In this document: positions 1 to 64,000 of the stretch, piece after piece
Position numbering within the stretch: position 1 is the first letter of the stretch
Layout of the letters: the number at the start of each line of letters is the position of its first letter
NCBI RefSeq assembly: GCF_000154725.1
Contig: NZ_DS544873.1
Location: 3,175,397-3,239,396 of the forward strand
Reading direction: 5' to 3'
Length of the DNA stretch: 64,000 nt
DNA from: Kordia algicida OT-1
GTDB lineage: Bacteria > Bacteroidota > Bacteroidia > Flavobacteriales > Flavobacteriaceae
Notes under the pieces: generated by a model
Databases searched by the model: none
Told to the model about the DNA's origin: nothing
Seen by the model: the letters and a program-made list of their open reading frames with translations, nothing else
Made by a program: the position numbers and the translations under genes

Positions 1-241
1 CATTTTGTATGTAATGTCGGTGAATTTCTTTTTGAGTAGTTGAATTGAATACAGCACCATTGGTATTGGCAACCCAAAACGGATATCCTGGTAATAATGC
101 TTCGCCAAAAACGATGAGTTCACAATTTTGTTGACTTGCGTCTAAAATTTGCTGTTTTATTTTTACCAATGTTTTGGATTTATCTAACCAAACAGGAGCA
201 ATTTGCGCCAATGCGACTTTTAATTTATGTGAAGATGACAT
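1..241 (-). CDS. Nitrilase / carbon-nitrogen hydrolase family protein (C-terminus outside window)
   Basis: About 80 N-terminal residues are present, starting at an ATG at 241 and running off the left edge. The start VALAQIAPVWLD followed by LIVFGEALLPGYPFW is the classic opening of the nitrilase branch of the CN-hydrolase superfamily. The Glu of FGEALLPGYP (about residue 47) is the first residue of the Glu-Lys-Cys catalytic triad; Lys and Cys would lie beyond the window. The family hydrolyses nitriles or amides, and the substrate cannot be told from this part. There is no signal peptide, so it is cytoplasmic. It is separated by about 95 bases from the mevalonate operon, which has the same orientation. 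Confidence 0.85.
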   Translation of the reverse strand, partial: MSSSHKLKVALAQIAPVWLDKSKTLVKIKQQILDASQQNCELIVFGEALLPGYPFWVANTNGAVFNSTTQKEIHRHYIQN

Positions 242-336
242 AGCAATTGTATTTGCTACAAATTACCAATTTTCGAGAAGAAAAACACACTTCAATTCTG
301 CTTTAACAAATTTCAATTCCTAATAATAATTTTTTA

Positions 337-1251
337 TCACAAAACGTTCGTGATTTTATTTAAAATCGCTTCAATATTGAGTAATGGAATGCTGAAAACA
401 CCTGCAACAATGATAAATTTCAAAATATTATGAAGCAATAAATAGTGTGATTTTGAAGTTGCTTTGTAGAGAACTATAACAGAAATAATAAGCAATGTGG
501 TACTTCCATAAAAATAGAAACGCATGTAACCTGTGTCGTAGTGAGAAATCAGGAAAACTGTGACTGAAATTGCGATGATAGCTGCTAATGTGATGAATCC
601 TTTGGAAACTTTTTCGCCGTAAATAATTGGAATCGTTTTATAATTTTGTGCCAAATCACCTTTGATATTTTCCAAATCTTTGATGAATTCACGAATAAGA
701 ATTAGTAAGAATAGAAAGGTTGCATGCACAAAAATAACACTGCTTAAGTTTCTGTAGTAAATGAAAACGGCAAAGAACGGTGTAATTGCCAACATCGCCG
801 AAGTAAGATTTCCCAATAATGGAATCTTTTTCATTTTGTGCGAATAAAACCAAATTCCAAAGATATAGACAGAGAAAAATATAACAGCATTAAAAGAAAC
901 AGAACTTGCGATGATGACCGAAATGAAATTCAAGATGAAATACGTAACAATTTTTGTACGCTGACTTACCAAACGATCTAACATTGACTTTTTTGGTCTG
1001 TTGATTAAATCTTTTTCGGCATCATAAAAATTATTGATAATGTAACCTGCGGCAATTGCTACAGCAGAAGCGAAGATTAACGCAAATAAATGCCCATCAA
1101 AAGCAATCTCCATAAAACCTTTTTTGGGTGCCAAAATATACTTGGCAGCCAAATATTGTGCAATTACGATAATGAGAATATTGTAGCCTCTTACAACGGA
1201 AAACAAGCTAAAGAGTTTGTATAAAAATAACTTGCGTTTTCTAGATAACAT
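337..1251 (-). CDS. UbiA-family prenyltransferase, probably geranylgeranylglycerol-phosphate geranylgeranyltransferase
   Basis: The 304-residue polytopic membrane protein has both Asp-rich motifs of the UbiA superfamily. The first is around residues 74-81 (NNFYDAEKDLINRP) and the second around 186-198 (REFIKDLENIKGD); they bind Mg-prenyl diphosphate. Eight or so hydrophobic segments fit the family. It is the last gene of a three-gene run with the mevalonate kinase-like gene (13 bases upstream) and mvaD. In flavobacteria this neighbour is usually annotated as a digeranylgeranylglyceryl-phosphate-type synthase. The exact acceptor (glycerol phosphate, quinone head group or other) is inferred from family and context, not from the sequence. 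Confidence 0.8.
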   Translation of the reverse strand: MLSRKRKLFLYKLFSLFSVVRGYNILIIVIAQYLAAKYILAPKKGFMEIAFDGHLFALIFASAVAIAAGYIINNFYDAEKDLINRPKKSMLDRLVSQRTKIVTYFILNFISVIIASSVSFNAVIFFSVYIFGIWFYSHKMKKIPLLGNLTSAMLAITPFFAVFIYYRNLSSVIFVHATFLFLLILIREFIKDLENIKGDLAQNYKTIPIIYGEKVSKGFITLAAIIAISVTVFLISHYDTGYMRFYFYGSTTLLIISVIVLYKATSKSHYLLLHNILKFIIVAGVFSIPLLNIEAILNKITNVL

Positions 1252-1264
1252 TTGTGTCTAAACT

Positions 1265-2194
1265 TTAGAAGTTATAGACTACTTCCAATTTGTAATCTTT
1301 TAGCGTTTCTTTTGTCTTTTCAATGTTTTGTGTGAATCCTAAAATGTAACCTCCACCGCCAGAACCACAAAGTTTTAAGTAGTAATCGTTGGTTTCAATT
1401 CCTTGTTTCCAAAGTGAATGAAATTGTTGCGGAATCATTGGTTTAAAGTTATTGAAAACGACTTTAGATAATGATTTTAAATTTCCAAATAATGATTTTA
1501 CATCACCTTTTAAGAAATCTTCCACACAAGAATCAGTGTGTTTGATAAATTGATCTTTCAGCATTTTACGGAAACCTTCTTGCTTCATGTTTTCCATAAA
1601 AATATTCACCATCGGTGCAGTTTCGCCAATAATTCCACTATCTAATAAAAATACCGCACCAGTTCCTGCTTCGTTTTGCGAAGGAATTCCGGTAGGTTCT
1701 ATGTTGTCTTTTGAATTGATTAAGATTGGCAGACTTAAATAACTGTTTAGTGGATCTAAACCAGAACTTTTCCCATGGAAAAATGATTCCATTGCACCAA
1801 AAATCTCTTTAAGTTTAAGTAATTTTTCTCTCGTGAGATTTTCTAAAACCGTGATTTTATCATGTGCATATTTGTCATAAATAGAAGCGACTAACGCACC
1901 AGAACTTCCCACTCCATATCCTTGCGGAATTGAAGAATCAAAGTACATTCCTTTTGCCAAATCATTTTTTAAGATTTCTATATCAAATGTCACTAAGTCA
2001 TTATCTAGAGCATCTAAATGATCTGCAAATTTTAATAAGCTTTTGTTAGATTCAATAGCTTCTTGAGAAGGATTTTCATCAATTTTTAAAGCGCCTTTGT
2101 AGAAATTATAAGGAATTGATAATCCTTTGGAATCTTTGATAATTCCATATTCTCCAAAGAGTAAAATTTTTGAGTAAAAAAGTGGTCCTTTCAT
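1265..2194 (-). CDS. GHMP kinase, mevalonate kinase-like
   Basis: The 309-residue protein has the GHMP phosphate-binding loop GYGVGSSGALVAS (about residues 92-104) and the C-terminal GHMP motif LCGSGGGGYILGF (about 275-287). Its N-terminus (KILLFGEYGII) matches the 'K..LFGEH' opening of mevalonate kinases. It lies between mvaD and the UbiA gene with gaps of 36 and 13 bases, so it is probably translated from one transcript. The expected reaction is ATP-dependent phosphorylation of mevalonate. Phosphomevalonate kinase remains possible, because flavobacterial GHMP kinases of this pathway are not easily told apart by motif. Confidence 0.85.
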   Translation of the reverse strand: MKGPLFYSKILLFGEYGIIKDSKGLSIPYNFYKGALKIDENPSQEAIESNKSLLKFADHLDALDNDLVTFDIEILKNDLAKGMYFDSSIPQGYGVGSSGALVASIYDKYAHDKITVLENLTREKLLKLKEIFGAMESFFHGKSSGLDPLNSYLSLPILINSKDNIEPTGIPSQNEAGTGAVFLLDSGIIGETAPMVNIFMENMKQEGFRKMLKDQFIKHTDSCVEDFLKGDVKSLFGNLKSLSKVVFNNFKPMIPQQFHSLWKQGIETNDYYLKLCGSGGGGYILGFTQNIEKTKETLKDYKLEVVYNF

Positions 2195-2230
2195 CTATAC
2201 TTCAATTTGAGGCTGTTTCTTATTGTAAAA

Positions 2231-3313
2231 TTACGCTTTTTTTGCTCCAAAACCTATTCTGTCGCAAATGTGATGTCCATTTTGGCAAAATTTTATCAAT
2301 TCTGACTGAATAAACGGATATACTTTATCTTTTTCGTTTTCAGGATATAACACATGAACGTTTGCACCAGCATCTAATGTGAAACACACATTTGTTCCTG
2401 ATTCTTGACGAAATTGCCAAATTCGATTGATGATTTCTAGTGTATTAGGCTTCATCAAAATGAAATACGGCATAGAAGTCATCATCATCGCATGTAAAGT
2501 TAAAGCTTCACTTTCAACAATCGCAATAAATTCTTTTAAATCACCATCTGCCAAGACAGATTGCATTTTTGTCAAGTTTTCATGTGCTTGTGCAAAACGT
2601 TGTGCAGCAAACGGATGATTGTGCATTAAATTGTGTCCAACCGTACTACTGACTTGCTTTTCGCCTTTGTCTACTAATAAAATTGTATCGTGGTAATTTT
2701 TAAAAACTTCGTGAACTTTGTATGGATATTTGATTCCGAATAAATCCGAACTTCCTACAGTATCTTCATGCGTTCCCCAAACAATCAAATCGCCTTCAAT
2801 ACTTCTGCTTGCACTTCCAGAACCTAAACGCGCTAAAAATGATGCTTTTTGGTTAAAGTGTTCGTCTGTCATTGATGGATTGAGTTCTTTTTCCAAACTC
2901 ATCAAGCATAACGCCAACGCGCTCATTCCTGATGCAGAAGAAGCTATTCCGCTACTGTGTGGAAAGGAATTTGAGGTTTCAATCGTAAAATGATAGTCTT
3001 TTAAAAACGGTAAATATGGTTCAATTCGTTGTAAAAATGTGTTGATTTTCGGTTTAAAATCGTCTTTTTGTTTTCCTTCAAAGAATAACTCAAAAGAAAA
3101 TTGAGCGGCTTTTGTTGCTTTTTTATGATACGACAGTTTTGTTGTCGTTGCGCAAGCATCTAGTGTAAAACTGATGGATGGATTTTGTGGAATTTGAGCT
3201 TCCTTTTTCCCCCAATATTTAATAAGTGCAATATTACTTGGCGATTTCCAAGTGACAGTTCCGTTGTCAATCTTTTCAGTATATTCTTTTGGCAGAAATG
3301 TTGCTATTTCCAT
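2231..3313 (-). CDS. mvaD: Diphosphomevalonate decarboxylase
   Basis: The signature near the N-terminus (SPSNIALIKYWGK, then PSISFTLD) is diagnostic of diphosphomevalonate decarboxylase. The GHMP motif HSSGIASSASGMSAL and a C-terminal FTLDAGANVHVLY segment support this. The enzyme makes isopentenyl diphosphate from mevalonate diphosphate. I place the start at the ATG at 3313. The frame stays open to a TTG at 3337, but that codon sits inside a TATCTTTG promoter box. It is the first gene of the mevalonate operon running leftwards, and at about 360 residues it has normal family length. Confidence 0.95.
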   Translation of the reverse strand: MEIATFLPKEYTEKIDNGTVTWKSPSNIALIKYWGKKEAQIPQNPSISFTLDACATTTKLSYHKKATKAAQFSFELFFEGKQKDDFKPKINTFLQRIEPYLPFLKDYHFTIETSNSFPHSSGIASSASGMSALALCLMSLEKELNPSMTDEHFNQKASFLARLGSGSASRSIEGDLIVWGTHEDTVGSSDLFGIKYPYKVHEVFKNYHDTILLVDKGEKQVSSTVGHNLMHNHPFAAQRFAQAHENLTKMQSVLADGDLKEFIAIVESEALTLHAMMMTSMPYFILMKPNTLEIINRIWQFRQESGTNVCFTLDAGANVHVLYPENEKDKVYPFIQSELIKFCQNGHHICDRIGFGAKKA

Positions 3314-3334
3314 AGACGATTTTAAAAATTTAGG

Positions 3335-3361
3335 CAAAGATACGGATTTTTAATGTGTCAA
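3335..3361 (-). promoter_or_regulatory. Bacteroidota-type promoter of the mevalonate operon
   Basis: On the minus strand TATCTTTG (3342-3335) matches the Bacteroidetes -7 consensus TAnnTTTG. TTGACA (3361-3356) lies 16 bases upstream as a -33 element. The box is 22 bases before the ATG at 3313, which decides that start over the upstream TTG. Confidence 0.6.
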
Positions 3362-4868
3362 TTTGAAAATGTATCAATGTGATAATTGCTTTGAAAACGG
3401 ATTATTTATTGCAATTATAGTGTGACATTTAGCATTTTTAAAAATCAAATGATAATCTTGGAAACAACCTTGAATCATTGAATTTTTAAATCTTTGAATT
3501 GAGCGAAGCATAAAAATAGGCATTAGCTTTTTGGCATTAGGTATTAGTCAAGTTCTAAGAGAAATTGGAAATTTAAACTAAAATACGAACATACTTAGAG
3601 CGACAGCAATACTTAAATTTTAATGTGGCAATTTGAAAATTTGGAAATGTGTTAATTAATTTCAAAGTACGAAACAGATTAATAAAAAGCAGATTGCTTC
3701 ACTGCGTTCGCAATGACGATTCAAAAAGTTTTAGTAAGTTAAGAAAAATTCTAAAAGCAAAGCGTTCTAAGAGGTTTTTGCGACGCAGAAACAAGTCTAA
3801 AAGCGTAGCAAGTCTAAACCCAAAGTTTCTAAAATAGAAACAACCTTGAATCATTGAATTTTTAAATTATTGAATTGAGCGAAGCGAAAAAATAGGTATT
3901 AGCTTTTGGGAATTAGGTATTGGTCAAGTTCTAAGAGAAATTGGAAACTTAAACTAAAATACGAACATGCTTAGAGCAACAGCGATACTTAAGTTTTAAT
4001 GTAGCAATTTGAAAATTTGGAAATGTGTTAATTAGTTTCAAAGTACGAAACAGATTAAAAAAAAGCAGATTGCTTCACTGCGTTCGCAATGACGATTCTA
4101 AAAGTTTTAGTAAGTTAAGAAAAGTTCTAAAAGCAAAGCGTTCTAAGAGGTTTTTGCGACGCAGAAACAAGTCTAAAAGCGTAGCAAGTCTAAACCCAAA
4201 GTTTCTAAAATCGAAACAACCTTGAATCCTTGAATTTTTTAATCTTTGAATTGAGCGGAGCGAAAAAAAACAGGCATTAGCTTTTTGGCATTAGGTATTA
4301 GTCAAGTTCTAAGAGAAATTGGAAATTTAAACTAAAATACGAACATACTTTGAGCGACAGCGATACTTAAGTTTTAATGTAGCAATTTGAAAATTTGGAA
4401 ATGTGTTAATTAGTTTCAAAGTACGAAACAGATTAAAAAAAAGCAGATTGCTTCACTGCGTTCGCAATGACGATTCAAAAAGTTTTAGTAAGTTAAGAAA
4501 AATTCTAAAAGCAAAGCGTTCTAAGAGGTTTTGCGAAGCAGAAACAAGTCTAAAAGCGTAGCAAGTCTAAACCCAAAGTTTCTAAAATCGAAACAACCTT
4601 AAATCATTGAGTTCTTAAATTATTGAATTGAGCGGAGCAAAAAAATAGGCATTAGCTTTTTGGCATTAGGTATTAGTCAAGTTCTAAGAGAAATTGGAAA
4701 TTTAAACTAAAATACGAACATACTTTGAGCGACAGCGATACTTAAATCTTAATGAGGCAATTTGAAAATTTGAAAATGTAGCAATTTGTTTCAAACAACA
4801 CTCAAATTTATCTTAGAAACAACCTTAAATCATTGAATTTTTAAATTATTGAATTGAGCAAAGCGAAC
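3351..4868. repeat. Tandem repeat array, about 376-base unit, short-long-long-long-short
   Basis: The anchor GTTCTAAGAGAAATTGGAAA recurs at 3552, 3928, 4306 and 4681 (spacings 376, 378, 375). The three full units carry a core beginning GCAGATTGCTTCACTGCG at 3689, 4065 and 4443. The flanking partial units (3351-3551 and 4681-4868) have the outer words but lack that core of roughly 200 bases. Units differ by only a few substitutions or single-base indels. Open frames of about 62 codons inside two units are shadows that repeat with the DNA. The array lies in the intergenic space between mvaD and the flavoprotein gene. No terminal inverted repeats, transposase or CRISPR-like spacers are visible. 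Confidence 0.9.
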
Positions 4869-6083
4869 CTAAAGATCAAATATTCTTTCCGAAATAATAT
4901 AACTTCCTGTCCAAGCATTCTGAAAGTTAAATCCGCCCGTAATGGCATCAATATTTAGTATTTCACCAGCAAAGTACAGGTTTTCGTGTTTGCGACTTTC
5001 AAAGGTTTTGAAATTGACTTCTTTTAAATCAATTCCTCCAGCAGTGACAAATTCTTCTTTGAACGTACTTTTTCCGTTTACATTAAAAATAGCTTCCGTG
5101 AGCTGACTTGCCAATTGTTCGGTTTGTTGCTTATTTAAATCTGCCCAACGTGTATCTTCTTTAATTCCAGAAGCTTGTATAATACGTTGCCACAAACGTT
5201 TTGGAAGTGCAAACGGATTGTTTTTTTGAACCGTTTTTTTTGCTAATTGCAATTTATAATCTTTAATATCAGACAAACAATCTTCTTTGGAAACCTCATC
5301 TAACCAATTGACTTGAATTTGAAAGTGGTAATTTTTATCTGCCAAAATTCTCGCGCCCCAAGCAGAAAGTTTTAAAATTCCTGGTCCGCTCATTCCCCAA
5401 TGTGTAATGAGTAATGGTCCGTTAGATTCAAGTTTTGTATCCACAACTTTTACACTAGCTTGTGTAGCGATTCCGAGTAAATCTTTGATTCTCGCATCTT
5501 TGATGTTGAATGTAAATAATGATGGAACCGCAGGAACAATTGTATGTCCGAGTGTTTCCAATAGTTTCCACATTTTTGGATTGCTTCCTGTTGTAAACAC
5601 AACTTTATTAGCGTGCAACACTCCTTGATTGGTTTCTACTTTCCAAATATTGTTGTCTTTAGAAATATTTTTGACAGTGTGATTTTTTCTAAAATCTACT
5701 TGATATTTTTTTGCTTCACTTAAAAAGCAATCTATAATTGTTTGTGACGAATCGGTTATGGGAAATATTCTTCCGTCATCTTCTATTTTGAGTGCTACGC
5801 CGCGTTCTTCAAACCAACCCATCGTATCGCCACAACAAAACTGATGAAAAGGTCCGAGCAGTTCTTTTTCTCCTCTAGGATAAAAATTTACGAGTTCTTT
5901 CGGATCAAAACATGCGTGTGTAACATTACAACGTCCACCACCAGAAATTCGAACTTTAGTCAAAAATTCCTTTCCTCTTTCTAGAATGACTACCGATTTC
6001 TCAGAATGTTTTTCTGCAACATTGATTGCTGTAAAAAATCCTGCTGCGCCACCGCCAATGATAAGGACATCTATGATTTGCAT
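4869..6083 (-). CDS. HI0933/YhiN-type NAD(P)/FAD-dependent oxidoreductase (BaiN-like)
   Basis: The 404-residue flavoprotein opens with a Rossmann FAD motif (VLIIGGGAAGFFTAI), followed by the family hallmark KVRISGGGRCNVTH near residue 45. It ends with the second FAD-contact region FAGEILNIDAITGGFNFQNAW, typical of the HI0933 family (one member is BaiN). The physiological substrate of most members is unknown. It is cytosolic, with no signal peptide. It reads leftwards into the tandem array, whose last partial unit ends at its stop codon. Family assignment is firm; the reaction is not. Confidence 0.9.
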   Translation of the reverse strand: MQIIDVLIIGGGAAGFFTAINVAEKHSEKSVVILERGKEFLTKVRISGGGRCNVTHACFDPKELVNFYPRGEKELLGPFHQFCCGDTMGWFEERGVALKIEDDGRIFPITDSSQTIIDCFLSEAKKYQVDFRKNHTVKNISKDNNIWKVETNQGVLHANKVVFTTGSNPKMWKLLETLGHTIVPAVPSLFTFNIKDARIKDLLGIATQASVKVVDTKLESNGPLLITHWGMSGPGILKLSAWGARILADKNYHFQIQVNWLDEVSKEDCLSDIKDYKLQLAKKTVQKNNPFALPKRLWQRIIQASGIKEDTRWADLNKQQTEQLASQLTEAIFNVNGKSTFKEEFVTAGGIDLKEVNFKTFESRKHENLYFAGEILNIDAITGGFNFQNAWTGSYIISERIFDL

Positions 6084-6277
6084 GTTTGTTTCTTTAAATT
6101 AAAAAATTCAATATTGAATGATTGAAAAATTGGTTTGTTTGTAAAGAAATACTTTTTAATTTAAAATTCATCATTCATCATTTATAATTTTTCAAAAGTC
6201 TTAAACTCTTATTAATTCCTTATGAAAATTTCATGTTTCCTTTTGAAAGCTTTATTTTTGGTAAAAACCCAAATTTT

Positions 6278-7135
6278 ATGCAAACTCGCTTTCTTAAATT
6301 TTTCCTTTTTATTCTACTATTCTCTAATTGTACCGTGAATTACGGACAGCTTAAAGCCGTTGGAACCTTGTCGGGCGATCTCGAAGAAGTTTCTGGTATG
6401 GAGAACATTCCGAATTCTGATGATTTTTGGATGATAAATGATGGTGGAAATGATCCGAAAGTATTTATAGTGAATAAAGAAGGAAAGATTACTAAAACCT
6501 TGAATGTTCAAGCAAAAAACAAGGATTGGGAAGATTTAACGAAAGATAAAGCTGGTAATTTGTATATTGGTGATTTTGGAAATAATCGAAACAATAGGAA
6601 GCATCAAAATATTTACAAGTTGTCCGCGAGTAACTTGTCTTCAAAGAAAAATATTGATCCTATAAAAATTGAGTTTTCATTCCCAAATCAAAAAAAATAT
6701 CCACCAAAAAAGAAAGATCGTCATTTTGACGTAGAATCTTTTTTTCATCATAACGGATATTTGTATTTGTTTACTAAAAGTCGCTCCAAAAAGGATTATG
6801 GACGAACTGATTTGTATAAAATTCCAGCAACCGAAGGAAAATATGAAGCACAATTTATTAGCACTTTTAATACGTGTGACGATATGAATTGTTGGATAAC
6901 TTCTGCCGCAATTAGTCCTAATGGGAAGAAGGTTGTATTGCTTTCACATGAAACTGTTTGGCAATTTACCGATTTTAAAGGCGATGATTTTTTGAGTGGA
7001 AAAATGACCAAATTCGACCTCAAACATGAATCACAAAAAGAAGGTATTTGCTTTAAAGATAATAATACAGTTTATATTACAGACGAAGAAGCGCATGGAA
7101 AAGGCAGAAATTTATACGTATTTCTACTTGATTAA
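6278..7135 (+). CDS. Secreted protein of unknown function, beta-propeller-like
   Basis: I prefer the ATG at 6278 over the one at 6233, because MQTRFLKFFLFILLF then begins a standard signal peptide, with cleavage probably before the Gln of NYGQ, as often in flavobacteria. The mature protein has repeated short blade-like units (DDFWMINDGGNDPKVFIVN, NLYIGDFGNNRN, YLYLFTKSR, WITSAAISPNGKKVVLLSH). These resemble SdiA-regulated or teneurin-type propeller proteins. A Cys at FSNC could be read as a lipobox, but Asn at -1 makes lipidation unlikely. No catalytic residues are recognisable. It probably acts in the periplasm or at the cell surface. Confidence 0.75.
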   Translation: MQTRFLKFFLFILLFSNCTVNYGQLKAVGTLSGDLEEVSGMENIPNSDDFWMINDGGNDPKVFIVNKEGKITKTLNVQAKNKDWEDLTKDKAGNLYIGDFGNNRNNRKHQNIYKLSASNLSSKKNIDPIKIEFSFPNQKKYPPKKKDRHFDVESFFHHNGYLYLFTKSRSKKDYGRTDLYKIPATEGKYEAQFISTFNTCDDMNCWITSAAISPNGKKVVLLSHETVWQFTDFKGDDFLSGKMTKFDLKHESQKEGICFKDNNTVYITDEEAHGKGRNLYVFLLD

Positions 7136-7215
7136 TCATACTTTTTTTGCCTTCGGATTATTTTTTGGTAACTTGTTTTTAGTAAAGTATGAATCAACTA
7201 CTAAAAACTACTACC

Positions 7216-7848
7216 ATGTCAGACTACGCCAAAGGAATTGATATTTCGTACAATCAAGGGAATTTAATCGATTCTATTAACACAGAAAATACCGATTTAT
7301 CATTTGTAATTTGTAAAGCTACTGGTGGAATTACGATTCAAGATCCAGATTTTCCACACAACTGGGAAAAGATTCCACAACAAGGATTTATCAGAGGAAC
7401 GTACCATTTTTATTATACAAATGATGCACCACAATCACAAGCAGATAACTTTTTTAATGTGGTTGGAAATGATTTTCCTTCAGATGCATTGCCGCCTGTG
7501 GTTGATTTTGAAAATGCAAGTATTAAAACTTCCGATCATGCACAAATTATAGATGATTTGCTCGATTTTTTAGAATTGCTTGAGCAGAAATATCAGCGAA
7601 CGCCAATTATTTATACCAATCAAAGTACGGGCGATAGTTATTTGAATGATTCCCGATTTGCAAAATATCCACTTTGGGTTGCTAGTTATGCTTCTTCACC
7701 AAAACTACCAAGCACATGGTCCAACTGGTCTTTGTGGCAATACAGCGAAAGCGGAGATATTAATGGAACTGCAGTTGATGAAGATTATTTTAATGGAAAT
7801 TTAAAAGATTTAAAGCAATTTATTAGACAAAGTTCAATTTCGAGTTAA
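7216..7848 (+). CDS. GH25 lysozyme (muramidase)
   Basis: Glycoside hydrolase family 25 motifs are present in order: GIDISYNQG with the first catalytic Asp, GTYHFYY, the catalytic pair in PPVVDFEN (Asp and Glu), PIIYTNQSTG, LWVASYA and WSLWQYSESG. These enzymes cut the MurNAc-GlcNAc bond of peptidoglycan. The ATG at 7216 begins right at the domain; an in-frame ATG at 7189 adds nine residues that are not a signal sequence. With no Sec signal and no extra wall-binding domain, export would need another route, or the enzyme acts after lysis. At about 210 residues it is a minimal GH25 domain. Confidence 0.9.
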   Translation: MSDYAKGIDISYNQGNLIDSINTENTDLSFVICKATGGITIQDPDFPHNWEKIPQQGFIRGTYHFYYTNDAPQSQADNFFNVVGNDFPSDALPPVVDFENASIKTSDHAQIIDDLLDFLELLEQKYQRTPIIYTNQSTGDSYLNDSRFAKYPLWVASYASSPKLPSTWSNWSLWQYSESGDINGTAVDEDYFNGNLKDLKQFIRQSSISS

Positions 7849-7864
7849 GCTTCGTTATTTTCCT

Positions 7865-7872
7865 TAGCTTTG
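7865..7872 (+). promoter_or_regulatory. Candidate -7 promoter box for rluF
   Basis: TAGCTTTG matches TAnnTTTG, 20 bases before the rluF start codon. No clear -33 element is visible. Confidence 0.45.
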
Positions 7873-7892
7873 TACTTTGAAAAGGAAATGAA

Positions 7893-8627
7893 ATGAGCGA
7901 ACCACAATTAACAAGAATCAACAAATTTTTGAGTGAAGCTGGCTACTGTTCGCGCAGAGCTGCTGATAAATTGATTGAGCAACGACGCGTAACAATTAAC
8001 GGTGTTGTTCCTGCCATGGGAACGAAAATTGCGCCAGGTGATGAAGTACGCGTTGATGGCGAGTTGATTTCCGATCCGAAGGAAAAACCTGTGTATTTGG
8101 CTTTTAACAAACCCATTGGAATTGTGTGTACAACCGACACGAAAGTGGAGAAAGATAATATTATTGACTATATTAATTATCCTTCGCGAATTTTCCCTAT
8201 TGGACGTTTGGATAAGCCAAGTGAAGGTTTGATTTTTTTGACAAGTGATGGCGATATTGTGAATAAAATTCTACGCGCACGCAACAATCATGAGAAGGAA
8301 TATGAAGTGACTGTTAATCGTCCGATAACTAGCGATTTTATTCAAAAAATGGGCAATGGAATTCCAATTTTAGGAACGTTAACACGAAAATGTAAGGTAG
8401 AACAACTTACAAAATATACGTTTAAAATTATCTTGACACAAGGATTGAATCGTCAAATTCGTAGAATGTGTGAGTATTTGGATTATAGAGTTGTCAAACT
8501 AAAACGTACGCGAATTATGAACGTTTCTTTAGATATTCCTGTTGGAAAATGGCGTCATTTGACCGAAGAAGAATTGCAAGGAATTAATGATTTAACGAAA
8601 GCATCTACCAAAACACATCGCGGATAA
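7893..8627 (+). CDS. rluF: 23S rRNA pseudouridine(2604) synthase RluF
   Basis: The 244-residue protein has an N-terminal S4 RNA-binding domain ([21 protein letters not shown], about residues 8-60). It is followed by an RsuA/RluB/E/F catalytic domain containing [18 protein letters not shown] with the catalytic Asp, and [20 protein letters not shown]. These are the family signatures of the RluF branch, which modifies U2604 of 23S rRNA. Family is certain; the RluF rather than RluB/RsuA label rests on the N-terminal S4 sequence and overall resemblance. Confidence 0.9.
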
Positions 8628-8719
8628 TACATACATCAATACCATTTTAAAAGTTACAAACCTGGGTAACAGAAACTTATATTCATAACTCATAAGTATA
8701 ATCACAAAAACTTATCATT

Positions 8720-8935
8720 ATGAAAAAAAGAAGTTTAAAATCGTTAAGCCTTAACAAAAGATCAATTTCTAACTTGAAATTCCATGACGTTGTTGGTGGT
8801 CGCGCAAATTTAACTGCCGATGTAAAGGATTGTCCTGATAATACATTGGCTAAGGATTGTGAATCTTTAGGGTATTGTCCTGACTCTTTTTGGTGCCAAG
8901 AGCCATCGAGTTCGTCAGATGGACCTGTTGCATAA
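8720..8935 (+). CDS. Class I lanthipeptide-type precursor peptide
   Basis: The 71-residue peptide has a basic leader MKKRSLKSLSLNKRSISNL ending in a Gly-Gly at residues 26-27. This matches the Bacteroidota precursor family whose leaders read 'LKSLxLNKxxISNL'. The core after GG carries four Cys spaced C-x8-C-x5-C-x5-C plus several Ser and Thr, ending PSSSSDGPVA. Such peptides are normally cut after GG on export and may be cyclised by a LanB/LanC pair. No modification or transport gene is within reach here, so modification is inference. It converges with a second precursor at 9032-9238, and a hairpin terminator follows it. Confidence 0.75.
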   Translation: MKKRSLKSLSLNKRSISNLKFHDVVGGRANLTADVKDCPDNTLAKDCESLGYCPDSFWCQEPSSSSDGPVA

Positions 8936-8955
8936 TTTTTATGCGTTAAAAAGAT

Positions 8956-8986
8956 AGAGTCTGGCGTTTGTCAGGCTCTTTATGTT
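8956..8986 (+). terminator. Rho-independent terminator after the first precursor
   Basis: A nine-pair stem (AGAGTCTGG with TCAGGCTCT, two G-U pairs) with a CGTTTG loop is followed by TTATGTTTTTT. It begins about 20 bases after the stop at 8935. Confidence 0.7.
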
Positions 8987-8997
8987 TTTTGTGATTT

Positions 8998-9027
8998 AAA
9001 AAAAAGCTGCCTATATAGACAGCTTTG
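8998..9027 (-). terminator. Rho-independent terminator after the second precursor
   Basis: On the minus strand AAAGCTG pairs with CAGCTTT around a CTATATAG centre and runs into eight T (the A run 8998-9005 on the plus strand). It lies directly after the stop at 9032, so it serves the leftward precursor gene. Confidence 0.75.
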
Positions 9028-9031
9028 TTGA

Positions 9032-9238
9032 TTATCTTCCTCCGCACCATGCGTCTGGATCTTTACTTATACAAATTGAACCATCATCATGTCCTACTGT
9101 TGGGAAATCACAATCACCACGTGTTACATGACAAATCCATCCTGCAGTAAGTATCACACCTCCTTTTAAAGACTTCTGTTCTAAGTTACTCACTGTTTTT
9201 TTGTTTAATTTTAGACTTTTAAAACTCTGTTTTTTCAT
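9032..9238 (-). CDS. Class I lanthipeptide-type precursor peptide
   Basis: The 68-residue peptide has the leader MKKQSFKSLKLNKKTVSNL and a Gly-Gly at residues 26-27, the same length and pattern as the leader of the peptide at 8720. The core holds four Cys (C-x6-C-x12-C-x8-C) and few Ser/Thr, and ends AWCGGR. Leader identity with a different core is typical of RiPP families processed by shared machinery, but no such machinery is present in the window. It is transcribed towards the 8720 gene; each has its own terminator. It may instead yield a disulfide-bonded peptide. Confidence 0.75.
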   Translation of the reverse strand: MKKQSFKSLKLNKKTVSNLEQKSLKGGVILTAGWICHVTRGDCDFPTVGHDDGSICISKDPDAWCGGR

Positions 9239-9338
9239 GATATTAATTTTTTGGTTATAAACCGTAATTTAGAAAAAAGCTGTAAGGAAAAGAAAAATAT
9301 TACTATTTTTTTAAGATTTTACATCTAATTTGTTAGAT

Positions 9339-10061
9339 TTAAAATCCAAAAATATCTTTAAATTTATAGGATTGTCTTCGAGAAACTTCAATTTCTTGTG
9401 AAGAATTTTTAATGGTAACTTTTAGTTTTCCATTAAACCACGGAATCACTTTGTCTACATGATTTAGGTTGATGATTTGCTGTCGGTTTGCTCTAAAAAA
9501 AGTTTCTTCAGGTAGTTTTGTTTCTATTTGATTGAGCGATTTGTAAATTAAAGGTTTGTTGTTTTCAAAATACACACGCGTGTAATTCCCAACAATTTCA
9601 AATACTGCAATTTCAGAAATTCGGATGAGCCAACAGTTTTCGCCTTCTTTGATAAATATTTGACGATGCAACTCAAATGGTTTTTCATCTGTTGCTTCTT
9701 TTTCAATGGTTGCGATTACTTTTTCTATTGTTTTGGAAAATCGAGTTTGATTGATGGGTTTTAGCAAGTAATCAAACGCATTGTATTCAAAGGATTTTAT
9801 GGCGTATTCGTCGTATGCTGTAGTGAAAATTGTTAACGGAACATTGTCTAACATTTCCAATAAGTCAAAACCATTTTTTTCAGGCATGTTGATGTCTAAA
9901 AATAATACTTGTGGTTGTTTGGAGTTGATGAGTTCATAGGCTTTATCTACATTTTCAGCTTCAGCAATCAGCTCAATTTGCGAATGCTTTTTTAGAAGTT
10001 CTTTGAGTTCATTCCGCGCTAAGCGAGAATCTTCCACGATAATTGCAGTGATATTTTCCAT
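9339..10061 (-). CDS. LytTR-family response regulator
   Basis: The receiver domain (residues 1-120) has the acidic pair in IIVEDSRLARNE and the phosphoacceptor Asp56 in VLFLDINMP. A LytTR DNA-binding domain follows (about 135-240), with IAVFEIVGNYTRVYFE, FFRANRQQIINLNHV and the C-terminal EVSRRQSYKFKDI. The gene starts two bases after the stop of the upstream histidine kinase gene, so the pair is co-transcribed and surely forms one two-component system. Targets are unknown; the secreted hydrolase and the precursor peptides are neighbours but no binding sites are evident. Confidence 0.93.
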   Translation of the reverse strand: MENITAIIVEDSRLARNELKELLKKHSQIELIAEAENVDKAYELINSKQPQVLFLDINMPEKNGFDLLEMLDNVPLTIFTTAYDEYAIKSFEYNAFDYLLKPINQTRFSKTIEKVIATIEKEATDEKPFELHRQIFIKEGENCWLIRISEIAVFEIVGNYTRVYFENNKPLIYKSLNQIETKLPEETFFRANRQQIINLNHVDKVIPWFNGKLKVTIKNSSQEIEVSRRQSYKFKDIFGF

Positions 10062-10063
10062 GA

Positions 10064-11125
10064 CTAATTTACAGGTATTTTAATGATGGCTTGCACTTCA
10101 TTTTCTGTTTCATCAAGTGTAAATGTAGCTTTTTCTCCGTAAAGCAATTCCAAACGTTTTTTGATATTATGTACGCCAATTTTTGTAGAGTTTGAATCTG
10201 TTTTTAAATTTCCCGTATTGTTGACTTGAAGTATGATTTCTTCATTATTATCTGTCACAATTACCGTAATTTTTCCACCGTTTTTTTGTGTTGCAATTCC
10301 ATGTTTGATCGCATTTTCAACTAACATTTGCAGTATCATTGGCGGAATTTTTATTTGTAATAAAGATTCGTTTACCTTTTGCTCATATTGCAATCGATCT
10401 TCCAATTGTATTTTTGAAAGCGCAATATAATTTTCTACCGTTTCCAGTTCTTGGGCAATTTGTATGGCATCTACATTGTTCATGTTGAGTGAATAACGTA
10501 GCATTTCCGACAGTCTTGTGAGCATTTCTCTCGATTTTTCGACATCTTCTAACATCAGTCCGCGAATATTGTTAAGACTGTTAAACATGAAATGCGGATT
10601 GAGTTGTCCTTTTAATGTATTGAGTTGCGATTCTTTTAGCGAAGTTTGCAAGCGTAAACGATCCATTTTAACGCGTTGCATACGTACTACCGATTTGATT
10701 GTGATGTAAATAAGTGACCAAAAAAATAGAAATAATGCTACATTGATCGTATTCGAAACTATTAAAAGTATTGAGAATTCTAAAGGTTTTCCATTGACGG
10801 AAGCAAATATAAGTGAACTAAGAAAGACAAGTGTAAACGAAAATATCAGTGATAATACTAGGAAGGCAATAATTGCTCTTATATAGTTTTTTTGCGTCTG
10901 ATTTTCAATAAATTCTATACGTTTTAGGTAATTTCTAAAAAATGTTGTTAGTCCAATTCCTAAAATAATAAATATCAAACCTTCAAAGAAAAAGTAAACA
11001 GGTTTTACTTTGTCTTCTGGCACTATAAAAGCTTTTGACCAAACATTAGCCGTAGTTAAAAATCCCCAACCAATAAATTGAAATATCCAAAATAAGATTG
11101 TATTTACTTTTTTTGAAGCTGCCAT
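10064..11125 (-). CDS. LytS/YehU-type sensor histidine kinase
   Basis: The first 150 residues hold four hydrophobic segments and no periplasmic domain of size. A short coiled linker leads into the His_kinase (PF06580) domain with phosphoacceptor His178 in LKGQLNPHFMFNSLNN. An HATPase region follows with VENAIKHGI and the G-box-like IGVHNIKKRLELLYG. At 353 residues it is typical for Bacteroidota kinases that pair with LytTR regulators, here the adjacent downstream gene. The signal is not predictable, since sensing appears to be through the membrane segments. Confidence 0.92.
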   Translation of the reverse strand: MAASKKVNTILFWIFQFIGWGFLTTANVWSKAFIVPEDKVKPVYFFFEGLIFIILGIGLTTFFRNYLKRIEFIENQTQKNYIRAIIAFLVLSLIFSFTLVFLSSLIFASVNGKPLEFSILLIVSNTINVALFLFFWSLIYITIKSVVRMQRVKMDRLRLQTSLKESQLNTLKGQLNPHFMFNSLNNIRGLMLEDVEKSREMLTRLSEMLRYSLNMNNVDAIQIAQELETVENYIALSKIQLEDRLQYEQKVNESLLQIKIPPMILQMLVENAIKHGIATQKNGGKITVIVTDNNEEIILQVNNTGNLKTDSNSTKIGVHNIKKRLELLYGEKATFTLDETENEVQAIIKIPVN

Positions 11126-11203
11126 TTGTGTTAAATTATGTGCTAAAATATTGAAAAATGCACTTTCTCAGGTTTGAAAAAGTGCATTATGATTGATTGA
11201 TGA

Positions 11204-12595
11204 TTAGAATCGTTCGTTAATCCACGCTGAAATGAAGTTGAGCGCAACAGGAGCAAAGGTTTCTTCGATTTCAGAATATTCGCTTAAAGCGCCTGTTTCT
11301 GAGGTTTGAAATAGGTGATTTAGATTTTTAAATTGTTTGATAGTAACGTCGTTGTTGTGTTTTAATCCTTTTTTTATTGCGTTTAAATTCAATTCAGGTA
11401 AAACTTGAAAATCTTTTTCGCCATTTACTGCCAATACTGGACAGTTTACTTTTTGTAGTGAAGTTTGCGGATTGTAGCCTAAAAATGTTCGCATCCACGG
11501 AGAAGTAATCATTTCTACTTGTTGATTCATTGCTTGCTCTGTAAATTCTGCTTTTGCTTTTTCAGAAGTCATTTTTGTTTTTAAGTCTTGAAATATTGCC
11601 ATGATTTCTTTTTTAGACTTTTCACCTTCATAGTTTGCAGCAATATCAAATACTTTTGCAGATGCTTTTTGAGAATTTTTTATGTCAATTGCTGGATAAC
11701 CTTCCAATTCGGAAGCTCTTTTTGACTGCGTTAGCAATACTTCTTTTCCATCAACTCCAGGTCCGGCTAACAATACGCAGAATGCTACTTTATTATTTCT
11801 AGCGGCTACAATAGGCGCAATCAATCCACCTTCACTGTGTCCAACTAAGCCAATTTTATTTACATCTACATCTTTTCGTGTTTGTAAGTATGCCATTGCC
11901 GCTTCTACATCGGTTGCAAAGTCAAATGAAGTTGCTACTGAAAAGTCACCTTCTGACTTTGCCGTTCCTCTGTCGTCATAACGTAATACAGCAATTCCCT
12001 GTCGCGTTAAGTGGTCTGCCAATACTAAAAAGGGTTTGTGTCCTAGCAATTCTTCATCACGATTTTGCGCTCCAGATCCACTGATAAGTATGACAACTGG
12101 CGGATTTTTTACATCTTTAGGCAATGTGAGCGTTCCTGCAAGTTTGATATTTCCTGCTTTTGCGTTTTCAAAAATTACTTCTTCAGAAGCATACGGATAT
12201 GGTTTTTTTGGTTCTTGTGGTTTTATTTTTTTGACTTCTTTTTCACCTTTTTCTAAATGTAGAGGAAATGTTTGTCCTGCTTGTTTAAAGGTGCCTTTAA
12301 AAACTCCATCTTCATACATTGCCGTGTATTCCATGCCCATTTGACTTTGCGTAATGGTGAGTTTGTTGTTTTCAAATGTAGTTTTATCAATTGGAATTCC
12401 AAAGGCGTTTTGTTTCGGACTGTCTAGTGTTGCGGTGTATGTTCCGTCTGTTTCAGAAATATTGAATGCTAATGGCAATTCCATTCCTGGAACTTTTAGT
12501 GCACCTTTCCACGTTCCTGAGATGTCTTGTGCCGATGCGATGACTGTCGCTAGTAAAAAAGCAAGCTTGAAAATGAGTTTGAATAATGGTTGCAT
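11204..12595 (-). CDS. Secreted alpha/beta hydrolase
   Basis: The 463-residue protein has a signal peptide (LAFLLATVIASA, cleavage before QDISG). An N-terminal small beta domain (about 24-115, GTWKGALKVPGMELPLAFNI) is followed by an alpha/beta hydrolase domain. The nucleophile Ser254 lies in GLVGHSEGG, the oxyanion region is LISGSGAQNRDEE, and candidate acid and His are in VNGEKDFQVLP and FKNLNHLFQ. This architecture is common in Bacteroidota and is often annotated as a serine aminopeptidase S33-like or acyl-peptidase enzyme; the substrate is unknown. It probably resides in the periplasm. It lies just upstream of the LytTR kinase gene, with a 78-base gap. Confidence 0.88.
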   Translation of the reverse strand: MQPLFKLIFKLAFLLATVIASAQDISGTWKGALKVPGMELPLAFNISETDGTYTATLDSPKQNAFGIPIDKTTFENNKLTITQSQMGMEYTAMYEDGVFKGTFKQAGQTFPLHLEKGEKEVKKIKPQEPKKPYPYASEEVIFENAKAGNIKLAGTLTLPKDVKNPPVVILISGSGAQNRDEELLGHKPFLVLADHLTRQGIAVLRYDDRGTAKSEGDFSVATSFDFATDVEAAMAYLQTRKDVDVNKIGLVGHSEGGLIAPIVAARNNKVAFCVLLAGPGVDGKEVLLTQSKRASELEGYPAIDIKNSQKASAKVFDIAANYEGEKSKKEIMAIFQDLKTKMTSEKAKAEFTEQAMNQQVEMITSPWMRTFLGYNPQTSLQKVNCPVLAVNGEKDFQVLPELNLNAIKKGLKHNNDVTIKQFKNLNHLFQTSETGALSEYSEIEETFAPVALNFISAWINERF

Positions 12596-12718
12596 GTCTG
12601 TTTGTTTTTTGATTACAGTGTAAAAGTATCGCAGTTTTGTGATTAAATAAGCAAAATTATGACGAACGGAAAATAGATTGTGGCGAACGGTTTTTGGATT
12701 TCGACTTCGTTCAATGTG

Positions 12719-12790
12719 ACAGGTGTTGGGTTTTGGATGTTGGGTGAGAACTCATAAACCTATAAACTTTTCAACTTATAAACTCTAAAG
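12719..12790. repeat. Dispersed intergenic repeat ('TGTTGGG ... AACTCATAAAC')
   Basis: The stretch carries TGTTGGGTTTTGG and TGTTGGGTG words, followed by AACTCATAAACCTATAAAC. The AACTCATAAAC part recurs at 61071-61100, next to CCCAA words. The TGTTGGG words also occur in the heptamer array on the other side of the SIR2-like gene. Confidence 0.6.
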
Positions 12791-12792
12791 AA

Positions 12793-13701
12793 CTACTTCC
12801 AAATGTCATTATATAATATTGAATAGTTTTCTACTTCTATCACTTCAACCCCAACTGATTTTAAGAAAAATTTCTTTCCTATAATACTTGGATTGTCGTC
12901 TTCCTTTTTCATAATGTACCAGCCTTTGTGACTGTATTTTGGGAAACGTTTGAAGAATTTTGCACGTTGAATGAGCAACCATCTAAAGAAAACTTCTGTT
13001 TCATCTAAGCTTAATCCGAAGATGCATAATGATTTATTGAAAATGATATCAATCCACGTGTTATTTGTCAGCCACGGATTTTCGAGTTCAGGATTTTCGT
13101 GTCCGTAGTTGGTGTTTGTCATTTTTCGAGCGCGTTCTACATTTCCCATGTATTCAGATAGTCCAAGTTTGATGCTTCTGTGATATTTTACCATTCCGTT
13201 CATGTACCAAACGGCAAATCCATCTAGTGGAGAATTGAGTTCTTTTTCTGCATAATATGTCGCCCAAGGATAATGATCGGTGAAGCTTGTGTTTGGAATA
13301 CGATGCGGCGACAGTTTCATAGATTTCGGAATGAGATCATCAAAATTTGTTGTTAAGATTGGCGCATTGTATGCTTTTATTTTGTTTAAAACTAAGTTCT
13401 GCGCATCATCTGGTTGCCAATTGCGCATTTTGGCTTTTACATCTTTTTGTAGTTGCGTAGAAAAACCCGAAGTCGTTACGTTTTGCAATCCTAATGCATC
13501 GTAGAATTCTACAAATGAAATACCTTTTGGAATTTCCTCCATCGGTTCGTCGGCATGTTTTTTCCATAAGTCTAGCAATAAATCATTCCATGATATGTTG
13601 TCATCTTGAAAACTTAAATTGATTCCGTTTCCTATGATAAAAGCGAGGTCTTTTTGATGATCTGAGAATATTTTTTGTATTTCTGTAGCTGTTTTGGTCA
13701 T
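12793..13701 (-). CDS. SIR2-like domain protein
   Basis: The 302-residue protein has features of the SIR2_2 family: a glycine motif FIIGNGINLSF near residue 22, the ILTTNFDDLIP block near residue 115 (TTN-D is the NAD-site signature), WYMNGMVKYHRS with a candidate catalytic His, and a C-terminal CIFGLSLDETEVFFRWLL block. Stand-alone or fused SIR2-like domains of this family occur in many anti-phage systems, where they deplete NAD+, but plain metabolic or unknown roles also exist. There is no second domain and no obvious partner gene. A defence role is inference. The start ATG at 13701 lies 11 bases from a G-rich heptamer array. Confidence 0.75.
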   Translation of the reverse strand: MTKTATEIQKIFSDHQKDLAFIIGNGINLSFQDDNISWNDLLLDLWKKHADEPMEEIPKGISFVEFYDALGLQNVTTSGFSTQLQKDVKAKMRNWQPDDAQNLVLNKIKAYNAPILTTNFDDLIPKSMKLSPHRIPNTSFTDHYPWATYYAEKELNSPLDGFAVWYMNGMVKYHRSIKLGLSEYMGNVERARKMTNTNYGHENPELENPWLTNNTWIDIIFNKSLCIFGLSLDETEVFFRWLLIQRAKFFKRFPKYSHKGWYIMKKEDDNPSIIGKKFFLKSVGVEVIEVENYSILYNDIWK

Positions 13702-13712
13702 GGATTTCTTGG

Positions 13713-13768
13713 TGTTGGGTGTTGGGTGTTGGGTGTTGGGTTTTGGGTTTTGGGTTTTGGGTTTTGGG
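13713..13768 (+). repeat. Perfect heptamer array (TGTTGGG)4(TTTTGGG)4
   Basis: Eight heptamers in exact register give eight GGG tracts separated by four bases on the plus strand, which meets G-quadruplex criteria twice over. The array lies immediately upstream of the SIR2-like start codon, in the place expected for its promoter. Heptamer slippage would change promoter or leader spacing. Confidence 0.9.
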
Positions 13769-13822
13769 TTTTTGTGATTAATTTATTTGAAAACACACGC
13801 CAATACTTCTTTTATATTTATA

Positions 13823-13855
13823 TCGCTTCCGCAGAATTGTCACTGTTGCAAAGAA
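13823..13855. repeat. 33-base dispersed repeat, copy 1
   Basis: A segment starting TCGCTTCCGCAGAATTGTC matches 50538-50570 with only two mismatches, in the same orientation. It abuts the 3' end of the DUF6090 gene. Confidence 0.75.
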
Positions 13856-13857
13856 CA

Positions 13858-14571
13858 CTATTCTTTCCGTTTTTCTATTTCCGTAAGAATTACTTCTGCT
13901 TGTTTTTTAAATTTTTCTAGTTCTGGTAGAAATACTTTATATGTTACAAAATAAACACTTGCCACTCTATTTTTATAGTCAGGATCTGTGGTTGCATATT
14001 CGATGAATTCTTGACTTCCTTTCATCGAAATTAAATCTGCCCACCATTTGTAATTTTTTTTATAATGCGAATAGTTTTCATGAAAGTCTTTTGCTCGTAA
14101 TTCATCGTCAATTTTTATTTCACGCAAACGTTCTGTATAAAATTCGATAATTTGCGTTGGTAAACTGTCTTGATAACTGTCTGTGTTGAAATTTGTTAGT
14201 TGATTGTATCCGCGTTTGTTAAATGTGATTTCAGGAAAACCTATGGTTAAGTATGTGTATTGCGGATTGAAAACGTACTCTACTTTTCTAACAGAATCGT
14301 TTAAGATTTTCGTGTATAGTGGATCAACCGATTTATAAAAATTTTGAATTTTCTCAATTTCTTTGAGATCGTTGTTTAAATCATTTTCTATGATTGAATA
14401 GATATTGAGTAGCTTTTTGTTTTCTTTTCGATTTTCATTCCAATTGTTTAAAGAAACCGCAATTAAAATTCCGATGACCACCAAGATGATTTCACCAATA
14501 GCGTATGCTAAATAGTTTCCGATTTTTTTATTTTTCAAAAGCTTACTTCTTTGGTTTCTAAATAGTTTCAT
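13858..14571 (-). CDS. DUF6090 family membrane protein
   Basis: The N-terminus, a basic stretch followed by YLAYAIGEIILVVIGILIAV and SLNNWNENRKE, is the hallmark of the DUF6090 family, abundant in flavobacteria. It has one transmembrane helix (about 25-45), then a helical domain of about 190 residues with no known catalytic motif. The function is unknown; members often occur in multiple copies per genome. It starts 22 bases downstream of the stop of the large phosphoesterase/Omp85 gene and may be co-transcribed with it. Confidence 0.85.
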   Translation of the reverse strand: MKLFRNQRSKLLKNKKIGNYLAYAIGEIILVVIGILIAVSLNNWNENRKENKKLLNIYSIIENDLNNDLKEIEKIQNFYKSVDPLYTKILNDSVRKVEYVFNPQYTYLTIGFPEITFNKRGYNQLTNFNTDSYQDSLPTQIIEFYTERLREIKIDDELRAKDFHENYSHYKKNYKWWADLISMKGSQEFIEYATTDPDYKNRVASVYFVTYKVFLPELEKFKKQAEVILTEIEKRKE

Positions 14572-14593
14572 ACAACGGAATTATTCCTTTTGA

Positions 14594-17500
14594 TTAGAAT
14601 CCGAATCCTACACCAAAGGCAAAACGTGCGCCATCGTCAGCAGTAAATAGTGACAAATGAGCCGTAAGCATGTTTGCACCACTAAGCCAAATTCCGCCTC
14701 CGAGCGATGTATTCCATTTTTTTGAAGGATCGCCATCTATCCAAACTCTACCATAATCAAATCCGCCAAAAAGACCTATATCTAATGGGATTAATCGTGT
14801 TTTTATTTTGCGTAGGTTTAAACGAATGTCTGTCGTTTGTACAAAAGCACGTTTTCCTGTAAAACGTTCGTTTCTGTATCCGCGTAAACCTGTATTTGCT
14901 CCTAAGTTTGCTCCTTGATAAAATTCAAATTCATCACCAAAATTAACATGTCCGCGTAGTTTGGTTGCCAAAACTAATTGTCCGCTGGCGATTAATCGAT
15001 GATCTATGGAGAATTCTGGAATTACGTAAGCAAAACCTTTGGAAGTACTTACATTATTTTTGTAACCTGTTTCCAAGCTTACTTCCATTCCCATCGTTGG
15101 AAACGCTGCATTGTCAACATTTTGAAAGTGGTATTTTGCGTTGACACCAAAGAAATCTTGCTTGTCAAATACACTTGAGTTTGCTGGGAAATTTTGTTCT
15201 AAGAAACGTCCGTTAGTCCGTTCTATTTCATTGCTTTCATATGACAATCCTGCTCTGAAGCTTCCGCCAAGTTGTCCGCGCCATATTAAAGATGGTGTAA
15301 ATCGTATGGTCCGTATTTTTACACGATTGTAATCTAAATCAACATCCAAACCATCATTTTCATCTGCTTCCGCATTTGGCGTGTTGTTTCCAAATCCGAA
15401 GAAGTTTACCGCATAATTCGGACTGTTAAAATGTACGTCCAACATTAGATTCCAACGTCCAATGATGTTACTAAATTCTCCTGTATATCCTACATCAAAT
15501 CCGCTAGTTGCAAAATAATATGCGCCGCGTAATGTGTGTCGTGATGTAAACGGATTGCGCTCAAAACCATAATCGGTCATTGTGGTAGAAAATCCTACTT
15601 TAAAACCATCATCAGGATTGAAACCTAGTGTTGGTAATATTTGTGTCGCTCCGTTTTTTAATTTTTTGTAGTTGTATACATTTGTTTCATAATTATCTGT
15701 CAGTATTCTGTGTCCTTTATTGGTGAGGAAAGTACTTTTCTTTGACTTGTAATCGTAATACGTTAGTTTTTTACCATTTTTTATATCGTAAGTATCATTA
15801 TTTTGTCCACCGATCAAACGTACTTTTATGAGATTATTCCCGTTTCCATATACATGAAATACATCGTCGTCATCTAACGCATATATCCAAATTTCTTTGG
15901 TTTCCGTTTTGTTGTAGGTTCGTTCGTGGAAGATATCTTTTTTCTCACCACCTTTTATTCGGTATGCCGTAACTTTTGTTTTTCCATTTGGCATGCGCTC
16001 TATGTCAAACCAATCGTCTTTGTTGGTTCCTTTCACGACAGCGAGTTTATTCATGAGTTTGTAATAACGATCTGAGATCGCTTGAAGATTTTCTCTCCTT
16101 GAGCGCAAATTCTTTTTAATGAGTTCCATTTGTTCGTCCCGAACCGCTTCTGGAAATGATAAAAATGCTTTGTCAATAACTTCATCCGTGAGTCCATCTT
16201 GAATGGCTTTTACTTGTGCGTCCCAAACTTCTTTTCCAGATTGTACTATTAGGCTCATATCTAGCGGATATGGCTCTACATTCATTCCTTTTACATCTTC
16301 TAAATCGCCACTATATTCTCGTAATAATCTTGCTGTTGGAATAATTTTTACTGCTGTAGATAGTAGAAAACCGTCTGACATTTTAGAAAATGCCTGATCG
16401 CGATCTCTTGGCAACGGACGAAATACACGTTGTCCGTTTTCTCTAAATTCTATCCAACGCCATTGATCTTGATGTCTATCCCAATCGCCAATAAGCATGT
16501 CGAACAAACGCGCACGAATGTAAGATGCTTCATCTAAAATGACATCTTCATCTTTGTTGAGTTTTTTCAACATATCATCTGTACTTTCCAAATCATTTTG
16601 ATAGCCAAAACTTTTCTTATCATCATGACCTTCAGACGTATGTTCTTCAATCATATACAATTCACCACCAAAATCGTCATTGTATTTTCCAAGTGCTTTT
16701 TGTTTTGGCACAAAATATAATACTGGATTTGTGTGATATACACCAACAGCATCTGCCAATGTTCCTACGGCAAATGGTGCATACGGATGCGCTCCAGAGA
16801 ATACATCTAAGAGCAAATCTTCTGTGACAGTATTGTCAAATTGCCCTTTAATATATTGGTCTTTAAATAAAACGGCCTGCAAGTACCGAAGTGCTTGTTT
16901 GCGCAATGCACGCATGACATATTGCGCTCCGTCTTTGTCTTCTAATCGTAAGGATTTTGATTGATTTCCACCACCTTTTCGTACAGGTTTTAGTCCTCCA
17001 AAAAGCGTGTCTAAGTCTACGGTTGGCGCTTTTACTTCCGTACTGTATTGTTTGCGGTAACGTTCGCCCCATAAAAATTTATAGAAGCCCGATTTGTTCG
17101 TTTCTTCTGGTGTGTAAACGGACGCCGTAACTTCATTAGGAAATGTTTCTGGATATACCATTTCTACTTCTGGAGCTGGTGGACGAATTACTTGAGTTTC
17201 AAATACTACTTTGTTTTCAATCGCAGAATAGAAACGTACATGCGAAGAACCATCTTCAAAAACGTCCAAACGAGCATATCCGTAAGTTCCGTAAGTGAAT
17301 TTTCCTCCGCCAACATTACGAGTTCCAGACATTTTTGCTCCCGAACCACTTACAATTTGGCGTAAATTATCTTCTTCAATGTATTGCAAACTGTGTTCGT
17401 GACCCGAAACGAAGATGACTTTATCATTTTCTTGTGATAGTGTAATGATACGCTTTCTGAGTTCATTGTAACGCTTGTGTGACTGATCTACATTTGCTGT

Positions 17501-18283
17501 TCCGCTTGTAGAACGCACTAAGTTTTTGATGGTTCCTAAGATGGGAACTGGAGAAAGATGTGTTTTAAATGTGTATTGCGCATTGTGCGGCCCGTACGTA
17601 TACATCGGATGGTGCAATGCTACAATTGTCGTTTTACCACGTGCTTTTTTGATTAAGCTACTGTATTCTTCAAGGAATTTTGTGCGTGTTTTTATTTGAC
17701 AATCGTCATTCATAGTAGGATGTCTGTCCCAATTGGTAATGTACCATTGTGTATCAATAAGAATCAATTCAATATCGTCACTTACGTGGATTTTTTCGAT
17801 GGGACAACCATTTTCAGGTAGAAACGTATTTTTCCCAAGAATGTCTTCAATGTATTTTTCTTGTCGTTTGAGTCCTTCTAAACCGTTGCTATACCAATCG
17901 TGATTTCCTGGAATGAAAATCGTTTGCCCGTTAAAATCTTTTACAATACTTGTTTGTGCGTCTAACTGATGTGCTGCAAATTCGCGTCTTTTGTTAGATT
18001 TTTTTGGCAAACCAGCTGGGTAAATATTATCTCCCAAAAAGATAGCTGTACTGTTTTTAGAGGCTTTTTGTAATTCTTTTTCCATCATTTGAAGCGCAAC
18101 TGCTTTTCCGCCTAATGGAGAGTTTCCCGCATCTCCAATTAGATAGAAAGAGTGTTTTACTTCTTTATCTTCTGGATATGGATTCATGCTCATTTTTTCT
18201 GCATATTGTGCTTTGAAGGTTGCACATGCATTTATACACAGTAAAAAGACTATTATTCCTACGAATCGTAAAGATTTTATCAT
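14594..18283 (-). CDS. Metallophosphoesterase / kinase-like / Omp85-type barrel fusion lipoprotein
   Basis: The 1229-residue protein has a lipoprotein signal (FLLCINACA). A calcineurin-like phosphoesterase domain (about 45-365) shows the metal motifs IGDAGN, GDNIYPAG, GNHDWYSNG, LHHPMYTYG and SGHEHSLQ. The middle part (about 400-780) has GGGNQSKSLRL, GDWDRHQDQWRW and PRDRDQAF, reminiscent of kinase-like or CotH/HipA folds. The last 350 residues look like a BamA/TamA-type barrel, with GANTGLRGYRNERFTGKRAF and the terminal aromatic FAFGVGFGF. It should sit in the outer membrane with the phosphoesterase on one face. Similar large proteins are known in Bacteroidota, but their substrate is not. 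Confidence 0.85.
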   Translation of the reverse strand: MIKSLRFVGIIVFLLCINACATFKAQYAEKMSMNPYPEDKEVKHSFYLIGDAGNSPLGGKAVALQMMEKELQKASKNSTAIFLGDNIYPAGLPKKSNKRREFAAHQLDAQTSIVKDFNGQTIFIPGNHDWYSNGLEGLKRQEKYIEDILGKNTFLPENGCPIEKIHVSDDIELILIDTQWYITNWDRHPTMNDDCQIKTRTKFLEEYSSLIKKARGKTTIVALHHPMYTYGPHNAQYTFKTHLSPVPILGTIKNLVRSTSGTANVDQSHKRYNELRKRIITLSQENDKVIFVSGHEHSLQYIEEDNLRQIVSGSGAKMSGTRNVGGGKFTYGTYGYARLDVFEDGSSHVRFYSAIENKVVFETQVIRPPAPEVEMVYPETFPNEVTASVYTPEETNKSGFYKFLWGERYRKQYSTEVKAPTVDLDTLFGGLKPVRKGGGNQSKSLRLEDKDGAQYVMRALRKQALRYLQAVLFKDQYIKGQFDNTVTEDLLLDVFSGAHPYAPFAVGTLADAVGVYHTNPVLYFVPKQKALGKYNDDFGGELYMIEEHTSEGHDDKKSFGYQNDLESTDDMLKKLNKDEDVILDEASYIRARLFDMLIGDWDRHQDQWRWIEFRENGQRVFRPLPRDRDQAFSKMSDGFLLSTAVKIIPTARLLREYSGDLEDVKGMNVEPYPLDMSLIVQSGKEVWDAQVKAIQDGLTDEVIDKAFLSFPEAVRDEQMELIKKNLRSRRENLQAISDRYYKLMNKLAVVKGTNKDDWFDIERMPNGKTKVTAYRIKGGEKKDIFHERTYNKTETKEIWIYALDDDDVFHVYGNGNNLIKVRLIGGQNNDTYDIKNGKKLTYYDYKSKKSTFLTNKGHRILTDNYETNVYNYKKLKNGATQILPTLGFNPDDGFKVGFSTTMTDYGFERNPFTSRHTLRGAYYFATSGFDVGYTGEFSNIIGRWNLMLDVHFNSPNYAVNFFGFGNNTPNAEADENDGLDVDLDYNRVKIRTIRFTPSLIWRGQLGGSFRAGLSYESNEIERTNGRFLEQNFPANSSVFDKQDFFGVNAKYHFQNVDNAAFPTMGMEVSLETGYKNNVSTSKGFAYVIPEFSIDHRLIASGQLVLATKLRGHVNFGDEFEFYQGANLGANTGLRGYRNERFTGKRAFVQTTDIRLNLRKIKTRLIPLDIGLFGGFDYGRVWIDGDPSKKWNTSLGGGIWLSGANMLTAHLSLFTADDGARFAFGVGFGF

Positions 18284-18336
18284 TGATTGTTATTTTGTTG
18301 CCTTAAAGATAATCATTCGTTTTTTAATAAATGAAC

Positions 18337-18588
18337 TCAAATCATTTTACAGTGTTTTAAAAAGTGGATTACTTTCTCTGTTGGCATTTCACAAGGTTTT
18401 AATAGTTCTTGCTGACTTGTACAATAATAGTTGAGACTTATAAAGTTGTTTCCGCCTAATTCTGAAGCGTATATTTTATAGCTTTTTCCTTGATTGAATT
18501 CACGTTTAATCACACCATATTTTGCATTTTTATACTGTACTTCCGAATAGCCAAGTGGAAAATTTTGTATTGTTTTTAGCAACGTCAT
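18337..18588 (-). CDS. Small conserved protein of unknown function
   Basis: The 83-residue protein has blocks FPLGYSEVQYKNAKYGV, YASELGGNNFISLNYY and LLKPCEMPTEKVIHFL. I recall similar sequences as small flavobacterial proteins, some labelled peptide methionine sulfoxide reductase, but the MsrA catalytic GCFWG motif is absent and that label is not supported. It is cytosolic with a normal ATG start. It lies 29 bases downstream of the glutaredoxin-like gene, so the two may form an operon, which would be the only hint of a redox role. Confidence 0.7.
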   Translation of the reverse strand: MTLLKTIQNFPLGYSEVQYKNAKYGVIKREFNQGKSYKIYASELGGNNFISLNYYCTSQQELLKPCEMPTEKVIHFLKHCKMI

Positions 18589-18617
18589 TTAAAGTAATTT
18601 GAATCTAATTGTTATGC

Positions 18618-18878
18618 TTATGAATGTATTAATTTCTCAAACCATTTGTGCAATTCTGCTTCACGCGGATTTCGTAATTTTTTATTTCCAATGATGATTG
18701 TTGGAAAGTTGAGTTTTTTGTTTGTGTATAAATTGCGCAGTTCGTCTGCATGATTTTCGTTTTCTAGAACGTCCAAAAATTGATACGGAAGCTTTTTCTC
18801 GTCTAAGAACGTTTTGTAATAGTTGGTTTTATGACATGTTTTTGTTCCGTAGAGCTTTATTTTAGGAATGTGTTTCAT
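18618..18878 (-). CDS. Glutaredoxin-like monothiol protein
   Basis: A thioredoxin-fold protein of 86 residues from the ATG at 18878 (a further ATG at 18893 adds five residues). KIKLYGTKTCHKTNYYK is the beta1-active-site-alpha1 unit of glutaredoxins, with one Cys followed by His-Lys-Thr where CPYC or CGFS would be expected. LNFPTIIIGNKKLRNP contains the cis-Pro of the fold. A monothiol CHKT site suggests glutathione- or arsenate-reductase-like chemistry rather than dithiol reduction. It is a possible operon partner of the 83-residue gene downstream. Confidence 0.8.
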   Translation of the reverse strand: MKHIPKIKLYGTKTCHKTNYYKTFLDEKKLPYQFLDVLENENHADELRNLYTNKKLNFPTIIIGNKKLRNPREAELHKWFEKLIHS

Positions 18879-18962
18879 ATATAAATAGTCCATTTTTTTA
18901 TTGTAAACTTACAGCAATACACTGTACAGAATTTTCAAACAAATGCTTTCGTTTTTAACATC

Positions 18963-18996
18963 TTTGACAAACATTAATTAAAGTTTAGTATTTTTA
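18963..18996 (+). promoter_or_regulatory. Candidate promoter of the HD-PycTM gene
   Basis: TTTG at 18963-18966 and TATTTTTA at 18989-18996, with 22 bases between, approximate the Bacteroidetes -33/-7 pair (the last base deviates). It is 20 bases before the start codon. Confidence 0.4.
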
Positions 18997-19016
18997 CTTA
19001 AATTAAAGAAACCTTT

Positions 19017-20234
19017 ATGGAAACCCTTATCGCCGAAGTTGAAAAGTATGTGATTGATTTTTTGAATAAGAAAGTAGATCAATCATATGTATATCACAAC
19101 CTTACACATACCAAATCTGTTGTTGCCAAAACTAAAGAACTTATTGAAGGACTCGGAATTGAAGAAAAACAAGCCAACCTACTTATTATTGCGGCATGGT
19201 TTCACGATACAGGTTATGTGAATGGAATTGATGGTCATGAAGAAGAAAGCGTAAAGATTGCCACAGCATTTTTGAAGAATCATGAGATTTCTGAAGAAGA
19301 TTTAAATGTCATCAATCAATTGATTTTGGCAACAAAAATGGGTCGTAAACCTGAGAATTTGTTAGAACAGATTATTTCTGATGCAGATTGTGGACACATT
19401 GGAAGTAAGAATTTTGCAGAAGTTACCGAATTACTCCGCAAAGAAATTGAATTGACACAAGGCGAATCTATTTCAGAGTCAGATTGGTTGAAAGAGAATA
19501 TCCGATTTTTATCTGAACAACATACGTTTCATACTTCATTTGCTTCAAAAAACTGGCAAAAACGGAAAGGAAAAAATCTTGCCAAATTGTTGAAATCAAA
19601 GAATAAGGTTTCTAAAGAAGTAAAGAAGTTAAAGCAAAAGAAAGCCGAACTTAAGTATAAAAAGACAAAAATTAATACGCCAGAACGTGGAATTGAAACC
19701 ATGTTTCGTGTAACGTTAAAGAATCATATTGAACTGAGTAATATTGCTGACACTAAAGCAAACATACTTTTATCGGTAAATGCCATTATTATTTCCTTAG
19801 TATTATCCACTTTAGTGTCAAAATTAGACAAAGCCGATAACGAACATTTAATTGTCCCAACTATTATCTTTACATTATTTACCGTTATTTCTATGGTATT
19901 ATCCATTTTAGCTACTAGACCAAATGTAACGGAAGGAAAATTTGACAAGAAAGATGTAGAAGCGAAGAAAGTGAATTTACTGTTTTTTGGAAATTTCCAT
20001 AAGATGAGTTTGCCTGATTTTGAATGGGCAATTAGTGAAGTCATGAAAGATAGGGATTATTTGTACGGATCACTCACGAAAGATTTATACTTTTTAGGAA
20101 AAGTACTCGATAGAAAGTATAAAATTCTCCGATTGACCTATTTGGTTTTCATGATTGGAATTATCATATCAGTGATTGCGTTTGCTATTGCATTTGCTTT
20201 GCGTCCCGATACACTTCCTATCATTGCAGCGTAA
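19017..20234 (+). CDS. HD phosphohydrolase fused to a Pycsar effector-type transmembrane domain
   Basis: The 405-residue protein begins with an HD domain (residues 1-190): YHNLTHT, the HD pair at 63-64 in AAWFHDTGY, and ISDADCGHIG. A basic coiled linker (about 195-220, KKLKQKKAELKYKK) follows. The rest matches the PycTM/DUF5706 family: MFRVTLKNHIELSNIADTK and NILLSVNAIIISLVLS, plus a second pair of helices near residue 280 and a last helix near 380. In Pycsar defence the PycTM effector is opened by cCMP or cUMP. Here an HD domain, often a nucleotide phosphohydrolase, takes the regulatory place. No cyclase gene is adjacent. Such fusions are widespread in flavobacteria, so a housekeeping nucleotide role is equally possible. 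Confidence 0.85.
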   Translation: METLIAEVEKYVIDFLNKKVDQSYVYHNLTHTKSVVAKTKELIEGLGIEEKQANLLIIAAWFHDTGYVNGIDGHEEESVKIATAFLKNHEISEEDLNVINQLILATKMGRKPENLLEQIISDADCGHIGSKNFAEVTELLRKEIELTQGESISESDWLKENIRFLSEQHTFHTSFASKNWQKRKGKNLAKLLKSKNKVSKEVKKLKQKKAELKYKKTKINTPERGIETMFRVTLKNHIELSNIADTKANILLSVNAIIISLVLSTLVSKLDKADNEHLIVPTIIFTLFTVISMVLSILATRPNVTEGKFDKKDVEAKKVNLLFFGNFHKMSLPDFEWAISEVMKDRDYLYGSLTKDLYFLGKVLDRKYKILRLTYLVFMIGIIISVIAFAIAFALRPDTLPIIAA

Positions 20235-20554
20235 TTAAAAAGAGGCAGTTTTAAAAGCTTACACAAACGTTATTTTGAGTGTGTGACTCAGCATCTCATT
20301 ATACTGAATCAAATTCAGCAAAAGAGTTCGGTTTGAAGAAATTTATACTTTTCAGTCAGCTGCTTTTACTTGTTTTATATGAAGTGATTTAAACTTTTTT
20401 GATTTGCTAAAAAATTACTGTTTTTCAGCCCTGTTTTCGTCTTTTTTTCGTTCCGTAGCGCTGCTATGAAACTCAAAAAAGCCTTCAAGAATACTTAAAA
20501 CTTCTAATTTTCGCTTAAACCCGAAAAGTTTAAATCACTTCTATTTTTAAAATC
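20235..20554. other. Gene-free spacer with repeat words and a long inverted repeat
   Basis: No coding frame of note. It holds a degenerate copy of the dispersed 'GACTCAGCATCTC...ACTGAATCAAATTCAGCA' repeat near 20285-20322 and an 18-base inverted repeat (20381-20398 with 20524-20541). The two flanking genes converge here. Confidence 0.7.
20381..20541. repeat. 18-base perfect inverted repeat enclosing 125 bases
   Basis: GAAGTGATTTAAACTTTT at 20381-20398 is exactly complementary to 20524-20541. The interior contains CGTTCCGTAGCGCTGCTATG and no open frame. It may be a small non-autonomous element or the ends of a structured RNA. It is not followed by a T run on either strand. Confidence 0.75.
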
Positions 20555-22939
20555 TTATTTGAATTCTTCCATTAATTCATCAATTGTTAAAGATGATTTT
20601 TCGCTGAAGTCATCTTGATAAATTACTTCCACACGCAAAGCTCGCAAGCCTGAAACGCCTTGCAAATCTTCCAATTCTAGTTTTTCAAGTTTTCCAAAAT
20701 AATTTTTTGCCTGCATGTATTTGATGTACTTTATGTATTCGCGTGCATCCTTATCTTGTGAATATACAATTGCAATTTTTCCAGGAATTGTGAGACGTTC
20801 TGTAGTATTTTTAATATGTGCTTTGTCAATACGTTTTTTGATAATTTCATAACGAATGTTGTAAGCGCCATCTACATCAAATTGCTTTTCGTCCATACGG
20901 AATTTAATCGCCAACGGATTGCTGTGCACTAAAATTAACGAAGCTACTTGCAAATCGTGCTCCATTAGCTTTCGTGCGTTGTGTGCAACTTGCTCCATTT
21001 CGTACATGTTCTGCAATTGCCACAAACGCAAGTTGTATAAATACAATTTGTGGAAATTTTGGTCTTTTACCAATGATTGTCCGATATACATATTATACTC
21101 AACTCCATCAGTTTTGTAACGCTCAAAGTAATGCGGAAACATAGCTTGTGCTTCTTCTTGCTTTTTGTCAATGTAAGCTGCCAATTGCGTATTTAAAATC
21201 GCAACACTGTCTTCGTACGCTTTACGTTTGTCATACACTACTTTTAAGTTGGCATCTAAACTGTTAATGTATTCCGTAATGAGCAATGCAAGTTTCGGAT
21301 CGGTTGCTTTTAGGTGATTGAATACAGGATAAATATCTTTTTTTAAGAATTGTAATATTCCTAGCTCATCACCAGCTTTTAGTCCTTCTTGCGTTTCGCT
21401 TAAATATGTTGCTACTCTGAAAATTAATTCTTCATAAATTGGAAGTTTGTGTTGCTTTAATGCAGCTTCCAATACTTTGATTGCTAACTCTAATTGTGTT
21501 GTCAAATCTTCTTTGATCGCTTCATTACGAGCTAAAGAAGAACCTTTAATATCACTTTGTCCAAACAACGGATATACTTGTTCAAATACGATATCTTCGA
21601 TTTGAGGATTTTCTACATTTTCCGCCAATTGGTATTGATAATTTTCTGCTGCACTATAAAAACGCCATTTTACCGCAGGATGAATAGACGTATATTGCTC
21701 CTGAATCGTTGCTTCTAGTGTGTTTTGAAAATCTTCTGATGCACGAGAAACAGCCGTTTCAAAGACAGGAATAATATCTTGTAGTTTTTGTTGATTTACC
21801 GAATTAAGTTCGTATGCTCTTGGTGAGGCAATTTCTAATACCGCCAAATCTCTACCTTTAGAAGCTACAATAGGAATTAAAATAATACTTTGAATTCCTT
21901 GTGCTTTCAATCGATTGTAAAATCCGTTTTCACCAGAAAGCTTTCCATAGTTTTCAATATTAGAGATTGCTATCTCTTCATTCTTTTTAAAAATATGCTC
22001 TACAATTCCATGGCAGAAAAATTCTGTACAGGCAACTTCATGTTCATCTTTAAAAAGTAAGCTCTCCGAGCGTTTTATGTGACTTTTAAAAGTGTTTTTA
22101 TCTAAGGCTCCAAATACGGAATATCCTAATTTTAAATCTTTTATGTTGAAAAATTCGCTTAAATTTTTACGCAAAGAAGCAACCAAATTGTCATCACTTC
22201 GCAATAAGTTTTCACGAATTGACGATAAGGTTTCATCAAAAGTAACATCAAAAAGATTCATGATTCCAAATCCTTTAAAAATGTAGCTATTTAATGGAAA
22301 TTTCTGTTTCCAAACTTCAATATTGTCGTAATTGTCTAATAACAATCGGACATCTTCTTCTGTTATTTTTGGTGCATCTTCTGTTGGTATTACTTGGCAA
22401 AAATCGCCATTAAACGCAACTCTATAATGCTTGGTAACGCCCAGTTTTTTATCAGGAATATCAAAATAAAAAGGACGTTTTAAATCAATCGTATATCCAT
22501 AACATACATTTAAAATCATCACACAGGCATGCAGATACAATTCTCTTTCAGATAAATTTCTTGCGGTAAAATCATAATCGTCTCCAGCATTTTTAAGGAT
22601 ATTTTTGAGTCGATTTGAATATTTAAAAGATTGAAACGAAAATGGAATCGTAGCCACTTTAATTTCATTATCCGTTAAAATTTCTGGGAACAAACCTTCT
22701 AAAACCAAGTCAATTTGTTCTTTGTATTTCTCTAATTTTGTCAGGTCAGTAAAGCCTTCGCGTAACTCAGGATAATTTTCCAGATATTCCGTTATCTCTA
22801 TTGCAGACTTGTGGTACGGATGATTTTCATCTTCTACATATTTATCATAAAAAGAGATTACCTGATCGAAACTGATAACCAGTTGCAACGGTAAATTCAA
22901 GTTGTGATGTTCGCTATTCTGACCCATAATTGAAACCAT
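20555..22939 (-). CDS. Large GAF-domain protein of unknown function
   Basis: The 794-residue cytosolic protein has a GAF-like region near 300-415 (VACTEFFCHGIVEHIFKKNE, GIQSIILIPIVASKGRDLAVLEIAS). Long helical segments lie on either side and there is no kinase, cyclase or DNA-binding domain. It is conserved in Bacteroidota to my knowledge, without a known role. The start ATG at 22939 follows a TATCTTTG promoter box by 8 bases, so the leader is very short; a second ATG four codons on (MGQNSEHH) is an alternative. Neighbours give no hint. Confidence 0.75.
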   Translation of the reverse strand: MVSIMGQNSEHHNLNLPLQLVISFDQVISFYDKYVEDENHPYHKSAIEITEYLENYPELREGFTDLTKLEKYKEQIDLVLEGLFPEILTDNEIKVATIPFSFQSFKYSNRLKNILKNAGDDYDFTARNLSERELYLHACVMILNVCYGYTIDLKRPFYFDIPDKKLGVTKHYRVAFNGDFCQVIPTEDAPKITEEDVRLLLDNYDNIEVWKQKFPLNSYIFKGFGIMNLFDVTFDETLSSIRENLLRSDDNLVASLRKNLSEFFNIKDLKLGYSVFGALDKNTFKSHIKRSESLLFKDEHEVACTEFFCHGIVEHIFKKNEEIAISNIENYGKLSGENGFYNRLKAQGIQSIILIPIVASKGRDLAVLEIASPRAYELNSVNQQKLQDIIPVFETAVSRASEDFQNTLEATIQEQYTSIHPAVKWRFYSAAENYQYQLAENVENPQIEDIVFEQVYPLFGQSDIKGSSLARNEAIKEDLTTQLELAIKVLEAALKQHKLPIYEELIFRVATYLSETQEGLKAGDELGILQFLKKDIYPVFNHLKATDPKLALLITEYINSLDANLKVVYDKRKAYEDSVAILNTQLAAYIDKKQEEAQAMFPHYFERYKTDGVEYNMYIGQSLVKDQNFHKLYLYNLRLWQLQNMYEMEQVAHNARKLMEHDLQVASLILVHSNPLAIKFRMDEKQFDVDGAYNIRYEIIKKRIDKAHIKNTTERLTIPGKIAIVYSQDKDAREYIKYIKYMQAKNYFGKLEKLELEDLQGVSGLRALRVEVIYQDDFSEKSSLTIDELMEEFK

Positions 22940-22947
22940 TTAATTTA

Positions 22948-22955
22948 CAAAGATA
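22948..22955 (-). promoter_or_regulatory. -7 promoter box for the GAF-domain gene
   Basis: TATCTTTG on the minus strand is an exact TAnnTTTG match, ending 8 bases before the start codon. This implies an almost leaderless transcript or use of the ATG four codons in. Confidence 0.5.
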
Positions 22956-23104
22956 CGAAATCCTTGATTGTGTATGTGTTTAGACGTTTTGTTTAACGTT
23001 ATATTACAGTAAATTAACCTTTATTTTTCGTTATATAAAAAATACTTTTACCCTTTACGTTTTGAGTTTTGCATTTTATAAGTAACTTAGTTTAAAACTA
23101 ATTC

Positions 23105-24004
23105 ATGTCTTCACAAACTCGCTTGACACGAGCGTATAAAAATGCGCTTCGAATTCCATTTGACCATTCTTCTAAAATTGTGATGTTTAGCGATTGCCAT
23201 CGTGGCGATAATAGTTTTGCGGACGATTTTGCCAACAATAGAAACATCTATTTTCATGCTTTAAAACAGTACTATAAAGAAGGTTTTACCTATTGCGAAC
23301 TCGGTGATGGCGATGAGTTATGGGAAAATTTAAATTTTGAATCTATTTTTTCAGCACACAAGAATGTGTATATGATTATGAAAGCATTTCATGAAGACAA
23401 CCGATTGCATTTAATTTGGGGAAATCATGATATGGTGTATCGCAATGAGAAATATGTACAAAAACACTTGTCAACCTATTTTGATCCAAAAACAGGAACT
23501 GACAAACCCTTGTTTACCGATTTGAAATATCATGAAGGAATTGTGCTGAAACATACCAAAACACAGCAAGAACTTTTTTTGACACACGGACATCAAGCTG
23601 ATTGGTGGAATTATCTGTTTTGGAAATGGAGTCGTTTTATGGTACGTGCATTGTGGGCGCCTTTGCAAATTATGGGAATTCACGATCCGACAAGTCCTGC
23701 GCGGAATTACAAGAATTTGATAAAAGTTGAACGTAAGATTAAAAAGTGGATTATTGATAATGACAATATCATCACCGTGACAGGACATACGCATCGTCCG
23801 CGATTTCCAAATCCAGATGAGATTTCTTTCTTTAATGATGGAAGTTGTGTGCATCCGAGAAGCATCACGGGAATTGAGATTGAAAATAACGCAATTTCGT
23901 TGATTAAATGGTATACCTCAACTACTGATGAAGGCGTTTTAAAGATTGAACGGGAAGTGTTGGAAGGTCCACGAACGTTGACGGATTATAAAAGTAGGTT
24001 GTAG
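23105..24004 (+). CDS. Calcineurin-like metallophosphoesterase
   Basis: The 299-residue protein shows the full metal-binding series: FSDCHRGD (Asp and His), CELGDGDELWE, LIWGNHD, LTHGHQADWW and TVTGHTHRPRF. There is no signal peptide, though KWSRFMVRALWAPLQ could be membrane-associated. The layout resembles UDP-2,3-diacylglucosamine hydrolase LpxH-type and related phosphoesterases, but assignment to lipid A synthesis would need phylogeny. It is a single gene in its own transcription unit, divergent from the GAF-domain gene. Confidence 0.85.
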   Translation: MSSQTRLTRAYKNALRIPFDHSSKIVMFSDCHRGDNSFADDFANNRNIYFHALKQYYKEGFTYCELGDGDELWENLNFESIFSAHKNVYMIMKAFHEDNRLHLIWGNHDMVYRNEKYVQKHLSTYFDPKTGTDKPLFTDLKYHEGIVLKHTKTQQELFLTHGHQADWWNYLFWKWSRFMVRALWAPLQIMGIHDPTSPARNYKNLIKVERKIKKWIIDNDNIITVTGHTHRPRFPNPDEISFFNDGSCVHPRSITGIEIENNAISLIKWYTSTTDEGVLKIEREVLEGPRTLTDYKSRL

Positions 24005-24305
24005 TTTTGCATCTCAACTTCGCTCGATATGACGTTTTTAGATCGCTACGCTTTTTGCGTGTTTGAAAATATAGCAATAGAAATACTTTGTGAGGAGGAA
24101 ACGACGAAGCAATCCCATACTACAAAGAACAAAACTGCTATTTGAAACATGTTATTCATTTTAAAATTTTACACTTCTTTAAGTTACAAAGAAATACCCG
24201 TATTTACACGGCTGTAACTATTTGCTGAATGCGCCTAAATATTACCGAATATTTCAAAAAACATTCGATTTTTTATGTTATCAATCTACTTTTTAACGAT
24301 TGATA
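24005..24305. other. Gene-free spacer with dispersed repeats
   Basis: It contains the degenerate word CATCTCAACTTCGCTCGATATGACG in two pieces near 24010-24034. It also contains a strong repeat copy at 24091-24137 that is inverted relative to 55438-55484. I see no gene or RNA. Confidence 0.6.
24091..24137. repeat. Dispersed 47-base repeat, copy 1
   Basis: The segment around GAGGAGGAAACGACGAAGCA and the following ATACTACAAAGAACAAAACTG is nearly identical to the reverse complement of 55438-55484, with about two internal substitutions. Confidence 0.8.
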
Positions 24306-24776
24306 TTAAACTTTAATTTGTCGATCAATTTGCTGGTTCAGGGAAATAAAAGTTTCTGTTCGCGAAACACCTTTTATCGCTTGTATTTTATGGTTTAAAA
24401 TGTGCATCAAATGTTCATTGTCTTTACACAAAATCTTTATCAATAATGACCAATTTCCTGTGGTATAATGGCTTTCCATCACTTCAGGAATTTCTTGTAA
24501 TTCTTTTACTGCGGAAGGATTTCGCATAGCTTTATCTAGGTAAACACCGATAAACGCCATTGTTTTATAACCTAATATTTTTGGATTAATCACAAATTTA
24601 GAACCTACAATCAGCTTTGCATCTTCTAGTTTTCGGAGTCTTTGATGTACAGCTGCGCCAGAAATACCAATTGTACGTGCAATACTTAAAATGGGCGTTC
24701 GAGCATCATTCATCAATGCGCGCAGAATTTGTTTGTCGATACCATCAATTTCAATTTGTTCATTAATCACTTTCAT
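24306..24776 (-). CDS. Lrp/AsnC family transcriptional regulator
   Basis: The 156-residue protein has an N-terminal winged helix (residues 10-60: IDKQILRALMNDARTPILSI and ISGAAVHQRLRKLEDA). The C-terminal RAM effector domain follows (MAFIGVYLDKAM, YTTGNWSLLIKILCKDNEHL, GVSRTETFISL). These regulators bind amino acids and control their metabolism. The gene lies upstream of, and in the same direction as, a saccharopine dehydrogenase-like gene ending about 250 bases away, which makes lysine or amino-acid control plausible but unproven. Confidence 0.93.
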   Translation of the reverse strand: MKVINEQIEIDGIDKQILRALMNDARTPILSIARTIGISGAAVHQRLRKLEDAKLIVGSKFVINPKILGYKTMAFIGVYLDKAMRNPSAVKELQEIPEVMESHYTTGNWSLLIKILCKDNEHLMHILNHKIQAIKGVSRTETFISLNQQIDRQIKV

Positions 24777-25029
24777 AAGTTGCTATTTATCAGATGAAAG
24801 TCAAAAATAGGAGTTTTTAAGGTAATTTTAATTGAAAAATAAAAATTCTAATGAAATTGATATTTTTTATGAAGAAAGACTAAAGAATTGAAAGACTCTA
24901 GAAGCTTTCTAATTAAAAAAAGTATTTCATAGCAAATTTCGATACAAATTTGCTTTGTACATCCACTCAATCAGACGCTTGGATAAATTATAAATCTAAA
25001 ATCGTTAATCAACAATTCGTCAATCCAAA

Positions 25030-26394
25030 TCACATATTCGCAGGATCATATCCAAAATACGGGACTTCTTCTTCATGGAAAGCAATGCCATATTCTTTTA
25101 GTTCCTTTAAAATTGGTGTGTACACTTCTTTGGTAATTGGCAACTGAACTCCTGGCGTTGTAATTTCTCCATTCAAAATCTTTAAAGCAGCAATCGCAAC
25201 AGGCAAGCCAACCGTTTTTGCCATGGCAGTATACGTTTGATCTTCACCCAAAATTACCATTTTAGACTCTATTTGATGTTTTTCGCCATCTTTTTCATAG
25301 CCAAATTTATGATACATAACAATCATATCTTTATCTTCTGGCGCAAGCGACCAACTATCCATCAATATCTTTTGAAGAATTTGTGCAGGAGTTGCATTCG
25401 CTAATTCTACCTTTTTATTCGGATTGAAAAGATCAAGTTCCAATAACTTTTCCCAAAGCGTATCATCTTGATCGATCTTTAAATTGTGGCGCATTTTCAG
25501 TTCTACAGAATCTGTTGGACTATACGGCAAAAACGAATTCACAAAATCACGATAACTCATTTCGGCAGAGTTTTCAATGGTGTAACTATCGTCTGTCATT
25601 CCCAAAATGACAAACATTTGCCAAGCTCTTGAGAAACCGACTCTACGAATCGTTCCGCGATATAAAGTTAAAATATCATCTAGTCCATAAACGCTTCTGT
25701 ACTTTAAAGAATCACGGTTGGCATATGCTTCAAACTTTCCGTAACCTTCTACATTCAAAAATTCAGTTCTACGGAACAATCGGTTGTATGGAATATATTT
25801 ATACGTTCCTTCCTGAATAAACTTCGCTGCGCCACCTTGTCCGGCAAGCACTACATTTCTTGGGTTCCACGTAAATTTATAGTTCCACAAATTGGTATCA
25901 CTTTCTGGAGCGACCAATCCGCCCGTAAACGATTCAAACAAAATCATTTTTCCATCATTATCACGAATACGATCTATTACTTCCATAGCACTCATATGAT
26001 CGATTCCTGGATCAACACCAATTTCGTTCATAAACACCAACCCTTTTTCCTTCACGGCTTCGTCTAACGCTTGCATTTCTTTGCTAATGTAAGATGCGGT
26101 GACCATATTTTTACCAAAATGAACGCAATCTTTCGCCACTTCAATATGAAAACGTGCAGGCAACATCGAAATGACAATAGCAGCTTTTTCTACAGCTCCT
26201 TTTCTATTTTCTTCATTAAAAACATCCAAAAAAATTGCAGAAGCATTTGGATGATTTCCAACGAGTTTTTGAGCATTTTCAATGTTGATATCGCCAACAG
26301 TGATATGTAAATTTTCAGCAGTGCTTTTATCTAAAAAGTATTTTATAAGGTAAGAAGCAGATTTTCCTGCACCAATAATTAAAATGTTTCGCAT
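25030..26394 (-). CDS. Saccharopine dehydrogenase-family protein
   Basis: The 454-residue protein has an N-terminal Rossmann domain (ILIIGAGKSASYLIKYFL, then TVGDINIENA), the conserved MNEIGVDPGIDHMSAMEVI block and the C-terminal saccharopine reductase-like domain (FTGGLVAPESDTNLWNYKF). This is the LYS9-like arrangement, in which glutamate and aminoadipate semialdehyde are condensed to saccharopine or the reverse. In bacteria such proteins may work in lysine catabolism. A partner lysine-ketoglutarate reductase is not present here. A TATATTTG promoter box lies upstream. Confidence 0.87.
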   Translation of the reverse strand: MRNILIIGAGKSASYLIKYFLDKSTAENLHITVGDINIENAQKLVGNHPNASAIFLDVFNEENRKGAVEKAAIVISMLPARFHIEVAKDCVHFGKNMVTASYISKEMQALDEAVKEKGLVFMNEIGVDPGIDHMSAMEVIDRIRDNDGKMILFESFTGGLVAPESDTNLWNYKFTWNPRNVVLAGQGGAAKFIQEGTYKYIPYNRLFRRTEFLNVEGYGKFEAYANRDSLKYRSVYGLDDILTLYRGTIRRVGFSRAWQMFVILGMTDDSYTIENSAEMSYRDFVNSFLPYSPTDSVELKMRHNLKIDQDDTLWEKLLELDLFNPNKKVELANATPAQILQKILMDSWSLAPEDKDMIVMYHKFGYEKDGEKHQIESKMVILGEDQTYTAMAKTVGLPVAIAALKILNGEITTPGVQLPITKEVYTPILKELKEYGIAFHEEEVPYFGYDPANM

Positions 26395-26426
26395 AGTGGG
26401 TTTTGTTGCGTAATTTTGTAAAAAGA

Positions 26427-26434
26427 CAAATATA
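26427..26434 (-). promoter_or_regulatory. -7 promoter box for the saccharopine dehydrogenase-like gene
   Basis: TATATTTG on the minus strand matches TAnnTTTG, 32 bases before the start. A divergent promoter for the DUF423 gene must lie in the same 90-base gap. Confidence 0.5.
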
Positions 26435-26484
26435 ACACGAATGTAGCAAATTGTTACATTTATAAAAATAACTTCACGATTTTT

Positions 26485-26883
26485 ATGAGAAAAAAAATTT
26501 TAATCACAGGAGCAATTTTAGGTTGTTTGGCAGTAATTCTTGGTGCTTTTGGCGCGCATGCACTCAAAAAAATATTGACCGTTGACCAACTTTCTTCTTT
26601 CGAAACAGGCGTTCGTTATCACATGTATCATGCGTTATTGCTATTATTTATTGGTACAACAGCTTTTATTTCGCCCAAAATGCAAAAGCTCGTTTATGTT
26701 TTTATGCTTTGGGGAATTCTGTTGTTTTCGGGTTCTATATATCTTTTAGCAACAAATGATATGACAGCATTCAATTTTAAAGTAATTGGCTTCATTACAC
26801 CTATTGGAGGAACATTATTAATCATTGGATGGATCATTCTTATTGTAAATTTTTTTAAGCTTAAAACGGATAAAATCAGTTAA
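26485..26883 (+). CDS. DUF423 family membrane protein
   Basis: A 132-residue protein of four transmembrane helices. It has the family start (LGCLAVILGAFGAHALKK), then VRYHMYHALLLLFIG, and FSGSIYLLA and ITPIGGTLLIIGW later. The function is unknown across bacteria. Its length is normal. It lies immediately before pckA in the same direction with a 68-base gap, but pckA has its own promoter box. Confidence 0.92.
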   Translation: MRKKILITGAILGCLAVILGAFGAHALKKILTVDQLSSFETGVRYHMYHALLLLFIGTTAFISPKMQKLVYVFMLWGILLFSGSIYLLATNDMTAFNFKVIGFITPIGGTLLIIGWIILIVNFFKLKTDKIS

Positions 26884-26909
26884 AAATCTATTATCTATAA
26901 AAATATTTA

Positions 26910-26917
26910 TACTTTTG
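26910..26917 (+). promoter_or_regulatory. -7 promoter box for pckA
   Basis: TACTTTTG matches TAnnTTTG and ends 34 bases before the start codon. Confidence 0.5.
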
Positions 26918-26951
26918 CGCTTTACAAAAAACACAACAAGAGTTAAAAGTT

Positions 26952-28550
26952 ATGACGAATAACACCTTCTCAACGAAAACGATTTCGTTAAATAAATACG
27001 GAATCAAAGATGCGAAAGCACATTATCAACTTTCCTCAGACCAACTACATGAAGAAACTATAAACAAAGGGCAAGGAATTGAGACTTCTTTTGGAGCAAT
27101 TTCTGTAAATACAGGAGAGTTCACAGGAAGATCACCTAAAGACCGTTTTATAGTAAAAGACAGCATTACAGAAGATAAAGTTTGGTGGGGAGACATCAAT
27201 ATTCCTTTTGAACCTGCTGCTTTCGATAAGTTGTATGATAAAGTTGTAGATTACTTGTCAGAAAAAGAAGTGTATGTGCGCGATGCATATGCTTGTGCTG
27301 ATGAAAATTACAAACTGAATATTCGTGTCGTAAACGAATATCCTTGGAGCAATATGTTTGCATATAACATGTTTTTGCGCCCAACAGAAGCAGAACTAGA
27401 AAATTTTGAAGAAGAATGGCTTATCGTAAATGCGCCAGGATTTATGGCAGATCCAGCAGTTGATGGAACACGCCAACATAACTTTGCTATTTTAAACTTT
27501 GAAAAGAAAATTGCGTTAATTGGTGGAACTGGTTATACTGGAGAAATCAAAAAAGGAATTTTCTCTGCATTGAACTTTATTTTGCCTGTATTTAAAAACA
27601 CCTTACCAATGCACTGTAGTGCAAATGTTGGAAAAGCTGGTGATACGGCGATTTTCTTCGGATTATCAGGAACGGGAAAAACAACTTTATCTGCTGATCC
27701 TGAACGCAAGTTAATTGGTGATGATGAACATGGCTGGACTAATGAAAATACAGTTTTTAACTTTGAAGGCGGTTGCTATGCTAAAGCGATTGATTTAAGC
27801 GAAGAAAAAGAACCAGAAATTTATCATGCAATTAAAAAAGGTGCAATTCTTGAAAATGTTGTGCTAGACGAAAATAAAAATGTAGATTTTACAGATACTT
27901 CTATCACGCAAAATACACGTGTGAGTTATCCTATTTATCATATTGAAAACATTCAAGTACCATCTATTGGAAGAAATCCTAAAAATATTTTCTTCTTAAC
28001 AGCAGATGCATTTGGTGTGTTACCTCCAATTTCAAAATTGACTCCAGGACAAGCAGCATATCACTTTATTTCTGGTTACACTGCGAAAGTTGCAGGAACA
28101 GAAGCAGGAATTAACGAACCTGTACCAAGTTTTTCAGCGTGCTTTGGAGCGCCTTTCATGCCATTACACCCAACAAAATATGCAGAAATGCTGAGCAAAA
28201 AAATGCAAGAAGCTGGCGTAAATGTTTGGTTGGTAAACACAGGATGGACTGGCGGACCTTATGGAACAGGAAGTCGTATGAAACTGAAATACACGCGTGC
28301 AATGATTAGCGCAGCGCTAGAAGGTAAATTAAACGATGTAGACTATCAAACACATCCAATTTTCGGATTGGCAATGCCAACAGATTGTCCAAATGTGCCA
28401 AACGAAGTATTAAACCCTATTGATACTTGGGAAGATACAGCTGCGTATAACGCAAAAGCTACTGAATTATCAAACTCATTTAAACAAAACTTCGCACAGT
28501 TTGAAGACTACGCAAACGAAGAAATTATGGCTGGTGGCCCAATAAGCTAA
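26952..28550 (+). CDS. pckA: Phosphoenolpyruvate carboxykinase (ATP)
   Basis: The 532-residue enzyme has GEFTGRSPKDRFIV near the N-terminus, the P-loop GLSGTGKTTLSADPERKLIG near residue 238, the following DDEHGW metal/nucleotide block, and NVWLVNTGWTGGPYGTGSR. It converts oxaloacetate to phosphoenolpyruvate, the entry step of gluconeogenesis, using ATP rather than GTP. Full family length. It is followed by a strong bidirectional terminator shared with the convergent hemD gene. Confidence 0.97.
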   Translation: MTNNTFSTKTISLNKYGIKDAKAHYQLSSDQLHEETINKGQGIETSFGAISVNTGEFTGRSPKDRFIVKDSITEDKVWWGDINIPFEPAAFDKLYDKVVDYLSEKEVYVRDAYACADENYKLNIRVVNEYPWSNMFAYNMFLRPTEAELENFEEEWLIVNAPGFMADPAVDGTRQHNFAILNFEKKIALIGGTGYTGEIKKGIFSALNFILPVFKNTLPMHCSANVGKAGDTAIFFGLSGTGKTTLSADPERKLIGDDEHGWTNENTVFNFEGGCYAKAIDLSEEKEPEIYHAIKKGAILENVVLDENKNVDFTDTSITQNTRVSYPIYHIENIQVPSIGRNPKNIFFLTADAFGVLPPISKLTPGQAAYHFISGYTAKVAGTEAGINEPVPSFSACFGAPFMPLHPTKYAEMLSKKMQEAGVNVWLVNTGWTGGPYGTGSRMKLKYTRAMISAALEGKLNDVDYQTHPIFGLAMPTDCPNVPNEVLNPIDTWEDTAAYNAKATELSNSFKQNFAQFEDYANEEIMAGGPIS

Positions 28551-28583
28551 CAGTTTTAAAATACCATAACCAACCCAAAAACG

Positions 28584-28619
28584 AAAAAAGCGTGTATCAA
28601 TTAAGATGCACGCTTTTTT
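28584..28619. terminator. Bidirectional terminator between pckA and hemD
   Basis: AAAAAAGCGTG and CACGCTTTTTT form a stem extended through ATC/GAT around an AATTAA loop, with T runs on both strands. It lies between two convergent stop codons. Confidence 0.85.
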
Positions 28620-28639
28620 AATTTATTATGAAAAAGTAA

Positions 28640-29386
28640 TTATTTTTTATTCACTTCATCAATGTATTTTGCCAATGCCATTGTCATGGAAGGTGTTTCT
28701 GGTGTTGGCGCTTTAATATCAACTCTCAATCCTGCTTCTGTTGTTGCTTTTACGGTGGTATTTCCAAAAACGGCAATACGTGTATCATTTTGCTCGAAGT
28801 CAGGGAAATTAGCTAATAAAGACTTTATTCCTGATGGACTAAAGAACACTAAAATGTCATAATACACATCACGTAGGTCAGACAAGTCACTTACAACAGT
28901 TTTGTAAAACACACCGCGTTCCCACGTAATATTCAACGAATTTAAAGTATCTGGAACTGCTGGTTTTAAAGCATCTGATGAAGGTAATAAAAATACTTCA
29001 TCCTTATACTTTTTAATAAGCGGTGATAATTCTTGAAACGTACGTTTTCCAACATAAATTTTACGTTTTCTATATACTACATACTTCTGTAAATAGTAAG
29101 CAACTGCTTCCGATTGGCAGAAATACTTCATAGTATCAGGAACTTTAAAGCGCATTTCTTCTGCGACTCTAAAAAAATGATCGACAGCATTTCTACTTGT
29201 CAAAATAATTGCCGTAAACTTCGATAAGTCTACCTTCTGATGTCTAACGTCTCTTGCACTTACACCTTCAACATGTATGAACGGCCTGAAATCGATTTTC
29301 ACCTTTTGCTTATCGATAAGCCTAGAATAAGGAGAATTCTCAATTTTTGGTTCCGGTTGAGAAACTAAAATAGTTTTTACTTTCAT
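28640..29386 (-). CDS. hemD: Uroporphyrinogen-III synthase
   Basis: The 248-residue two-lobed protein carries the weakly conserved motifs of this family: TAIILTSRNAVDHFF, LLPSSDALKPAVPD, DILVFFSPSGIKSLL, RIAVFGNTTVKAT and the C-terminal PTPETPSMTMALAKY. It closes hydroxymethylbilane to uroporphyrinogen III in heme synthesis. The DUF4271 gene just upstream in the same direction is a constant partner of hemD in flavobacteria, which raises confidence. Confidence 0.88.
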   Translation of the reverse strand: MKVKTILVSQPEPKIENSPYSRLIDKQKVKIDFRPFIHVEGVSARDVRHQKVDLSKFTAIILTSRNAVDHFFRVAEEMRFKVPDTMKYFCQSEAVAYYLQKYVVYRKRKIYVGKRTFQELSPLIKKYKDEVFLLPSSDALKPAVPDTLNSLNITWERGVFYKTVVSDLSDLRDVYYDILVFFSPSGIKSLLANFPDFEQNDTRIAVFGNTTVKATTEAGLRVDIKAPTPETPSMTMALAKYIDEVNKK

Positions 29387-29412
29387 AAACCTATTATATT
29401 TTAAATGTCACG

Positions 29413-30072
29413 TTATTTAATTAAAAACTTGTATATAACTAAATAGGGGGCGATTTCAAGTGCGCAAAGATACAAAATAAAATAAAACAACTTGCTGATT
29501 ATCAATTTTTGATAATTCTTTAGTAGAAGAAATAATACGATGAGATTATAAGACAGAAATGTAAAAAATATTGAGAAAAATACAATCTTATTCTCATAAT
29601 CGTAGTATACAAGCACTAAGTTGATGGGAATCAGCAATAAACCAAATAGATTTCTAGCGTTAATTTTATGGAAATTGTACGTATTTATATACGATTCAAT
29701 ATCTAAAATAACCGCAATTATTTTTTCAATAATGTACTTTATGAGGATAAAAAACACCATAAATGAGATGATTTTCACAAAAAGAAGTGGCGTAGAAACC
29801 AATTGTGGATGAAAAAAAGTGAGTGCAACGTATGCAAAAATGGAAAAAGAAATTAACTGTACAACAAAAAGTAGCGTTGTAAATCCGTTGATAATAGCTT
29901 CCTGTTTCGATTCTGTTAGATTTTGATATTTATTTGAGAACAAAAACACCAAGAATAAACCAAACTTTTTTCGAAACACAAAACGCGTGACAACAAGTAA
30001 ACACAACGTTACCAAGAACAATAGCGTAAGCCAATCTTTAGAAATTACGGTTCTTTCAACGGTTTGAAACAT
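29413..30072 (-). CDS. DUF4271 family membrane protein
   Basis: The 219-residue protein has about six transmembrane segments (for example TLLFLVTLCLLVVTRFVF and LLFVKIISFMVFFILI) and the block INARNLFGLLLIPINLVLVY, characteristic of DUF4271. It lies 26 bases upstream of hemD and is surely co-transcribed with it. The function is unknown; linkage to heme synthesis suggests a membrane role there, which is only guilt by association. Confidence 0.85.
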   Translation of the reverse strand: MFQTVERTVISKDWLTLLFLVTLCLLVVTRFVFRKKFGLFLVFLFSNKYQNLTESKQEAIINGFTTLLFVVQLISFSIFAYVALTFFHPQLVSTPLLFVKIISFMVFFILIKYIIEKIIAVILDIESYINTYNFHKINARNLFGLLLIPINLVLVYYDYENKIVFFSIFFTFLSYNLIVLFLLLKNYQKLIISKLFYFILYLCALEIAPYLVIYKFLIK

Positions 30073-30156
30073 GCGGTAAAATTAGCAAGTATGTTAAATA
30101 ATACATAAAAATATCGCACAAAATAACATAGTCATTCACAAAACCCATAATTTGTT

Positions 30157-30164
30157 TACTTTTG
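30157..30164 (+). promoter_or_regulatory. -7 promoter box for the mannosyltransferase gene
   Basis: TACTTTTG matches TAnnTTTG, 18 bases before the ATG at 30183. Confidence 0.5.
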
Positions 30165-30182
30165 TTCGGATAATTTTAGAAA

Positions 30183-30905
30183 ATGTCAGACGCAATTGTT
30201 GTCATACCAACGTATAACGAAATTGAAAATATAGAAGCAATTATTGATGCAGTTTTTGCACAAGAAAAAGCGTTTCATATTTTGGTTGTAGATGACAATT
30301 CTCCTGATGGAACGCACAAAAAAGTAATAGCACTTCAAGACAAATATCCTGATAAACTATTTCTAGAAGTCCGAAAAGCCAAAACAGGACTGGGAACTGC
30401 TTATATACACGGTTTTCGTTGGGCGCTGGCACGTGATTACGAATATATCTTTGAAATGGATGCCGATTTTTCACACAATCCTAAAGATTTGGTTCGCTTG
30501 CTTGCCGCTTGTGAAAATGAAAATGCCGATGTTGCCATTGGTTCGCGCTATGTAAAAGGTGTCAATGTGGTAAACTGGCCAATGAATCGTGTGTTAATGT
30601 CTTATTTCGCATCAAAATATGTGCGCTTTATCACAGGAATTCCAATTCATGATACTACAGCAGGATTTATCTGTTATCGCAGAAAAGTGCTTGAAACTAT
30701 TGGCTTGGATAACATCCGATTTGTCGGTTATGCATTTCAGATAGAACTCAAGTTCAAAGCATGGAAATTAGGTTTCAACATTAAAGAAGTTTCCGTTATT
30801 TTTACTGATAGAACCAAAGGGAAATCTAAAATGGATAGTTCCATATTTTCAGAAGCTGTTTTCGGAATTATCAAAATGAAAGTCAGAAGTATGTTTACTC
30901 GATAA
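30183..30905 (+). CDS. Polyprenol-phosphate mannosyltransferase (DPM1-like, GT2)
   Basis: The 240-residue GT2-fold protein has VVIPTYNEIENI, the nucleotide-binding VVDDNSPDGT, the catalytic EMDADFSHNP and IGSRYVKGVNVVNWP. This is the soluble DPM1 type without C-terminal transmembrane helices. It transfers mannose (or a similar sugar) from GDP-mannose to polyprenyl phosphate for use in surface glycosylation. It is followed after 102 bases by dihydroorotase in the same direction. Confidence 0.9.
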   Translation: MSDAIVVIPTYNEIENIEAIIDAVFAQEKAFHILVVDDNSPDGTHKKVIALQDKYPDKLFLEVRKAKTGLGTAYIHGFRWALARDYEYIFEMDADFSHNPKDLVRLLAACENENADVAIGSRYVKGVNVVNWPMNRVLMSYFASKYVRFITGIPIHDTTAGFICYRRKVLETIGLDNIRFVGYAFQIELKFKAWKLGFNIKEVSVIFTDRTKGKSKMDSSIFSEAVFGIIKMKVRSMFTR

Positions 30906-31007
30906 TCGAGTTTTAAATGCCAAGAGGTTTGCCTCTTTGTATGAATATGAATTTTTCTAAAATGTCTCTTGAACATGTTTCGAGATACTTGAATAAAACA
31001 CAACACA

Positions 31008-32342
31008 ATGCATAAAATACTACTAAAAAACGCACAAATAGTAAGTGAAACCGATATAAAAACGGCAGATATTTTAATTGAAGGAGAACGAATTGCTAAA
31101 ATAGGAAACAATTTATCTGACACTGCTGATAAGGTTATTGATGCAACAGGAAAACATGTTTTTCCTGGAATTATTGACGATCAAGTGCATTTTAGAGAAC
31201 CAGGATTGACGCACAAAGCAAACATTGCTACAGAATCGAGAGCTGCTATTGCGGGCGGAATTACGTCTTTTGTAGAAATGCCCAATACAAATCCGCAAAC
31301 AACAACTGTTGAGAAGCTTCAAGAGAAACTAGACATTGCGAAAGAAACTGCTTTTGCCAATTATTCGTTTATGTTTGGTGGAACAAATGATAATTTAGAC
31401 GAAATCTTAAAGGTAGATCCAACGCAAGTAGCAGGATTAAAACTATTTTTAGGTTCGTCTACAGGAAATATGCTAGTCGATGACGAAGCCGTTTTAGAAA
31501 AAATATTTTCAAGTACGGACATGGTAATTTCGGTGCATTGTGAAGATGAAGGAACCATCAGAAAAAATTTAGCCGAATACAAAGAAAAATTCGGAGACGA
31601 CATTCCAATCGAATATCATCCCATTATTAGAAGTGAAGAAGCATGTTATCTATCTTCTTCGCGTGCCATTGCGTTGGCGAAAAAAACAGGTGCACGTTTG
31701 CATGTTTTTCATCTTTCTACAGGAAAAGAAACGCATTTGTTTGACAACTCAATTCCGTTAGAAGAAAAGAAAATTACAGCAGAAGTTTGTGTGCATCATT
31801 TATGGTTTTCGGATGCTGATTATAAAGAAAAAGGAACACATATTAAGTGGAATCCTGCGGTAAAAACTGCGAGCGACAGAGATCAATTGTGGGAAGCGTT
31901 ATTGGATGATCGAATTGACGTTATTGCTACCGATCACGCACCACATACTTTAGAAGAAAAAAGCAATGTATACACCAAAGCACCTTCTGGCGGACCGTTG
32001 GTACAACACGCATTAAACGCGATGATTCAAGCGCATAAACAAGGGAAAATCTCGTTAGAAAAAATTGCACAGAAAATGTGTCACAATCCAGCGCGACTGT
32101 TTCAAGTAAAAGATAGAGGATTTATCAAAGAAGGTTTTTATGCCGATTTGGTGTTGGTGGATTTAGAAAAGTCATATGAAGTTTCTAAAGACAATGTATT
32201 GTACAAATGCGGTTGGTCGCCATTTGAAGGAACAACATTCGATTCTACCGTGACGCACACATTTATCAATGGAAATTTGGCATATGCTGAAGGAACATTT
32301 TCTGAAAAACGCCATGTAAAACAATTAGAATTTAACAGATGA
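31008..32342 (+). CDS. pyrC: Dihydroorotase
   Basis: The 444-residue amidohydrolase has metal ligands in DDQVHFREPG (near residue 58), the carboxylatable Lys region AGLKLFLGSSTGNM, His in ISVHCEDEG and VFHLST, and Asp in IATDHAPHT. It closes carbamoyl aspartate to dihydroorotate in pyrimidine synthesis. The sequence is of the long class I type, close to allantoinases, but the flavobacterial context is standard for dihydroorotase. Its stop overlaps the start of the next gene by four bases (ATGA), so the two are translationally coupled. Confidence 0.92.
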   Translation: MHKILLKNAQIVSETDIKTADILIEGERIAKIGNNLSDTADKVIDATGKHVFPGIIDDQVHFREPGLTHKANIATESRAAIAGGITSFVEMPNTNPQTTTVEKLQEKLDIAKETAFANYSFMFGGTNDNLDEILKVDPTQVAGLKLFLGSSTGNMLVDDEAVLEKIFSSTDMVISVHCEDEGTIRKNLAEYKEKFGDDIPIEYHPIIRSEEACYLSSSRAIALAKKTGARLHVFHLSTGKETHLFDNSIPLEEKKITAEVCVHHLWFSDADYKEKGTHIKWNPAVKTASDRDQLWEALLDDRIDVIATDHAPHTLEEKSNVYTKAPSGGPLVQHALNAMIQAHKQGKISLEKIAQKMCHNPARLFQVKDRGFIKEGFYADLVLVDLEKSYEVSKDNVLYKCGWSPFEGTTFDSTVTHTFINGNLAYAEGTFSEKRHVKQLEFNR

Positions 32343-32788
32343 AAAACTATATAATTTGCATATTATCCATACTTTTTGTCGTTGTTTCTTGTAAAGAAGA
32401 AGCAGTGCCAAAACCAGATAATTTATTATCGAAAGATAAAATGGCGGCAATTTTATACGATGTTACACTAATTAATGCGGTAAAAGGTGTCAATAAAAAG
32501 AAATTGGAAGAAAGTTTAATGCATTTAGATTCGTACATCTATCTAAAGCATGAAACAGATAGTTTACAGTTTGTATCAAGCAATAACTATTATGCAGCAA
32601 ATCCGACAGTTTACAACGAGATTTACAGAATTGTACAAGCAAAATTGACAGAAGAACGTGAATTGGTAGGAGAAGAATTAAAAGCAGAACAAAAACGCAG
32701 AGATTCTATCCAAGAAGCAAAAAAACTGGAACGAAAAAAGAACGATACGTTACCCAAGCCAAAATTTAATCAGGTAAAGAAAAAGTAA
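32339..32788 (+). CDS. DUF4296 family lipoprotein
   Basis: The 149-residue protein has a lipoprotein signal (ICILSILFVVVSC, lipidated Cys near residue 18). The DUF4296 region follows (LLSKDKMAAILYDVTLINAV, YLKHETDSLQFVSSNNYYA) with a charged coiled C-terminus. The function is unknown. It overlaps the dihydroorotase gene by four bases, an arrangement common in flavobacteria. It is probably anchored to the inner face of the outer membrane. Confidence 0.85.
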   Translation: MKNYIICILSILFVVVSCKEEAVPKPDNLLSKDKMAAILYDVTLINAVKGVNKKKLEESLMHLDSYIYLKHETDSLQFVSSNNYYAANPTVYNEIYRIVQAKLTEERELVGEELKAEQKRRDSIQEAKKLERKKNDTLPKPKFNQVKKK

Positions 32789-32799
32789 GAGGCAAAGAA

Positions 32800-33807
32800 T
32801 TAATCTTCTTTGTATCGCTTTGCAACACGCGCAATACTTTCTTCAACGAGAATAAAAGTAAAGTTGAGCGCTTTTTGAATTTTGCTACTGTCATAAAAGG
32901 ATTGCGACTGAATTGATTTAGCTGTTTGTTTTGTCAATTTCCGACGTTTTCCCGTGAAGAACTGTCGCCACCAATCCACTCGCCAAGCAATTCCTACTAA
33001 AAATGAACTTGCTTCTTTTTGCGGTACTTTTACGTTTAATGCTTTTGCGGTTGTTTGAGTAAATTTTTTCAGTGACCAATTTTCAGCAACCAATACAAAA
33101 CGTTCATTTTTAATATCGCTATGCATCAATTGAATCATCACAGAAACAACGTCTTTTACATCTACAAAACTCAAAATTCCGCTCGTATAATATTTTAGTC
33201 CTTTAGCAACTGTTCGAATTAGCGAACCACTTCCCGATCGCCAAAAACCAGCGCCTAAAATAATAGCAGGATTTACAATTACAATATCCAAACCTTCTTG
33301 CGAACCGCGCCAAACTTCCATTTCGGAGCCATATTTGGAAATTGCGTACACATTATTATCTGCTTCAGGATTCCAATGTGTTTCTTCGGTTATAGGAATC
33401 GTAGGATCTTCGTTTTCACCAACTGCGGCAACTGAACTCACGAAACAGAGTTTTTTCACGCCGTACGAAATGCACAAATTCACGATATTGGCAGTTCCTT
33501 CAATATTAATCTTTCGCAATGCATCAAAATCTTTCGGATCAAAAGAAATCAGCGCAGCTACATGATATACATGTGTTACTTCAGAAAATACAGCTTCTAG
33601 CGAAGGAATATCAGTCACATCAGCTTTATGCCAATCAATTTTCTCAAAAAATGGTGCTACCTCATCAAAATAATATGAAAACACTTTTTTTACAGCTTCC
33701 AACTTGTCAATGGTTCTGTAAATTGCTTTAATTTTTGTTTCTGTCTTTGCCAAATACGCCAATAAATGCGCACCAACCAATCCAGTTCCACCTGTAACTA
33801 ATATCAT
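32800..33807 (-). CDS. NAD-dependent epimerase/dehydratase family protein
   Basis: The 335-residue protein is an extended short-chain dehydrogenase: NAD motif [15 protein letters not shown] at the start, [19 protein letters not shown], and the catalytic YAISKYGSE (Tyr-x3-Lys). The sequence resembles the dihydroflavonol reductase/3-beta-hydroxysteroid dehydrogenase-like group rather than sugar epimerases. The substrate is unknown. It converges with the DUF4296 gene with 11 bases between the stops and no clear terminator. Confidence 0.85.
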
Positions 33808-33841
33808 GCTACTAAAATAAACTTTTTTCTTTTCACTTTTA

Positions 33842-33849
33842 TATCTTTG
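33842..33849 (+). promoter_or_regulatory. -7 promoter box for tyrS
   Basis: TATCTTTG, an exact TAnnTTTG, lies 24 bases before the ATG at 33874. It overlaps an in-frame TTG at 33847, which rules that codon out as start. Confidence 0.6.
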
Positions 33850-33873
33850 CGAAGCTTTAAAAAGATTATACAG

Positions 33874-35178
33874 ATGAACAGCAATTTAGTAGAAGAATTA
33901 CGTTGGAGAGGAATGATACACGATATCATGCCAGGAACTGAAGAACAATTAAACAAAGAAATGACGACTGCGTATATCGGATTTGATCCAACATCCGACT
34001 CTTTACACATAGGAAGTTTGGTTCCTATTATTTTGCTAATGCATTTGCATAAAGCTGGTCACAAGCCAATTGCATTGGTTGGTGGCGCTACAGGAATGAT
34101 TGGCGATCCATCGGGAAAATCAGATGAACGTAATTTACTGACAGAAGATATTTTGAATCATAATGTAGCTGGAATAAAACGTGTATTATCGCGCTTTTTA
34201 GATTTTGGCGGAAGTGAAGCAAATGCACCAATTTTAGTAAATAATTACGATTGGATGAAAGATTTTTCTTTTATCGATTTTGCTCGTGATGTTGGAAAAC
34301 GAATTACGGTAAACTACATGATGGCAAAAGATTCTGTAAAGAAACGCTTGAGCGATGAAGGAAACGGAATGTCGTTTACAGAGTTTACATACCAATTAAT
34401 TCAAGGTTACGATTTTTACCATTTACACAAAGCACACAACTGTTTGTTACAAATGGGCGGATCAGATCAATGGGGAAATATTACTACCGGAACTGAACTT
34501 GTTCGTAGAATGAATACGGAAGAAGCTGCAAAAGCTTATGCAATGACATGTCCGTTAATTACAAAAGCAGATGGTTCTAAATTTGGCAAAACGGCTGGTG
34601 GAAATGTTTGGCTGGATGCTGATAAAACTTCGGTATACAAATTTTACCAATTTTGGCTGAATACGTCTGATGCTGATGCGGAAAAATACATCAAGATTTT
34701 TACGTTTTTAGACAAAGAAACTATTGATGCATTGATCGCAGAACATAAAGAAGCGCCACACACTCGTGCGTTGCAGAAGCGATTGGCGGAAGAAGTAACG
34801 ACATTGGTACACAGCAAAGAAGATTTAGAAAATGCGCAGAAAGCAACGCAAATTCTTTTTGGGAAATCTACTTCGGAAGATTTAAAACAACTCGACGAAC
34901 AAACGTTTATGGATGTTTTTGATGGTGTTCCGCAAGCAGAAATTGAGCGTGCAGATATTGAAGAAGGTTTGGATATGATTGCGGCATTGGCTGCCAAAAC
35001 AAACTTTTTAGCTTCCAATGGAGAAGCGCGCAGAGCACTAAAAGAAAACTCCGTAGCTGTAAATAAAACGAAGGTAAAAGAAGATTATAAAATTACAACA
35101 TCCGATTTAATCAATGATAAGTTTGTAACCATTCAGCGTGGAAGAAAGAAGAATTTCTTGTTGATAGTTAAAGGATAG
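33874..35178 (+). CDS. tyrS: Tyrosine--tRNA ligase
   Basis: A class I synthetase with the HIGH-type motif in [13 protein letters not shown], the tyrosine-binding block [16 protein letters not shown] and the KMSKS-like loop [15 protein letters not shown]-terminal S4 RNA-binding domain ends [10 protein letters not shown]. From the ATG at 33874 the protein has about 434 residues, normal for bacterial TyrRS. The start is set by the promoter box just upstream. It has its own transcription unit. Confidence 0.97.
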
Positions 35179-35314
35179 CGTAATTTAGAAATATAATTAC
35201 TGTATAAGACAGATTGCTTTGTCATTCTTCCTCGCGGATGACGTTTCAGATTAAGCATTTTTACGAAGTTAATTTTTAAATCAACGCATTTTCAAATTAT
35301 CAAATTTAAAAAAC

Positions 35315-36613
35315 CTACTTCTCTACATTTGGAAGTTGGTAACTTTTGTACGCACCAAGAATTCCGAAAACTGATAGTACTAAAATTACGCCTTCAATAG
35401 AAATTAAAGAGACCAATGCGCTCAATCCGCCAGTGACTAATAAAATGAGTCCGATGAGTGTATTACTGACAGAAACATAATTGGTTCGGTCGTTTCCTGT
35501 TGCCATGTCTACTACATAGGTTTTTCGTCCCATGCGGACACCTTCATGCGCGATTCCTAAAATGAAAAAGGCAATCGGGTAAAGCCAATTTGTGTCACGG
35601 AATGTTTCAGCATAAGAAACAACACAAAAGATGATGATTCCTAAAATGGACGCAATAAATACTGCAAATGCCATCACGTTTTTACTCGATTTGTCTGCTA
35701 GCTTTCCCCAAGTTGGCGAGCTTACTATAGAAGCTATTCCTTTTGCAATGATGAATAATCCGAGTAAATAACTTTCTTTTCCTACGTATTTTTGGGCTAA
35801 TAACACATAGTATGGCGCAGTTAATGCAGAACATAAAAGCAACGATCGGGCGATGACAAAATTCCTAAATTGCGTATCTGTTTTTAGTAAACTGAATTTT
35901 GAAAATATACTTTTAGTAGCTTCTTTTTCGGTTTCTACTTCGCCAGGAAATTCTTTGATTTTTGCATATACAATCGCCGCAATAAGCCAAGTTGTTGCTG
36001 CTAAAAAAATAAGCCAACTGTAAAACCAAATGTCTGCATCACTTTTAGAAGTATATAAAATGTACAATCCGGTAGCCAAGACCAATACGCCAGAAACGGA
36101 AACGGTATATCCTTTGAGTCGCCCGCGACGTGTTTTTGGGATGGATTTCCCCGTTACGTCTTTTGAGGATAGTGACGATAGACTTCGCGAAATACTAAAT
36201 ATTACAACCGCAGCTATAATGAGCCAACCTGCTGTTGTTCCTTCAAAATATAAGGTAATAAAACCAATAGAAGCAATAGCAATAAATTGCAGCAATGCGC
36301 CCACAACCCAAATCCATTTTCTGATCGCTTGTCTGTTTACATAGGTAGACAATAATATTTGCGGAACCATAGAGCCAGATTCTCTAATAGGAACAATTAG
36401 ACTGATTAAATATACTGGTGCGCTTACATAACTCATTAGCCAAGTGAGTACTGTTTTAGGATTGCTTAGCGTGTCACCAAGTTTTATAAAAACACTACTG
36501 ATGAGAATTAGAAAGTAATTTCTTGGAACATGTTCACAGGCTTTTTCAGAGATATCTGTGCAAACACGTTCTTTTTTTTCATCATTTAAATAACGATATA
36601 GCTTCTCAAACAT
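35315..36613 (-). CDS. MFS transporter
   Basis: About 432 residues from the ATG at 36613 (the frame is open upstream, but a TATCTTTA promoter box at 36642-36649 argues against an earlier start). About eleven or twelve hydrophobic segments are visible, with a soluble N-terminus (CTDISEKACEHVP) and a cytosolic loop between halves. Typical pieces are FVIARSLLLCSALTAPYY and GKLADKSSKNVMAFAV. The substrate is not predictable. It is a single gene. Confidence 0.85.
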   Translation of the reverse strand: MFEKLYRYLNDEKKERVCTDISEKACEHVPRNYFLILISSVFIKLGDTLSNPKTVLTWLMSYVSAPVYLISLIVPIRESGSMVPQILLSTYVNRQAIRKWIWVVGALLQFIAIASIGFITLYFEGTTAGWLIIAAVVIFSISRSLSSLSSKDVTGKSIPKTRRGRLKGYTVSVSGVLVLATGLYILYTSKSDADIWFYSWLIFLAATTWLIAAIVYAKIKEFPGEVETEKEATKSIFSKFSLLKTDTQFRNFVIARSLLLCSALTAPYYVLLAQKYVGKESYLLGLFIIAKGIASIVSSPTWGKLADKSSKNVMAFAVFIASILGIIIFCVVSYAETFRDTNWLYPIAFFILGIAHEGVRMGRKTYVVDMATGNDRTNYVSVSNTLIGLILLVTGGLSALVSLISIEGVILVLSVFGILGAYKSYQLPNVEK

Positions 36614-36641
36614 GAAGTTTGTGTAGATTTTTGATTTGCTA

Positions 36642-36649
36642 TAAAGATA
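36642..36649 (-). promoter_or_regulatory. Candidate -7 promoter box for the MFS gene
   Basis: TATCTTTA on the minus strand differs from TAnnTTTG only in the last base. It lies 28 bases before the ATG at 36613. Confidence 0.4.
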
Positions 36650-36683
36650 CGAGTTTTTAAAGGACGGAATTAAACAAAAAAAC

Positions 36684-36724
36684 AACCCTGAATATGTGTA
36701 GTAGGAACCATATTCAGGGTTTTT
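36684..36724 (-). terminator. Terminator after the LuxE-like gene
   Basis: A 13-base perfect stem (AACCCTGAATATG with its complement) with a 12-base loop is followed on the minus strand by GTTTTTTTG. A T run also follows on the plus strand. Confidence 0.8.
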
Positions 36725-36812
36725 GAATTATATTAAATAACTAAACTAATATAAGATGTTAATCTCAATAGTTTGGTCGGTATTTTCCAGCAAACCTTTC
36801 AGTATGAATGTG

Positions 36813-37790
36813 TTAAAAAACCATTAAATTACAACCACGAATGTCTGAGTGATCGAAACGACCGAGAATTTCAAAAGTATTGTTTGCATGAATTTTTCCT
36901 AAATCTTGCGTAGCAATGAAAGCACATGAGTTTACATTTGCCAAATCTATTACATTGATGCCGCCAGATTTTCCTTTGGGTTGAAGCGTTAATGCATCTT
37001 CAGGATCGCGGGTAAAAAGTTGCATCCAAGGTGGCGTTTGAAAGATTCCGTTTCCGTTGGAATATCCTTGCGAGAGTAATTCGGTCATGCCGTATTCGGA
37101 ATGAATTTCAGTAACGCCAAAACCATCACAAAGCTGTTGATGCAATTCTGCGCGAATCATTTCTTTTCTACGCCCTTTCATACCACCAGTTTCCATGACA
37201 ATGGTATTTTTGAGTTGAAATTGTGTTGTTTCAATCAAATCTAATAAGGCAAAAGAAACGCCAATAAGCAGCACTTTTTTCCCTTCTTGATCGAGTTGGG
37301 TAAGTTTTTTTGTGAGTCCTTTTAAATCATTTAAATAAAAACCACTTTCAGGCTGTTTGCTGCGTTTGATAAGATCGTTTACCATATAGACTAATGAAGA
37401 TCCTTTTCGTTCAAGATAATTCGGTAAAAGCGCTAAAACAACGTAGTTTTCAATGTTTCCGTAGAAATATTCAAATCCTTTGCGATAGCTTTTTTCGTAG
37501 ATTGATATATCGGTTACCAAATGTCTGCTCGGCGTACTTCCTGTGGTGCCAGAACTTGTAAATGTTTCTTGAATTGGGTGATTATTGGAAACGATTTCGT
37601 GTGATTTGAAAAACTGAATTGGCAGAAAAGGAATATCTTCAATTTTTGTAATATCGCTTGGGTGCACGTAAAGTAAATCGCAAAATGAACGGTAGGTTTG
37701 GTTATTTTCAAATTGATGCTGAAATGTTTGAAACGTCAATGCTTCAAAATCTGCCTTGGTAGTAATATTGAAAATAGTGTTGGAATTCAT
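36813..37790 (-). CDS. LuxE-like acyl-protein synthetase / acyltransferase
   Basis: The 325-residue member of the ANL-related LuxE family has the AMP-binding loop FTSSGTTGSTPS near residue 80, GVSFALLDLIE, METGGMKGRR and EYGMTELLSQGYS. The last blocks are typical of the adenylation core. LuxE activates fatty acid as acyl-AMP and passes it to a Cys. There are no luxC/luxD genes here, so bioluminescence is not implied; stand-alone homologues are common in Bacteroidota, perhaps in surface polymer synthesis. It is flanked by terminators on both sides, so it is a single unit. Confidence 0.85.
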   Translation of the reverse strand: MNSNTIFNITTKADFEALTFQTFQHQFENNQTYRSFCDLLYVHPSDITKIEDIPFLPIQFFKSHEIVSNNHPIQETFTSSGTTGSTPSRHLVTDISIYEKSYRKGFEYFYGNIENYVVLALLPNYLERKGSSLVYMVNDLIKRSKQPESGFYLNDLKGLTKKLTQLDQEGKKVLLIGVSFALLDLIETTQFQLKNTIVMETGGMKGRRKEMIRAELHQQLCDGFGVTEIHSEYGMTELLSQGYSNGNGIFQTPPWMQLFTRDPEDALTLQPKGKSGGINVIDLANVNSCAFIATQDLGKIHANNTFEILGRFDHSDIRGCNLMVF

Positions 37791-37823
37791 TTCTTAGATT
37801 GAAATGACAAAAGTACTTAAAAT

Positions 37824-37857
37824 AAAAAAGCATCTTGAGGTTTCAAGATGCTTTTTT
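37824..37857 (-). terminator. Terminator after the T9SS cargo gene
   Basis: Fifteen-base arms (AAAAAAGCATCTTGA and its complement) around a four-base loop, with T runs on both strands. It lies 22 bases past the stop at 37880. Confidence 0.9.
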
Positions 37858-37879
37858 GTATGTTATTTGATTGGTAAAA

Positions 37880-39706
37880 TTACTTAATCACTAATTTCTT
37901 AGTAGCAGATTTACCGTTTTCTGTAATTTTAACTACGTATACTCCAGATTGTAATCCAGAAACATCTAACGTTCTTGTAATCGTTGTGTTGATTACTTGC
38001 TTTCCGATGATGCTGTATACTTGTACATCTTTTGTGTTGTTTGTAGCAGATGTAATTGTTACTGTATTTCCGTTAGCAGGATTTGGATACATACTGAAAG
38101 AAGAAGTTCCGAATTCTTCAGTACTTAATGTAGTATCAATATCACTAGCGTATCTTGGAAGTATTTGGTATGTTCCGTTAAATTCACCACCTAAACCAGT
38201 AATATTTGCTGGCATAGCAGGAATTGTAGAACCGATGATATCTTCATCACCAAAAGAAACTCTACAAACTGTAGTTTCAGATCCACCATTTTCAGTAACA
38301 GTATAGTTTGTGTTATCTGCAAACATTCCGCCTGCGTCTGCACCATCAAAAGTAACAGGTAATAACGTGATTAATCTACTTTCGTATGTTTCTCCGTTTG
38401 CAGCCAACGTTCCAGCTGATACAAATATTGGAGTTAATGTGTTTCCAGTTGAAGACGCACCAGGTACGTTTGCAGTTGGTACAAATTGAAGCACACCAGA
38501 GAACTGAGATAATTGTCCTTGTAAACCAATGATTCCATCTCCAATGTTTAATGGAGCACTTAATGTTCCTGCAACGTCATCAATTAAGATTCCTGCATCA
38601 GCATCTTGAATGTATTTTTGATTTCTTGTTCCTTCAGTTACGATATAAGAAATTACAGCTTCACCTGTTAATTCGTAAAACTCACCTAACGTTCCGTTAC
38701 GTAACTCCGTAAGGTTATTTACTTGTGTAATGTTAGCTATAGAGAATGATACCATTTTAGTATCTACAACCATACCACCTTCAAGTAGTTCAACTGTTAC
38801 GTTGTATGTTGCTCCATCCATTGTAGGTACTGTGTAAGGACTTGTTACATCAGCATCTGTTGGGTTTGCATCTACAGTAACGTTTACTTGGTTTCCAGCC
38901 ATCATTAAGTCGATGTTTTGTGTTGTAAAAGTAACATCAACACTGTTTGTTCCTGGATCGAAAGTAGCACCATCAGCAGGAGTTACAATACTTACAGAAG
39001 GTACTGTAGAGTTATTCATAATTTCGTTCCAGCTCTCAGCTACACGAATACCATCTATAAGAAAAGCTGGTATGTTGCTTGATTGACGAATAGCAATTGC
39101 ACTAATTGTTCTTCCAGTAGTTCCTGTATTTGTTGCTTCTGGCATTGCAGGCTCAGTAGGAGTTACCGCAGTTAAAACGTGTAAGTTAGAAACTCCAGTA
39201 GTAACTTCATAAGAAAAAACTAAAAGATACGTTGTGTTTAAAGCGTAAGATGTTGTTCCGTATGTTAAAGTTGAACTACTTGTTCCAACACCAAATTGCA
39301 CACCACCACTTCCATCATCTCTTGCTCCAACTCTTGTTGTAAAACCACCAGAAATATTAAAGTGTAAAAAGTAGTTTCCGCTACCTACAGAGCTTAAGTT
39401 TACTAGTGCACTTCCATATATTGTTCCAGATGAAATAGCTGTAAAAGATCTGTTTACATCTTGAGAAGTTCCAGAAACTGATGCATGTCCACCAACTCCA
39501 GATGAAGGATATCCTGCCATTGTTAAACTTGGCGTTGCTACATACTGTACTGGACTTGCAGAACCTGAGTGTTGACTCCATGCGCCACCACTAGCTGCAG
39601 TCAAGTCTCCATTTGTCATTCCATAATCGAAATTTTCCTCTAACACTTGTCCAAAAGACAAAGAAGAAATCAATAATGCAACTAATAAAAAGTAATTTTT
39701 AATCAT
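37880..39706 (-). CDS. Secreted T9SS type A sorting-domain protein
   Basis: The 608-residue protein has a signal peptide (FLLVALLISSLSFG, then Q) and a C-terminal type A sorting domain (SFSMYPNPANGNTVTI ... SGVYVVKITENGKSATKKLVIK). It is therefore exported through the type IX system and attached to the surface or released. The N-terminal 230 residues look like a jelly-roll domain with FDYG and GLY-rich strands; an Ig-like part (about 235-325) and an OB-fold-like part (330-480, YIQDADAGILIDDVAG) follow. No catalytic motif is visible. A TATATTTG box precedes the gene, and an IS element is inserted upstream of it. Confidence 0.9.
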   Translation of the reverse strand: MIKNYFLLVALLISSLSFGQVLEENFDYGMTNGDLTAASGGAWSQHSGSASPVQYVATPSLTMAGYPSSGVGGHASVSGTSQDVNRSFTAISSGTIYGSALVNLSSVGSGNYFLHFNISGGFTTRVGARDDGSGGVQFGVGTSSSTLTYGTTSYALNTTYLLVFSYEVTTGVSNLHVLTAVTPTEPAMPEATNTGTTGRTISAIAIRQSSNIPAFLIDGIRVAESWNEIMNNSTVPSVSIVTPADGATFDPGTNSVDVTFTTQNIDLMMAGNQVNVTVDANPTDADVTSPYTVPTMDGATYNVTVELLEGGMVVDTKMVSFSIANITQVNNLTELRNGTLGEFYELTGEAVISYIVTEGTRNQKYIQDADAGILIDDVAGTLSAPLNIGDGIIGLQGQLSQFSGVLQFVPTANVPGASSTGNTLTPIFVSAGTLAANGETYESRLITLLPVTFDGADAGGMFADNTNYTVTENGGSETTVCRVSFGDEDIIGSTIPAMPANITGLGGEFNGTYQILPRYASDIDTTLSTEEFGTSSFSMYPNPANGNTVTITSATNNTKDVQVYSIIGKQVINTTITRTLDVSGLQSGVYVVKITENGKSATKKLVIK

Positions 39707-39741
39707 GTGATATATTTTAATTATTTAATAAATAATGACAC

Positions 39742-39749
39742 AAATATAC
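39742..39749 (-). promoter_or_regulatory. -7 promoter box for the T9SS cargo gene
   Basis: TATATTTG on the minus strand, 35 bases before the start. The IS element ends 80 bases upstream, so the promoter core is intact, but any upstream regulatory site is displaced. Confidence 0.5.
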
Positions 39750-39874
39750 AAAAGAAGCCGAATAAAAATACCAGACTTACGTATTTACACGCTGTTTTAA
39801 CCATTTGATAACAAAAGTATTATTGTTTTGACCCGTCCTAAAAAACCGTTACAGTTATTTAGGATTAAAAATAG

Positions 39875-40774
39875 TTAAAACACAGATAAGACAGCTGTCT
39901 TATCTGTGTTTTTTCTTTTATAGGTTTTTATGTTGACTTTATTTTGTTTGTGCATCTGTTCTGGAGTTAGCATTTGACATGATAAATGCGGTCTTTTGGT
40001 ATTATAAACTTTAATACTCTGTTGTACTATTTTCTTCATTAGTTTGATGTCTATTTTAGAGGTGCCCATCAAAAACTCTTGTTTCAAGATTCCGTTGATT
40101 CGCTCTGCTACTGCATTTTGATATGGATCATAGGATTCTGTCATACTACATTTAATATGACTCTTAGTTAATATTCTTTGATATTGATTACTACAATATT
40201 GTAAACCTCTATCAGAATGATGTATTAGCCTTTCCTTGGGATATTTTCTGTTTTTAACAGCTTGCTTTAATGCTTTTATAGAACTATCTACTGCCAAGGT
40301 ATTTGATAGATAATACCCAACGATCATCTTAGAATATGCATCTGTAATAAGCGATAAATACATGGGATTAGCTCGATTACCTACATAGGTAATATCTGCT
40401 ACCCAAACTTGTTCTGGTCTGTTTACATCTAAATTCTCTATTACATTGTTATGTTTTCTAAACCGATGATGAGAGTTAGTAGTGATATGATAGCTCCGCT
40501 TGGGTTTAATCAACATATGATTTGCCTTTAAAATAGCAAATAAACGATCTCTGCCGACACCTAAACTACGTAAAGACTCTTGTAGAATATGATATAACTT
40601 CCTTGTGCCAATGCGTGGTTGCTCTATTCTAACAGATTGAACCAGCTCTATCACATCACTAGCAATACACTGTCGTTTCTCTTTTGAACGTATCGCTCGG
40701 TAATATACTTGCCTGCTTACCCCAAGTAACTCACAAGTAGATGAGATACTTTCTCTGTAATGTATTCTAAACAT
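39875..40774 (-). CDS. IS3-family transposase OrfB (DDE integrase domain)
   Basis: The 299-residue reading frame has an HTH_21-type start (ELLGVSRQVYYRAI) and an rve integrase domain: VWVADITYVGN (first Asp), HHSDRGLQYCS (second Asp) and a downstream Glu in YQNAVAERINGILKQEF. This makes a complete DDE triad. Product formation as an OrfAB fusion requires a -1 shift at the heptamer in the end of orfA. The last ten codons lie within a 36-base palindrome. It looks intact. Confidence 0.93.
   Translation of the reverse strand: MFRIHYRESISSTCELLGVSRQVYYRAIRSKEKRQCIASDVIELVQSVRIEQPRIGTRKLYHILQESLRSLGVGRDRLFAILKANHMLIKPKRSYHITTNSHHRFRKHNNVIENLDVNRPEQVWVADITYVGNRANPMYLSLITDAYSKMIVGYYLSNTLAVDSSIKALKQAVKNRKYPKERLIHHSDRGLQYCSNQYQRILTKSHIKCSMTESYDPYQNAVAERINGILKQEFLMGTSKIDIKLMKKIVQQSIKVYNTKRPHLSCQMLTPEQMHKQNKVNIKTYKRKNTDKTAVLSVF
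39877..39912. terminator. 36-base perfect palindrome at the transposase 3' end
   Basis: Eighteen-base arms (AAAACACAGATAAGACAG and its exact complement) with no spacer overlap the last codons of orfB. On the minus strand TTTTAACTATTTTT follows, so it may act as a terminator of the transposase transcript or block read-in from the flank. Confidence 0.75.
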
Positions 40775-40779
40775 ATCGA

Positions 40780-41166
40780 TTACTTGGGTTTGGAGTTTTT
40801 TCTGATAGGAATATTAAACTCTTTTTCTGCTAAATCAATCATCATATCAAACAAAATAGCTTTCTTGTCAGCACGCTCCGCCAGATGTTCTGCACGAGCC
40901 TTCTGCTTTTCTAACAGTTTGATTTTTTCTTCTAATTCTAAAATCTTTTGTTCTGGAGTCTTTGTCATAGAAAGTGGAGTTTGATTATGCCAATCAAAGT
41001 TACCATATTTTTTTAACCAAGTTCTGATGGTAGATCCAGATTGTATACCATACTTTGATAAGACTTGTGAGCGTGTCAGTTTGCCCTGTTCAATCTCTTG
41101 AACTACTTGGAGTTTAAAAGATAATGAATAATCTTTTTGAGTACGTTTTACATAATTTGTTTTCAT
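40780..41166 (-). CDS. IS3-family transposase OrfA (HTH)
   Basis: The 128-residue protein has a helix-turn-helix (FKLQVVQEIEQGKLTRSQVL and KYGIQSGSTIRTWLKKYG) followed by a leucine-zipper-like coiled coil (about residues 68-103, EQKILELEEKIKLLEKQKAR). This is the standard OrfA layout. The frame ends six bases before the orfB ATG. A slippery heptamer A AAA AAC (40795-40801) in phase with its codons allows a -1 shift into the orfB frame, with no stop in between. Confidence 0.92.
   Translation of the reverse strand: MKTNYVKRTQKDYSLSFKLQVVQEIEQGKLTRSQVLSKYGIQSGSTIRTWLKKYGNFDWHNQTPLSMTKTPEQKILELEEKIKLLEKQKARAEHLAERADKKAILFDMMIDLAEKEFNIPIRKNSKPK
40795..40801 (-). promoter_or_regulatory. Programmed -1 frameshift heptamer A AAA AAC
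   Basis: On the minus strand the codons AGA AAA AAC of orfA give the heptamer A AAA AAC. After a one-base backward slip the frame reads through without a stop into the orfB ATG codon. Confidence 0.8.
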
Positions 41167-41217
41167 TACGCTTAAAATTTAGTGTAACGCTATTTCAGGA
41201 CGAGACATTTGTAACAC

Positions 41218-41251
41218 AAAAAACGCCTTCTGTAATAGAAGGCGTTTTTTT
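41218..41251 (-). terminator. Terminator after the lipoprotein gene
   Basis: A 14-base stem (AAAAAACGCCTTCT and its complement) with a five-base loop and T runs on both strands, 19 bases past the stop at 41271. The IS element ends 10 bases further on. Confidence 0.88.
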
Positions 41252-41270
41252 AATATATTTTTTTTTGGAA

Positions 41271-42482
41271 TTAGTTTCCTACAGTCCAACCTGCTCCCCA
41301 AGTTGCGTAGTCAGTTCCTGTTCCGTTTCCATCTCCTGAAATTAAATCAGCATCTGTAAACGATACTCCAGTATCATTTTTTACTTTTAGTGTAATGTCT
41401 GTGAATAAGATATCAGTAACAGAAGTTTCTCCACTTGTTACTCCAGCACCTGTTGGGCTGTCAGTATCGTTTCCGTCTAAATCAAATCCTTCAGCATATC
41501 CTTCTAAAGAAACATTGTTAAATGTTGCTCTTGTTCCAGCTCTTAAACGAATTGCTTCACTACTGTTTGCAGATCCTAAACCAATAATTGTAAGGTTGTT
41601 TACTGTTGGTGCAGAGAAATAGATTGGGTTTGAGTTGTTTCCGATGTCAGTGTTAAAACCATCAGCTTCAATTCCTTTGTCATGATCTGCTCCGTGCTTT
41701 ACGTAAGCGTTTGTAATAGTTCCTGTGTAACCTTCTGTCCAGTCGATAGAATCATCTTGTGCATTTACTACAGAAATAAAGTTAGCATTTACAGTTCCAC
41801 CGAAGAACTCAAATCCATCATCTTTTCCTTCAAATACTTGTACATACTCAACAGTCGTTTGGTTTCCAACTCCGTAGAAAGAAACTCCGTTGTTTTCAGA
41901 TTGTCCGTCAGCAGATCCACCAGAGTATTGTACACGAACATAACGTAATGTTCCTGAGTTGTCACTAGCATTAGTTCCACCGTAAGGTAAACTAGCGATT
42001 TCTGAAGTAGAAGTTGCTGTTCCTGATACTGAGTTGATTGGTGCGCTACCTAATAAGATTAATCCTCCCCAGTCTCCAGCAGCAGGTGCAGAAGCATCAG
42101 ATGTAAAAATAATTGGGCAATCAGCAGTTCCTTGTGCATCAATTCTAGCTCCTTGAGAAATAGCTACATATACATCAGCTCCACCAGCTAATGCTTCAAT
42201 AGTCATACATGGAGGAATTGTTAATGTAGTTCCTGATGCCATGATTAATGATCCATTGATTTTGTATGTGTTGTTTGCATCAAGTGTTAAATCTGTAGTG
42301 TATGTTCCAGATAAGAAGATTGTTTGTCCTCCTGTACCTCCAGAACCACCTGTTGTATTGTTGTTAGTGACACTATTATCACTGTTGTCAGTGATATTAA
42401 TATCAGCAGTGTCGTCTGATGCACAAGAAGTCATTAACAATGCTCCTAAAAGTGCGAATCCAAATAATATACGATTTTTCAT
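41271..42482 (-). CDS. Parallel-beta-helix-like lipoprotein paired with a TonB receptor
   Basis: The 403-residue protein has a lipoprotein signal (ALLGALLMTSC). A low-complexity linker (about 22-55, rich in D, N, T, G) leads into a repetitive beta domain: GTYTTDLTLDANNTYKINGS, DWGGLILLGSAPIN, TLRYVRVQYSGG, YGVGNQTTVEYVQVFEGKDD and DGFEFFGGTVNANFISVV. Similar proteins are sometimes mislabelled 'multidrug transporter'; nothing here supports transport. It is the downstream partner of the TonB receptor gene (40-base gap), so it probably works with it at the outer membrane, perhaps as a surface-exposed ligand-binding subunit. Confidence 0.8.
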   Translation of the reverse strand: MKNRILFGFALLGALLMTSCASDDTADINITDNSDNSVTNNNTTGGSGGTGGQTIFLSGTYTTDLTLDANNTYKINGSLIMASGTTLTIPPCMTIEALAGGADVYVAISQGARIDAQGTADCPIIFTSDASAPAAGDWGGLILLGSAPINSVSGTATSTSEIASLPYGGTNASDNSGTLRYVRVQYSGGSADGQSENNGVSFYGVGNQTTVEYVQVFEGKDDGFEFFGGTVNANFISVVNAQDDSIDWTEGYTGTITNAYVKHGADHDKGIEADGFNTDIGNNSNPIYFSAPTVNNLTIIGLGSANSSEAIRLRAGTRATFNNVSLEGYAEGFDLDGNDTDSPTGAGVTSGETSVTDILFTDITLKVKNDTGVSFTDADLISGDGNGTGTDYATWGAGWTVGN

Positions 42483-42522
42483 TGTGTTTGTGTTTTTAAT
42501 AGTAATCTTTAAATTGTGTTTG

Positions 42523-45363
42523 TTAGAATTTATATTTTAGTTGTAATCCGATGTTTCGTCCTCTATCATATCCAGAAACACCTTTTCCGTTTGTTGATGT
42601 TACTAAAACGTCTCCACCACTTGTTTCACGAACATATTTGATGTCAGGGTTTAGAATGTTTCGTATGCTGAAGTTTACCTCAAACTTATCTGAGATTTTA
42701 TTTTTTAAGATGAAATCTAATGTTGGAACTGCTTTTTCAATAATGTTTCCTAATTGACCAGAACCTAAAGCGTCAATTCTGTCTGAGAAATAAGAGAATA
42801 CTAAGTTTCCTGTTGGTTTGTAGCTTCCAAAAGTTGGAGAGTAGCTTACATCTGCATTGATGATGATTGGTGAAGCTCCTTGTAATTCATCTTTATCATT
42901 TCGGAAGTTTACACTATAAGTTCCTTGAATGACATCAAATAAGTCTTGCTCTGTATGCATTAATGTTGTGTTGAAACCTGCGGCAAGCAATGTTTCTTCA
43001 TCTTCGTTTTGCAATAAGTTTTTTCTAAACTCTACTTCAATTCCGTATACTCTAGCTTCTTCACCTGTTCTAAAATAACGTTGTGTTCCTGTAGCATCAA
43101 AGGCAACCACTCGGTTTACAGGATCTGAAATTCTCTTAGCAAATGCTGACACAGAGAAGATTTCTCCTTTTCCATAAAACCATTCATATTTTAAATCGAA
43201 GTTTAATACATTAGAATAAGACACATCACTTACGTTGATGAAGTCAGGATTGTTTGATCCTAATAAATCAGGGTTACCACCAATTCGGTTAGTTACATCA
43301 ATGTATACGAAAGGGGCAGTTTCTTTAAATTCTGGTAATGAAACCGTTCTACTTGCAGATAAACGTAAGTTTTGTTCTTCCGTCAATGCATATTTAATGT
43401 TCAAACTTGGTAAGATGAAGTTTTCGTATGCACTTGCGCTTGAGTTTCCGTTATTTCCTAAGTTGATTACATCATACGAAATACTTTGATCGAACGATTC
43501 AAAACGAATGCCAGGAACAATTAACCATTTATCTGATTTAATTTCAGCATCTGCATAACCTGCAAATAAATCTAAGTTACCTGTATATGTGTTTTCAGGA
43601 AGTCCAGGTCTGTTGGTATTGCTTAGTGTAGGAATTGCGTTAATAACTTTGATTGCATATATTCCTTGACCTGATGATAAACTTAGGTTTGAAGGATTGA
43701 ACACCGCATCTAAGTTGTTTACGTCTGTAACAGCAAAGTCAGAATCAATAATGTCATAACCATAACGGATGTTTTCAAAATTACGCTCTTTGCTTCTAGC
43801 GTTGTAACCAAAATTCAACTTAAAGTTCTCATTCGCTTCGTATTGTAAGTTGATACGACCATTAAATTCTGTATCATCAATATCTTGAAAATAACGTTGG
43901 TTGTCATAATCTACGTTACTAAAGAATGTTGGATTTGTTGTTGGATCATTATCAAAGGCAAACTGATAGTTTTCAATACTAATTCTTCTACGATCTGGTT
44001 GTTTTGCTAATACAAAATTGTATCCAGCAGCCCAGTCCAATTCAAATTTTCCTGATTTATGGTTACCAATTAATTGATTTACGTATACTTGATTTTGGTC
44101 AAATTGTGCGTTCATTTGATAAAAACCTTCATCGGTATTTAAAATAGCGTCTCGGTTTCTACCTTGTCCGTCAATACCAAAATATCCGACTTCGTTTGTA
44201 GAACTATTGATAAATAAAGAATTAAATTTTAACTTGTTTTTATCATCAATTTTATAATTTACCGTTCCCATCGCAGTGGTTGTAGTACTGTACTCAAATT
44301 CTTCTGCATCTTCAAACGCTTTCTTTTCAACGGTAGTAAAATCGGTTGCTTCACCTCTCCTATATTCGTATCCGTTTTCGAAAGAAGCCGTTCCAAAAAC
44401 GCTTAAACGAGATCCATTTTCAAAATCCCATGATTTTCCTCCTGAAATTCCAAAATTTACATTAATTGGTGCGCTTACATCTTCTGGATCTACTCCGTGC
44501 GATAAAATTACAGCAAACGGATTTTGATTATGTCTTGCATAGTCTCCAAAAAACCCAGAACCTTCACTGACTACAAAATCTTCTCCAATAGCATTTGTGT
44601 TTACACTTGTTCCAACAAATGCTTCTACATATCCTTTTCCTTTATAATCTTTTGAATTGATGTTTACATTACCTGCGGCAAAATCTCCGTATTGTTTGGA
44701 AGAATATGCCTTACTTACTGAGATATTTTCAATAACATCTGTTGCAAACAAGCCTAATTCAATATTCTTTTTATTAATATCATTTGATGGTAATGGCAAT
44801 CCGTTAAACGTTGTATTTAAGTAACGATCACCCAAACCACGTACATAAACATTGCTTGAACCTTCTTGTCGTGAAATACCTGAAATTTTAGATACCGCAG
44901 CAGCAGCATCTCCAGCTCCTTTTCTTGCCAATTCTTCAGCACCAATGATTTGTACAATATCTTTTGATTTCTTTTGCTCTAATAAAGTTGCTGCTTCTGA
45001 TACTTTACGCGTAGTAGCAGTAATAACCACCTGATCTAAAGCGGCAGCATTTACAGTCATAATTACATCAACATTTGTAATTTTTCCAGCATTTACAATG
45101 ACATTTTCAACTTCTTGCGTTTTGTATCCAACAAAACTGAATATTAATGTGTACGTTCCTGGTGCAACATCTGGAATTTGGTATAGTCCATCTAAATCAG
45201 AAGTAGTTCCTTTAGAAGTTCCTTTTACAGTAATATTTACAAAAGGAAGCGGATCGTTATTAGTTTCTTTATCTTGCACTTTTCCGACGATAGAGCCGTT
45301 TTGTGCAAATCCTATAATAAAGGTGAAGAATAGGAGAATCGTAAGTGTAATTTTTTGTCTCAT
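42523..45363 (-). CDS. TonB-dependent receptor
   Basis: The 946-residue outer-membrane protein has a signal peptide and a carboxypeptidase-regulatory-like domain (about 25-105, IVGKVQDKETNNDPLPFVNI). A plug domain follows (LEQKKSKDIVQIIGAEELAR and GSSNVYVRGLGDRYLNTTF), then a 22-strand-type barrel ending in Phe (RNIGLQLKYKF). The ligand is unknown. It is divergent from the PhoB/PhoR-like pair, with a 223-base gap, and co-directional with the lipoprotein gene. That arrangement suggests, but does not prove, phosphate-responsive uptake. Confidence 0.93.
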   Translation of the reverse strand: MRQKITLTILLFFTFIIGFAQNGSIVGKVQDKETNNDPLPFVNITVKGTSKGTTSDLDGLYQIPDVAPGTYTLIFSFVGYKTQEVENVIVNAGKITNVDVIMTVNAAALDQVVITATTRKVSEAATLLEQKKSKDIVQIIGAEELARKGAGDAAAAVSKISGISRQEGSSNVYVRGLGDRYLNTTFNGLPLPSNDINKKNIELGLFATDVIENISVSKAYSSKQYGDFAAGNVNINSKDYKGKGYVEAFVGTSVNTNAIGEDFVVSEGSGFFGDYARHNQNPFAVILSHGVDPEDVSAPINVNFGISGGKSWDFENGSRLSVFGTASFENGYEYRRGEATDFTTVEKKAFEDAEEFEYSTTTTAMGTVNYKIDDKNKLKFNSLFINSSTNEVGYFGIDGQGRNRDAILNTDEGFYQMNAQFDQNQVYVNQLIGNHKSGKFELDWAAGYNFVLAKQPDRRRISIENYQFAFDNDPTTNPTFFSNVDYDNQRYFQDIDDTEFNGRINLQYEANENFKLNFGYNARSKERNFENIRYGYDIIDSDFAVTDVNNLDAVFNPSNLSLSSGQGIYAIKVINAIPTLSNTNRPGLPENTYTGNLDLFAGYADAEIKSDKWLIVPGIRFESFDQSISYDVINLGNNGNSSASAYENFILPSLNIKYALTEEQNLRLSASRTVSLPEFKETAPFVYIDVTNRIGGNPDLLGSNNPDFINVSDVSYSNVLNFDLKYEWFYGKGEIFSVSAFAKRISDPVNRVVAFDATGTQRYFRTGEEARVYGIEVEFRKNLLQNEDEETLLAAGFNTTLMHTEQDLFDVIQGTYSVNFRNDKDELQGASPIIINADVSYSPTFGSYKPTGNLVFSYFSDRIDALGSGQLGNIIEKAVPTLDFILKNKISDKFEVNFSIRNILNPDIKYVRETSGGDVLVTSTNGKGVSGYDRGRNIGLQLKYKF

Positions 45364-45586
45364 CTAGGTTTTTATTTCACAGCGCAAAGAAATGAGCAAC
45401 GTGTAAAGATGACGTTACTTGCAGGTTAACAGTTTGTAATATGTATGTTAGGTTAATGTTATCATATTAAAAGAGTGTTAAGTGCTTTCAATAATTAATT
45501 TTATCTTTACTTTTGAAGTCTAGAAAAACATACAGCTTTTGTTTAAAAACAACACAATCAGCTACTTAAACTAAAAACAACACAGG

Positions 45587-46270
45587 ATGAAAAAAAAGGA
45601 TATTAAAATACTATTAGTTGACGACGAGCCAGATATCTTGGAAATTGTAGGGTATAATTTATCTTCTGAAGGATATAATTTAACCACAGCATCCAATGGT
45701 GTTGAAGCAATTGCAAAAGCAAAAAAAATAAAACCACATTTAATTATTATGGATGTGATGATGCCAGAAATGGATGGCATTGAAGCCTGTGAAAATATTA
45801 GAAAAGATAGCAGTTTGGCAAATACGATTATTACTTTTTTAACGGCTCGAGGAGAAGATTATTCACAAGTTGCCGGATTTGATGCAGGTGCAGATGATTA
45901 TATAACGAAACCTATCAAACCAAAAGTATTGGTCAGTAAAGTAAAAGCCTTGCTTCGTAGATTGAAAAGTGAAGATGAAAATGCACAAATTCTTACGGTT
46001 GGAAATATTGTGATAAATAGAGAAGAATATAAAATTGAAAAAGAAGGTGTCGAAATCATCTTGCCAAGAAAAGAATTTGAATTACTGTCATTGCTAGCTT
46101 CTCGCCCAGAAAAAGTATTTAAAAGAGAAGAAATTCTAGACAAAGTTTGGGGAAATGAAGTCATTGTTGGCGGACGAACAATTGATGTCCACATTCGTAA
46201 ATTAAGAGAAAAGATTGGAGAAAATCATTTCAAAACGGTAAAAGGCGTAGGCTACAAGTACGTACAATAA
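45587..46270 (+). CDS. PhoB-like response regulator (OmpR/PhoB family)
   Basis: The 227-residue protein has a receiver domain with the acidic cluster in ILLVDDEPDILEI and phosphoacceptor Asp56 in IIMDVMMPEMDG. A winged-helix output domain follows (about 130-227, LPRKEFELLSLLASRPEKVF and VGGRTIDVHIRKLREKIG). It starts the two-gene unit with the kinase three bases downstream. In flavobacteria this pair, beside a TonB receptor, is commonly taken as PhoB/PhoR; the gene name is by analogy. Confidence 0.92.
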   Translation: MKKKDIKILLVDDEPDILEIVGYNLSSEGYNLTTASNGVEAIAKAKKIKPHLIIMDVMMPEMDGIEACENIRKDSSLANTIITFLTARGEDYSQVAGFDAGADDYITKPIKPKVLVSKVKALLRRLKSEDENAQILTVGNIVINREEYKIEKEGVEIILPRKEFELLSLLASRPEKVFKREEILDKVWGNEVIVGGRTIDVHIRKLREKIGENHFKTVKGVGYKYVQ

Positions 46271-46273
46271 TAC

Positions 46274-47317
46274 ATGACTAGAAAACTCAAAAAATCATAT
46301 CGTTTCGCACTGCGATCGTCGTTGTACATTACTTTATTTGCAACTACGGTCCTAACGTTTTTACTATATTTTTTTGGGATTAAAAATTTCTTCGTTCCAA
46401 TACTATTCTTTGCACTTTGTTTTACGTTTTGTTTCTTCATTTTACAATTTCGTGTAGAACGATTCATCTACCGTAGAGTAAAAAAAATATACGACGATGT
46501 TACGTTACTTGATGTGAGTGATTTTCACAATTATCCCATCACAACAGATATGGCAACGCTGACAAAAGAAATTGAAAAGTTTGCGACAAATAAAAAATTA
46601 GAAATCGAAACACTAAAGGTTCGAGAAAATTACCGAAAAGAATTTATTGGAAATGTTTCACACGAATTAAAAACGCCATTATTTACAGTGCAAGGTTATA
46701 TTTTAACTTTGTTAGATGGTGCCATGAACGACAAAGCCATTCGTAAAAAATACCTAAATAGAGCAGGAAAAGGTGTTGAACGCCTCATCTATATTGTGAA
46801 AGATTTAGATATGATTACCAAGCTTGAAGCCGGAGATTTAAATCTTGATCTAGAAGAATTTGACATTATTGAACTGGTGCAAAGTGTATTTGATTTATTG
46901 GAAATGAAAGCCGCAAAAAAGAACATTACGTTGGCTTTTGATATGAATTATGCCAATCCGATTATGGTAAAGGCAGACAAAGAACGCATTCAGCAAGTAT
47001 TAACCAATTTGATTGTAAACTCTATCAAATACGGACGCGATAATGGAACTACGGAAATTAGCGTGGAAAATCTCATTCGAAACAAAGTAATTGTGCGTGT
47101 TACTGATAATGGAGAAGGAATTGAAACAGAAAATATTGCACGATTATTTGAGCGTTTTTATCGTGTAGATAAAAGTCGTGCGCGTAAAGAAGGTGGTTCT
47201 GGTTTAGGGCTTTCTATCGTAAAACATATTATTGAAGCTCACAATGAAAAAATATACGTAGAAAGTGAATACGATGTTGGTTCAGAATTTTCATTTACCT
47301 TGGAAAAGGTGGAATAA
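46274..47317 (+). CDS. PhoR-like sensor histidine kinase
   Basis: The 347-residue protein has two transmembrane helices (about 14-33 and 40-58), almost no extracytoplasmic loop and a short HAMP-like segment. The HisKA domain has His130 in GNVSHELKTPLF. The HATPase domain has LTNLIVNSIKYG (N box), DNGEGI (G1) and EGGSGLGLSIVK (G2). The lack of a periplasmic sensor is typical of PhoR-like kinases that sense through membrane partners. The last 27 bases overlap, tail to tail, the glycosyltransferase gene on the other strand. Confidence 0.92.
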   Translation: MTRKLKKSYRFALRSSLYITLFATTVLTFLLYFFGIKNFFVPILFFALCFTFCFFILQFRVERFIYRRVKKIYDDVTLLDVSDFHNYPITTDMATLTKEIEKFATNKKLEIETLKVRENYRKEFIGNVSHELKTPLFTVQGYILTLLDGAMNDKAIRKKYLNRAGKGVERLIYIVKDLDMITKLEAGDLNLDLEEFDIIELVQSVFDLLEMKAAKKNITLAFDMNYANPIMVKADKERIQQVLTNLIVNSIKYGRDNGTTEISVENLIRNKVIVRVTDNGEGIETENIARLFERFYRVDKSRARKEGGSGLGLSIVKHIIEAHNEKIYVESEYDVGSEFSFTLEKVE

Positions 47318-48352
47318 TGCTGCGTAATTTTCCTCATAATTAAATTGACTCAATCCTTTAAAATCTTTAACTCGCGTTAACTGATCGATTGAAAAATCAT
47401 CCTGTGTTGCCGTAGGAACTAACTGTTGTTTCTGCAAACGTTTCGCTAAATATTCTTGCTCAAATTGCCCTGGTGTTGGAATAAAAAAAGCTTTCTTATT
47501 CAACTTTGCCAAATCCATGACAGTCGTATATCCCGATCGCGATAATACAAAAGCACTTTCGTTAAATGCCTTTTCCAATTCATCACTCTGCATAAAATTG
47601 ACAACCTCACAATTTAAAAACTGAAAATGTTCTTGTTTCGCTTCAATCTTTCCACGGACAAACAATACTTTTCCATCAAAATGTTTTACTTCTTCAAACA
47701 ACTTTTCTTCCAACATGGTGCGTTGCGGTTCTGGACCTGATAAAATTACCATCAAATCATACACAATTGGCAATTCTTGCACTTTCAATCTGCTCAGCGG
47801 ACCAATATATTTTAGCGAAAGCGAATGTTTTTTTAAATGCCCGAGTTTCCCAGAAAGGTTTGGTTTTCCAGCAACGTCAGGAACCCAACATTCATCAAAC
47901 TTTTTAATAATATTTTGATGAATTTTACTGCTAAACCACGTTGTTGCTCCACTAAGTACATTCAATTGATGCGTAATAAAAACCGAAGGCACTTTTTTGC
48001 TATACACACCAAGTCTGTTATCAGAAATGATTCCACAAAAATCACGCTCCTTCACCAATTTCTTTACAATCTTTTTCTCTCTTGCAATAGCTTTCAGCAT
48101 CTTAGGCGAGTCTTTCAACATCTTTAGCTTAAAATTCTTTCCTTTTTTGGCATATTCAATCTGATAATTGGGAAGTGTAACGGTTTCCAAATCAGGAAAT
48201 TCTTTTTGTAACAATTGCAGTGCAATTCCGTCAGAAGCAATCACAGGAATAAAATTTTCTGCAAGCAAAGCGTTAATAATCGGAATACATCTTGTGGCGT
48301 GTCCCAAGCCCCAATTTAGCGGAGCAACCAAAACAGTTTTTGAATTCTTCAT
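47291..48352 (-). CDS. MurG-like glycosyltransferase family protein
   Basis: About 353 residues from the ATG at 48352. VLVAPLNWGLGHATRCIPII is the N-terminal signature of GT28-like proteins of Bacteroidota. DLMVILSGPEPQRTM and the C-terminal FVLSRSGYTTVMDLAKLNKK with TPGQFEQEYLAKRL form the donor-binding site. Acceptor and sugar are unknown. A TATCTTTG box ends only five bases before the start codon, so the message is nearly leaderless. The upstream in-frame extension is therefore not used. Its 3' end overlaps the histidine kinase gene by 27 bases. Confidence 0.87.
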   Translation of the reverse strand: MKNSKTVLVAPLNWGLGHATRCIPIINALLAENFIPVIASDGIALQLLQKEFPDLETVTLPNYQIEYAKKGKNFKLKMLKDSPKMLKAIAREKKIVKKLVKERDFCGIISDNRLGVYSKKVPSVFITHQLNVLSGATTWFSSKIHQNIIKKFDECWVPDVAGKPNLSGKLGHLKKHSLSLKYIGPLSRLKVQELPIVYDLMVILSGPEPQRTMLEEKLFEEVKHFDGKVLFVRGKIEAKQEHFQFLNCEVVNFMQSDELEKAFNESAFVLSRSGYTTVMDLAKLNKKAFFIPTPGQFEQEYLAKRLQKQQLVPTATQDDFSIDQLTRVKDFKGLSQFNYEENYAALFHLFQGK

Positions 48353-48357
48353 AAAAT

Positions 48358-48365
48358 CAAAGATA
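48358..48365 (-). promoter_or_regulatory. -7 promoter box for the glycosyltransferase gene
   Basis: An exact TATCTTTG on the minus strand, five bases from the ATG at 48352. This fixes the start and predicts a near-leaderless transcript. Confidence 0.6.
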
Positions 48366-48394
48366 AGAATATAAAAAGGTCTGCAAGTTTTCCT

Positions 48395-48402
48395 TAGTTT
48401 TG
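48395..48402 (+). promoter_or_regulatory. -7 promoter box for trmB
   Basis: TAGTTTTG matches TAnnTTTG, 21 bases before the GTG start of trmB and back to back with the promoter of the divergent glycosyltransferase gene. Confidence 0.5.
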
Positions 48403-48423
48403 TCAAAATATTAAGAAAACATT

Positions 48424-49098
48424 GTGGGAAGTAAAAACAAACTAAAACGCTTTAGAGAAAACGATACGTTTGCGAATGTCATACAGCCAACTCGTGAAGA
48501 AATTGTTTCAGGAAAATTTCCATACAAAGGAAAATGGAACAGCGATTTTTTTAAAAATGATGCGCCAATTGTATTAGAACTAGGTTGTGGAAAAGGAGAA
48601 TATACAGTCGCATTGGCAAAAAAGTTTCCGCACAAAAATTTTATCGGAATCGACATCAAAGGCGCGCGTTTTTGGAGAGGCGCCAAAACTGCCGTAGAAG
48701 ATGAAATGCCAAATGTTGCCTTTATCCGAACACAAATAGAATTAATAGAAGGTTTATTTGCAGAAAATGAAGTTGCTGAAATTTGGATTACTTTTCCCGA
48801 TCCGCAAATAAAATATAAGCGTACCAAACACCGAATGACCAACGAAACCTTTTTGGCGCGGTATAAAAAAATATTAAATGCTGAAGGAACAGTACACTTA
48901 AAAACCGACAGTGAATTTATGCACGGATACACGCTCGGACTTTTGCATGGCGCAGGACACGAAGTATTATATGCAAACCATGATGTATACCGAAATGAAG
49001 GAAGTCCAAAAGAAGTCACAGAAATTCAAACATTTTACGAGTTACAATATTTGGAAGTAAACAAGGCAATTACTTATATTCACTTCAAAATCAAGTAA
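48424..49098 (+). CDS. trmB: tRNA (guanosine(46)-N7)-methyltransferase
   Basis: The 224-residue methyltransferase has SAM motif I VLELGCGKGEYTVALAKKFP, the family marker FIGIDIKGARFWRGAKTA and IWITFPDPQIKYKRTKHRM. It makes m7G46 in the tRNA variable loop. The start is a GTG at 48424; no ATG lies nearby, and the N-terminal MGSKNKLKRFREN is conserved in flavobacterial TrmB as I know it. Its stop overlaps the next start by one base, so three genes (trmB, exporter, ATL) are coupled. Confidence 0.95.
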   Translation: MGSKNKLKRFRENDTFANVIQPTREEIVSGKFPYKGKWNSDFFKNDAPIVLELGCGKGEYTVALAKKFPHKNFIGIDIKGARFWRGAKTAVEDEMPNVAFIRTQIELIEGLFAENEVAEIWITFPDPQIKYKRTKHRMTNETFLARYKKILNAEGTVHLKTDSEFMHGYTLGLLHGAGHEVLYANHDVYRNEGSPKEVTEIQTFYELQYLEVNKAITYIHFKIK

Positions 49099-49745
49099 TG
49101 ACCGATCTCATTATTCTCTTTTTTATTACTTTTTCAGCAGCACTTTTGGGTGTTGTTCCGCCAGGGTTAATCAACATTACGGCGGCAAAAATAAGTACCC
49201 AAAAAGGGAAAATGAATGGAATTATCTTCGCTATTGGCGCTTCGTTAGTGGTACTAATTCAAGCAATGATTGCGGTAATGATTTCCAAATATCTATATCA
49301 CAATCAAGAAGTTATTGACGTATTGCTCAAAATAGCGTTGGTTATTTTTGGACTTTTAGGAATTTACTTTTTTATCATTGCACGAAAGAAAAAAGGGAAA
49401 CGAATCCGAATGGTCAAAGTTAGCAAAAAAGGAAGCTTTTTTAAAGGAGTTTTCTTAGCAATGCTCAACGTTTTGCCAATTCCATACTTCGCAGGATTAA
49501 ATGCCTTGTGGAGAACTTCGGGTTTAATGGAATTTACCAATACAGACATTATCGTATTTATACTTGGCGCGGGTTTCGGAACATTTGCTATGTTGTACAT
49601 GTACGTATTTTACTTTAACAAATCACAATCGCGGTCGGGAAAATTTTCCAAATCTTCCGATTACATTCTAAGTATTTTAATGTTAGTTTTGGTCATTATC
49701 ACACTCATTCGTATCTTTTTCGGACAAGAACCTGTTACCACATGA
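49098..49745 (+). CDS. LysE-family transporter
   Basis: The 215-residue protein has six hydrophobic segments in the LysE/RhtB pattern: VVPPGLINITAAKISTQKG after the first helix, two helices, a basic loop (ARKKKGKRIRM), GVFLAMLNVLPIPYF, and two final helices. This superfamily exports amino acids or related small molecules; the substrate is unknown. It is overlapped by trmB by one base and overlaps the ATL gene by four bases. Confidence 0.88.
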   Translation: MTDLIILFFITFSAALLGVVPPGLINITAAKISTQKGKMNGIIFAIGASLVVLIQAMIAVMISKYLYHNQEVIDVLLKIALVIFGLLGIYFFIIARKKKGKRIRMVKVSKKGSFFKGVFLAMLNVLPIPYFAGLNALWRTSGLMEFTNTDIIVFILGAGFGTFAMLYMYVFYFNKSQSRSGKFSKSSDYILSILMLVLVIITLIRIFFGQEPVTT

Positions 49746-50077
49746 AACCTGAAAATCAAAACTTCTTTGAACGCGTATACGAGGTCGCTCGCCTAATTCC
49801 GTATGGCAGAGTTACGAGTTATGGCGCAATTGCCAAATATTTAGGCGCGGCAAGAAGTGCACGCATGGTTGGCTGGGCAATGAATAGCTCAGGAAAACAT
49901 GAAGATGTACACGCGCACAGAGTTGTAAACCGAAAAGGATTGCTCACAGGAAAACATCATTTTCAAGGAACCAATTTAATGCAACAATTGCTAGAAAGTG
50001 AAGGTATTGAAGTTGTAGACAATCAAATTCAGAACTTGGACAACTATTTTTGGGATCCTTCAACGGAACTTAAATAA
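49742..50077 (+). CDS. Alkyltransferase-like (ATL) DNA repair protein
   Basis: The 111-residue protein has the DNA-binding domain of O6-methylguanine methyltransferases: FFERVYEVARLIPYGRVTSY, AIAKYLGAARSARMVGWAM and the active-site region. That region reads VHAHRVVNRKG, with Ala where the reactive Cys of PCHRV would be. ATL proteins bind O6-alkylguanine and hand it to nucleotide excision repair without removing the alkyl group. It is the last gene of the trmB operon. Confidence 0.9.
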   Translation: MKPENQNFFERVYEVARLIPYGRVTSYGAIAKYLGAARSARMVGWAMNSSGKHEDVHAHRVVNRKGLLTGKHHFQGTNLMQQLLESEGIEVVDNQIQNLDNYFWDPSTELK

Positions 50078-50537
50078 CGTGAGTTCGACGTAAGAATTTT
50101 AGTTTGAAACTCTTCTTTTCCGCAGTATAGCAGGAGTTTTTCGTTAAAAATTTTCGAAACCTTGGAGAAATGTTAATTCATGAACTCCATAACAGAAAAT
50201 AGAGCATGGTGAACTAAAATTTAGAAAAATTCATGCGGTTTTAGTTTTTACCTAAAAGAAAAACTAAAAATACCTCTGGAAATCGAAGATTCATGAGTTC
50301 CATAATTGGAAATAGAAATCATACGAACTAAAAGTTCCCTTTCTTTTGTTGATGCCTGTGCTGAACTTGATTCAGTATTCTTTGGGTAAGCAAAGAAAAC
50401 GAAAATAAAACCATGAAAATGAATTACATAGCAGAATTATTTCTAAAATTACTATAAATATAAATTGAATGATTTATATCGAACTGACGTTAAATAATGT
50501 TTTTTTCATTCTCCTTCTACGCTCGCTTTTAATTTTT

Positions 50538-50570
50538 TCGCTTCCGCAGAATTGTCTCTGCTGCAAAGAA
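50538..50570. repeat. 33-base dispersed repeat, copy 2
   Basis: Matches 13823-13855 in the same orientation with two mismatches. Confidence 0.75.
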
Positions 50571-50753
50571 AATTCAATTTCCAGAACAAAGAGACTTTCA
50601 CGTCTCAAACTCCAGTGTCGTTTCTGATGAATACAAGAAGTGCAATCAAAACATAATTTTTTCAGAAAGCTGTTTTCAAATGGCTCATAATAAGATCGTA
50701 TCGTACAATCAATCATTTCAATACAACGGCTTCTAATTCTAAACATTTCGCAG

Positions 50754-50761
50754 TATCTTTG
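50754..50761 (+). promoter_or_regulatory. -7 promoter box for the Mrp/NBP35 gene
   Basis: TATCTTTG is an exact TAnnTTTG match, giving a leader of about 70 bases before the GTG start. Confidence 0.5.
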
Positions 50762-50837
50762 CAATTTAGAATCAATTTACATTGAAAACAGCATAAAATG
50801 TTTCTGTAATTGAAAACTTCAAACTAAAAACAACATT

Positions 50838-51965
50838 GTGAAAATAGAAAAGAAAGACATACAAGCAGCATTAAGTACCATTACCGTTCCTGGTGAAGGC
50901 GCTAACATGATTGCGAGTGGTGCTGTGAGAAACATCATGACATTTGCAGATGAAATTGTGGTTGATATTGTCATCGCAAATCCTACAATGCAAGCGAAGA
51001 AAAAAGTAGAAGCAGACATCACTACAGTTCTTCGTGAAAAAGTATATGCTGATGCAAAAGTAAAAGTCAACATAAAAGTGGAGCGACCTGAAAAGCCTGA
51101 AATCAAAGGAAAATCGTTACCAAATATCAAAAATATAATTGCAGTTGCTTCTGGAAAAGGTGGCGTTGGAAAATCTACCGTTACCGCAAATCTAGCGGTT
51201 ACCTTAGCAAAAATGGGCTTTAAAGTTGGTGTCTTAGATGCTGATATTTACGGACCATCCATGCCAATTATGTTTGACGTAGAAGGCGAAAAACCATTGG
51301 CTGTACGTGTGGATGGCGCTTCAAAAATGAAACCTGTAGAAAGTTATGGTGTAAAAATTCTTTCCATCGGATTCTTCACAAAACCAAATCAAGCAGTTGT
51401 TTGGCGTGGACCAATGGCGAGCAAAGCTTTAAACCAAATGATCTTTGATGCTGCTTGGGGCGAATTGGACTTTTTACTGCTAGACTTACCTCCAGGAACA
51501 GGAGACATTCACTTAAGCATCATGCAATCATTGCCAATTACAGGCGCAGTTGTCGTAAGTACACCGCAAAATGTCGCTTTAGCGGATGCGAAAAAAGGAG
51601 TTGCCATGTTCCAACAAGAAAGTATAAACGTTCCTGTATTGGGAATTATAGAAAATATGGCGTATTTTACTCCTGAAGAATTGCCAGACAACAAATATTA
51701 CATCTTTGGAAAAGAAGGTGCTAAAAACCTAGCAGAAGATATTGAAGTACCATTCTTAGGAGAAATTCCATTGGTACAAAGTATTCGTGAAGCTGGTGAC
51801 GTAGGAAGACCTGCTGCAATGCAAACCGCTACATTAATTGAAGCTGCTTTTGAAGAATTGACACGAAATGTAGTACAAGAAGTGGTAAACAGAAATGAAA
51901 GTTTGCCTGCTACGGAAGTAATTAAAATTACAACAATGGCTGGATGTTCAGCAGTAAAAAAATAA
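50838..51965 (+). CDS. apbC: Mrp/NBP35-family iron-sulfur cluster carrier ATPase
   Basis: The 375-residue protein starts at a GTG. It has an N-terminal MIP18-like (DUF59) domain (residues 1-85) and a deviant Walker A GKGGVGKSTVTANLA near residue 110. LDADIYGPSMPIMF and LLLDLPPGTGDIHL follow. The usual CxxC pair of NBP35 proteins is not visible; one Cys remains in the C-terminal AGCSAVKK. It transfers Fe-S clusters to apo-proteins. It starts a redox group with NifU-C 18 bases downstream. Confidence 0.93.
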   Translation: MKIEKKDIQAALSTITVPGEGANMIASGAVRNIMTFADEIVVDIVIANPTMQAKKKVEADITTVLREKVYADAKVKVNIKVERPEKPEIKGKSLPNIKNIIAVASGKGGVGKSTVTANLAVTLAKMGFKVGVLDADIYGPSMPIMFDVEGEKPLAVRVDGASKMKPVESYGVKILSIGFFTKPNQAVVWRGPMASKALNQMIFDAAWGELDFLLLDLPPGTGDIHLSIMQSLPITGAVVVSTPQNVALADAKKGVAMFQQESINVPVLGIIENMAYFTPEELPDNKYYIFGKEGAKNLAEDIEVPFLGEIPLVQSIREAGDVGRPAAMQTATLIEAAFEELTRNVVQEVVNRNESLPATEVIKITTMAGCSAVKK

Positions 51966-51983
51966 ACACGAAAAAAAAGAAAG

Positions 51984-52223
51984 ATGACAAGTGAAGAAAT
52001 AAAATACAACGTGCAAAAAGCCTTAGACGAAATTCGTCCGTTTTTGCAAAGTGATGGTGGCGATATTAAGCTCGTTGGCATCGAAAATGATACGTTGGTA
52101 AAAGTTCAGTTAGAAGGAGCTTGCGTCGGATGTAGTGTAAACCAAATGACACTAAAATCAGGTGTTGAAATGACGATCAAAAAGCATGTGCCACAAATTG
52201 AAAAAGTAATCAGCGTAGAATAG
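51984..52223 (+). CDS. NifU C-terminal domain Fe-S scaffold protein
   Basis: The 79-residue protein is a lone NifU-C (Nfu) domain, with ALDEIRPFLQSDGGDIKLVG and the cluster-binding CVGCS (CxxC), then MTLKSGVEMTIKKHVPQI. It carries or assembles Fe-S clusters. It is co-transcribed with the Mrp/NBP35 gene, 18 bases after its stop, as usual in flavobacteria. Confidence 0.94.
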   Translation: MTSEEIKYNVQKALDEIRPFLQSDGGDIKLVGIENDTLVKVQLEGACVGCSVNQMTLKSGVEMTIKKHVPQIEKVISVE

Positions 52224-52259
52224 CTGACAAATGTCATAAAACGACACACATGTGCAACT

Positions 52260-52267
52260 TATTTTTG
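52260..52267 (+). promoter_or_regulatory. Candidate -7 box for the reductase gene
   Basis: TATTTTTG matches TAnnTTTG, 22 bases before the ATG at 52290. Confidence 0.45.
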
Positions 52268-52289
52268 TATCAGATTATATTATAAAGAA

Positions 52290-53345
52290 ATGATTAAAAC
52301 CGATATACTCATTATTGGAGCTGGTCCTACAGGACTATTTGCTGTTTTTGAAGCAGGATTATTAAAACTAAAATGTCACCTAATAGACGCATTGCCGCAA
52401 CCTGGCGGACAATGCTCTGAGATTTATCCGAAAAAACCAATCTACGATATTCCAGGATATCCAGAAGTATTGGCGGGCGATTTGGTAGACAATTTAATGA
52501 AACAAATTGAACCGTTTGAACCTACATTTACCTTAGGAGAACGCGCAGAAACAATTGAAAAACTCGACGATGGCACCTTCATCGTAACAACAAATAAAGG
52601 AACAAAACATCATGCACCAATAGTTGCCATTGCTGGCGGATTGGGAAGTTTTGAACCGAGAAAACCACCAATTCAAAACTTAGCAAACTACGAAGACAAA
52701 GGAGTCGAATACATCATTCGTGATCCAGAAGTTTATCGTGATAAAAAAGTAGTCATTGCTGGTGGTGGCGATTCTGCGTTAGATTGGAGTATTTTCTTAA
52801 CAGATGTTGCTTCAGAAGTAACCTTAGTACACAGACGTACGGAATTTCGTGGCGCGTTAGATTCTGTTGAAAAAGTTCAAGAACTCAAAAATTTAGGAAA
52901 AATCAATCTCATTACACCTGCGGAAATTACAGGAATTCATGGAGAAAATCATGTTTCAGGTGTTGAAGTCACTAAAAAAGGAGAAGCACCATTTACATTA
53001 GAAACCGATCATTTCATTCCACTTTTCGGATTGGCACCAAAACTTGGTCCAATTGGAGATTGGGGATTAGAAATTGAGAAAAACGCGATTAAAGTTGACA
53101 ATACGTTAGACTATCAAACCAACATTCCTGGAATTTATGCCATTGGCGATGTAAATACCTATCCAGGGAAATTAAAGTTGATTCTTTGCGGATTCCATGA
53201 AGCAACTCTAATGTGTCAAAGTGCGTATCAACGTATTTTTCCAGATAAGAAATATGTGATGAAATACACAACAGTAAGCGGCATTGATGGTTTTGATGGA
53301 ACACGTAAAGAAGCTCCAAAAGCAGTTGTAAAAGCGATAAATTAA
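52290..53345 (+). CDS. Thioredoxin reductase-like ferredoxin--NADP+ reductase
   Basis: The 351-residue flavoprotein has the FAD motif ILIIGAGPTGLFAVFEA, DALPQPGGQCSEIYP, the NAD(P) motif VIAGGGDSALDWSI and IPGIYAIGDVNTYPGK. The CxxC redox pair of thioredoxin reductases is absent, which places it with the TrxR-like FNRs. A [2Fe-2S] ferredoxin gene 207 bases downstream is a natural partner, with electrons passing between NADPH and ferredoxin. Confidence 0.92.
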   Translation: MIKTDILIIGAGPTGLFAVFEAGLLKLKCHLIDALPQPGGQCSEIYPKKPIYDIPGYPEVLAGDLVDNLMKQIEPFEPTFTLGERAETIEKLDDGTFIVTTNKGTKHHAPIVAIAGGLGSFEPRKPPIQNLANYEDKGVEYIIRDPEVYRDKKVVIAGGGDSALDWSIFLTDVASEVTLVHRRTEFRGALDSVEKVQELKNLGKINLITPAEITGIHGENHVSGVEVTKKGEAPFTLETDHFIPLFGLAPKLGPIGDWGLEIEKNAIKVDNTLDYQTNIPGIYAIGDVNTYPGKLKLILCGFHEATLMCQSAYQRIFPDKKYVMKYTTVSGIDGFDGTRKEAPKAVVKAIN

Positions 53346-53469
53346 TTTCAGCACAAATTCTTTTAGAATTTTACTCAATTACCTAAGTTTGAGTTTTTAA
53401 ATGTCAATGAGAGAATCGAAATGAAAAATCGTGGCAATCTGTTGCTTCAAATAACAACATTTGTTTTGC

Positions 53470-53515
53470 GATAAACAGATTACCGCGTCACTATCGTTCC
53501 TCGTAAAGACGAATC
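53470..53515. repeat. Dispersed repeat with TCGTAAAGACGAAT core, copy 1
   Basis: GATAAACAGATTACCGCG and the following CTCGTAAAGACGAATC recur, inverted and with a six-base gap, at 55392-55432. It lies in the 207-base gap between the reductase and ferredoxin genes. Confidence 0.65.
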
Positions 53516-53552
53516 ATAGTAGAAAATCAACAATCATAACTCGTACATCAAA

Positions 53553-53885
53553 ATGTCAGTAGACATCAACATCAAAATAACAGACCGAGAAGGCGTTGTA
53601 CACGAAATACAAGCGCCAACCGATATGGCAATGAACTTAATGGAAGTCGTACGTTCGTATGAACTCGCTCCCGAAGGAACGATTGGAATTTGTGGCGGAA
53701 TGGCAATGTGTGCTTCGTGTCAATGTTATGTACATTCCGATCATGAATTACCAGAAATGAGCGTTGATGAAGACATGATGTTAGCCGAAGCATTCTACGT
53801 AGAAGACAACAGTCGTTTAGGTTGCCAAATTCAAATGACACCAGCATTGGATGGTTTGGAAGTTGAGTTGGCTCCGGAGAGTTAG
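53553..53885 (+). CDS. [2Fe-2S] ferredoxin (adrenodoxin-like)
   Basis: The 110-residue protein has cluster ligands in GICGGMAMCASCQCYV (C-x5-C-x2-C) and the fourth Cys in RLGCQIQMT, the adrenodoxin/ISC ferredoxin pattern. Acidic stretches (MSVDEDMMLAE) fit partner recognition. It should exchange electrons with the FNR encoded just upstream. Its stop lies four bases from that of the convergent unknown gene. Confidence 0.95.
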   Translation: MSVDINIKITDREGVVHEIQAPTDMAMNLMEVVRSYELAPEGTIGICGGMAMCASCQCYVHSDHELPEMSVDEDMMLAEAFYVEDNSRLGCQIQMTPALDGLEVELAPES

Positions 53886-53889
53886 TTAA

Positions 53890-54615
53890 TCATCCAAAAG
53901 GAAGCAAATCAATCATACCTTCAATTAGAAAATTAACAGCTTTTTTGAAAACCTCTTTTTTTCCTAATTCTAAAATTTCTTTTAATAGTGGTAAACTTTT
54001 CTTCCTAACTTTTGCAAAAAAATTACTAATTCTTTTGATAGTGACCTTTTTAGTCATGTTAGGAATTTCACTTTGAATAATCTCAGCTTCTTGTATTAAT
54101 TCTTGGTTTTCTTCTTCATCAACTTTTAATAGCTTGATTACATTAGTAAAATAGTTGTGAATTATTATTTGTTTATCTAATTCGTATGGTTTGGAATCAG
54201 CATCTTCATCTATTATCTCGAAATTGGTATAGAATTCTTTTTCATATTCATTAAGTATGTGCTCCTCAGGAGTTAGATTAACTTCATTATATGATCTTAT
54301 AAGTTCTGTCCATTCTTCCAAACAAGTCATGACTGAGTTTTCTTGTGTACGAACACTTCGTGGATTAGTCAGTATACTATTTGTAGGATTGTAATCTAAT
54401 TTAAAGACTATAGTATTACTACCGTTTTGTAAAGGTTCAGAAATAGAGAATTTAAAATCAGATAAATTAGACTTATCCTCAATTATTAATTCAAAAGCTC
54501 CGTTTTTAGTTAACTCCAAAATATCACTATTGGATTCTGTAAAAGATCTAGCCTTTTTCATTAATCGTTCTACGGTTTGTATTAGGAGTAATGAATGTCT
54601 TTTTTTATTTATCAT
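53890..54615 (-). CDS. Unknown protein, 241 residues
   Basis: I do not recognise this protein. It is cytosolic, with a basic N-terminus (KKRHSLLLIQTVERLMKKAR), a beta-rich middle (FELIIEDKSNLSDFKFSIS), and a helical half with acidic stretches (IIDEDADSKPYELDKQ) and a C-terminal amphipathic or hydrophobic tail (FLIEGMIDLLPFG). It is very AT-rich relative to its neighbours. Codon structure and length argue that it is a real gene. It has no operon partner on its strand; the ferredoxin gene converges on it with four bases between the stops. Confidence 0.6.
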   Translation of the reverse strand: MINKKRHSLLLIQTVERLMKKARSFTESNSDILELTKNGAFELIIEDKSNLSDFKFSISEPLQNGSNTIVFKLDYNPTNSILTNPRSVRTQENSVMTCLEEWTELIRSYNEVNLTPEEHILNEYEKEFYTNFEIIDEDADSKPYELDKQIIIHNYFTNVIKLLKVDEEENQELIQEAEIIQSEIPNMTKKVTIKRISNFFAKVRKKSLPLLKEILELGKKEVFKKAVNFLIEGMIDLLPFG

Positions 54616-54720
54616 TTCGTGAATTTATTAAGTCTAGAATGAAATTTAACAATATTTTTCAACTATAAAAATAAAGTTTTATCATGATGCAAGTAATGTA
54701 AAGATAGAAATATCTTTAAA

Positions 54721-54936
54721 TTATTTCTCTAGAACAATCTTCTGCACAACATCCAACAAATTATGCACATACGCAGAAGCTTCTAGTTCTACCATGTCTT
54801 TTTGCACACAATACGTTCCTAAATAATGTACTTTCTTTAAAGCTTCAAAATAATCGTGTATTTCGTTTGTGTTTAGTAAGTCTAATAGTTCTTTTTGTGC
54901 ATCTGTGAGTGTTGTAGTTTTTTCGTGTACTGACAT
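54721..54936 (-). CDS. Small unknown protein, 71 residues
   Basis: A helical peptide (TLTDAQKELLDLLNTNEIHDYF, then ALKKVHYLGTYCVQKDMVEL) with no signal or membrane segment, and not recognised. It has one Cys. The normal ATG start, neat length and amphipathic pattern make it plausible, but it could also be a chance frame. It is 105 bases upstream of the 241-residue gene on the same strand. Confidence 0.5.
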   Translation of the reverse strand: MSVHEKTTTLTDAQKELLDLLNTNEIHDYFEALKKVHYLGTYCVQKDMVELEASAYVHNLLDVVQKIVLEK

Positions 54937-55154
54937 GTTAGAGTTAGTTGTGTTTTTTCGATATATAAATATCGAAAATCTAACTTTTAGCAGTGTTCGG
55001 AATAGCGAACATATTGATAATAAGCTGATTAAATGAGTGTTTGTAGTTTTGAATTTTCATGAAAAAAGAATTATTGATTACAGTTTTTAACGGATAAAAC
55101 ATAGTTTACTATCAAACGACAAAAAATAAATTAGTGATAACGATTGATAAAAAT

Positions 55155-55257
55155 TAGGTTGTTTTTGGTCATGCTGAACTAAATGCTGAGTTTATCTAAG
55201 TACAGCATCACAAAAAACTACAAAATAATGTGACACTGAATCAAGTTCAGTGTGACG
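55155..55257. repeat. 103-base dispersed repeat, copy 1
   Basis: Runs from TAGGTTGTTTTTGGTCATGC to CAGTGTGACG and matches 55976-56076. It contains an internal stem CACTGAA/TTCAGTG with a five-base loop. Confidence 0.85.
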
Positions 55258-55391
55258 TAGCGTATCAAAGAAAAGTCTAACATTCTAAAAATCTAAACCA
55301 GTCTGGTAACCAAGTATTTCTCGATACATTTTTTCCGCTACGCTTCAAAAAACCACTCGAAAAGGCATCTTTGCTTTCAAGTACATTATAT

Positions 55392-55432
55392 AATTCGTCT
55401 TTACGAGCGATAGCGTAGTAATCTCTTTATCA
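55392..55432. repeat. Dispersed repeat with TCGTAAAGACGAAT core, copy 2
   Basis: Reverse complement of the 53470-53515 copy, with a short internal deletion. Confidence 0.65.
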
Positions 55433-55437
55433 AATAA

Positions 55438-55484
55438 CAGTTTTGTTCTTTGTAGTATAAGATTGCTTCGTCGTTTCCTCCTCC
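55438..55484. repeat. Dispersed 47-base repeat, copy 2
   Basis: Inverted match to 24091-24137, from CAGTTTTGTTCTTTGTAGTA through GATTGCTTCGTCGTTTCCTC. Confidence 0.8.
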
Positions 55485-55717
55485 AAAGACGTTTTTATTA
55501 TTTTATTTTCTAATGACACATTAAAAATTGTATTTCGACTGCGCACAAAATGGCTAAGAAAATAATGAGACACTGAATTAAGTTCTGTTTGAATAATAAT
55601 CAAATAAATCATAAAAACTCCTCGATATTTATAAATTACGGTTATAGTTCATTTTTATTCTTTCTTCATTTTGAGTACTTTTAACATAATTATTAATTTT
55701 TTTAAAATTTAATTTTT

Positions 55718-55889
55718 ATGAAAAAAAAAGAATCTTAAATCCCTAAAACTGAACAAAAATGTTATCTCAAATGATTTAAAAAATGTGCAAGGAGGAACTA
55801 TTCCAAAAAATAAAATAAAAGTTCCATCAAACACATGTCAATCAAACTGTGGTGATTGTACAGAAGGTTTTTTTTGTATCAATTTCTAA
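55718..55889 (+). pseudogene. Lanthipeptide-type precursor put out of frame by an A9 run
   Basis: The ATG at 55718 is followed by nine A and a G. Read as written, translation stops at the seventh codon. With one A fewer it reads MKKKNLKSLKLNKNVISND, a leader matching the precursors at 8720 and 9032, then a Gly-Gly at residues 25-26. The 30-residue core ends CQSNCGDCTEGFFCINF, with four Cys. The total is 56 residues with a clean stop at 55889 and a strong terminator. The corrected frame has no start codon of its own before codon 23 (a TGA overlaps the ATG). It is either a real one-base insertion, a sequencing slip, or a gene rescued by polymerase slippage on A9. Confidence 0.8.
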
Positions 55890-55900
55890 TTTATGTATTC

Positions 55901-55925
55901 AAGCGAACTTCGGTTCGCTTTTTTA
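55901..55925 (+). terminator. Terminator after the frameshifted precursor
   Basis: A perfect eight-base stem (AAGCGAAC with GTTCGCTT) closed by a stable C(TTCG)G tetraloop and followed by a T run, 12 bases after the peptide stop. Its presence supports a functional transcription unit. Confidence 0.9.
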
Positions 55926-55975
55926 TTTCTATTTACGATTAAATAATTAAAATGAATAGTAAATACTATTGAAAG

Positions 55976-56076
55976 TAGGTTATTTTCGGGCATGCTGAAC
56001 TGAATGTTGAGTTTATCGAAGTACAGCATCACACAAAACTAAAAATATGCAACACTGAATCAAACTCAGTATGACG
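55976..56076. repeat. 101-base dispersed repeat, copy 2
   Basis: Direct repeat of 55155-55257, sharing the word order TAGGTT, CATGCTGAACT, TGAGTTTATC, AAGTACAGCATCAC, ACTGAATCAA and GACG. Confidence 0.85.
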
Positions 56077-56249
56077 AGCAATGCTACTTATTCCTTAAAG
56101 AAGAAACTCAGCTATCATAACTTTAAAATCGTTATTGTATTTTTTCTTGCTATAATCTGCAAAATATATAAATTACAAGCTTTAGTTTTTATGTTCTTAG
56201 TTTCTTTAAATGAGCTATTTTCTCAATACGCCTGTTTAAAAAAGTAAGG

Positions 56250-56951
56250 TTACCGATTATCGCGATTTAAGTATCGCATAAAATATAATAAGGTTGCCAA
56301 TGAGCCAAGTGCCGCGACAACGTATGTTCTTGCTGCCCATTTTAAAGCATCTTGTGCGCCAGCAAATTCTTCTCGCGTTACCATATTTTTATCTCGAAGC
56401 CATTTTAAAGCTCTGTTACTCGCATCATATTCTACGGGAAGTGTGATAAAACTAAACAAAGTTCCTGCTCCAAACATAATGAGTCCGATAATTAATACTG
56501 TTTGTCCCAAACCTGCTCCTTGACTCGCCATGAGTGCAATTCCTCCAAAAATAACCCATTGCGAAAATTGTGAAGTAATACTTACCACATGCACCAATTT
56601 TGATCGCATTTGTAACCACTTGTACCCTTTTACGTGTTGTACAGCGTGTCCAACTTCGTGTGCCGCCACTGCCGCAGCCGCAGCGTTTCGTTGCAAAAAT
56701 ACACCTTCACTTAAATTTACTGTTTTTTTAACAGGATTGTAATGATCGGTCAACATTCCTTTGACATGTATGACTTCAACATCTCTAATTCCGTGATCTG
56801 CAAGCATTTTTTCTGCAATTTCTGCGCCACTCATTCCGTTGCGTAATTGTAATTTTGAGTAATATGCAAATTTGCTTTTGAGTTTAGAACTCACAAACAT
56901 ACTTACCAACATTATTGCGCCCACTAAGAGCATATATCCACTTGAAAACAT
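56250..56951 (-). CDS. YugP-type neutral zinc metallopeptidase
   Basis: The 233-residue protein has the zinc-protease helix VAAHEVGHAVQH (His98, Glu99, His102). It starts with one transmembrane helix and ends with two or three more (VIFGGIALMASQGAGLG, AARTYVVAALGSLATLLYFM). This matches the Zn-dependent protease family PF04298 (YugP-like). It is membrane-bound with an uncharacterised substrate. It is a single gene reading away from the repeat-rich spacer at its 3' side. Confidence 0.92.
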   Translation of the reverse strand: MFSSGYMLLVGAIMLVSMFVSSKLKSKFAYYSKLQLRNGMSGAEIAEKMLADHGIRDVEVIHVKGMLTDHYNPVKKTVNLSEGVFLQRNAAAAAVAAHEVGHAVQHVKGYKWLQMRSKLVHVVSITSQFSQWVIFGGIALMASQGAGLGQTVLIIGLIMFGAGTLFSFITLPVEYDASNRALKWLRDKNMVTREEFAGAQDALKWAARTYVVAALGSLATLLYFMRYLNRDNR

Positions 56952-57066
56952 ATTCTTTAATTTTAGTTATTTAACAAAATAGCTTTACTATTTTAAAAGG
57001 TATTTATTCTACTTTAAAAACTAGAAGTGATAATACCCATTTGTTCGGTTTTACGATAAAAAATAC

Positions 57067-57094
57067 AAAAACCTCGCCAAATAGGCGAGGTTTT
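57067..57094 (-). terminator. Terminator after the 193-residue secreted protein gene
   Basis: An eleven-base stem (AAAACCTCGCC and its complement) with an AAATA loop and T runs on both strands, 46 bases past the stop at 57140. Confidence 0.85.
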
Positions 57095-57139
57095 GATGTG
57101 TATGAGTTAAATTTCAATTCTTTTGAATTCAAAAAAGCT

Positions 57140-57721
57140 TTAATCGCGTTCTACTTTGCGCAATGCCGCTTTTTGAATGACAACTGCGTGATAACTTGTG
57201 ACAGCTAATTTTTCGCCTCCTGTTTTTCTTGGATCAGCTTTTTCAGTCACAATGATATTAAAAAATATGCGTCCATCATTTTTAAATTCTACACTACTGT
57301 TTAAAATTCTGTTGTTGACTTCAAACGTGCTAAATAGTGTTTGTCGCATATAGTTTGCTCGTAACACAACGCCGTTATTTTCGTCTAAATCGTACAATCC
57401 TTTTGCAGGATCAACTACGATAAGCGTGTATTTGCGTTCGTCTTTTTTCTTAGCAACAATATATGACATTACGTATTCGAACTTTTTTGGATCTTCCGTT
57501 GGAGTAATTCGTAATTCCATCGGAACATTTTGCAGTACACCAGAAGCATCTGCAATGTTTAAGTTTCCTGCATACGTACCAACATATTCTTTAGGAAATG
57601 CATATTGTGTAGGGAATTCTTTGTCTTCAGCATTTTTCCCTGCACGTTCTTTTGCTTGTTTTTTTTGTGCCATTCCGACACTCATACTAAGAATTGCGAT
57701 TAAAAAAAGTAGTTTTTTCAT
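57140..57721 (-). CDS. Secreted protein of unknown function, 193 residues
   Basis: A signal peptide (KLLFLIAILSMSVGMA, then Q) is followed by a charged linker (KKQAKERAGKNAEDKE) and a beta-rich domain with GTYAGNLNI, MELRITPTEDPKKFEYVMSY, LYDLDENNGVVLRANYM and LNSSVEFKNDGRIFFNIIV. The shape resembles small lipocalin-like barrels, but I recognise no family. It is probably periplasmic. It is a single gene with its own terminator; leuS ends upstream of it on the same strand. Confidence 0.7.
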   Translation of the reverse strand: MKKLLFLIAILSMSVGMAQKKQAKERAGKNAEDKEFPTQYAFPKEYVGTYAGNLNIADASGVLQNVPMELRITPTEDPKKFEYVMSYIVAKKKDERKYTLIVVDPAKGLYDLDENNGVVLRANYMRQTLFSTFEVNNRILNSSVEFKNDGRIFFNIIVTEKADPRKTGGEKLAVTSYHAVVIQKAALRKVERD

Positions 57722-57896
57722 GTGTGACGTTTATTATGATGATACTAAGAACTCATTTTGAATTTTTATGTTTCTTTAAAAATAAAAATTCAAGACGTGT
57801 TTTAAGATAAATTTTATTCTTAACTAGCTATTTTCATACCAAATTCTAGACTCATTTATATTTTACACTATTCTGAATAACAGCTTAAAAGAATTT

Positions 57897-60800
57897 TTAT
57901 CCTACGATATTAATGATTTTTCCTGGAACTACAATCACTTTCTTCGGAGTTCTTCCGGCCAACTGTGCTTGCGTGCGTTCGTCTTCTAGAATTATTTTTT
58001 CGATTTCTTCTTTTGATAAATCTAGTGATAATTCTTTTTTGAAACGCATTTTTCCATTAAAAGATACTGGATATTCTTTAGAACTTTCTACCAAATGTTT
58101 TGGTTCAAATATTGGGAATTTCGCTGTTACGATAGAACCTTCGTTTCCTAAACGTTCCCATAATTCTTCTGCAATATGCGGTGCGTATGGCGAAACTAAA
58201 ATGGTTAATGGTTCTAAAATTGCTCTACTTGTACATTTTTGATCGGTTAATTCGTTTACACAAATCATAAATGTACTTACTGAAGTATTGAACGAGAAGT
58301 TTTCGATGTCTTCCTGAACCTTTTTGATCGTTTTGTGTAATGTTTTTAAGTTGTCTTTTGTCGGTTCGGTTTCGGTAACGCGTGGTCCTTCATCAGTAAT
58401 ATACAGTTTCCACAATTTCTTTAAAAAGCTAAAAACACCTGTGATTCCTGCGGTATTCCAAGGTTTTGCTTGTTCTAATGGACCGAGGAACATTTCAAAC
58501 AAACGCAAACTATCGGCTCCATACGCTTCACAAATGTCATCTGGGTTTACGACATTATATTTTGATTTGGACATTTTTTCGACTTCGCGAGAAACTTTAA
58601 ATGTGCCATCTTCTTCACAAATAAATTCAGCGTCTTTATAATCAGCTCGCCAATTTTTGAAACCTTCCGTATCAAGTTCGTTAGCTGAATTTACTAAGGA
58701 AACATCAATATGATAACGTAAAATCCTAAAACCAATTGGTGAAGTGTATTTATCTTTTTCAGATAAGTCTAAATTAGCATTTTTTATTTGTTTTTTAAGT
58801 AAGCGCATTATCTCATCGTCTAATTTTCCACTCAAAGTACCACTCTCTATTTTTTCAACAATACTACTACTAACACAAATAGAAGAATAAAACTCTCTAC
58901 TTGTAGAGTTTTCAAAATTACCCGTAGATTTTTTACCCATTAGTGGAATAGAATAAACTTTATAAACAAAAGCACTCGTTCCCAAAATCATTCCTTGGTT
59001 TATCAACTTTTTAAATGGTTCGTCTACATTTACAAAACCTCTGTCTTTTAAGAATTTTGTCCAGAAACGTGCGTATAATAAATGTCCGGTTGCATGTTCG
59101 CTTCCACCAATGTATAAATCTACATTTCCCCAATATTTTAATGCTTCCTCGCTTGCAAAGTTGTCTTCTCTAGCTGCTTTTTCCATATAACGGAAGAAAT
59201 ACCAAGAACTTCCTGCCCAACCTGGCATGGTATTGAGTTCTAGTGGAAATATGGTTTCGTTGTCAATTTTATCATTATCAACAACCGTGTTTGTGTTTGT
59301 ATCCCAAGCCCAAAACTCAGCGTTTCCTAATGGTGGTTCGCCTGTTTCGGTTGGTAAATATTTTTCTACTTCTGGCAACGTAATTGGTAAATGTTTTACA
59401 TCGATCATTTGTGGCATTCCATTTACGTAGTATACTGGAAATGGTTCTCCCCAATAACGCTGACGCGAGAATACCGCATCGCGCAAACGATAGTTGATTT
59501 TTCCTTTACCAAATCCACGTTTTTCCATTTCGTAAATCACGGTTTTCATCGCTTTTTTGTACGTGAGACCGTTTAGGAAATCAGAGTTTGCGATTTTAGT
59601 TCCTTCTTTGTCTGCGTGTGCTTCTTCTGAAATATCAACACCTTCAAAGATATTCGGAATGTCTAAACCAAAGTGTTTTGCAAAGTCGTAATCACGTTGA
59701 TCTCCGCATGGAACTGCCATCACTGCTCCCGTTCCGTAGCTTGCCAATACGTAATCGCCAATCCAGATTTGTACTTTTTCTCCCGTAAACGGATGCAACG
59801 CATGTGCACCTGTAAAAACTCCAGAAATGGTTTTTACATCTGCCATACGTTCACGTTCGCTTCGCTTGGAAGTTGCTTCAACATACGCTTGAACGGCTTC
59901 TTTTTGGTCTTCTGTGGTAATTTTGGCTACTAAATCGTGTTCTGGCGCAAGCGTCATAAAACTTACTCCATAAATGGTATCTGGTCGTGTGGTAAATACG
60001 TCAATATTTGCGTCATGTCCATCCACTTTAAACGTTACCATAGCTCCTTGCGAACGACCAATCCAATGTGTTTGAGAGTCCATTAATGCCTGAGGCCAAT
60101 CGATGGTATTCAAACCATCTAGTAAACGTTGTGCATACGCAGAAATTCGCATGCTCCATTGTGTCATTTTTTTACGCACAACAGGATGTCCGCCACGTTC
60201 TGAAACTCCGTTCACGATTTCGTCATTTGCTAAGACTGTTCCCAACGCAGGACACCAGTTGACTTCGGTTTCCGCCAAATACGTAAGTCTGTATTTTAGT
60301 AGTATTTCTTGTTTTGTTTTAGAATCGTACTGCGTCCATTCTGCGGAAGCGAACACAGGAGTATCATCATCACAGATCGCTTTGACATTGGCGTTTCCAT
60401 CCGTTTCAAATTTCGCGACAAGCGTGTCAATATGTTCTGCTTTATCGGTTTCGACGTTGTACCAAGAGTTGAATAGTTCGATAAAAATCCATTGTGTCCA
60501 TTTGTAATACGCAGGATCTGAGGTGCGTACTTCTCTGCTCCAATCGAATGAGAAACCGATTTTGTCTAGTTGCTCACGATAGCGTGCAATGTTTGTTTTT
60601 GTGGTAATTGCAGGATGTTGTCCAGTTTGGATAGCGTATTGTTCTGCTGGCAATCCGAAACTGTCATATCCTTGCGGATGCAAGACATTGAAACCTTGAT
60701 GGCGTTTGTAGCGCGCATAGATATCTGAAGCAATGTACCCTAATGGATGACCGACGTGTAAGCCTGCACCTGATGGATAAGGAAACATGTCGAGCACGTA

Positions 60801-60899
60801 ATATTTTGGTTTGTCCGAGTTGTCTTCGGCATGGAAAGTTCCGTTTTCCGCCCAATATTTTTGCCATTTGGCTTCAATTTCGTTGAAATTGTACTTCAT
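57897..60899 (-). CDS. leuS: Leucine--tRNA ligase
   Basis: The 1000-residue class I synthetase has FPYPSGAGLHVGHPLGY (HIGH motif), a CP1 editing domain (TTRPDTIYGVSFMTLAPEHD) and EKMSKSKYNVVNP (KMSKS, near residue 775). A C-terminal anticodon and extension domain ends in VVVPGKIINIVG. Between the catalytic GMILG region (near 636) and the block preceding KMSKS lies a long AT-rich insert (about 642-725: KKSTGNFENSTSREFYSSIC and beyond) without counterpart in the Bacteroides enzyme as I remember it. That explains the length. Confidence 0.96.
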   Translation of the reverse strand: MKYNFNEIEAKWQKYWAENGTFHAEDNSDKPKYYVLDMFPYPSGAGLHVGHPLGYIASDIYARYKRHQGFNVLHPQGYDSFGLPAEQYAIQTGQHPAITTKTNIARYREQLDKIGFSFDWSREVRTSDPAYYKWTQWIFIELFNSWYNVETDKAEHIDTLVAKFETDGNANVKAICDDDTPVFASAEWTQYDSKTKQEILLKYRLTYLAETEVNWCPALGTVLANDEIVNGVSERGGHPVVRKKMTQWSMRISAYAQRLLDGLNTIDWPQALMDSQTHWIGRSQGAMVTFKVDGHDANIDVFTTRPDTIYGVSFMTLAPEHDLVAKITTEDQKEAVQAYVEATSKRSERERMADVKTISGVFTGAHALHPFTGEKVQIWIGDYVLASYGTGAVMAVPCGDQRDYDFAKHFGLDIPNIFEGVDISEEAHADKEGTKIANSDFLNGLTYKKAMKTVIYEMEKRGFGKGKINYRLRDAVFSRQRYWGEPFPVYYVNGMPQMIDVKHLPITLPEVEKYLPTETGEPPLGNAEFWAWDTNTNTVVDNDKIDNETIFPLELNTMPGWAGSSWYFFRYMEKAAREDNFASEEALKYWGNVDLYIGGSEHATGHLLYARFWTKFLKDRGFVNVDEPFKKLINQGMILGTSAFVYKVYSIPLMGKKSTGNFENSTSREFYSSICVSSSIVEKIESGTLSGKLDDEIMRLLKKQIKNANLDLSEKDKYTSPIGFRILRYHIDVSLVNSANELDTEGFKNWRADYKDAEFICEEDGTFKVSREVEKMSKSKYNVVNPDDICEAYGADSLRLFEMFLGPLEQAKPWNTAGITGVFSFLKKLWKLYITDEGPRVTETEPTKDNLKTLHKTIKKVQEDIENFSFNTSVSTFMICVNELTDQKCTSRAILEPLTILVSPYAPHIAEELWERLGNEGSIVTAKFPIFEPKHLVESSKEYPVSFNGKMRFKKELSLDLSKEEIEKIILEDERTQAQLAGRTPKKVIVVPGKIINIVG

Positions 60900-60921
60900 C
60901 TTGATCGTTTTTTAAGAAGCG

Positions 60922-60929
60922 CAAATTTA
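60922..60929 (-). promoter_or_regulatory. -7 promoter box for leuS
   Basis: TAAATTTG on the minus strand matches TAnnTTTG, 22 bases before the start codon. Confidence 0.5.
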
Positions 60930-61070
60930 ATGGTTTTTTGTGGAATCGGTTATTTGTTTTTCGTCTTTTGTGGATTTGTTTTTTGAAACTTCAAAATTAA
61001 CTCGTGAAACTACTAACACCCAATTTCTAAAACCTAATACCTAATTTTCCTTTCTAAGTCTAAACTCATA

Positions 61071-61100
61071 AACTTATCAACTCATAAACTTCGTATTGTT
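61071..61100. repeat. AACTCATAAAC dispersed repeat, copy 2
   Basis: AACTCATAAACTTATCAACT and the continuing CATAAACTTC resemble 12750-12789. The same block is preceded by CACCCAATTTC-type words. Confidence 0.5.
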
Positions 61101-61273
61101 TTATTTGTTTTTCGTCTTTTGTGGATTTGTTATCAAAGTATTCTCGACTGCGCTCGAATTGACATTTGAAACGTATTAATGCCCAATCCCCAAAACCAAA
61201 TACCTGATTTTATAGCTAAAATTCAACATTTATAATTTTTAATTTATAGTTTTACATTTCTAATGCACTATTT

Positions 61274-62152
61274 ATGAGTTCTTCTTTTGAAAAGTATCAA
61301 AAAAAACGATTGATTTCTTCTTATTTCTCTGTGGTATTGAGCACAACATTGGTGCTTTTTCTATTAGGAATATTGGGTTTATTGGTTTTGAATACGAAGA
61401 AAGTAGCGGATTATTATAAGGAAAAAATCGCTGTAACGGTGTATTTGAAAGACAGTGCAAAAGATGTCGAAATTAAACAACTTCAAAAAACTTTGGCATT
61501 AGCCGAATATACAAAGTCAGCCGAATATGTTTCTAAAGAAACCGCAGCAGCGAATTTAACTGCCGATATTGGAGAAGATTTTGTGGAATATTTAGGCGAA
61601 AATCCGCTATTGAATTCCTTAGATGTGTATATAAATTCAAAATTTGTGACTGGTGAACAATTAGAAGCCATTGCTGCAGAAATCTCTGAAAAGAATTTTG
61701 TCAAAGAAGTTTCTTTTGATAAACCTTTGGTGGCAAAACTAAATGCAAACATCAAACGCATCGGATTCGGAATTTTAATTGCCTGTGTTTTCTTCGCTTT
61801 TGTCGCGGCATTGTTGATAAACAGCTCCATTCGTCTTTCGGTATATGCAAAACGATTTACCATAAAAACCATGCAAATGGTAGGTGCAACGAAAGGATTT
61901 ATCCGAAAACCATTTATCTGGAATAGTATTAAAATGGGCATTATTGCTGCAATTTTAGCTTTAGCAGGAATGGCAGGTGTATTGTATTATGTAAACAAAT
62001 CATTGCCACAATTACAACTTGCCAACGACAAAATATTGATCGGCTCAGTATTTGCAGGAATTTTAGTCATTGGTATTTTAATCACGTTGGTTAGTAGTTT
62101 CTTTGCCACACAACGTTTCTTAAATTTACGTACCGATCAGTTGTATTACTAA
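61274..62152 (+). CDS. ftsX: Cell division protein FtsX
   Basis: The 292-residue permease-like protein has a short cytosolic N-terminus and one transmembrane helix (about 20-40, VVLSTTLVLFLLGILGLLVL). An extracytoplasmic domain (45-165, YYKEKIAVTVYLKDSAKDVE) is followed by three helices near 172, 220 and 265. YAKRFTIKTMQMVGATKGFI is the family signature before the second helix. With FtsE it forms an ABC-type complex that activates cell-wall hydrolases at division. ftsE is not adjacent. Confidence 0.94.
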   Translation: MSSSFEKYQKKRLISSYFSVVLSTTLVLFLLGILGLLVLNTKKVADYYKEKIAVTVYLKDSAKDVEIKQLQKTLALAEYTKSAEYVSKETAAANLTADIGEDFVEYLGENPLLNSLDVYINSKFVTGEQLEAIAAEISEKNFVKEVSFDKPLVAKLNANIKRIGFGILIACVFFAFVAALLINSSIRLSVYAKRFTIKTMQMVGATKGFIRKPFIWNSIKMGIIAAILALAGMAGVLYYVNKSLPQLQLANDKILIGSVFAGILVIGILITLVSSFFATQRFLNLRTDQLYY

Positions 62153-62258
62153 GGTTTTAATCGTTCAACTTTTTTAAATCAGCTATCGCTTGCAAGCTGA
62201 TATTATTTAATATCTTGTTCTCAATAAACACAAGCGTATTGCTTTCTAGAATTAATCT

Positions 62259-63616
62259 ATGGGATTTTTTGACTTTTTTAAACGTAAAAACGATGCTTCA
62301 TCACAAAAAGAAGTGTCTAATACAGGAATTTCACCTGCATACAAAGTAGTTTCTACATATAACAAATACACCAAATTATTCGTCAATATGATGGCTAGTG
62401 GAAATTATGCACCAATTGCCGCATAAGAAAAAGTCAAGGCGAAATTATTGGGTATTTATACATCACTAAAGACGAGAGTTATACAATTTCTATAGCAGAA
62501 GTGATTACTGCGATGAAAGAAGAATTTTCAAAACGAATGAAGGCAAATGCAATCAAATCATATGCAATTTATTATCATTCGGTATTCAATAATGATAACA
62601 ATCACGCAATTGCAGACGAACACAATTTGCCAAAAGCCATCTCTATTATTGTAAAAAATTCGACTGGTTTTGAGGAAACTTTTGCTATTTCTCATCAATT
62701 TGAAAACGATGGTTTCAATGTAGGTCCGATGACGCATGTAACGCCACAGGAATTTCAGAAAATTTTAGAAGTTGAGTTGTTGGAAGGCAAAGATTATTTT
62801 CAGGAACGTATAGAACGCGAACCGCCAACGGTTGAAAATGAATTTGGAGTTACCATTAAAACTGTTAATAATGGAAGCGTTGGCGATTTTTGGGGAGGAA
62901 TGTTTGGTTTTGAATTTTTCAGAGAAATGTCGCGCGGAGAACTATTTGAACACATGACATTGGCAGAAACAAAATATGCACCAATAGCGGTTGTAGACGA
63001 TGTAAAAGTGCATGAACTCAACTTTAATAAACTCAGCCTGCGCACAGTGAGTAGTTCTGACGATGTTATTACTTCATTTCCAACGGTTAAAACCAAGCAA
63101 GCAATTACTGTAAGTTTGAAACAAATTGACCAATGGGAACACAGCAATGATTTGGAAGCGATTGTATATGGTGGCGGCAGAAATACATTTGCCATTCGTT
63201 TTTACGCAACGGATTATGCGTTTAACCGAGAAAAGTACCTTTCCAACACAACAGTAAATGTAAAATTGAGCGCAATTCTTTATGTACTTGACAAACATAA
63301 AGAAAAAGATAATAAAGTAACAGATGATTTAAGCATGAGTGCCGAATTTTGTATGTACATGCCAAGTCAGGAAAGTGCCGAATTTGGCTGTTTTGATTTC
63401 ATCGGAAAGTTAGAACACATGGAAGAAGCAAATTATCTTGACAATGACGAACACAGTGGCTATATTTTACGCATAAAACTGATAAACAATGAAGAAATTG
63501 AAGATTTTTTTACAATTGATATGTTTGTCAACAAAAAAAATATGCGTTTTACCGATCTCAAAATTGGCATGAAACTCACAGGAATGTTTCAACTCTTTGG
63601 CGAATTGGTAAATTGA
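62259..63616 (+). pseudogene. Unknown protein of about 450 residues, broken by a one-base shift near 62423
   Basis: The first part, from the ATG at 62259, reads MGFFDFFKRKNDASSQKEVS up to VNMMASGNYAPIAA and then meets TAA at 62424. The -1 frame is open from 62399 and continues IRKSQGEIIGYLYI ... to 63616. The join AAIRKSQG needs one base more than is present (GCATAAG instead of, for example, GCAATAAG). The C-terminal part alone could start at a GTG or ATG at 62501/62513, but the upstream sequence reads as one protein. No domain is recognised: a beta-rich C-terminus, two or three helical segments, no signal. It is either a real pseudogene or a sequencing error. Confidence 0.75.
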
Positions 63617-63667
63617 TAGATTTTATAACTATCTTACAACCTTAAATATAAATTCAAAATAATAATA

Positions 63668-64000
63668 ATGAAGGCGTTTTTTTCACTTTTAATACTCTTA
63701 TTCTTTTTTACGAGCTGTGAAAACCAGCAAGAAATAAGTTCTTTTAATGCTGAAAATTGGGCAAAACGAACTATTGATATTAGTAGTAAAGATTCATTAA
63801 ACTACGGAAAAACTTATCTTTCTATTTATGCTCAAATTTACAGTTTATCTGAGCACAAAAAACATAGTTTGACCGCAATGGTAAGTTTGCGAAACACGAG
63901 TGACAAAGATTCTATCTATCTGTTAAGAGCTAGCTATTATGATACGCATGGAAAATTAGTGCGAACTTATTTTGACAAACCAATTTACTTGGCGCCTTTA
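63668..64000 (+). CDS. DUF3124-family lipoprotein (C-terminus outside window)
   Basis: 111 N-terminal residues are present. MKAFFSLLILLFFFTSCE is a lipoprotein signal with lipobox FTSC. The mature part has GKTYLSIYAQIYSLSEHKKH, LTAMVSLRNTSDKDSIYLL and RASYYDTHGKLVRTYF, matching DUF3124, a family of extracytoplasmic proteins of unknown function. The frame is open to the right edge. It follows the broken gene by 51 bases in the same direction. Confidence 0.8.
   Translation, partial: MKAFFSLLILLFFFTSCENQQEISSFNAENWAKRTIDISSKDSLNYGKTYLSIYAQIYSLSEHKKHSLTAMVSLRNTSDKDSIYLLRASYYDTHGKLVRTYFDKPIYLAPL

Follow-up and report, generated by a model that had tools for sequence, protein, structure and literature searches.

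The window analysed here, a stretch of 64,000 nt from the genome of Kordia algicida OT-1 (5.03 Mb in a single contig, completeness 99.99%), contains a lanthipeptide-type precursor gene that is out of frame by one base directly after its start codon (Table 1). Translation from the ATG gives MKKKES and then ends; the frame from 55722 has 55 open codons and encodes KKKNLKSLKLNKNVISNDLKNVQGGTIPKNKIKVPSNTCQSNCGDCTEGFFCINF followed by a stop, with a leader, a GG and a core that holds four Cys and five Ser/Thr. Since a TGA stands immediately 5′ of the 55722 frame, that frame is open without an ATG of its own. The leader reached E = 1.5e-7 in a profile search of the whole genome with a leader model of 20 rows, the gene's own leader among them, so the frame is hardly due to chance. 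Including the A9 tract at the break, the window has two A/T runs of at least nine, and neither falls within the 49 ORFs taken as coding. A sequence-only reading of this DNA had described the nine A after the ATG with a one-base frame break, an out-of-frame peptide with GG and a four-Cys core, a UUCG-loop terminator behind it and two intact precursors at 8720 and 9032; direct reading bore out each of these features, and the second intact precursor proved to be a minus-strand gene.

Table 1. Features of the broken precursor gene, its surroundings and its sister genes, in window positions
Feature	Position	Strand	Basis or remark
Intact family precursor, 71 aa	8720..8935	+	ORF translation
Intact family precursor, 68 aa	9032..9238	-	starts at 9238; ORF translation
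2Fe-2S ferredoxin-type gene (presumed)	53553..53885	+	also upstream of the G008 ortholog
Promoter-like TTG-N20-TAATTTT	55671..55700	+	begins 47 nt 5′ of the ATG; like arrangement in the G008 ortholog
Start ATG of the broken frame	55718..55720	+	read from sequence
A9 tract	55721..55729	+	directly 3′ of the ATG; G then follows
Leader KKKNLKSLKLNKNVISNDLKNVQGG in the open frame, without in-frame ATG	55722..55796	+	translation; leader model E = 1.5e-7
Core TIPKNKIKVPSNTCQSNCGDCTEGFFCINF with four Cys, plus stop	55797..55889	+	translation
Intrinsic terminator, 8-bp stem, UUCG loop, T tail	55901..55920	+	folding z = -4.26; conserved in G008

Two ways of reading the peptide from this locus were rejected. 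An alternative start at the GTG at 55785, the sole start listed in the open frame, would leave almost no leader. The heptamer A AAA AAG is a slippery sequence for −1 ribosomal frameshifting, and a programmed frameshift of that kind fails because, relative to the ATG frame, the peptide is read at +1. The upstream element was called promoter-like by comparison with the Bacteroidota promoter consensus; the full TANNTTTG was absent when the DNA upstream of the gene was checked for a promoter, and a sigma-70 promoter scan showed no excess (five found, 3.4 expected in shuffles). Direct repeats of 74 nt (55151–55224 and 55972–56045, 88% alike and 821 nt apart) bracket the precursor, and a 25-nt piece of the repeat had no further copy in 441 kb of partly overlapping loci. 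The gene on the same strand 1.8 kb upstream presumably encodes a protein of the 2Fe-2S ferredoxin type, as judged from its sequence, and two minus-strand ORFs lie between it and the precursor.

The sequence-only reading also called the precursor an orphan, which is true of its neighbourhood and false genome-wide, where it is one of at least 128 matches to a leader family. At E ≤ 10, a protein search with the peptide yielded 45 genomic matches (the query gene counted), and the profile search with the leader model gave at least 131 (150 of 246 candidates scored). Leaving out three partial matches (E 2.36–2.57) yields the family count of 128, itself a lower bound, and these leaders fall in 66 groups separated by more than 10 kb. 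An in-frame ATG is present in 123/128. Like the broken gene's peptide, 120/123 in-frame sisters carry the GG, and four is the commonest number of core Cys among the GG-bearing ones (30/120). The other Kordia genomes searched have large, dispersed sets as well: leader matches at E ≤ 5 number at least 109–150 per genome across 11 Kordia genomes and are scattered in each.

Genes for lanthipeptide modification are present. PF04738 has one match in the genome and PF05147 has four (matched in 0 and 1 of 14 control genomes, respectively), and at locus L048 LanC, Lant_dehydr_N and Lant_dehydr_C follow one another in that order, a split LanB, with a family leader next. This LanB, at C1:3416113, is about 185 kb from the broken gene at C1:3231114 and thus not adjacent to it. 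C39 peptidases have six matches, the best about 6 kb beyond the LanB/LanC locus, but they are common, occurring in 8/14 control genomes as well, and so lend weak support. Exactly one Lant_dehydr_N occurs in each of the 11 Kordia genomes, the host genome counted in. We infer that the single LanB/LanC would modify the intact form of the peptide, and the whole family, in trans.

These features resemble those of Bacteroidetes class I lanthipeptide precursors, which in the excerpt available of Walker et al. 2020 (PMC7268733) have an LxLxKx5L leader and in many cases a terminal GG. Shared features are the GG, a core of Ser, Thr and Cys, and the presence of LanB/LanC and C39 genes in the genome. The leader here reads LKLNKNVISNDL, close to the motif but with six residues between K and L rather than five; the Kordia leader model matches it all the same (E = 1.5e-7). 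Unlike the precursors described in that excerpt, the broken gene stands alone, far from the single LanB, is out of frame and falls under the cut-off of NF038153. At E ≤ 1 its peptide has no match to this model (>22 bits needed), to which the ortholog in another Kordia genome scores 10.2; 1/12 intact family peptides scanned, that ortholog among them, passed the cut-off. Against TIGR04149 (rSAM-modified RiPP) the peptide reached 13 bits, under the 25-bit cut-off. Because both cut-offs are missed, we name the gene lanthipeptide-type and do not file it as a member of either model. The peptide's sole Pfam hit, to DUF1450, was sub-threshold (16.7 bits, cut-off 30.1) and was taken as chance. The family, an intact ortholog in conserved synteny in another Kordia genome and the class I LanB/LanC locus all support the earlier identification of a lanthipeptide-type precursor with a one-base offset at the A-run, and the sequence evidence supports placing the gene in a large, dispersed family of putative class I lanthipeptide-type precursors.

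Among ten other Kordia genomes, a close match to the peptide was found in G008 alone (79% identity over 48 aa). The G008 ortholog is intact and in frame, begins ATGAAGAAAAAG and lies 122 bp past the same ferredoxin gene; its A-run is interrupted by a G. Nucleotide identity between the two loci is 78% in a 316-nt alignment that begins in the upstream DNA and takes in the terminator, and the ortholog has its own promoter-like arrangement with an N19 spacer at −45. In the window, the two minus-strand ORFs (53890–54936) fill the spot where G008 has only the 122 bp. Pairwise dN/dS between the two genes rises from 0.18 in the leader to 0.34 over codons 1–47 and 0.49 over all 55 codons, values that belong to the pair and are not assignable to the broken gene's own branch. 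Divergence in the last eight codons is strong, too strong for a dN/dS estimate, and may reflect either early decay or the normal divergence of cores. Ferredoxin loci with 1.5-kb flanks from the other nine Kordia genomes gave no peptide match at E ≤ 1. In a search of 397 evenly drawn family genomes, the sole hit at E ≤ 1e-6 was the peptide's source genome; G008 was not among the same-genus genomes listed for that search. A contig scan for relatives of the peptide gave four Kordia records and one Dokdonia MAG, with none of the window's species (own-genome records may be omitted).

The intact sisters show how unusual a run of nine is at a family start. In the first 45 nt of the 123 in-frame members, the longest A-run is 4 in 1 member, 5 in 11, 6 in 35, 7 in 36, 8 in 40 and 9 in none, and ATG followed by A8 is the commonest start (36/123). 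We permuted the 488 Lys codons of codons 2–12 among Lys positions (5,000 shuffles); within the first 36 nt, 0/123 members had an A-run of at least nine, where 24.0 were expected (shuffle minimum 13), and 39 had one of exactly eight, where 12.4 were expected, a comparison that overstates independence, the paralogs being related. Genome G009 shows the same pattern. Of at least 150 leaders listed there (351 candidates), 147 begin at the model's first position, and 40 of these, fetched going down the ranking, all start with ATG; none has a run of at least nine, where shuffling predicts 7.7 (minimum 2). The ceiling at A8 arises from synonymous Lys codon choice, with AAG third after AAA AAA: genes that use AAA for Lys2 and Lys3 have AAG at Lys4 in 32/32 cases, and the others in 4/15 (P = 8e-8). 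At the counted family starts, long A-runs are avoided rather than maintained. Nine is not forbidden as such, as an in-frame leader gene with ATG and A9 exists at locus L079 (~103), outside the counted 128. The ceiling may extend genome-wide, given that the 49 ORFs of the window (52,990 bases) contain A/T runs of 6, 7, 8 and at least 9 in numbers of 105, 45, 11 and 0. The corresponding numbers for the remainder of the window, which includes the broken gene and the two small precursors, are 53, 12, 6 and 2.

The sequence-only reading had proposed that the homopolymer could act as an on/off switch through replication slippage. In a phase-variable switch, tract length would be selected to vary, and ON and OFF cells would coexist in the population. 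A one-base change does put the gene out of frame, as in a contingency locus, and many sisters stand at A8. In the parts consulted of a survey of prokaryotic poly(A) tracts, tracts lie nearer gene 5′ ends the longer they are (over lengths 5 to 8), the first tenth of genes is enriched in tracts of 5 to 9 A, and a role as reversible switches is proposed for them (PMC2831843). However, the tract is interrupted by G in the G008 ortholog, and runs of nine or more occur in 0/123 counted and 0/40 sampled in-frame members. The excess of A8 is about what the breaking of longer runs would give, and 123/128 members are in frame; if the starts were switches, a larger number of OFF copies should be present. 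This family-wide avoidance of longer runs weakens the idea, which is left unsupported, and we consider a true phase-variable switch improbable. Less probable still is a family-wide form of it, in which the starts are hair triggers: about 30% of the more than 120 precursor genes sit at ATG plus A8, one slip from OFF, so that lanthipeptide production would vary from cell to cell in a clonal population. The A9 gene would then be an OFF state caught in the assembly that still leaks some product via slippage.

The gene is one of several broken copies. Five of the 128 leaders lack an in-frame ATG, namely the gene in the window and four others: one at ~C1:251005 that is out of frame and also has an A9 run, one at ~C1:2243065 that is out of frame through an indel whose site cannot be placed, one in which ATA replaces ATG and one that is truncated. 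A sixth broken leader, in locus L079 at ~C1:1611485 and outside the 128, is likewise out of frame, its indel site again not placeable. Of these three out-of-frame sisters, one, at locus L137, is on the minus strand. Loss of single members therefore seems to be a normal event in this leader family. In G009, 1/150 listed leaders lacks an in-frame ATG, frame status having been checked by sequence for 43 and judged from the start of the match for the others; of its three leaders that start later in the model, two are in frame and one lacks an in-frame ATG.

Homopolymers are the usual place for assembly errors, and the ninth A might be an error of assembly or consensus, with the gene intact in the cell. 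The second out-of-frame leader with an A9 run and the higher share of leaders without an in-frame ATG here than among those listed in G009 both speak for such an error, and the data are still compatible with errors at a few per cent of A8 runs. Against it, the 40 in-frame sisters with A8 in their first 45 nt were read correctly, the 11 A/T runs of eight within the window's 49 ORFs all leave their frames open, 8/10 scanned window ORFs have Pfam domains with no obvious break (the other two have no match), and the completeness of the genome is high. We regard an assembly error as unlikely, and as the first of the possible alternatives, followed by leaky rescue through slippage and then by a true switch.

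We favour, as the probable history of this locus, a recent one-base expansion of the A-run that silenced one redundant precursor and left a young pseudogene. The A-run after the ATG would recently have expanded by one base in one redundant family gene, and ribosomes starting at this ATG would make MKKKES and then stop, with neither leader nor core made. We infer that the expansion is real, fixed in the strain and recent. Since A8 is the commonest start, a single slip is enough to turn a frequent state into A9. The intact G008 ortholog, the in-frame majority of the family, the absence of runs of nine or more in the counted sisters and the other broken copies together make silencing the most likely reading. 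There is no second stop or frameshift in the 55 codons, which fits a recent loss, as does the pairwise dN/dS of the leader. The conserved promoter-like and terminator DNA would, on the other hand, fit a gene still in use equally well.

A gene that is OFF by sequence could be leaky, with slippage of the ribosome, or of RNA polymerase as the sequence-only reading had also suggested, letting the A9 tract yield a small share of full-length precursor. In favour of this, conservation persists in the core, the terminator and the upstream DNA, and there is a laboratory precedent. In the portion available of the M.HaeIII evolution study, variants with an A inserted in an 8-A repeat survived selection, the frameshift being taken as bypassed (Rockah-Shmuel et al. 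2013, PMC3812077). The two cases are alike in the extra A in an A8 run, and by analogy some product from the A9 tract is plausible; unlike in the M.HaeIII variants excerpted there, bypass in the Kordia gene is a possibility by analogy only. Transcripts of E. coli and Buchnera, in the accessible part of the report, show mainly insertions at A/T runs, 80% of them of one base (PMC5574713), and a one-base insertion, the commonest slip by that account, would yield the third frame and not the peptide. Furthermore, that the sister genes avoid A-runs of at least nine suggests that slippage does harm and is not put to use. Leaky rescue thus seems rather unlikely, and silencing by a recent expansion remains our preferred reading.

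As a short poly(A) start, the broken gene resembles tracts such as that of inlA (Orsi et al. 2010, PMC2831843), where, in the text excerpted, an A-run lies in the first codons and a one-base change silences the gene. Unlike tracts of the inlA type as presented in that excerpt, the Kordia family has a family-wide ceiling at A8, and reversible use is unsupported. Taken alone, the broken gene is unremarkable; of more interest are the A8 ceiling and the presence of one LanB for over 100 precursors. The family amounts to a natural experiment on homopolymers, with more than 100 related starts in one genome whose A-runs end at eight with very few exceptions though the amino acids permit longer ones. 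Our search of the open-licence PMC literature found no report of such a ceiling, nor of a single LanB alongside more than 100 precursors.

The prochlorosin modifying enzyme is a class II LanM. In the excerpt seen of PMC10783134, a single promiscuous enzyme, ProcM, serves many prochlorosin precursors, and the Kordia family resembles that system in its many precursors, conserved leader, varied cores and putatively single modifying enzyme. Unlike the prochlorosins, Kordia has a class I split LanB in place of a class II LanM, and modification in trans is putative here. If a single LanB does serve more than 100 scattered precursors, the prochlorosin system would have its class I counterpart in this family. 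Published accounts, in the passages available, call Kordia rich in RiPPs, lanthipeptides among them (PMC11118758), describe the genus as conspicuous in gene-cluster counts (PMC10734526) and mention a lanthipeptide cluster in K. antarctica (PMC7477175).

Elsewhere in the window, a transposase-like helix-turn-helix gene adjoins a 403-aa ORF without a Pfam match (40780–42482), and an HD domain is fused to a Pycsar effector-type transmembrane domain (PF18967) at 19017–20234, a possible anti-phage gene.
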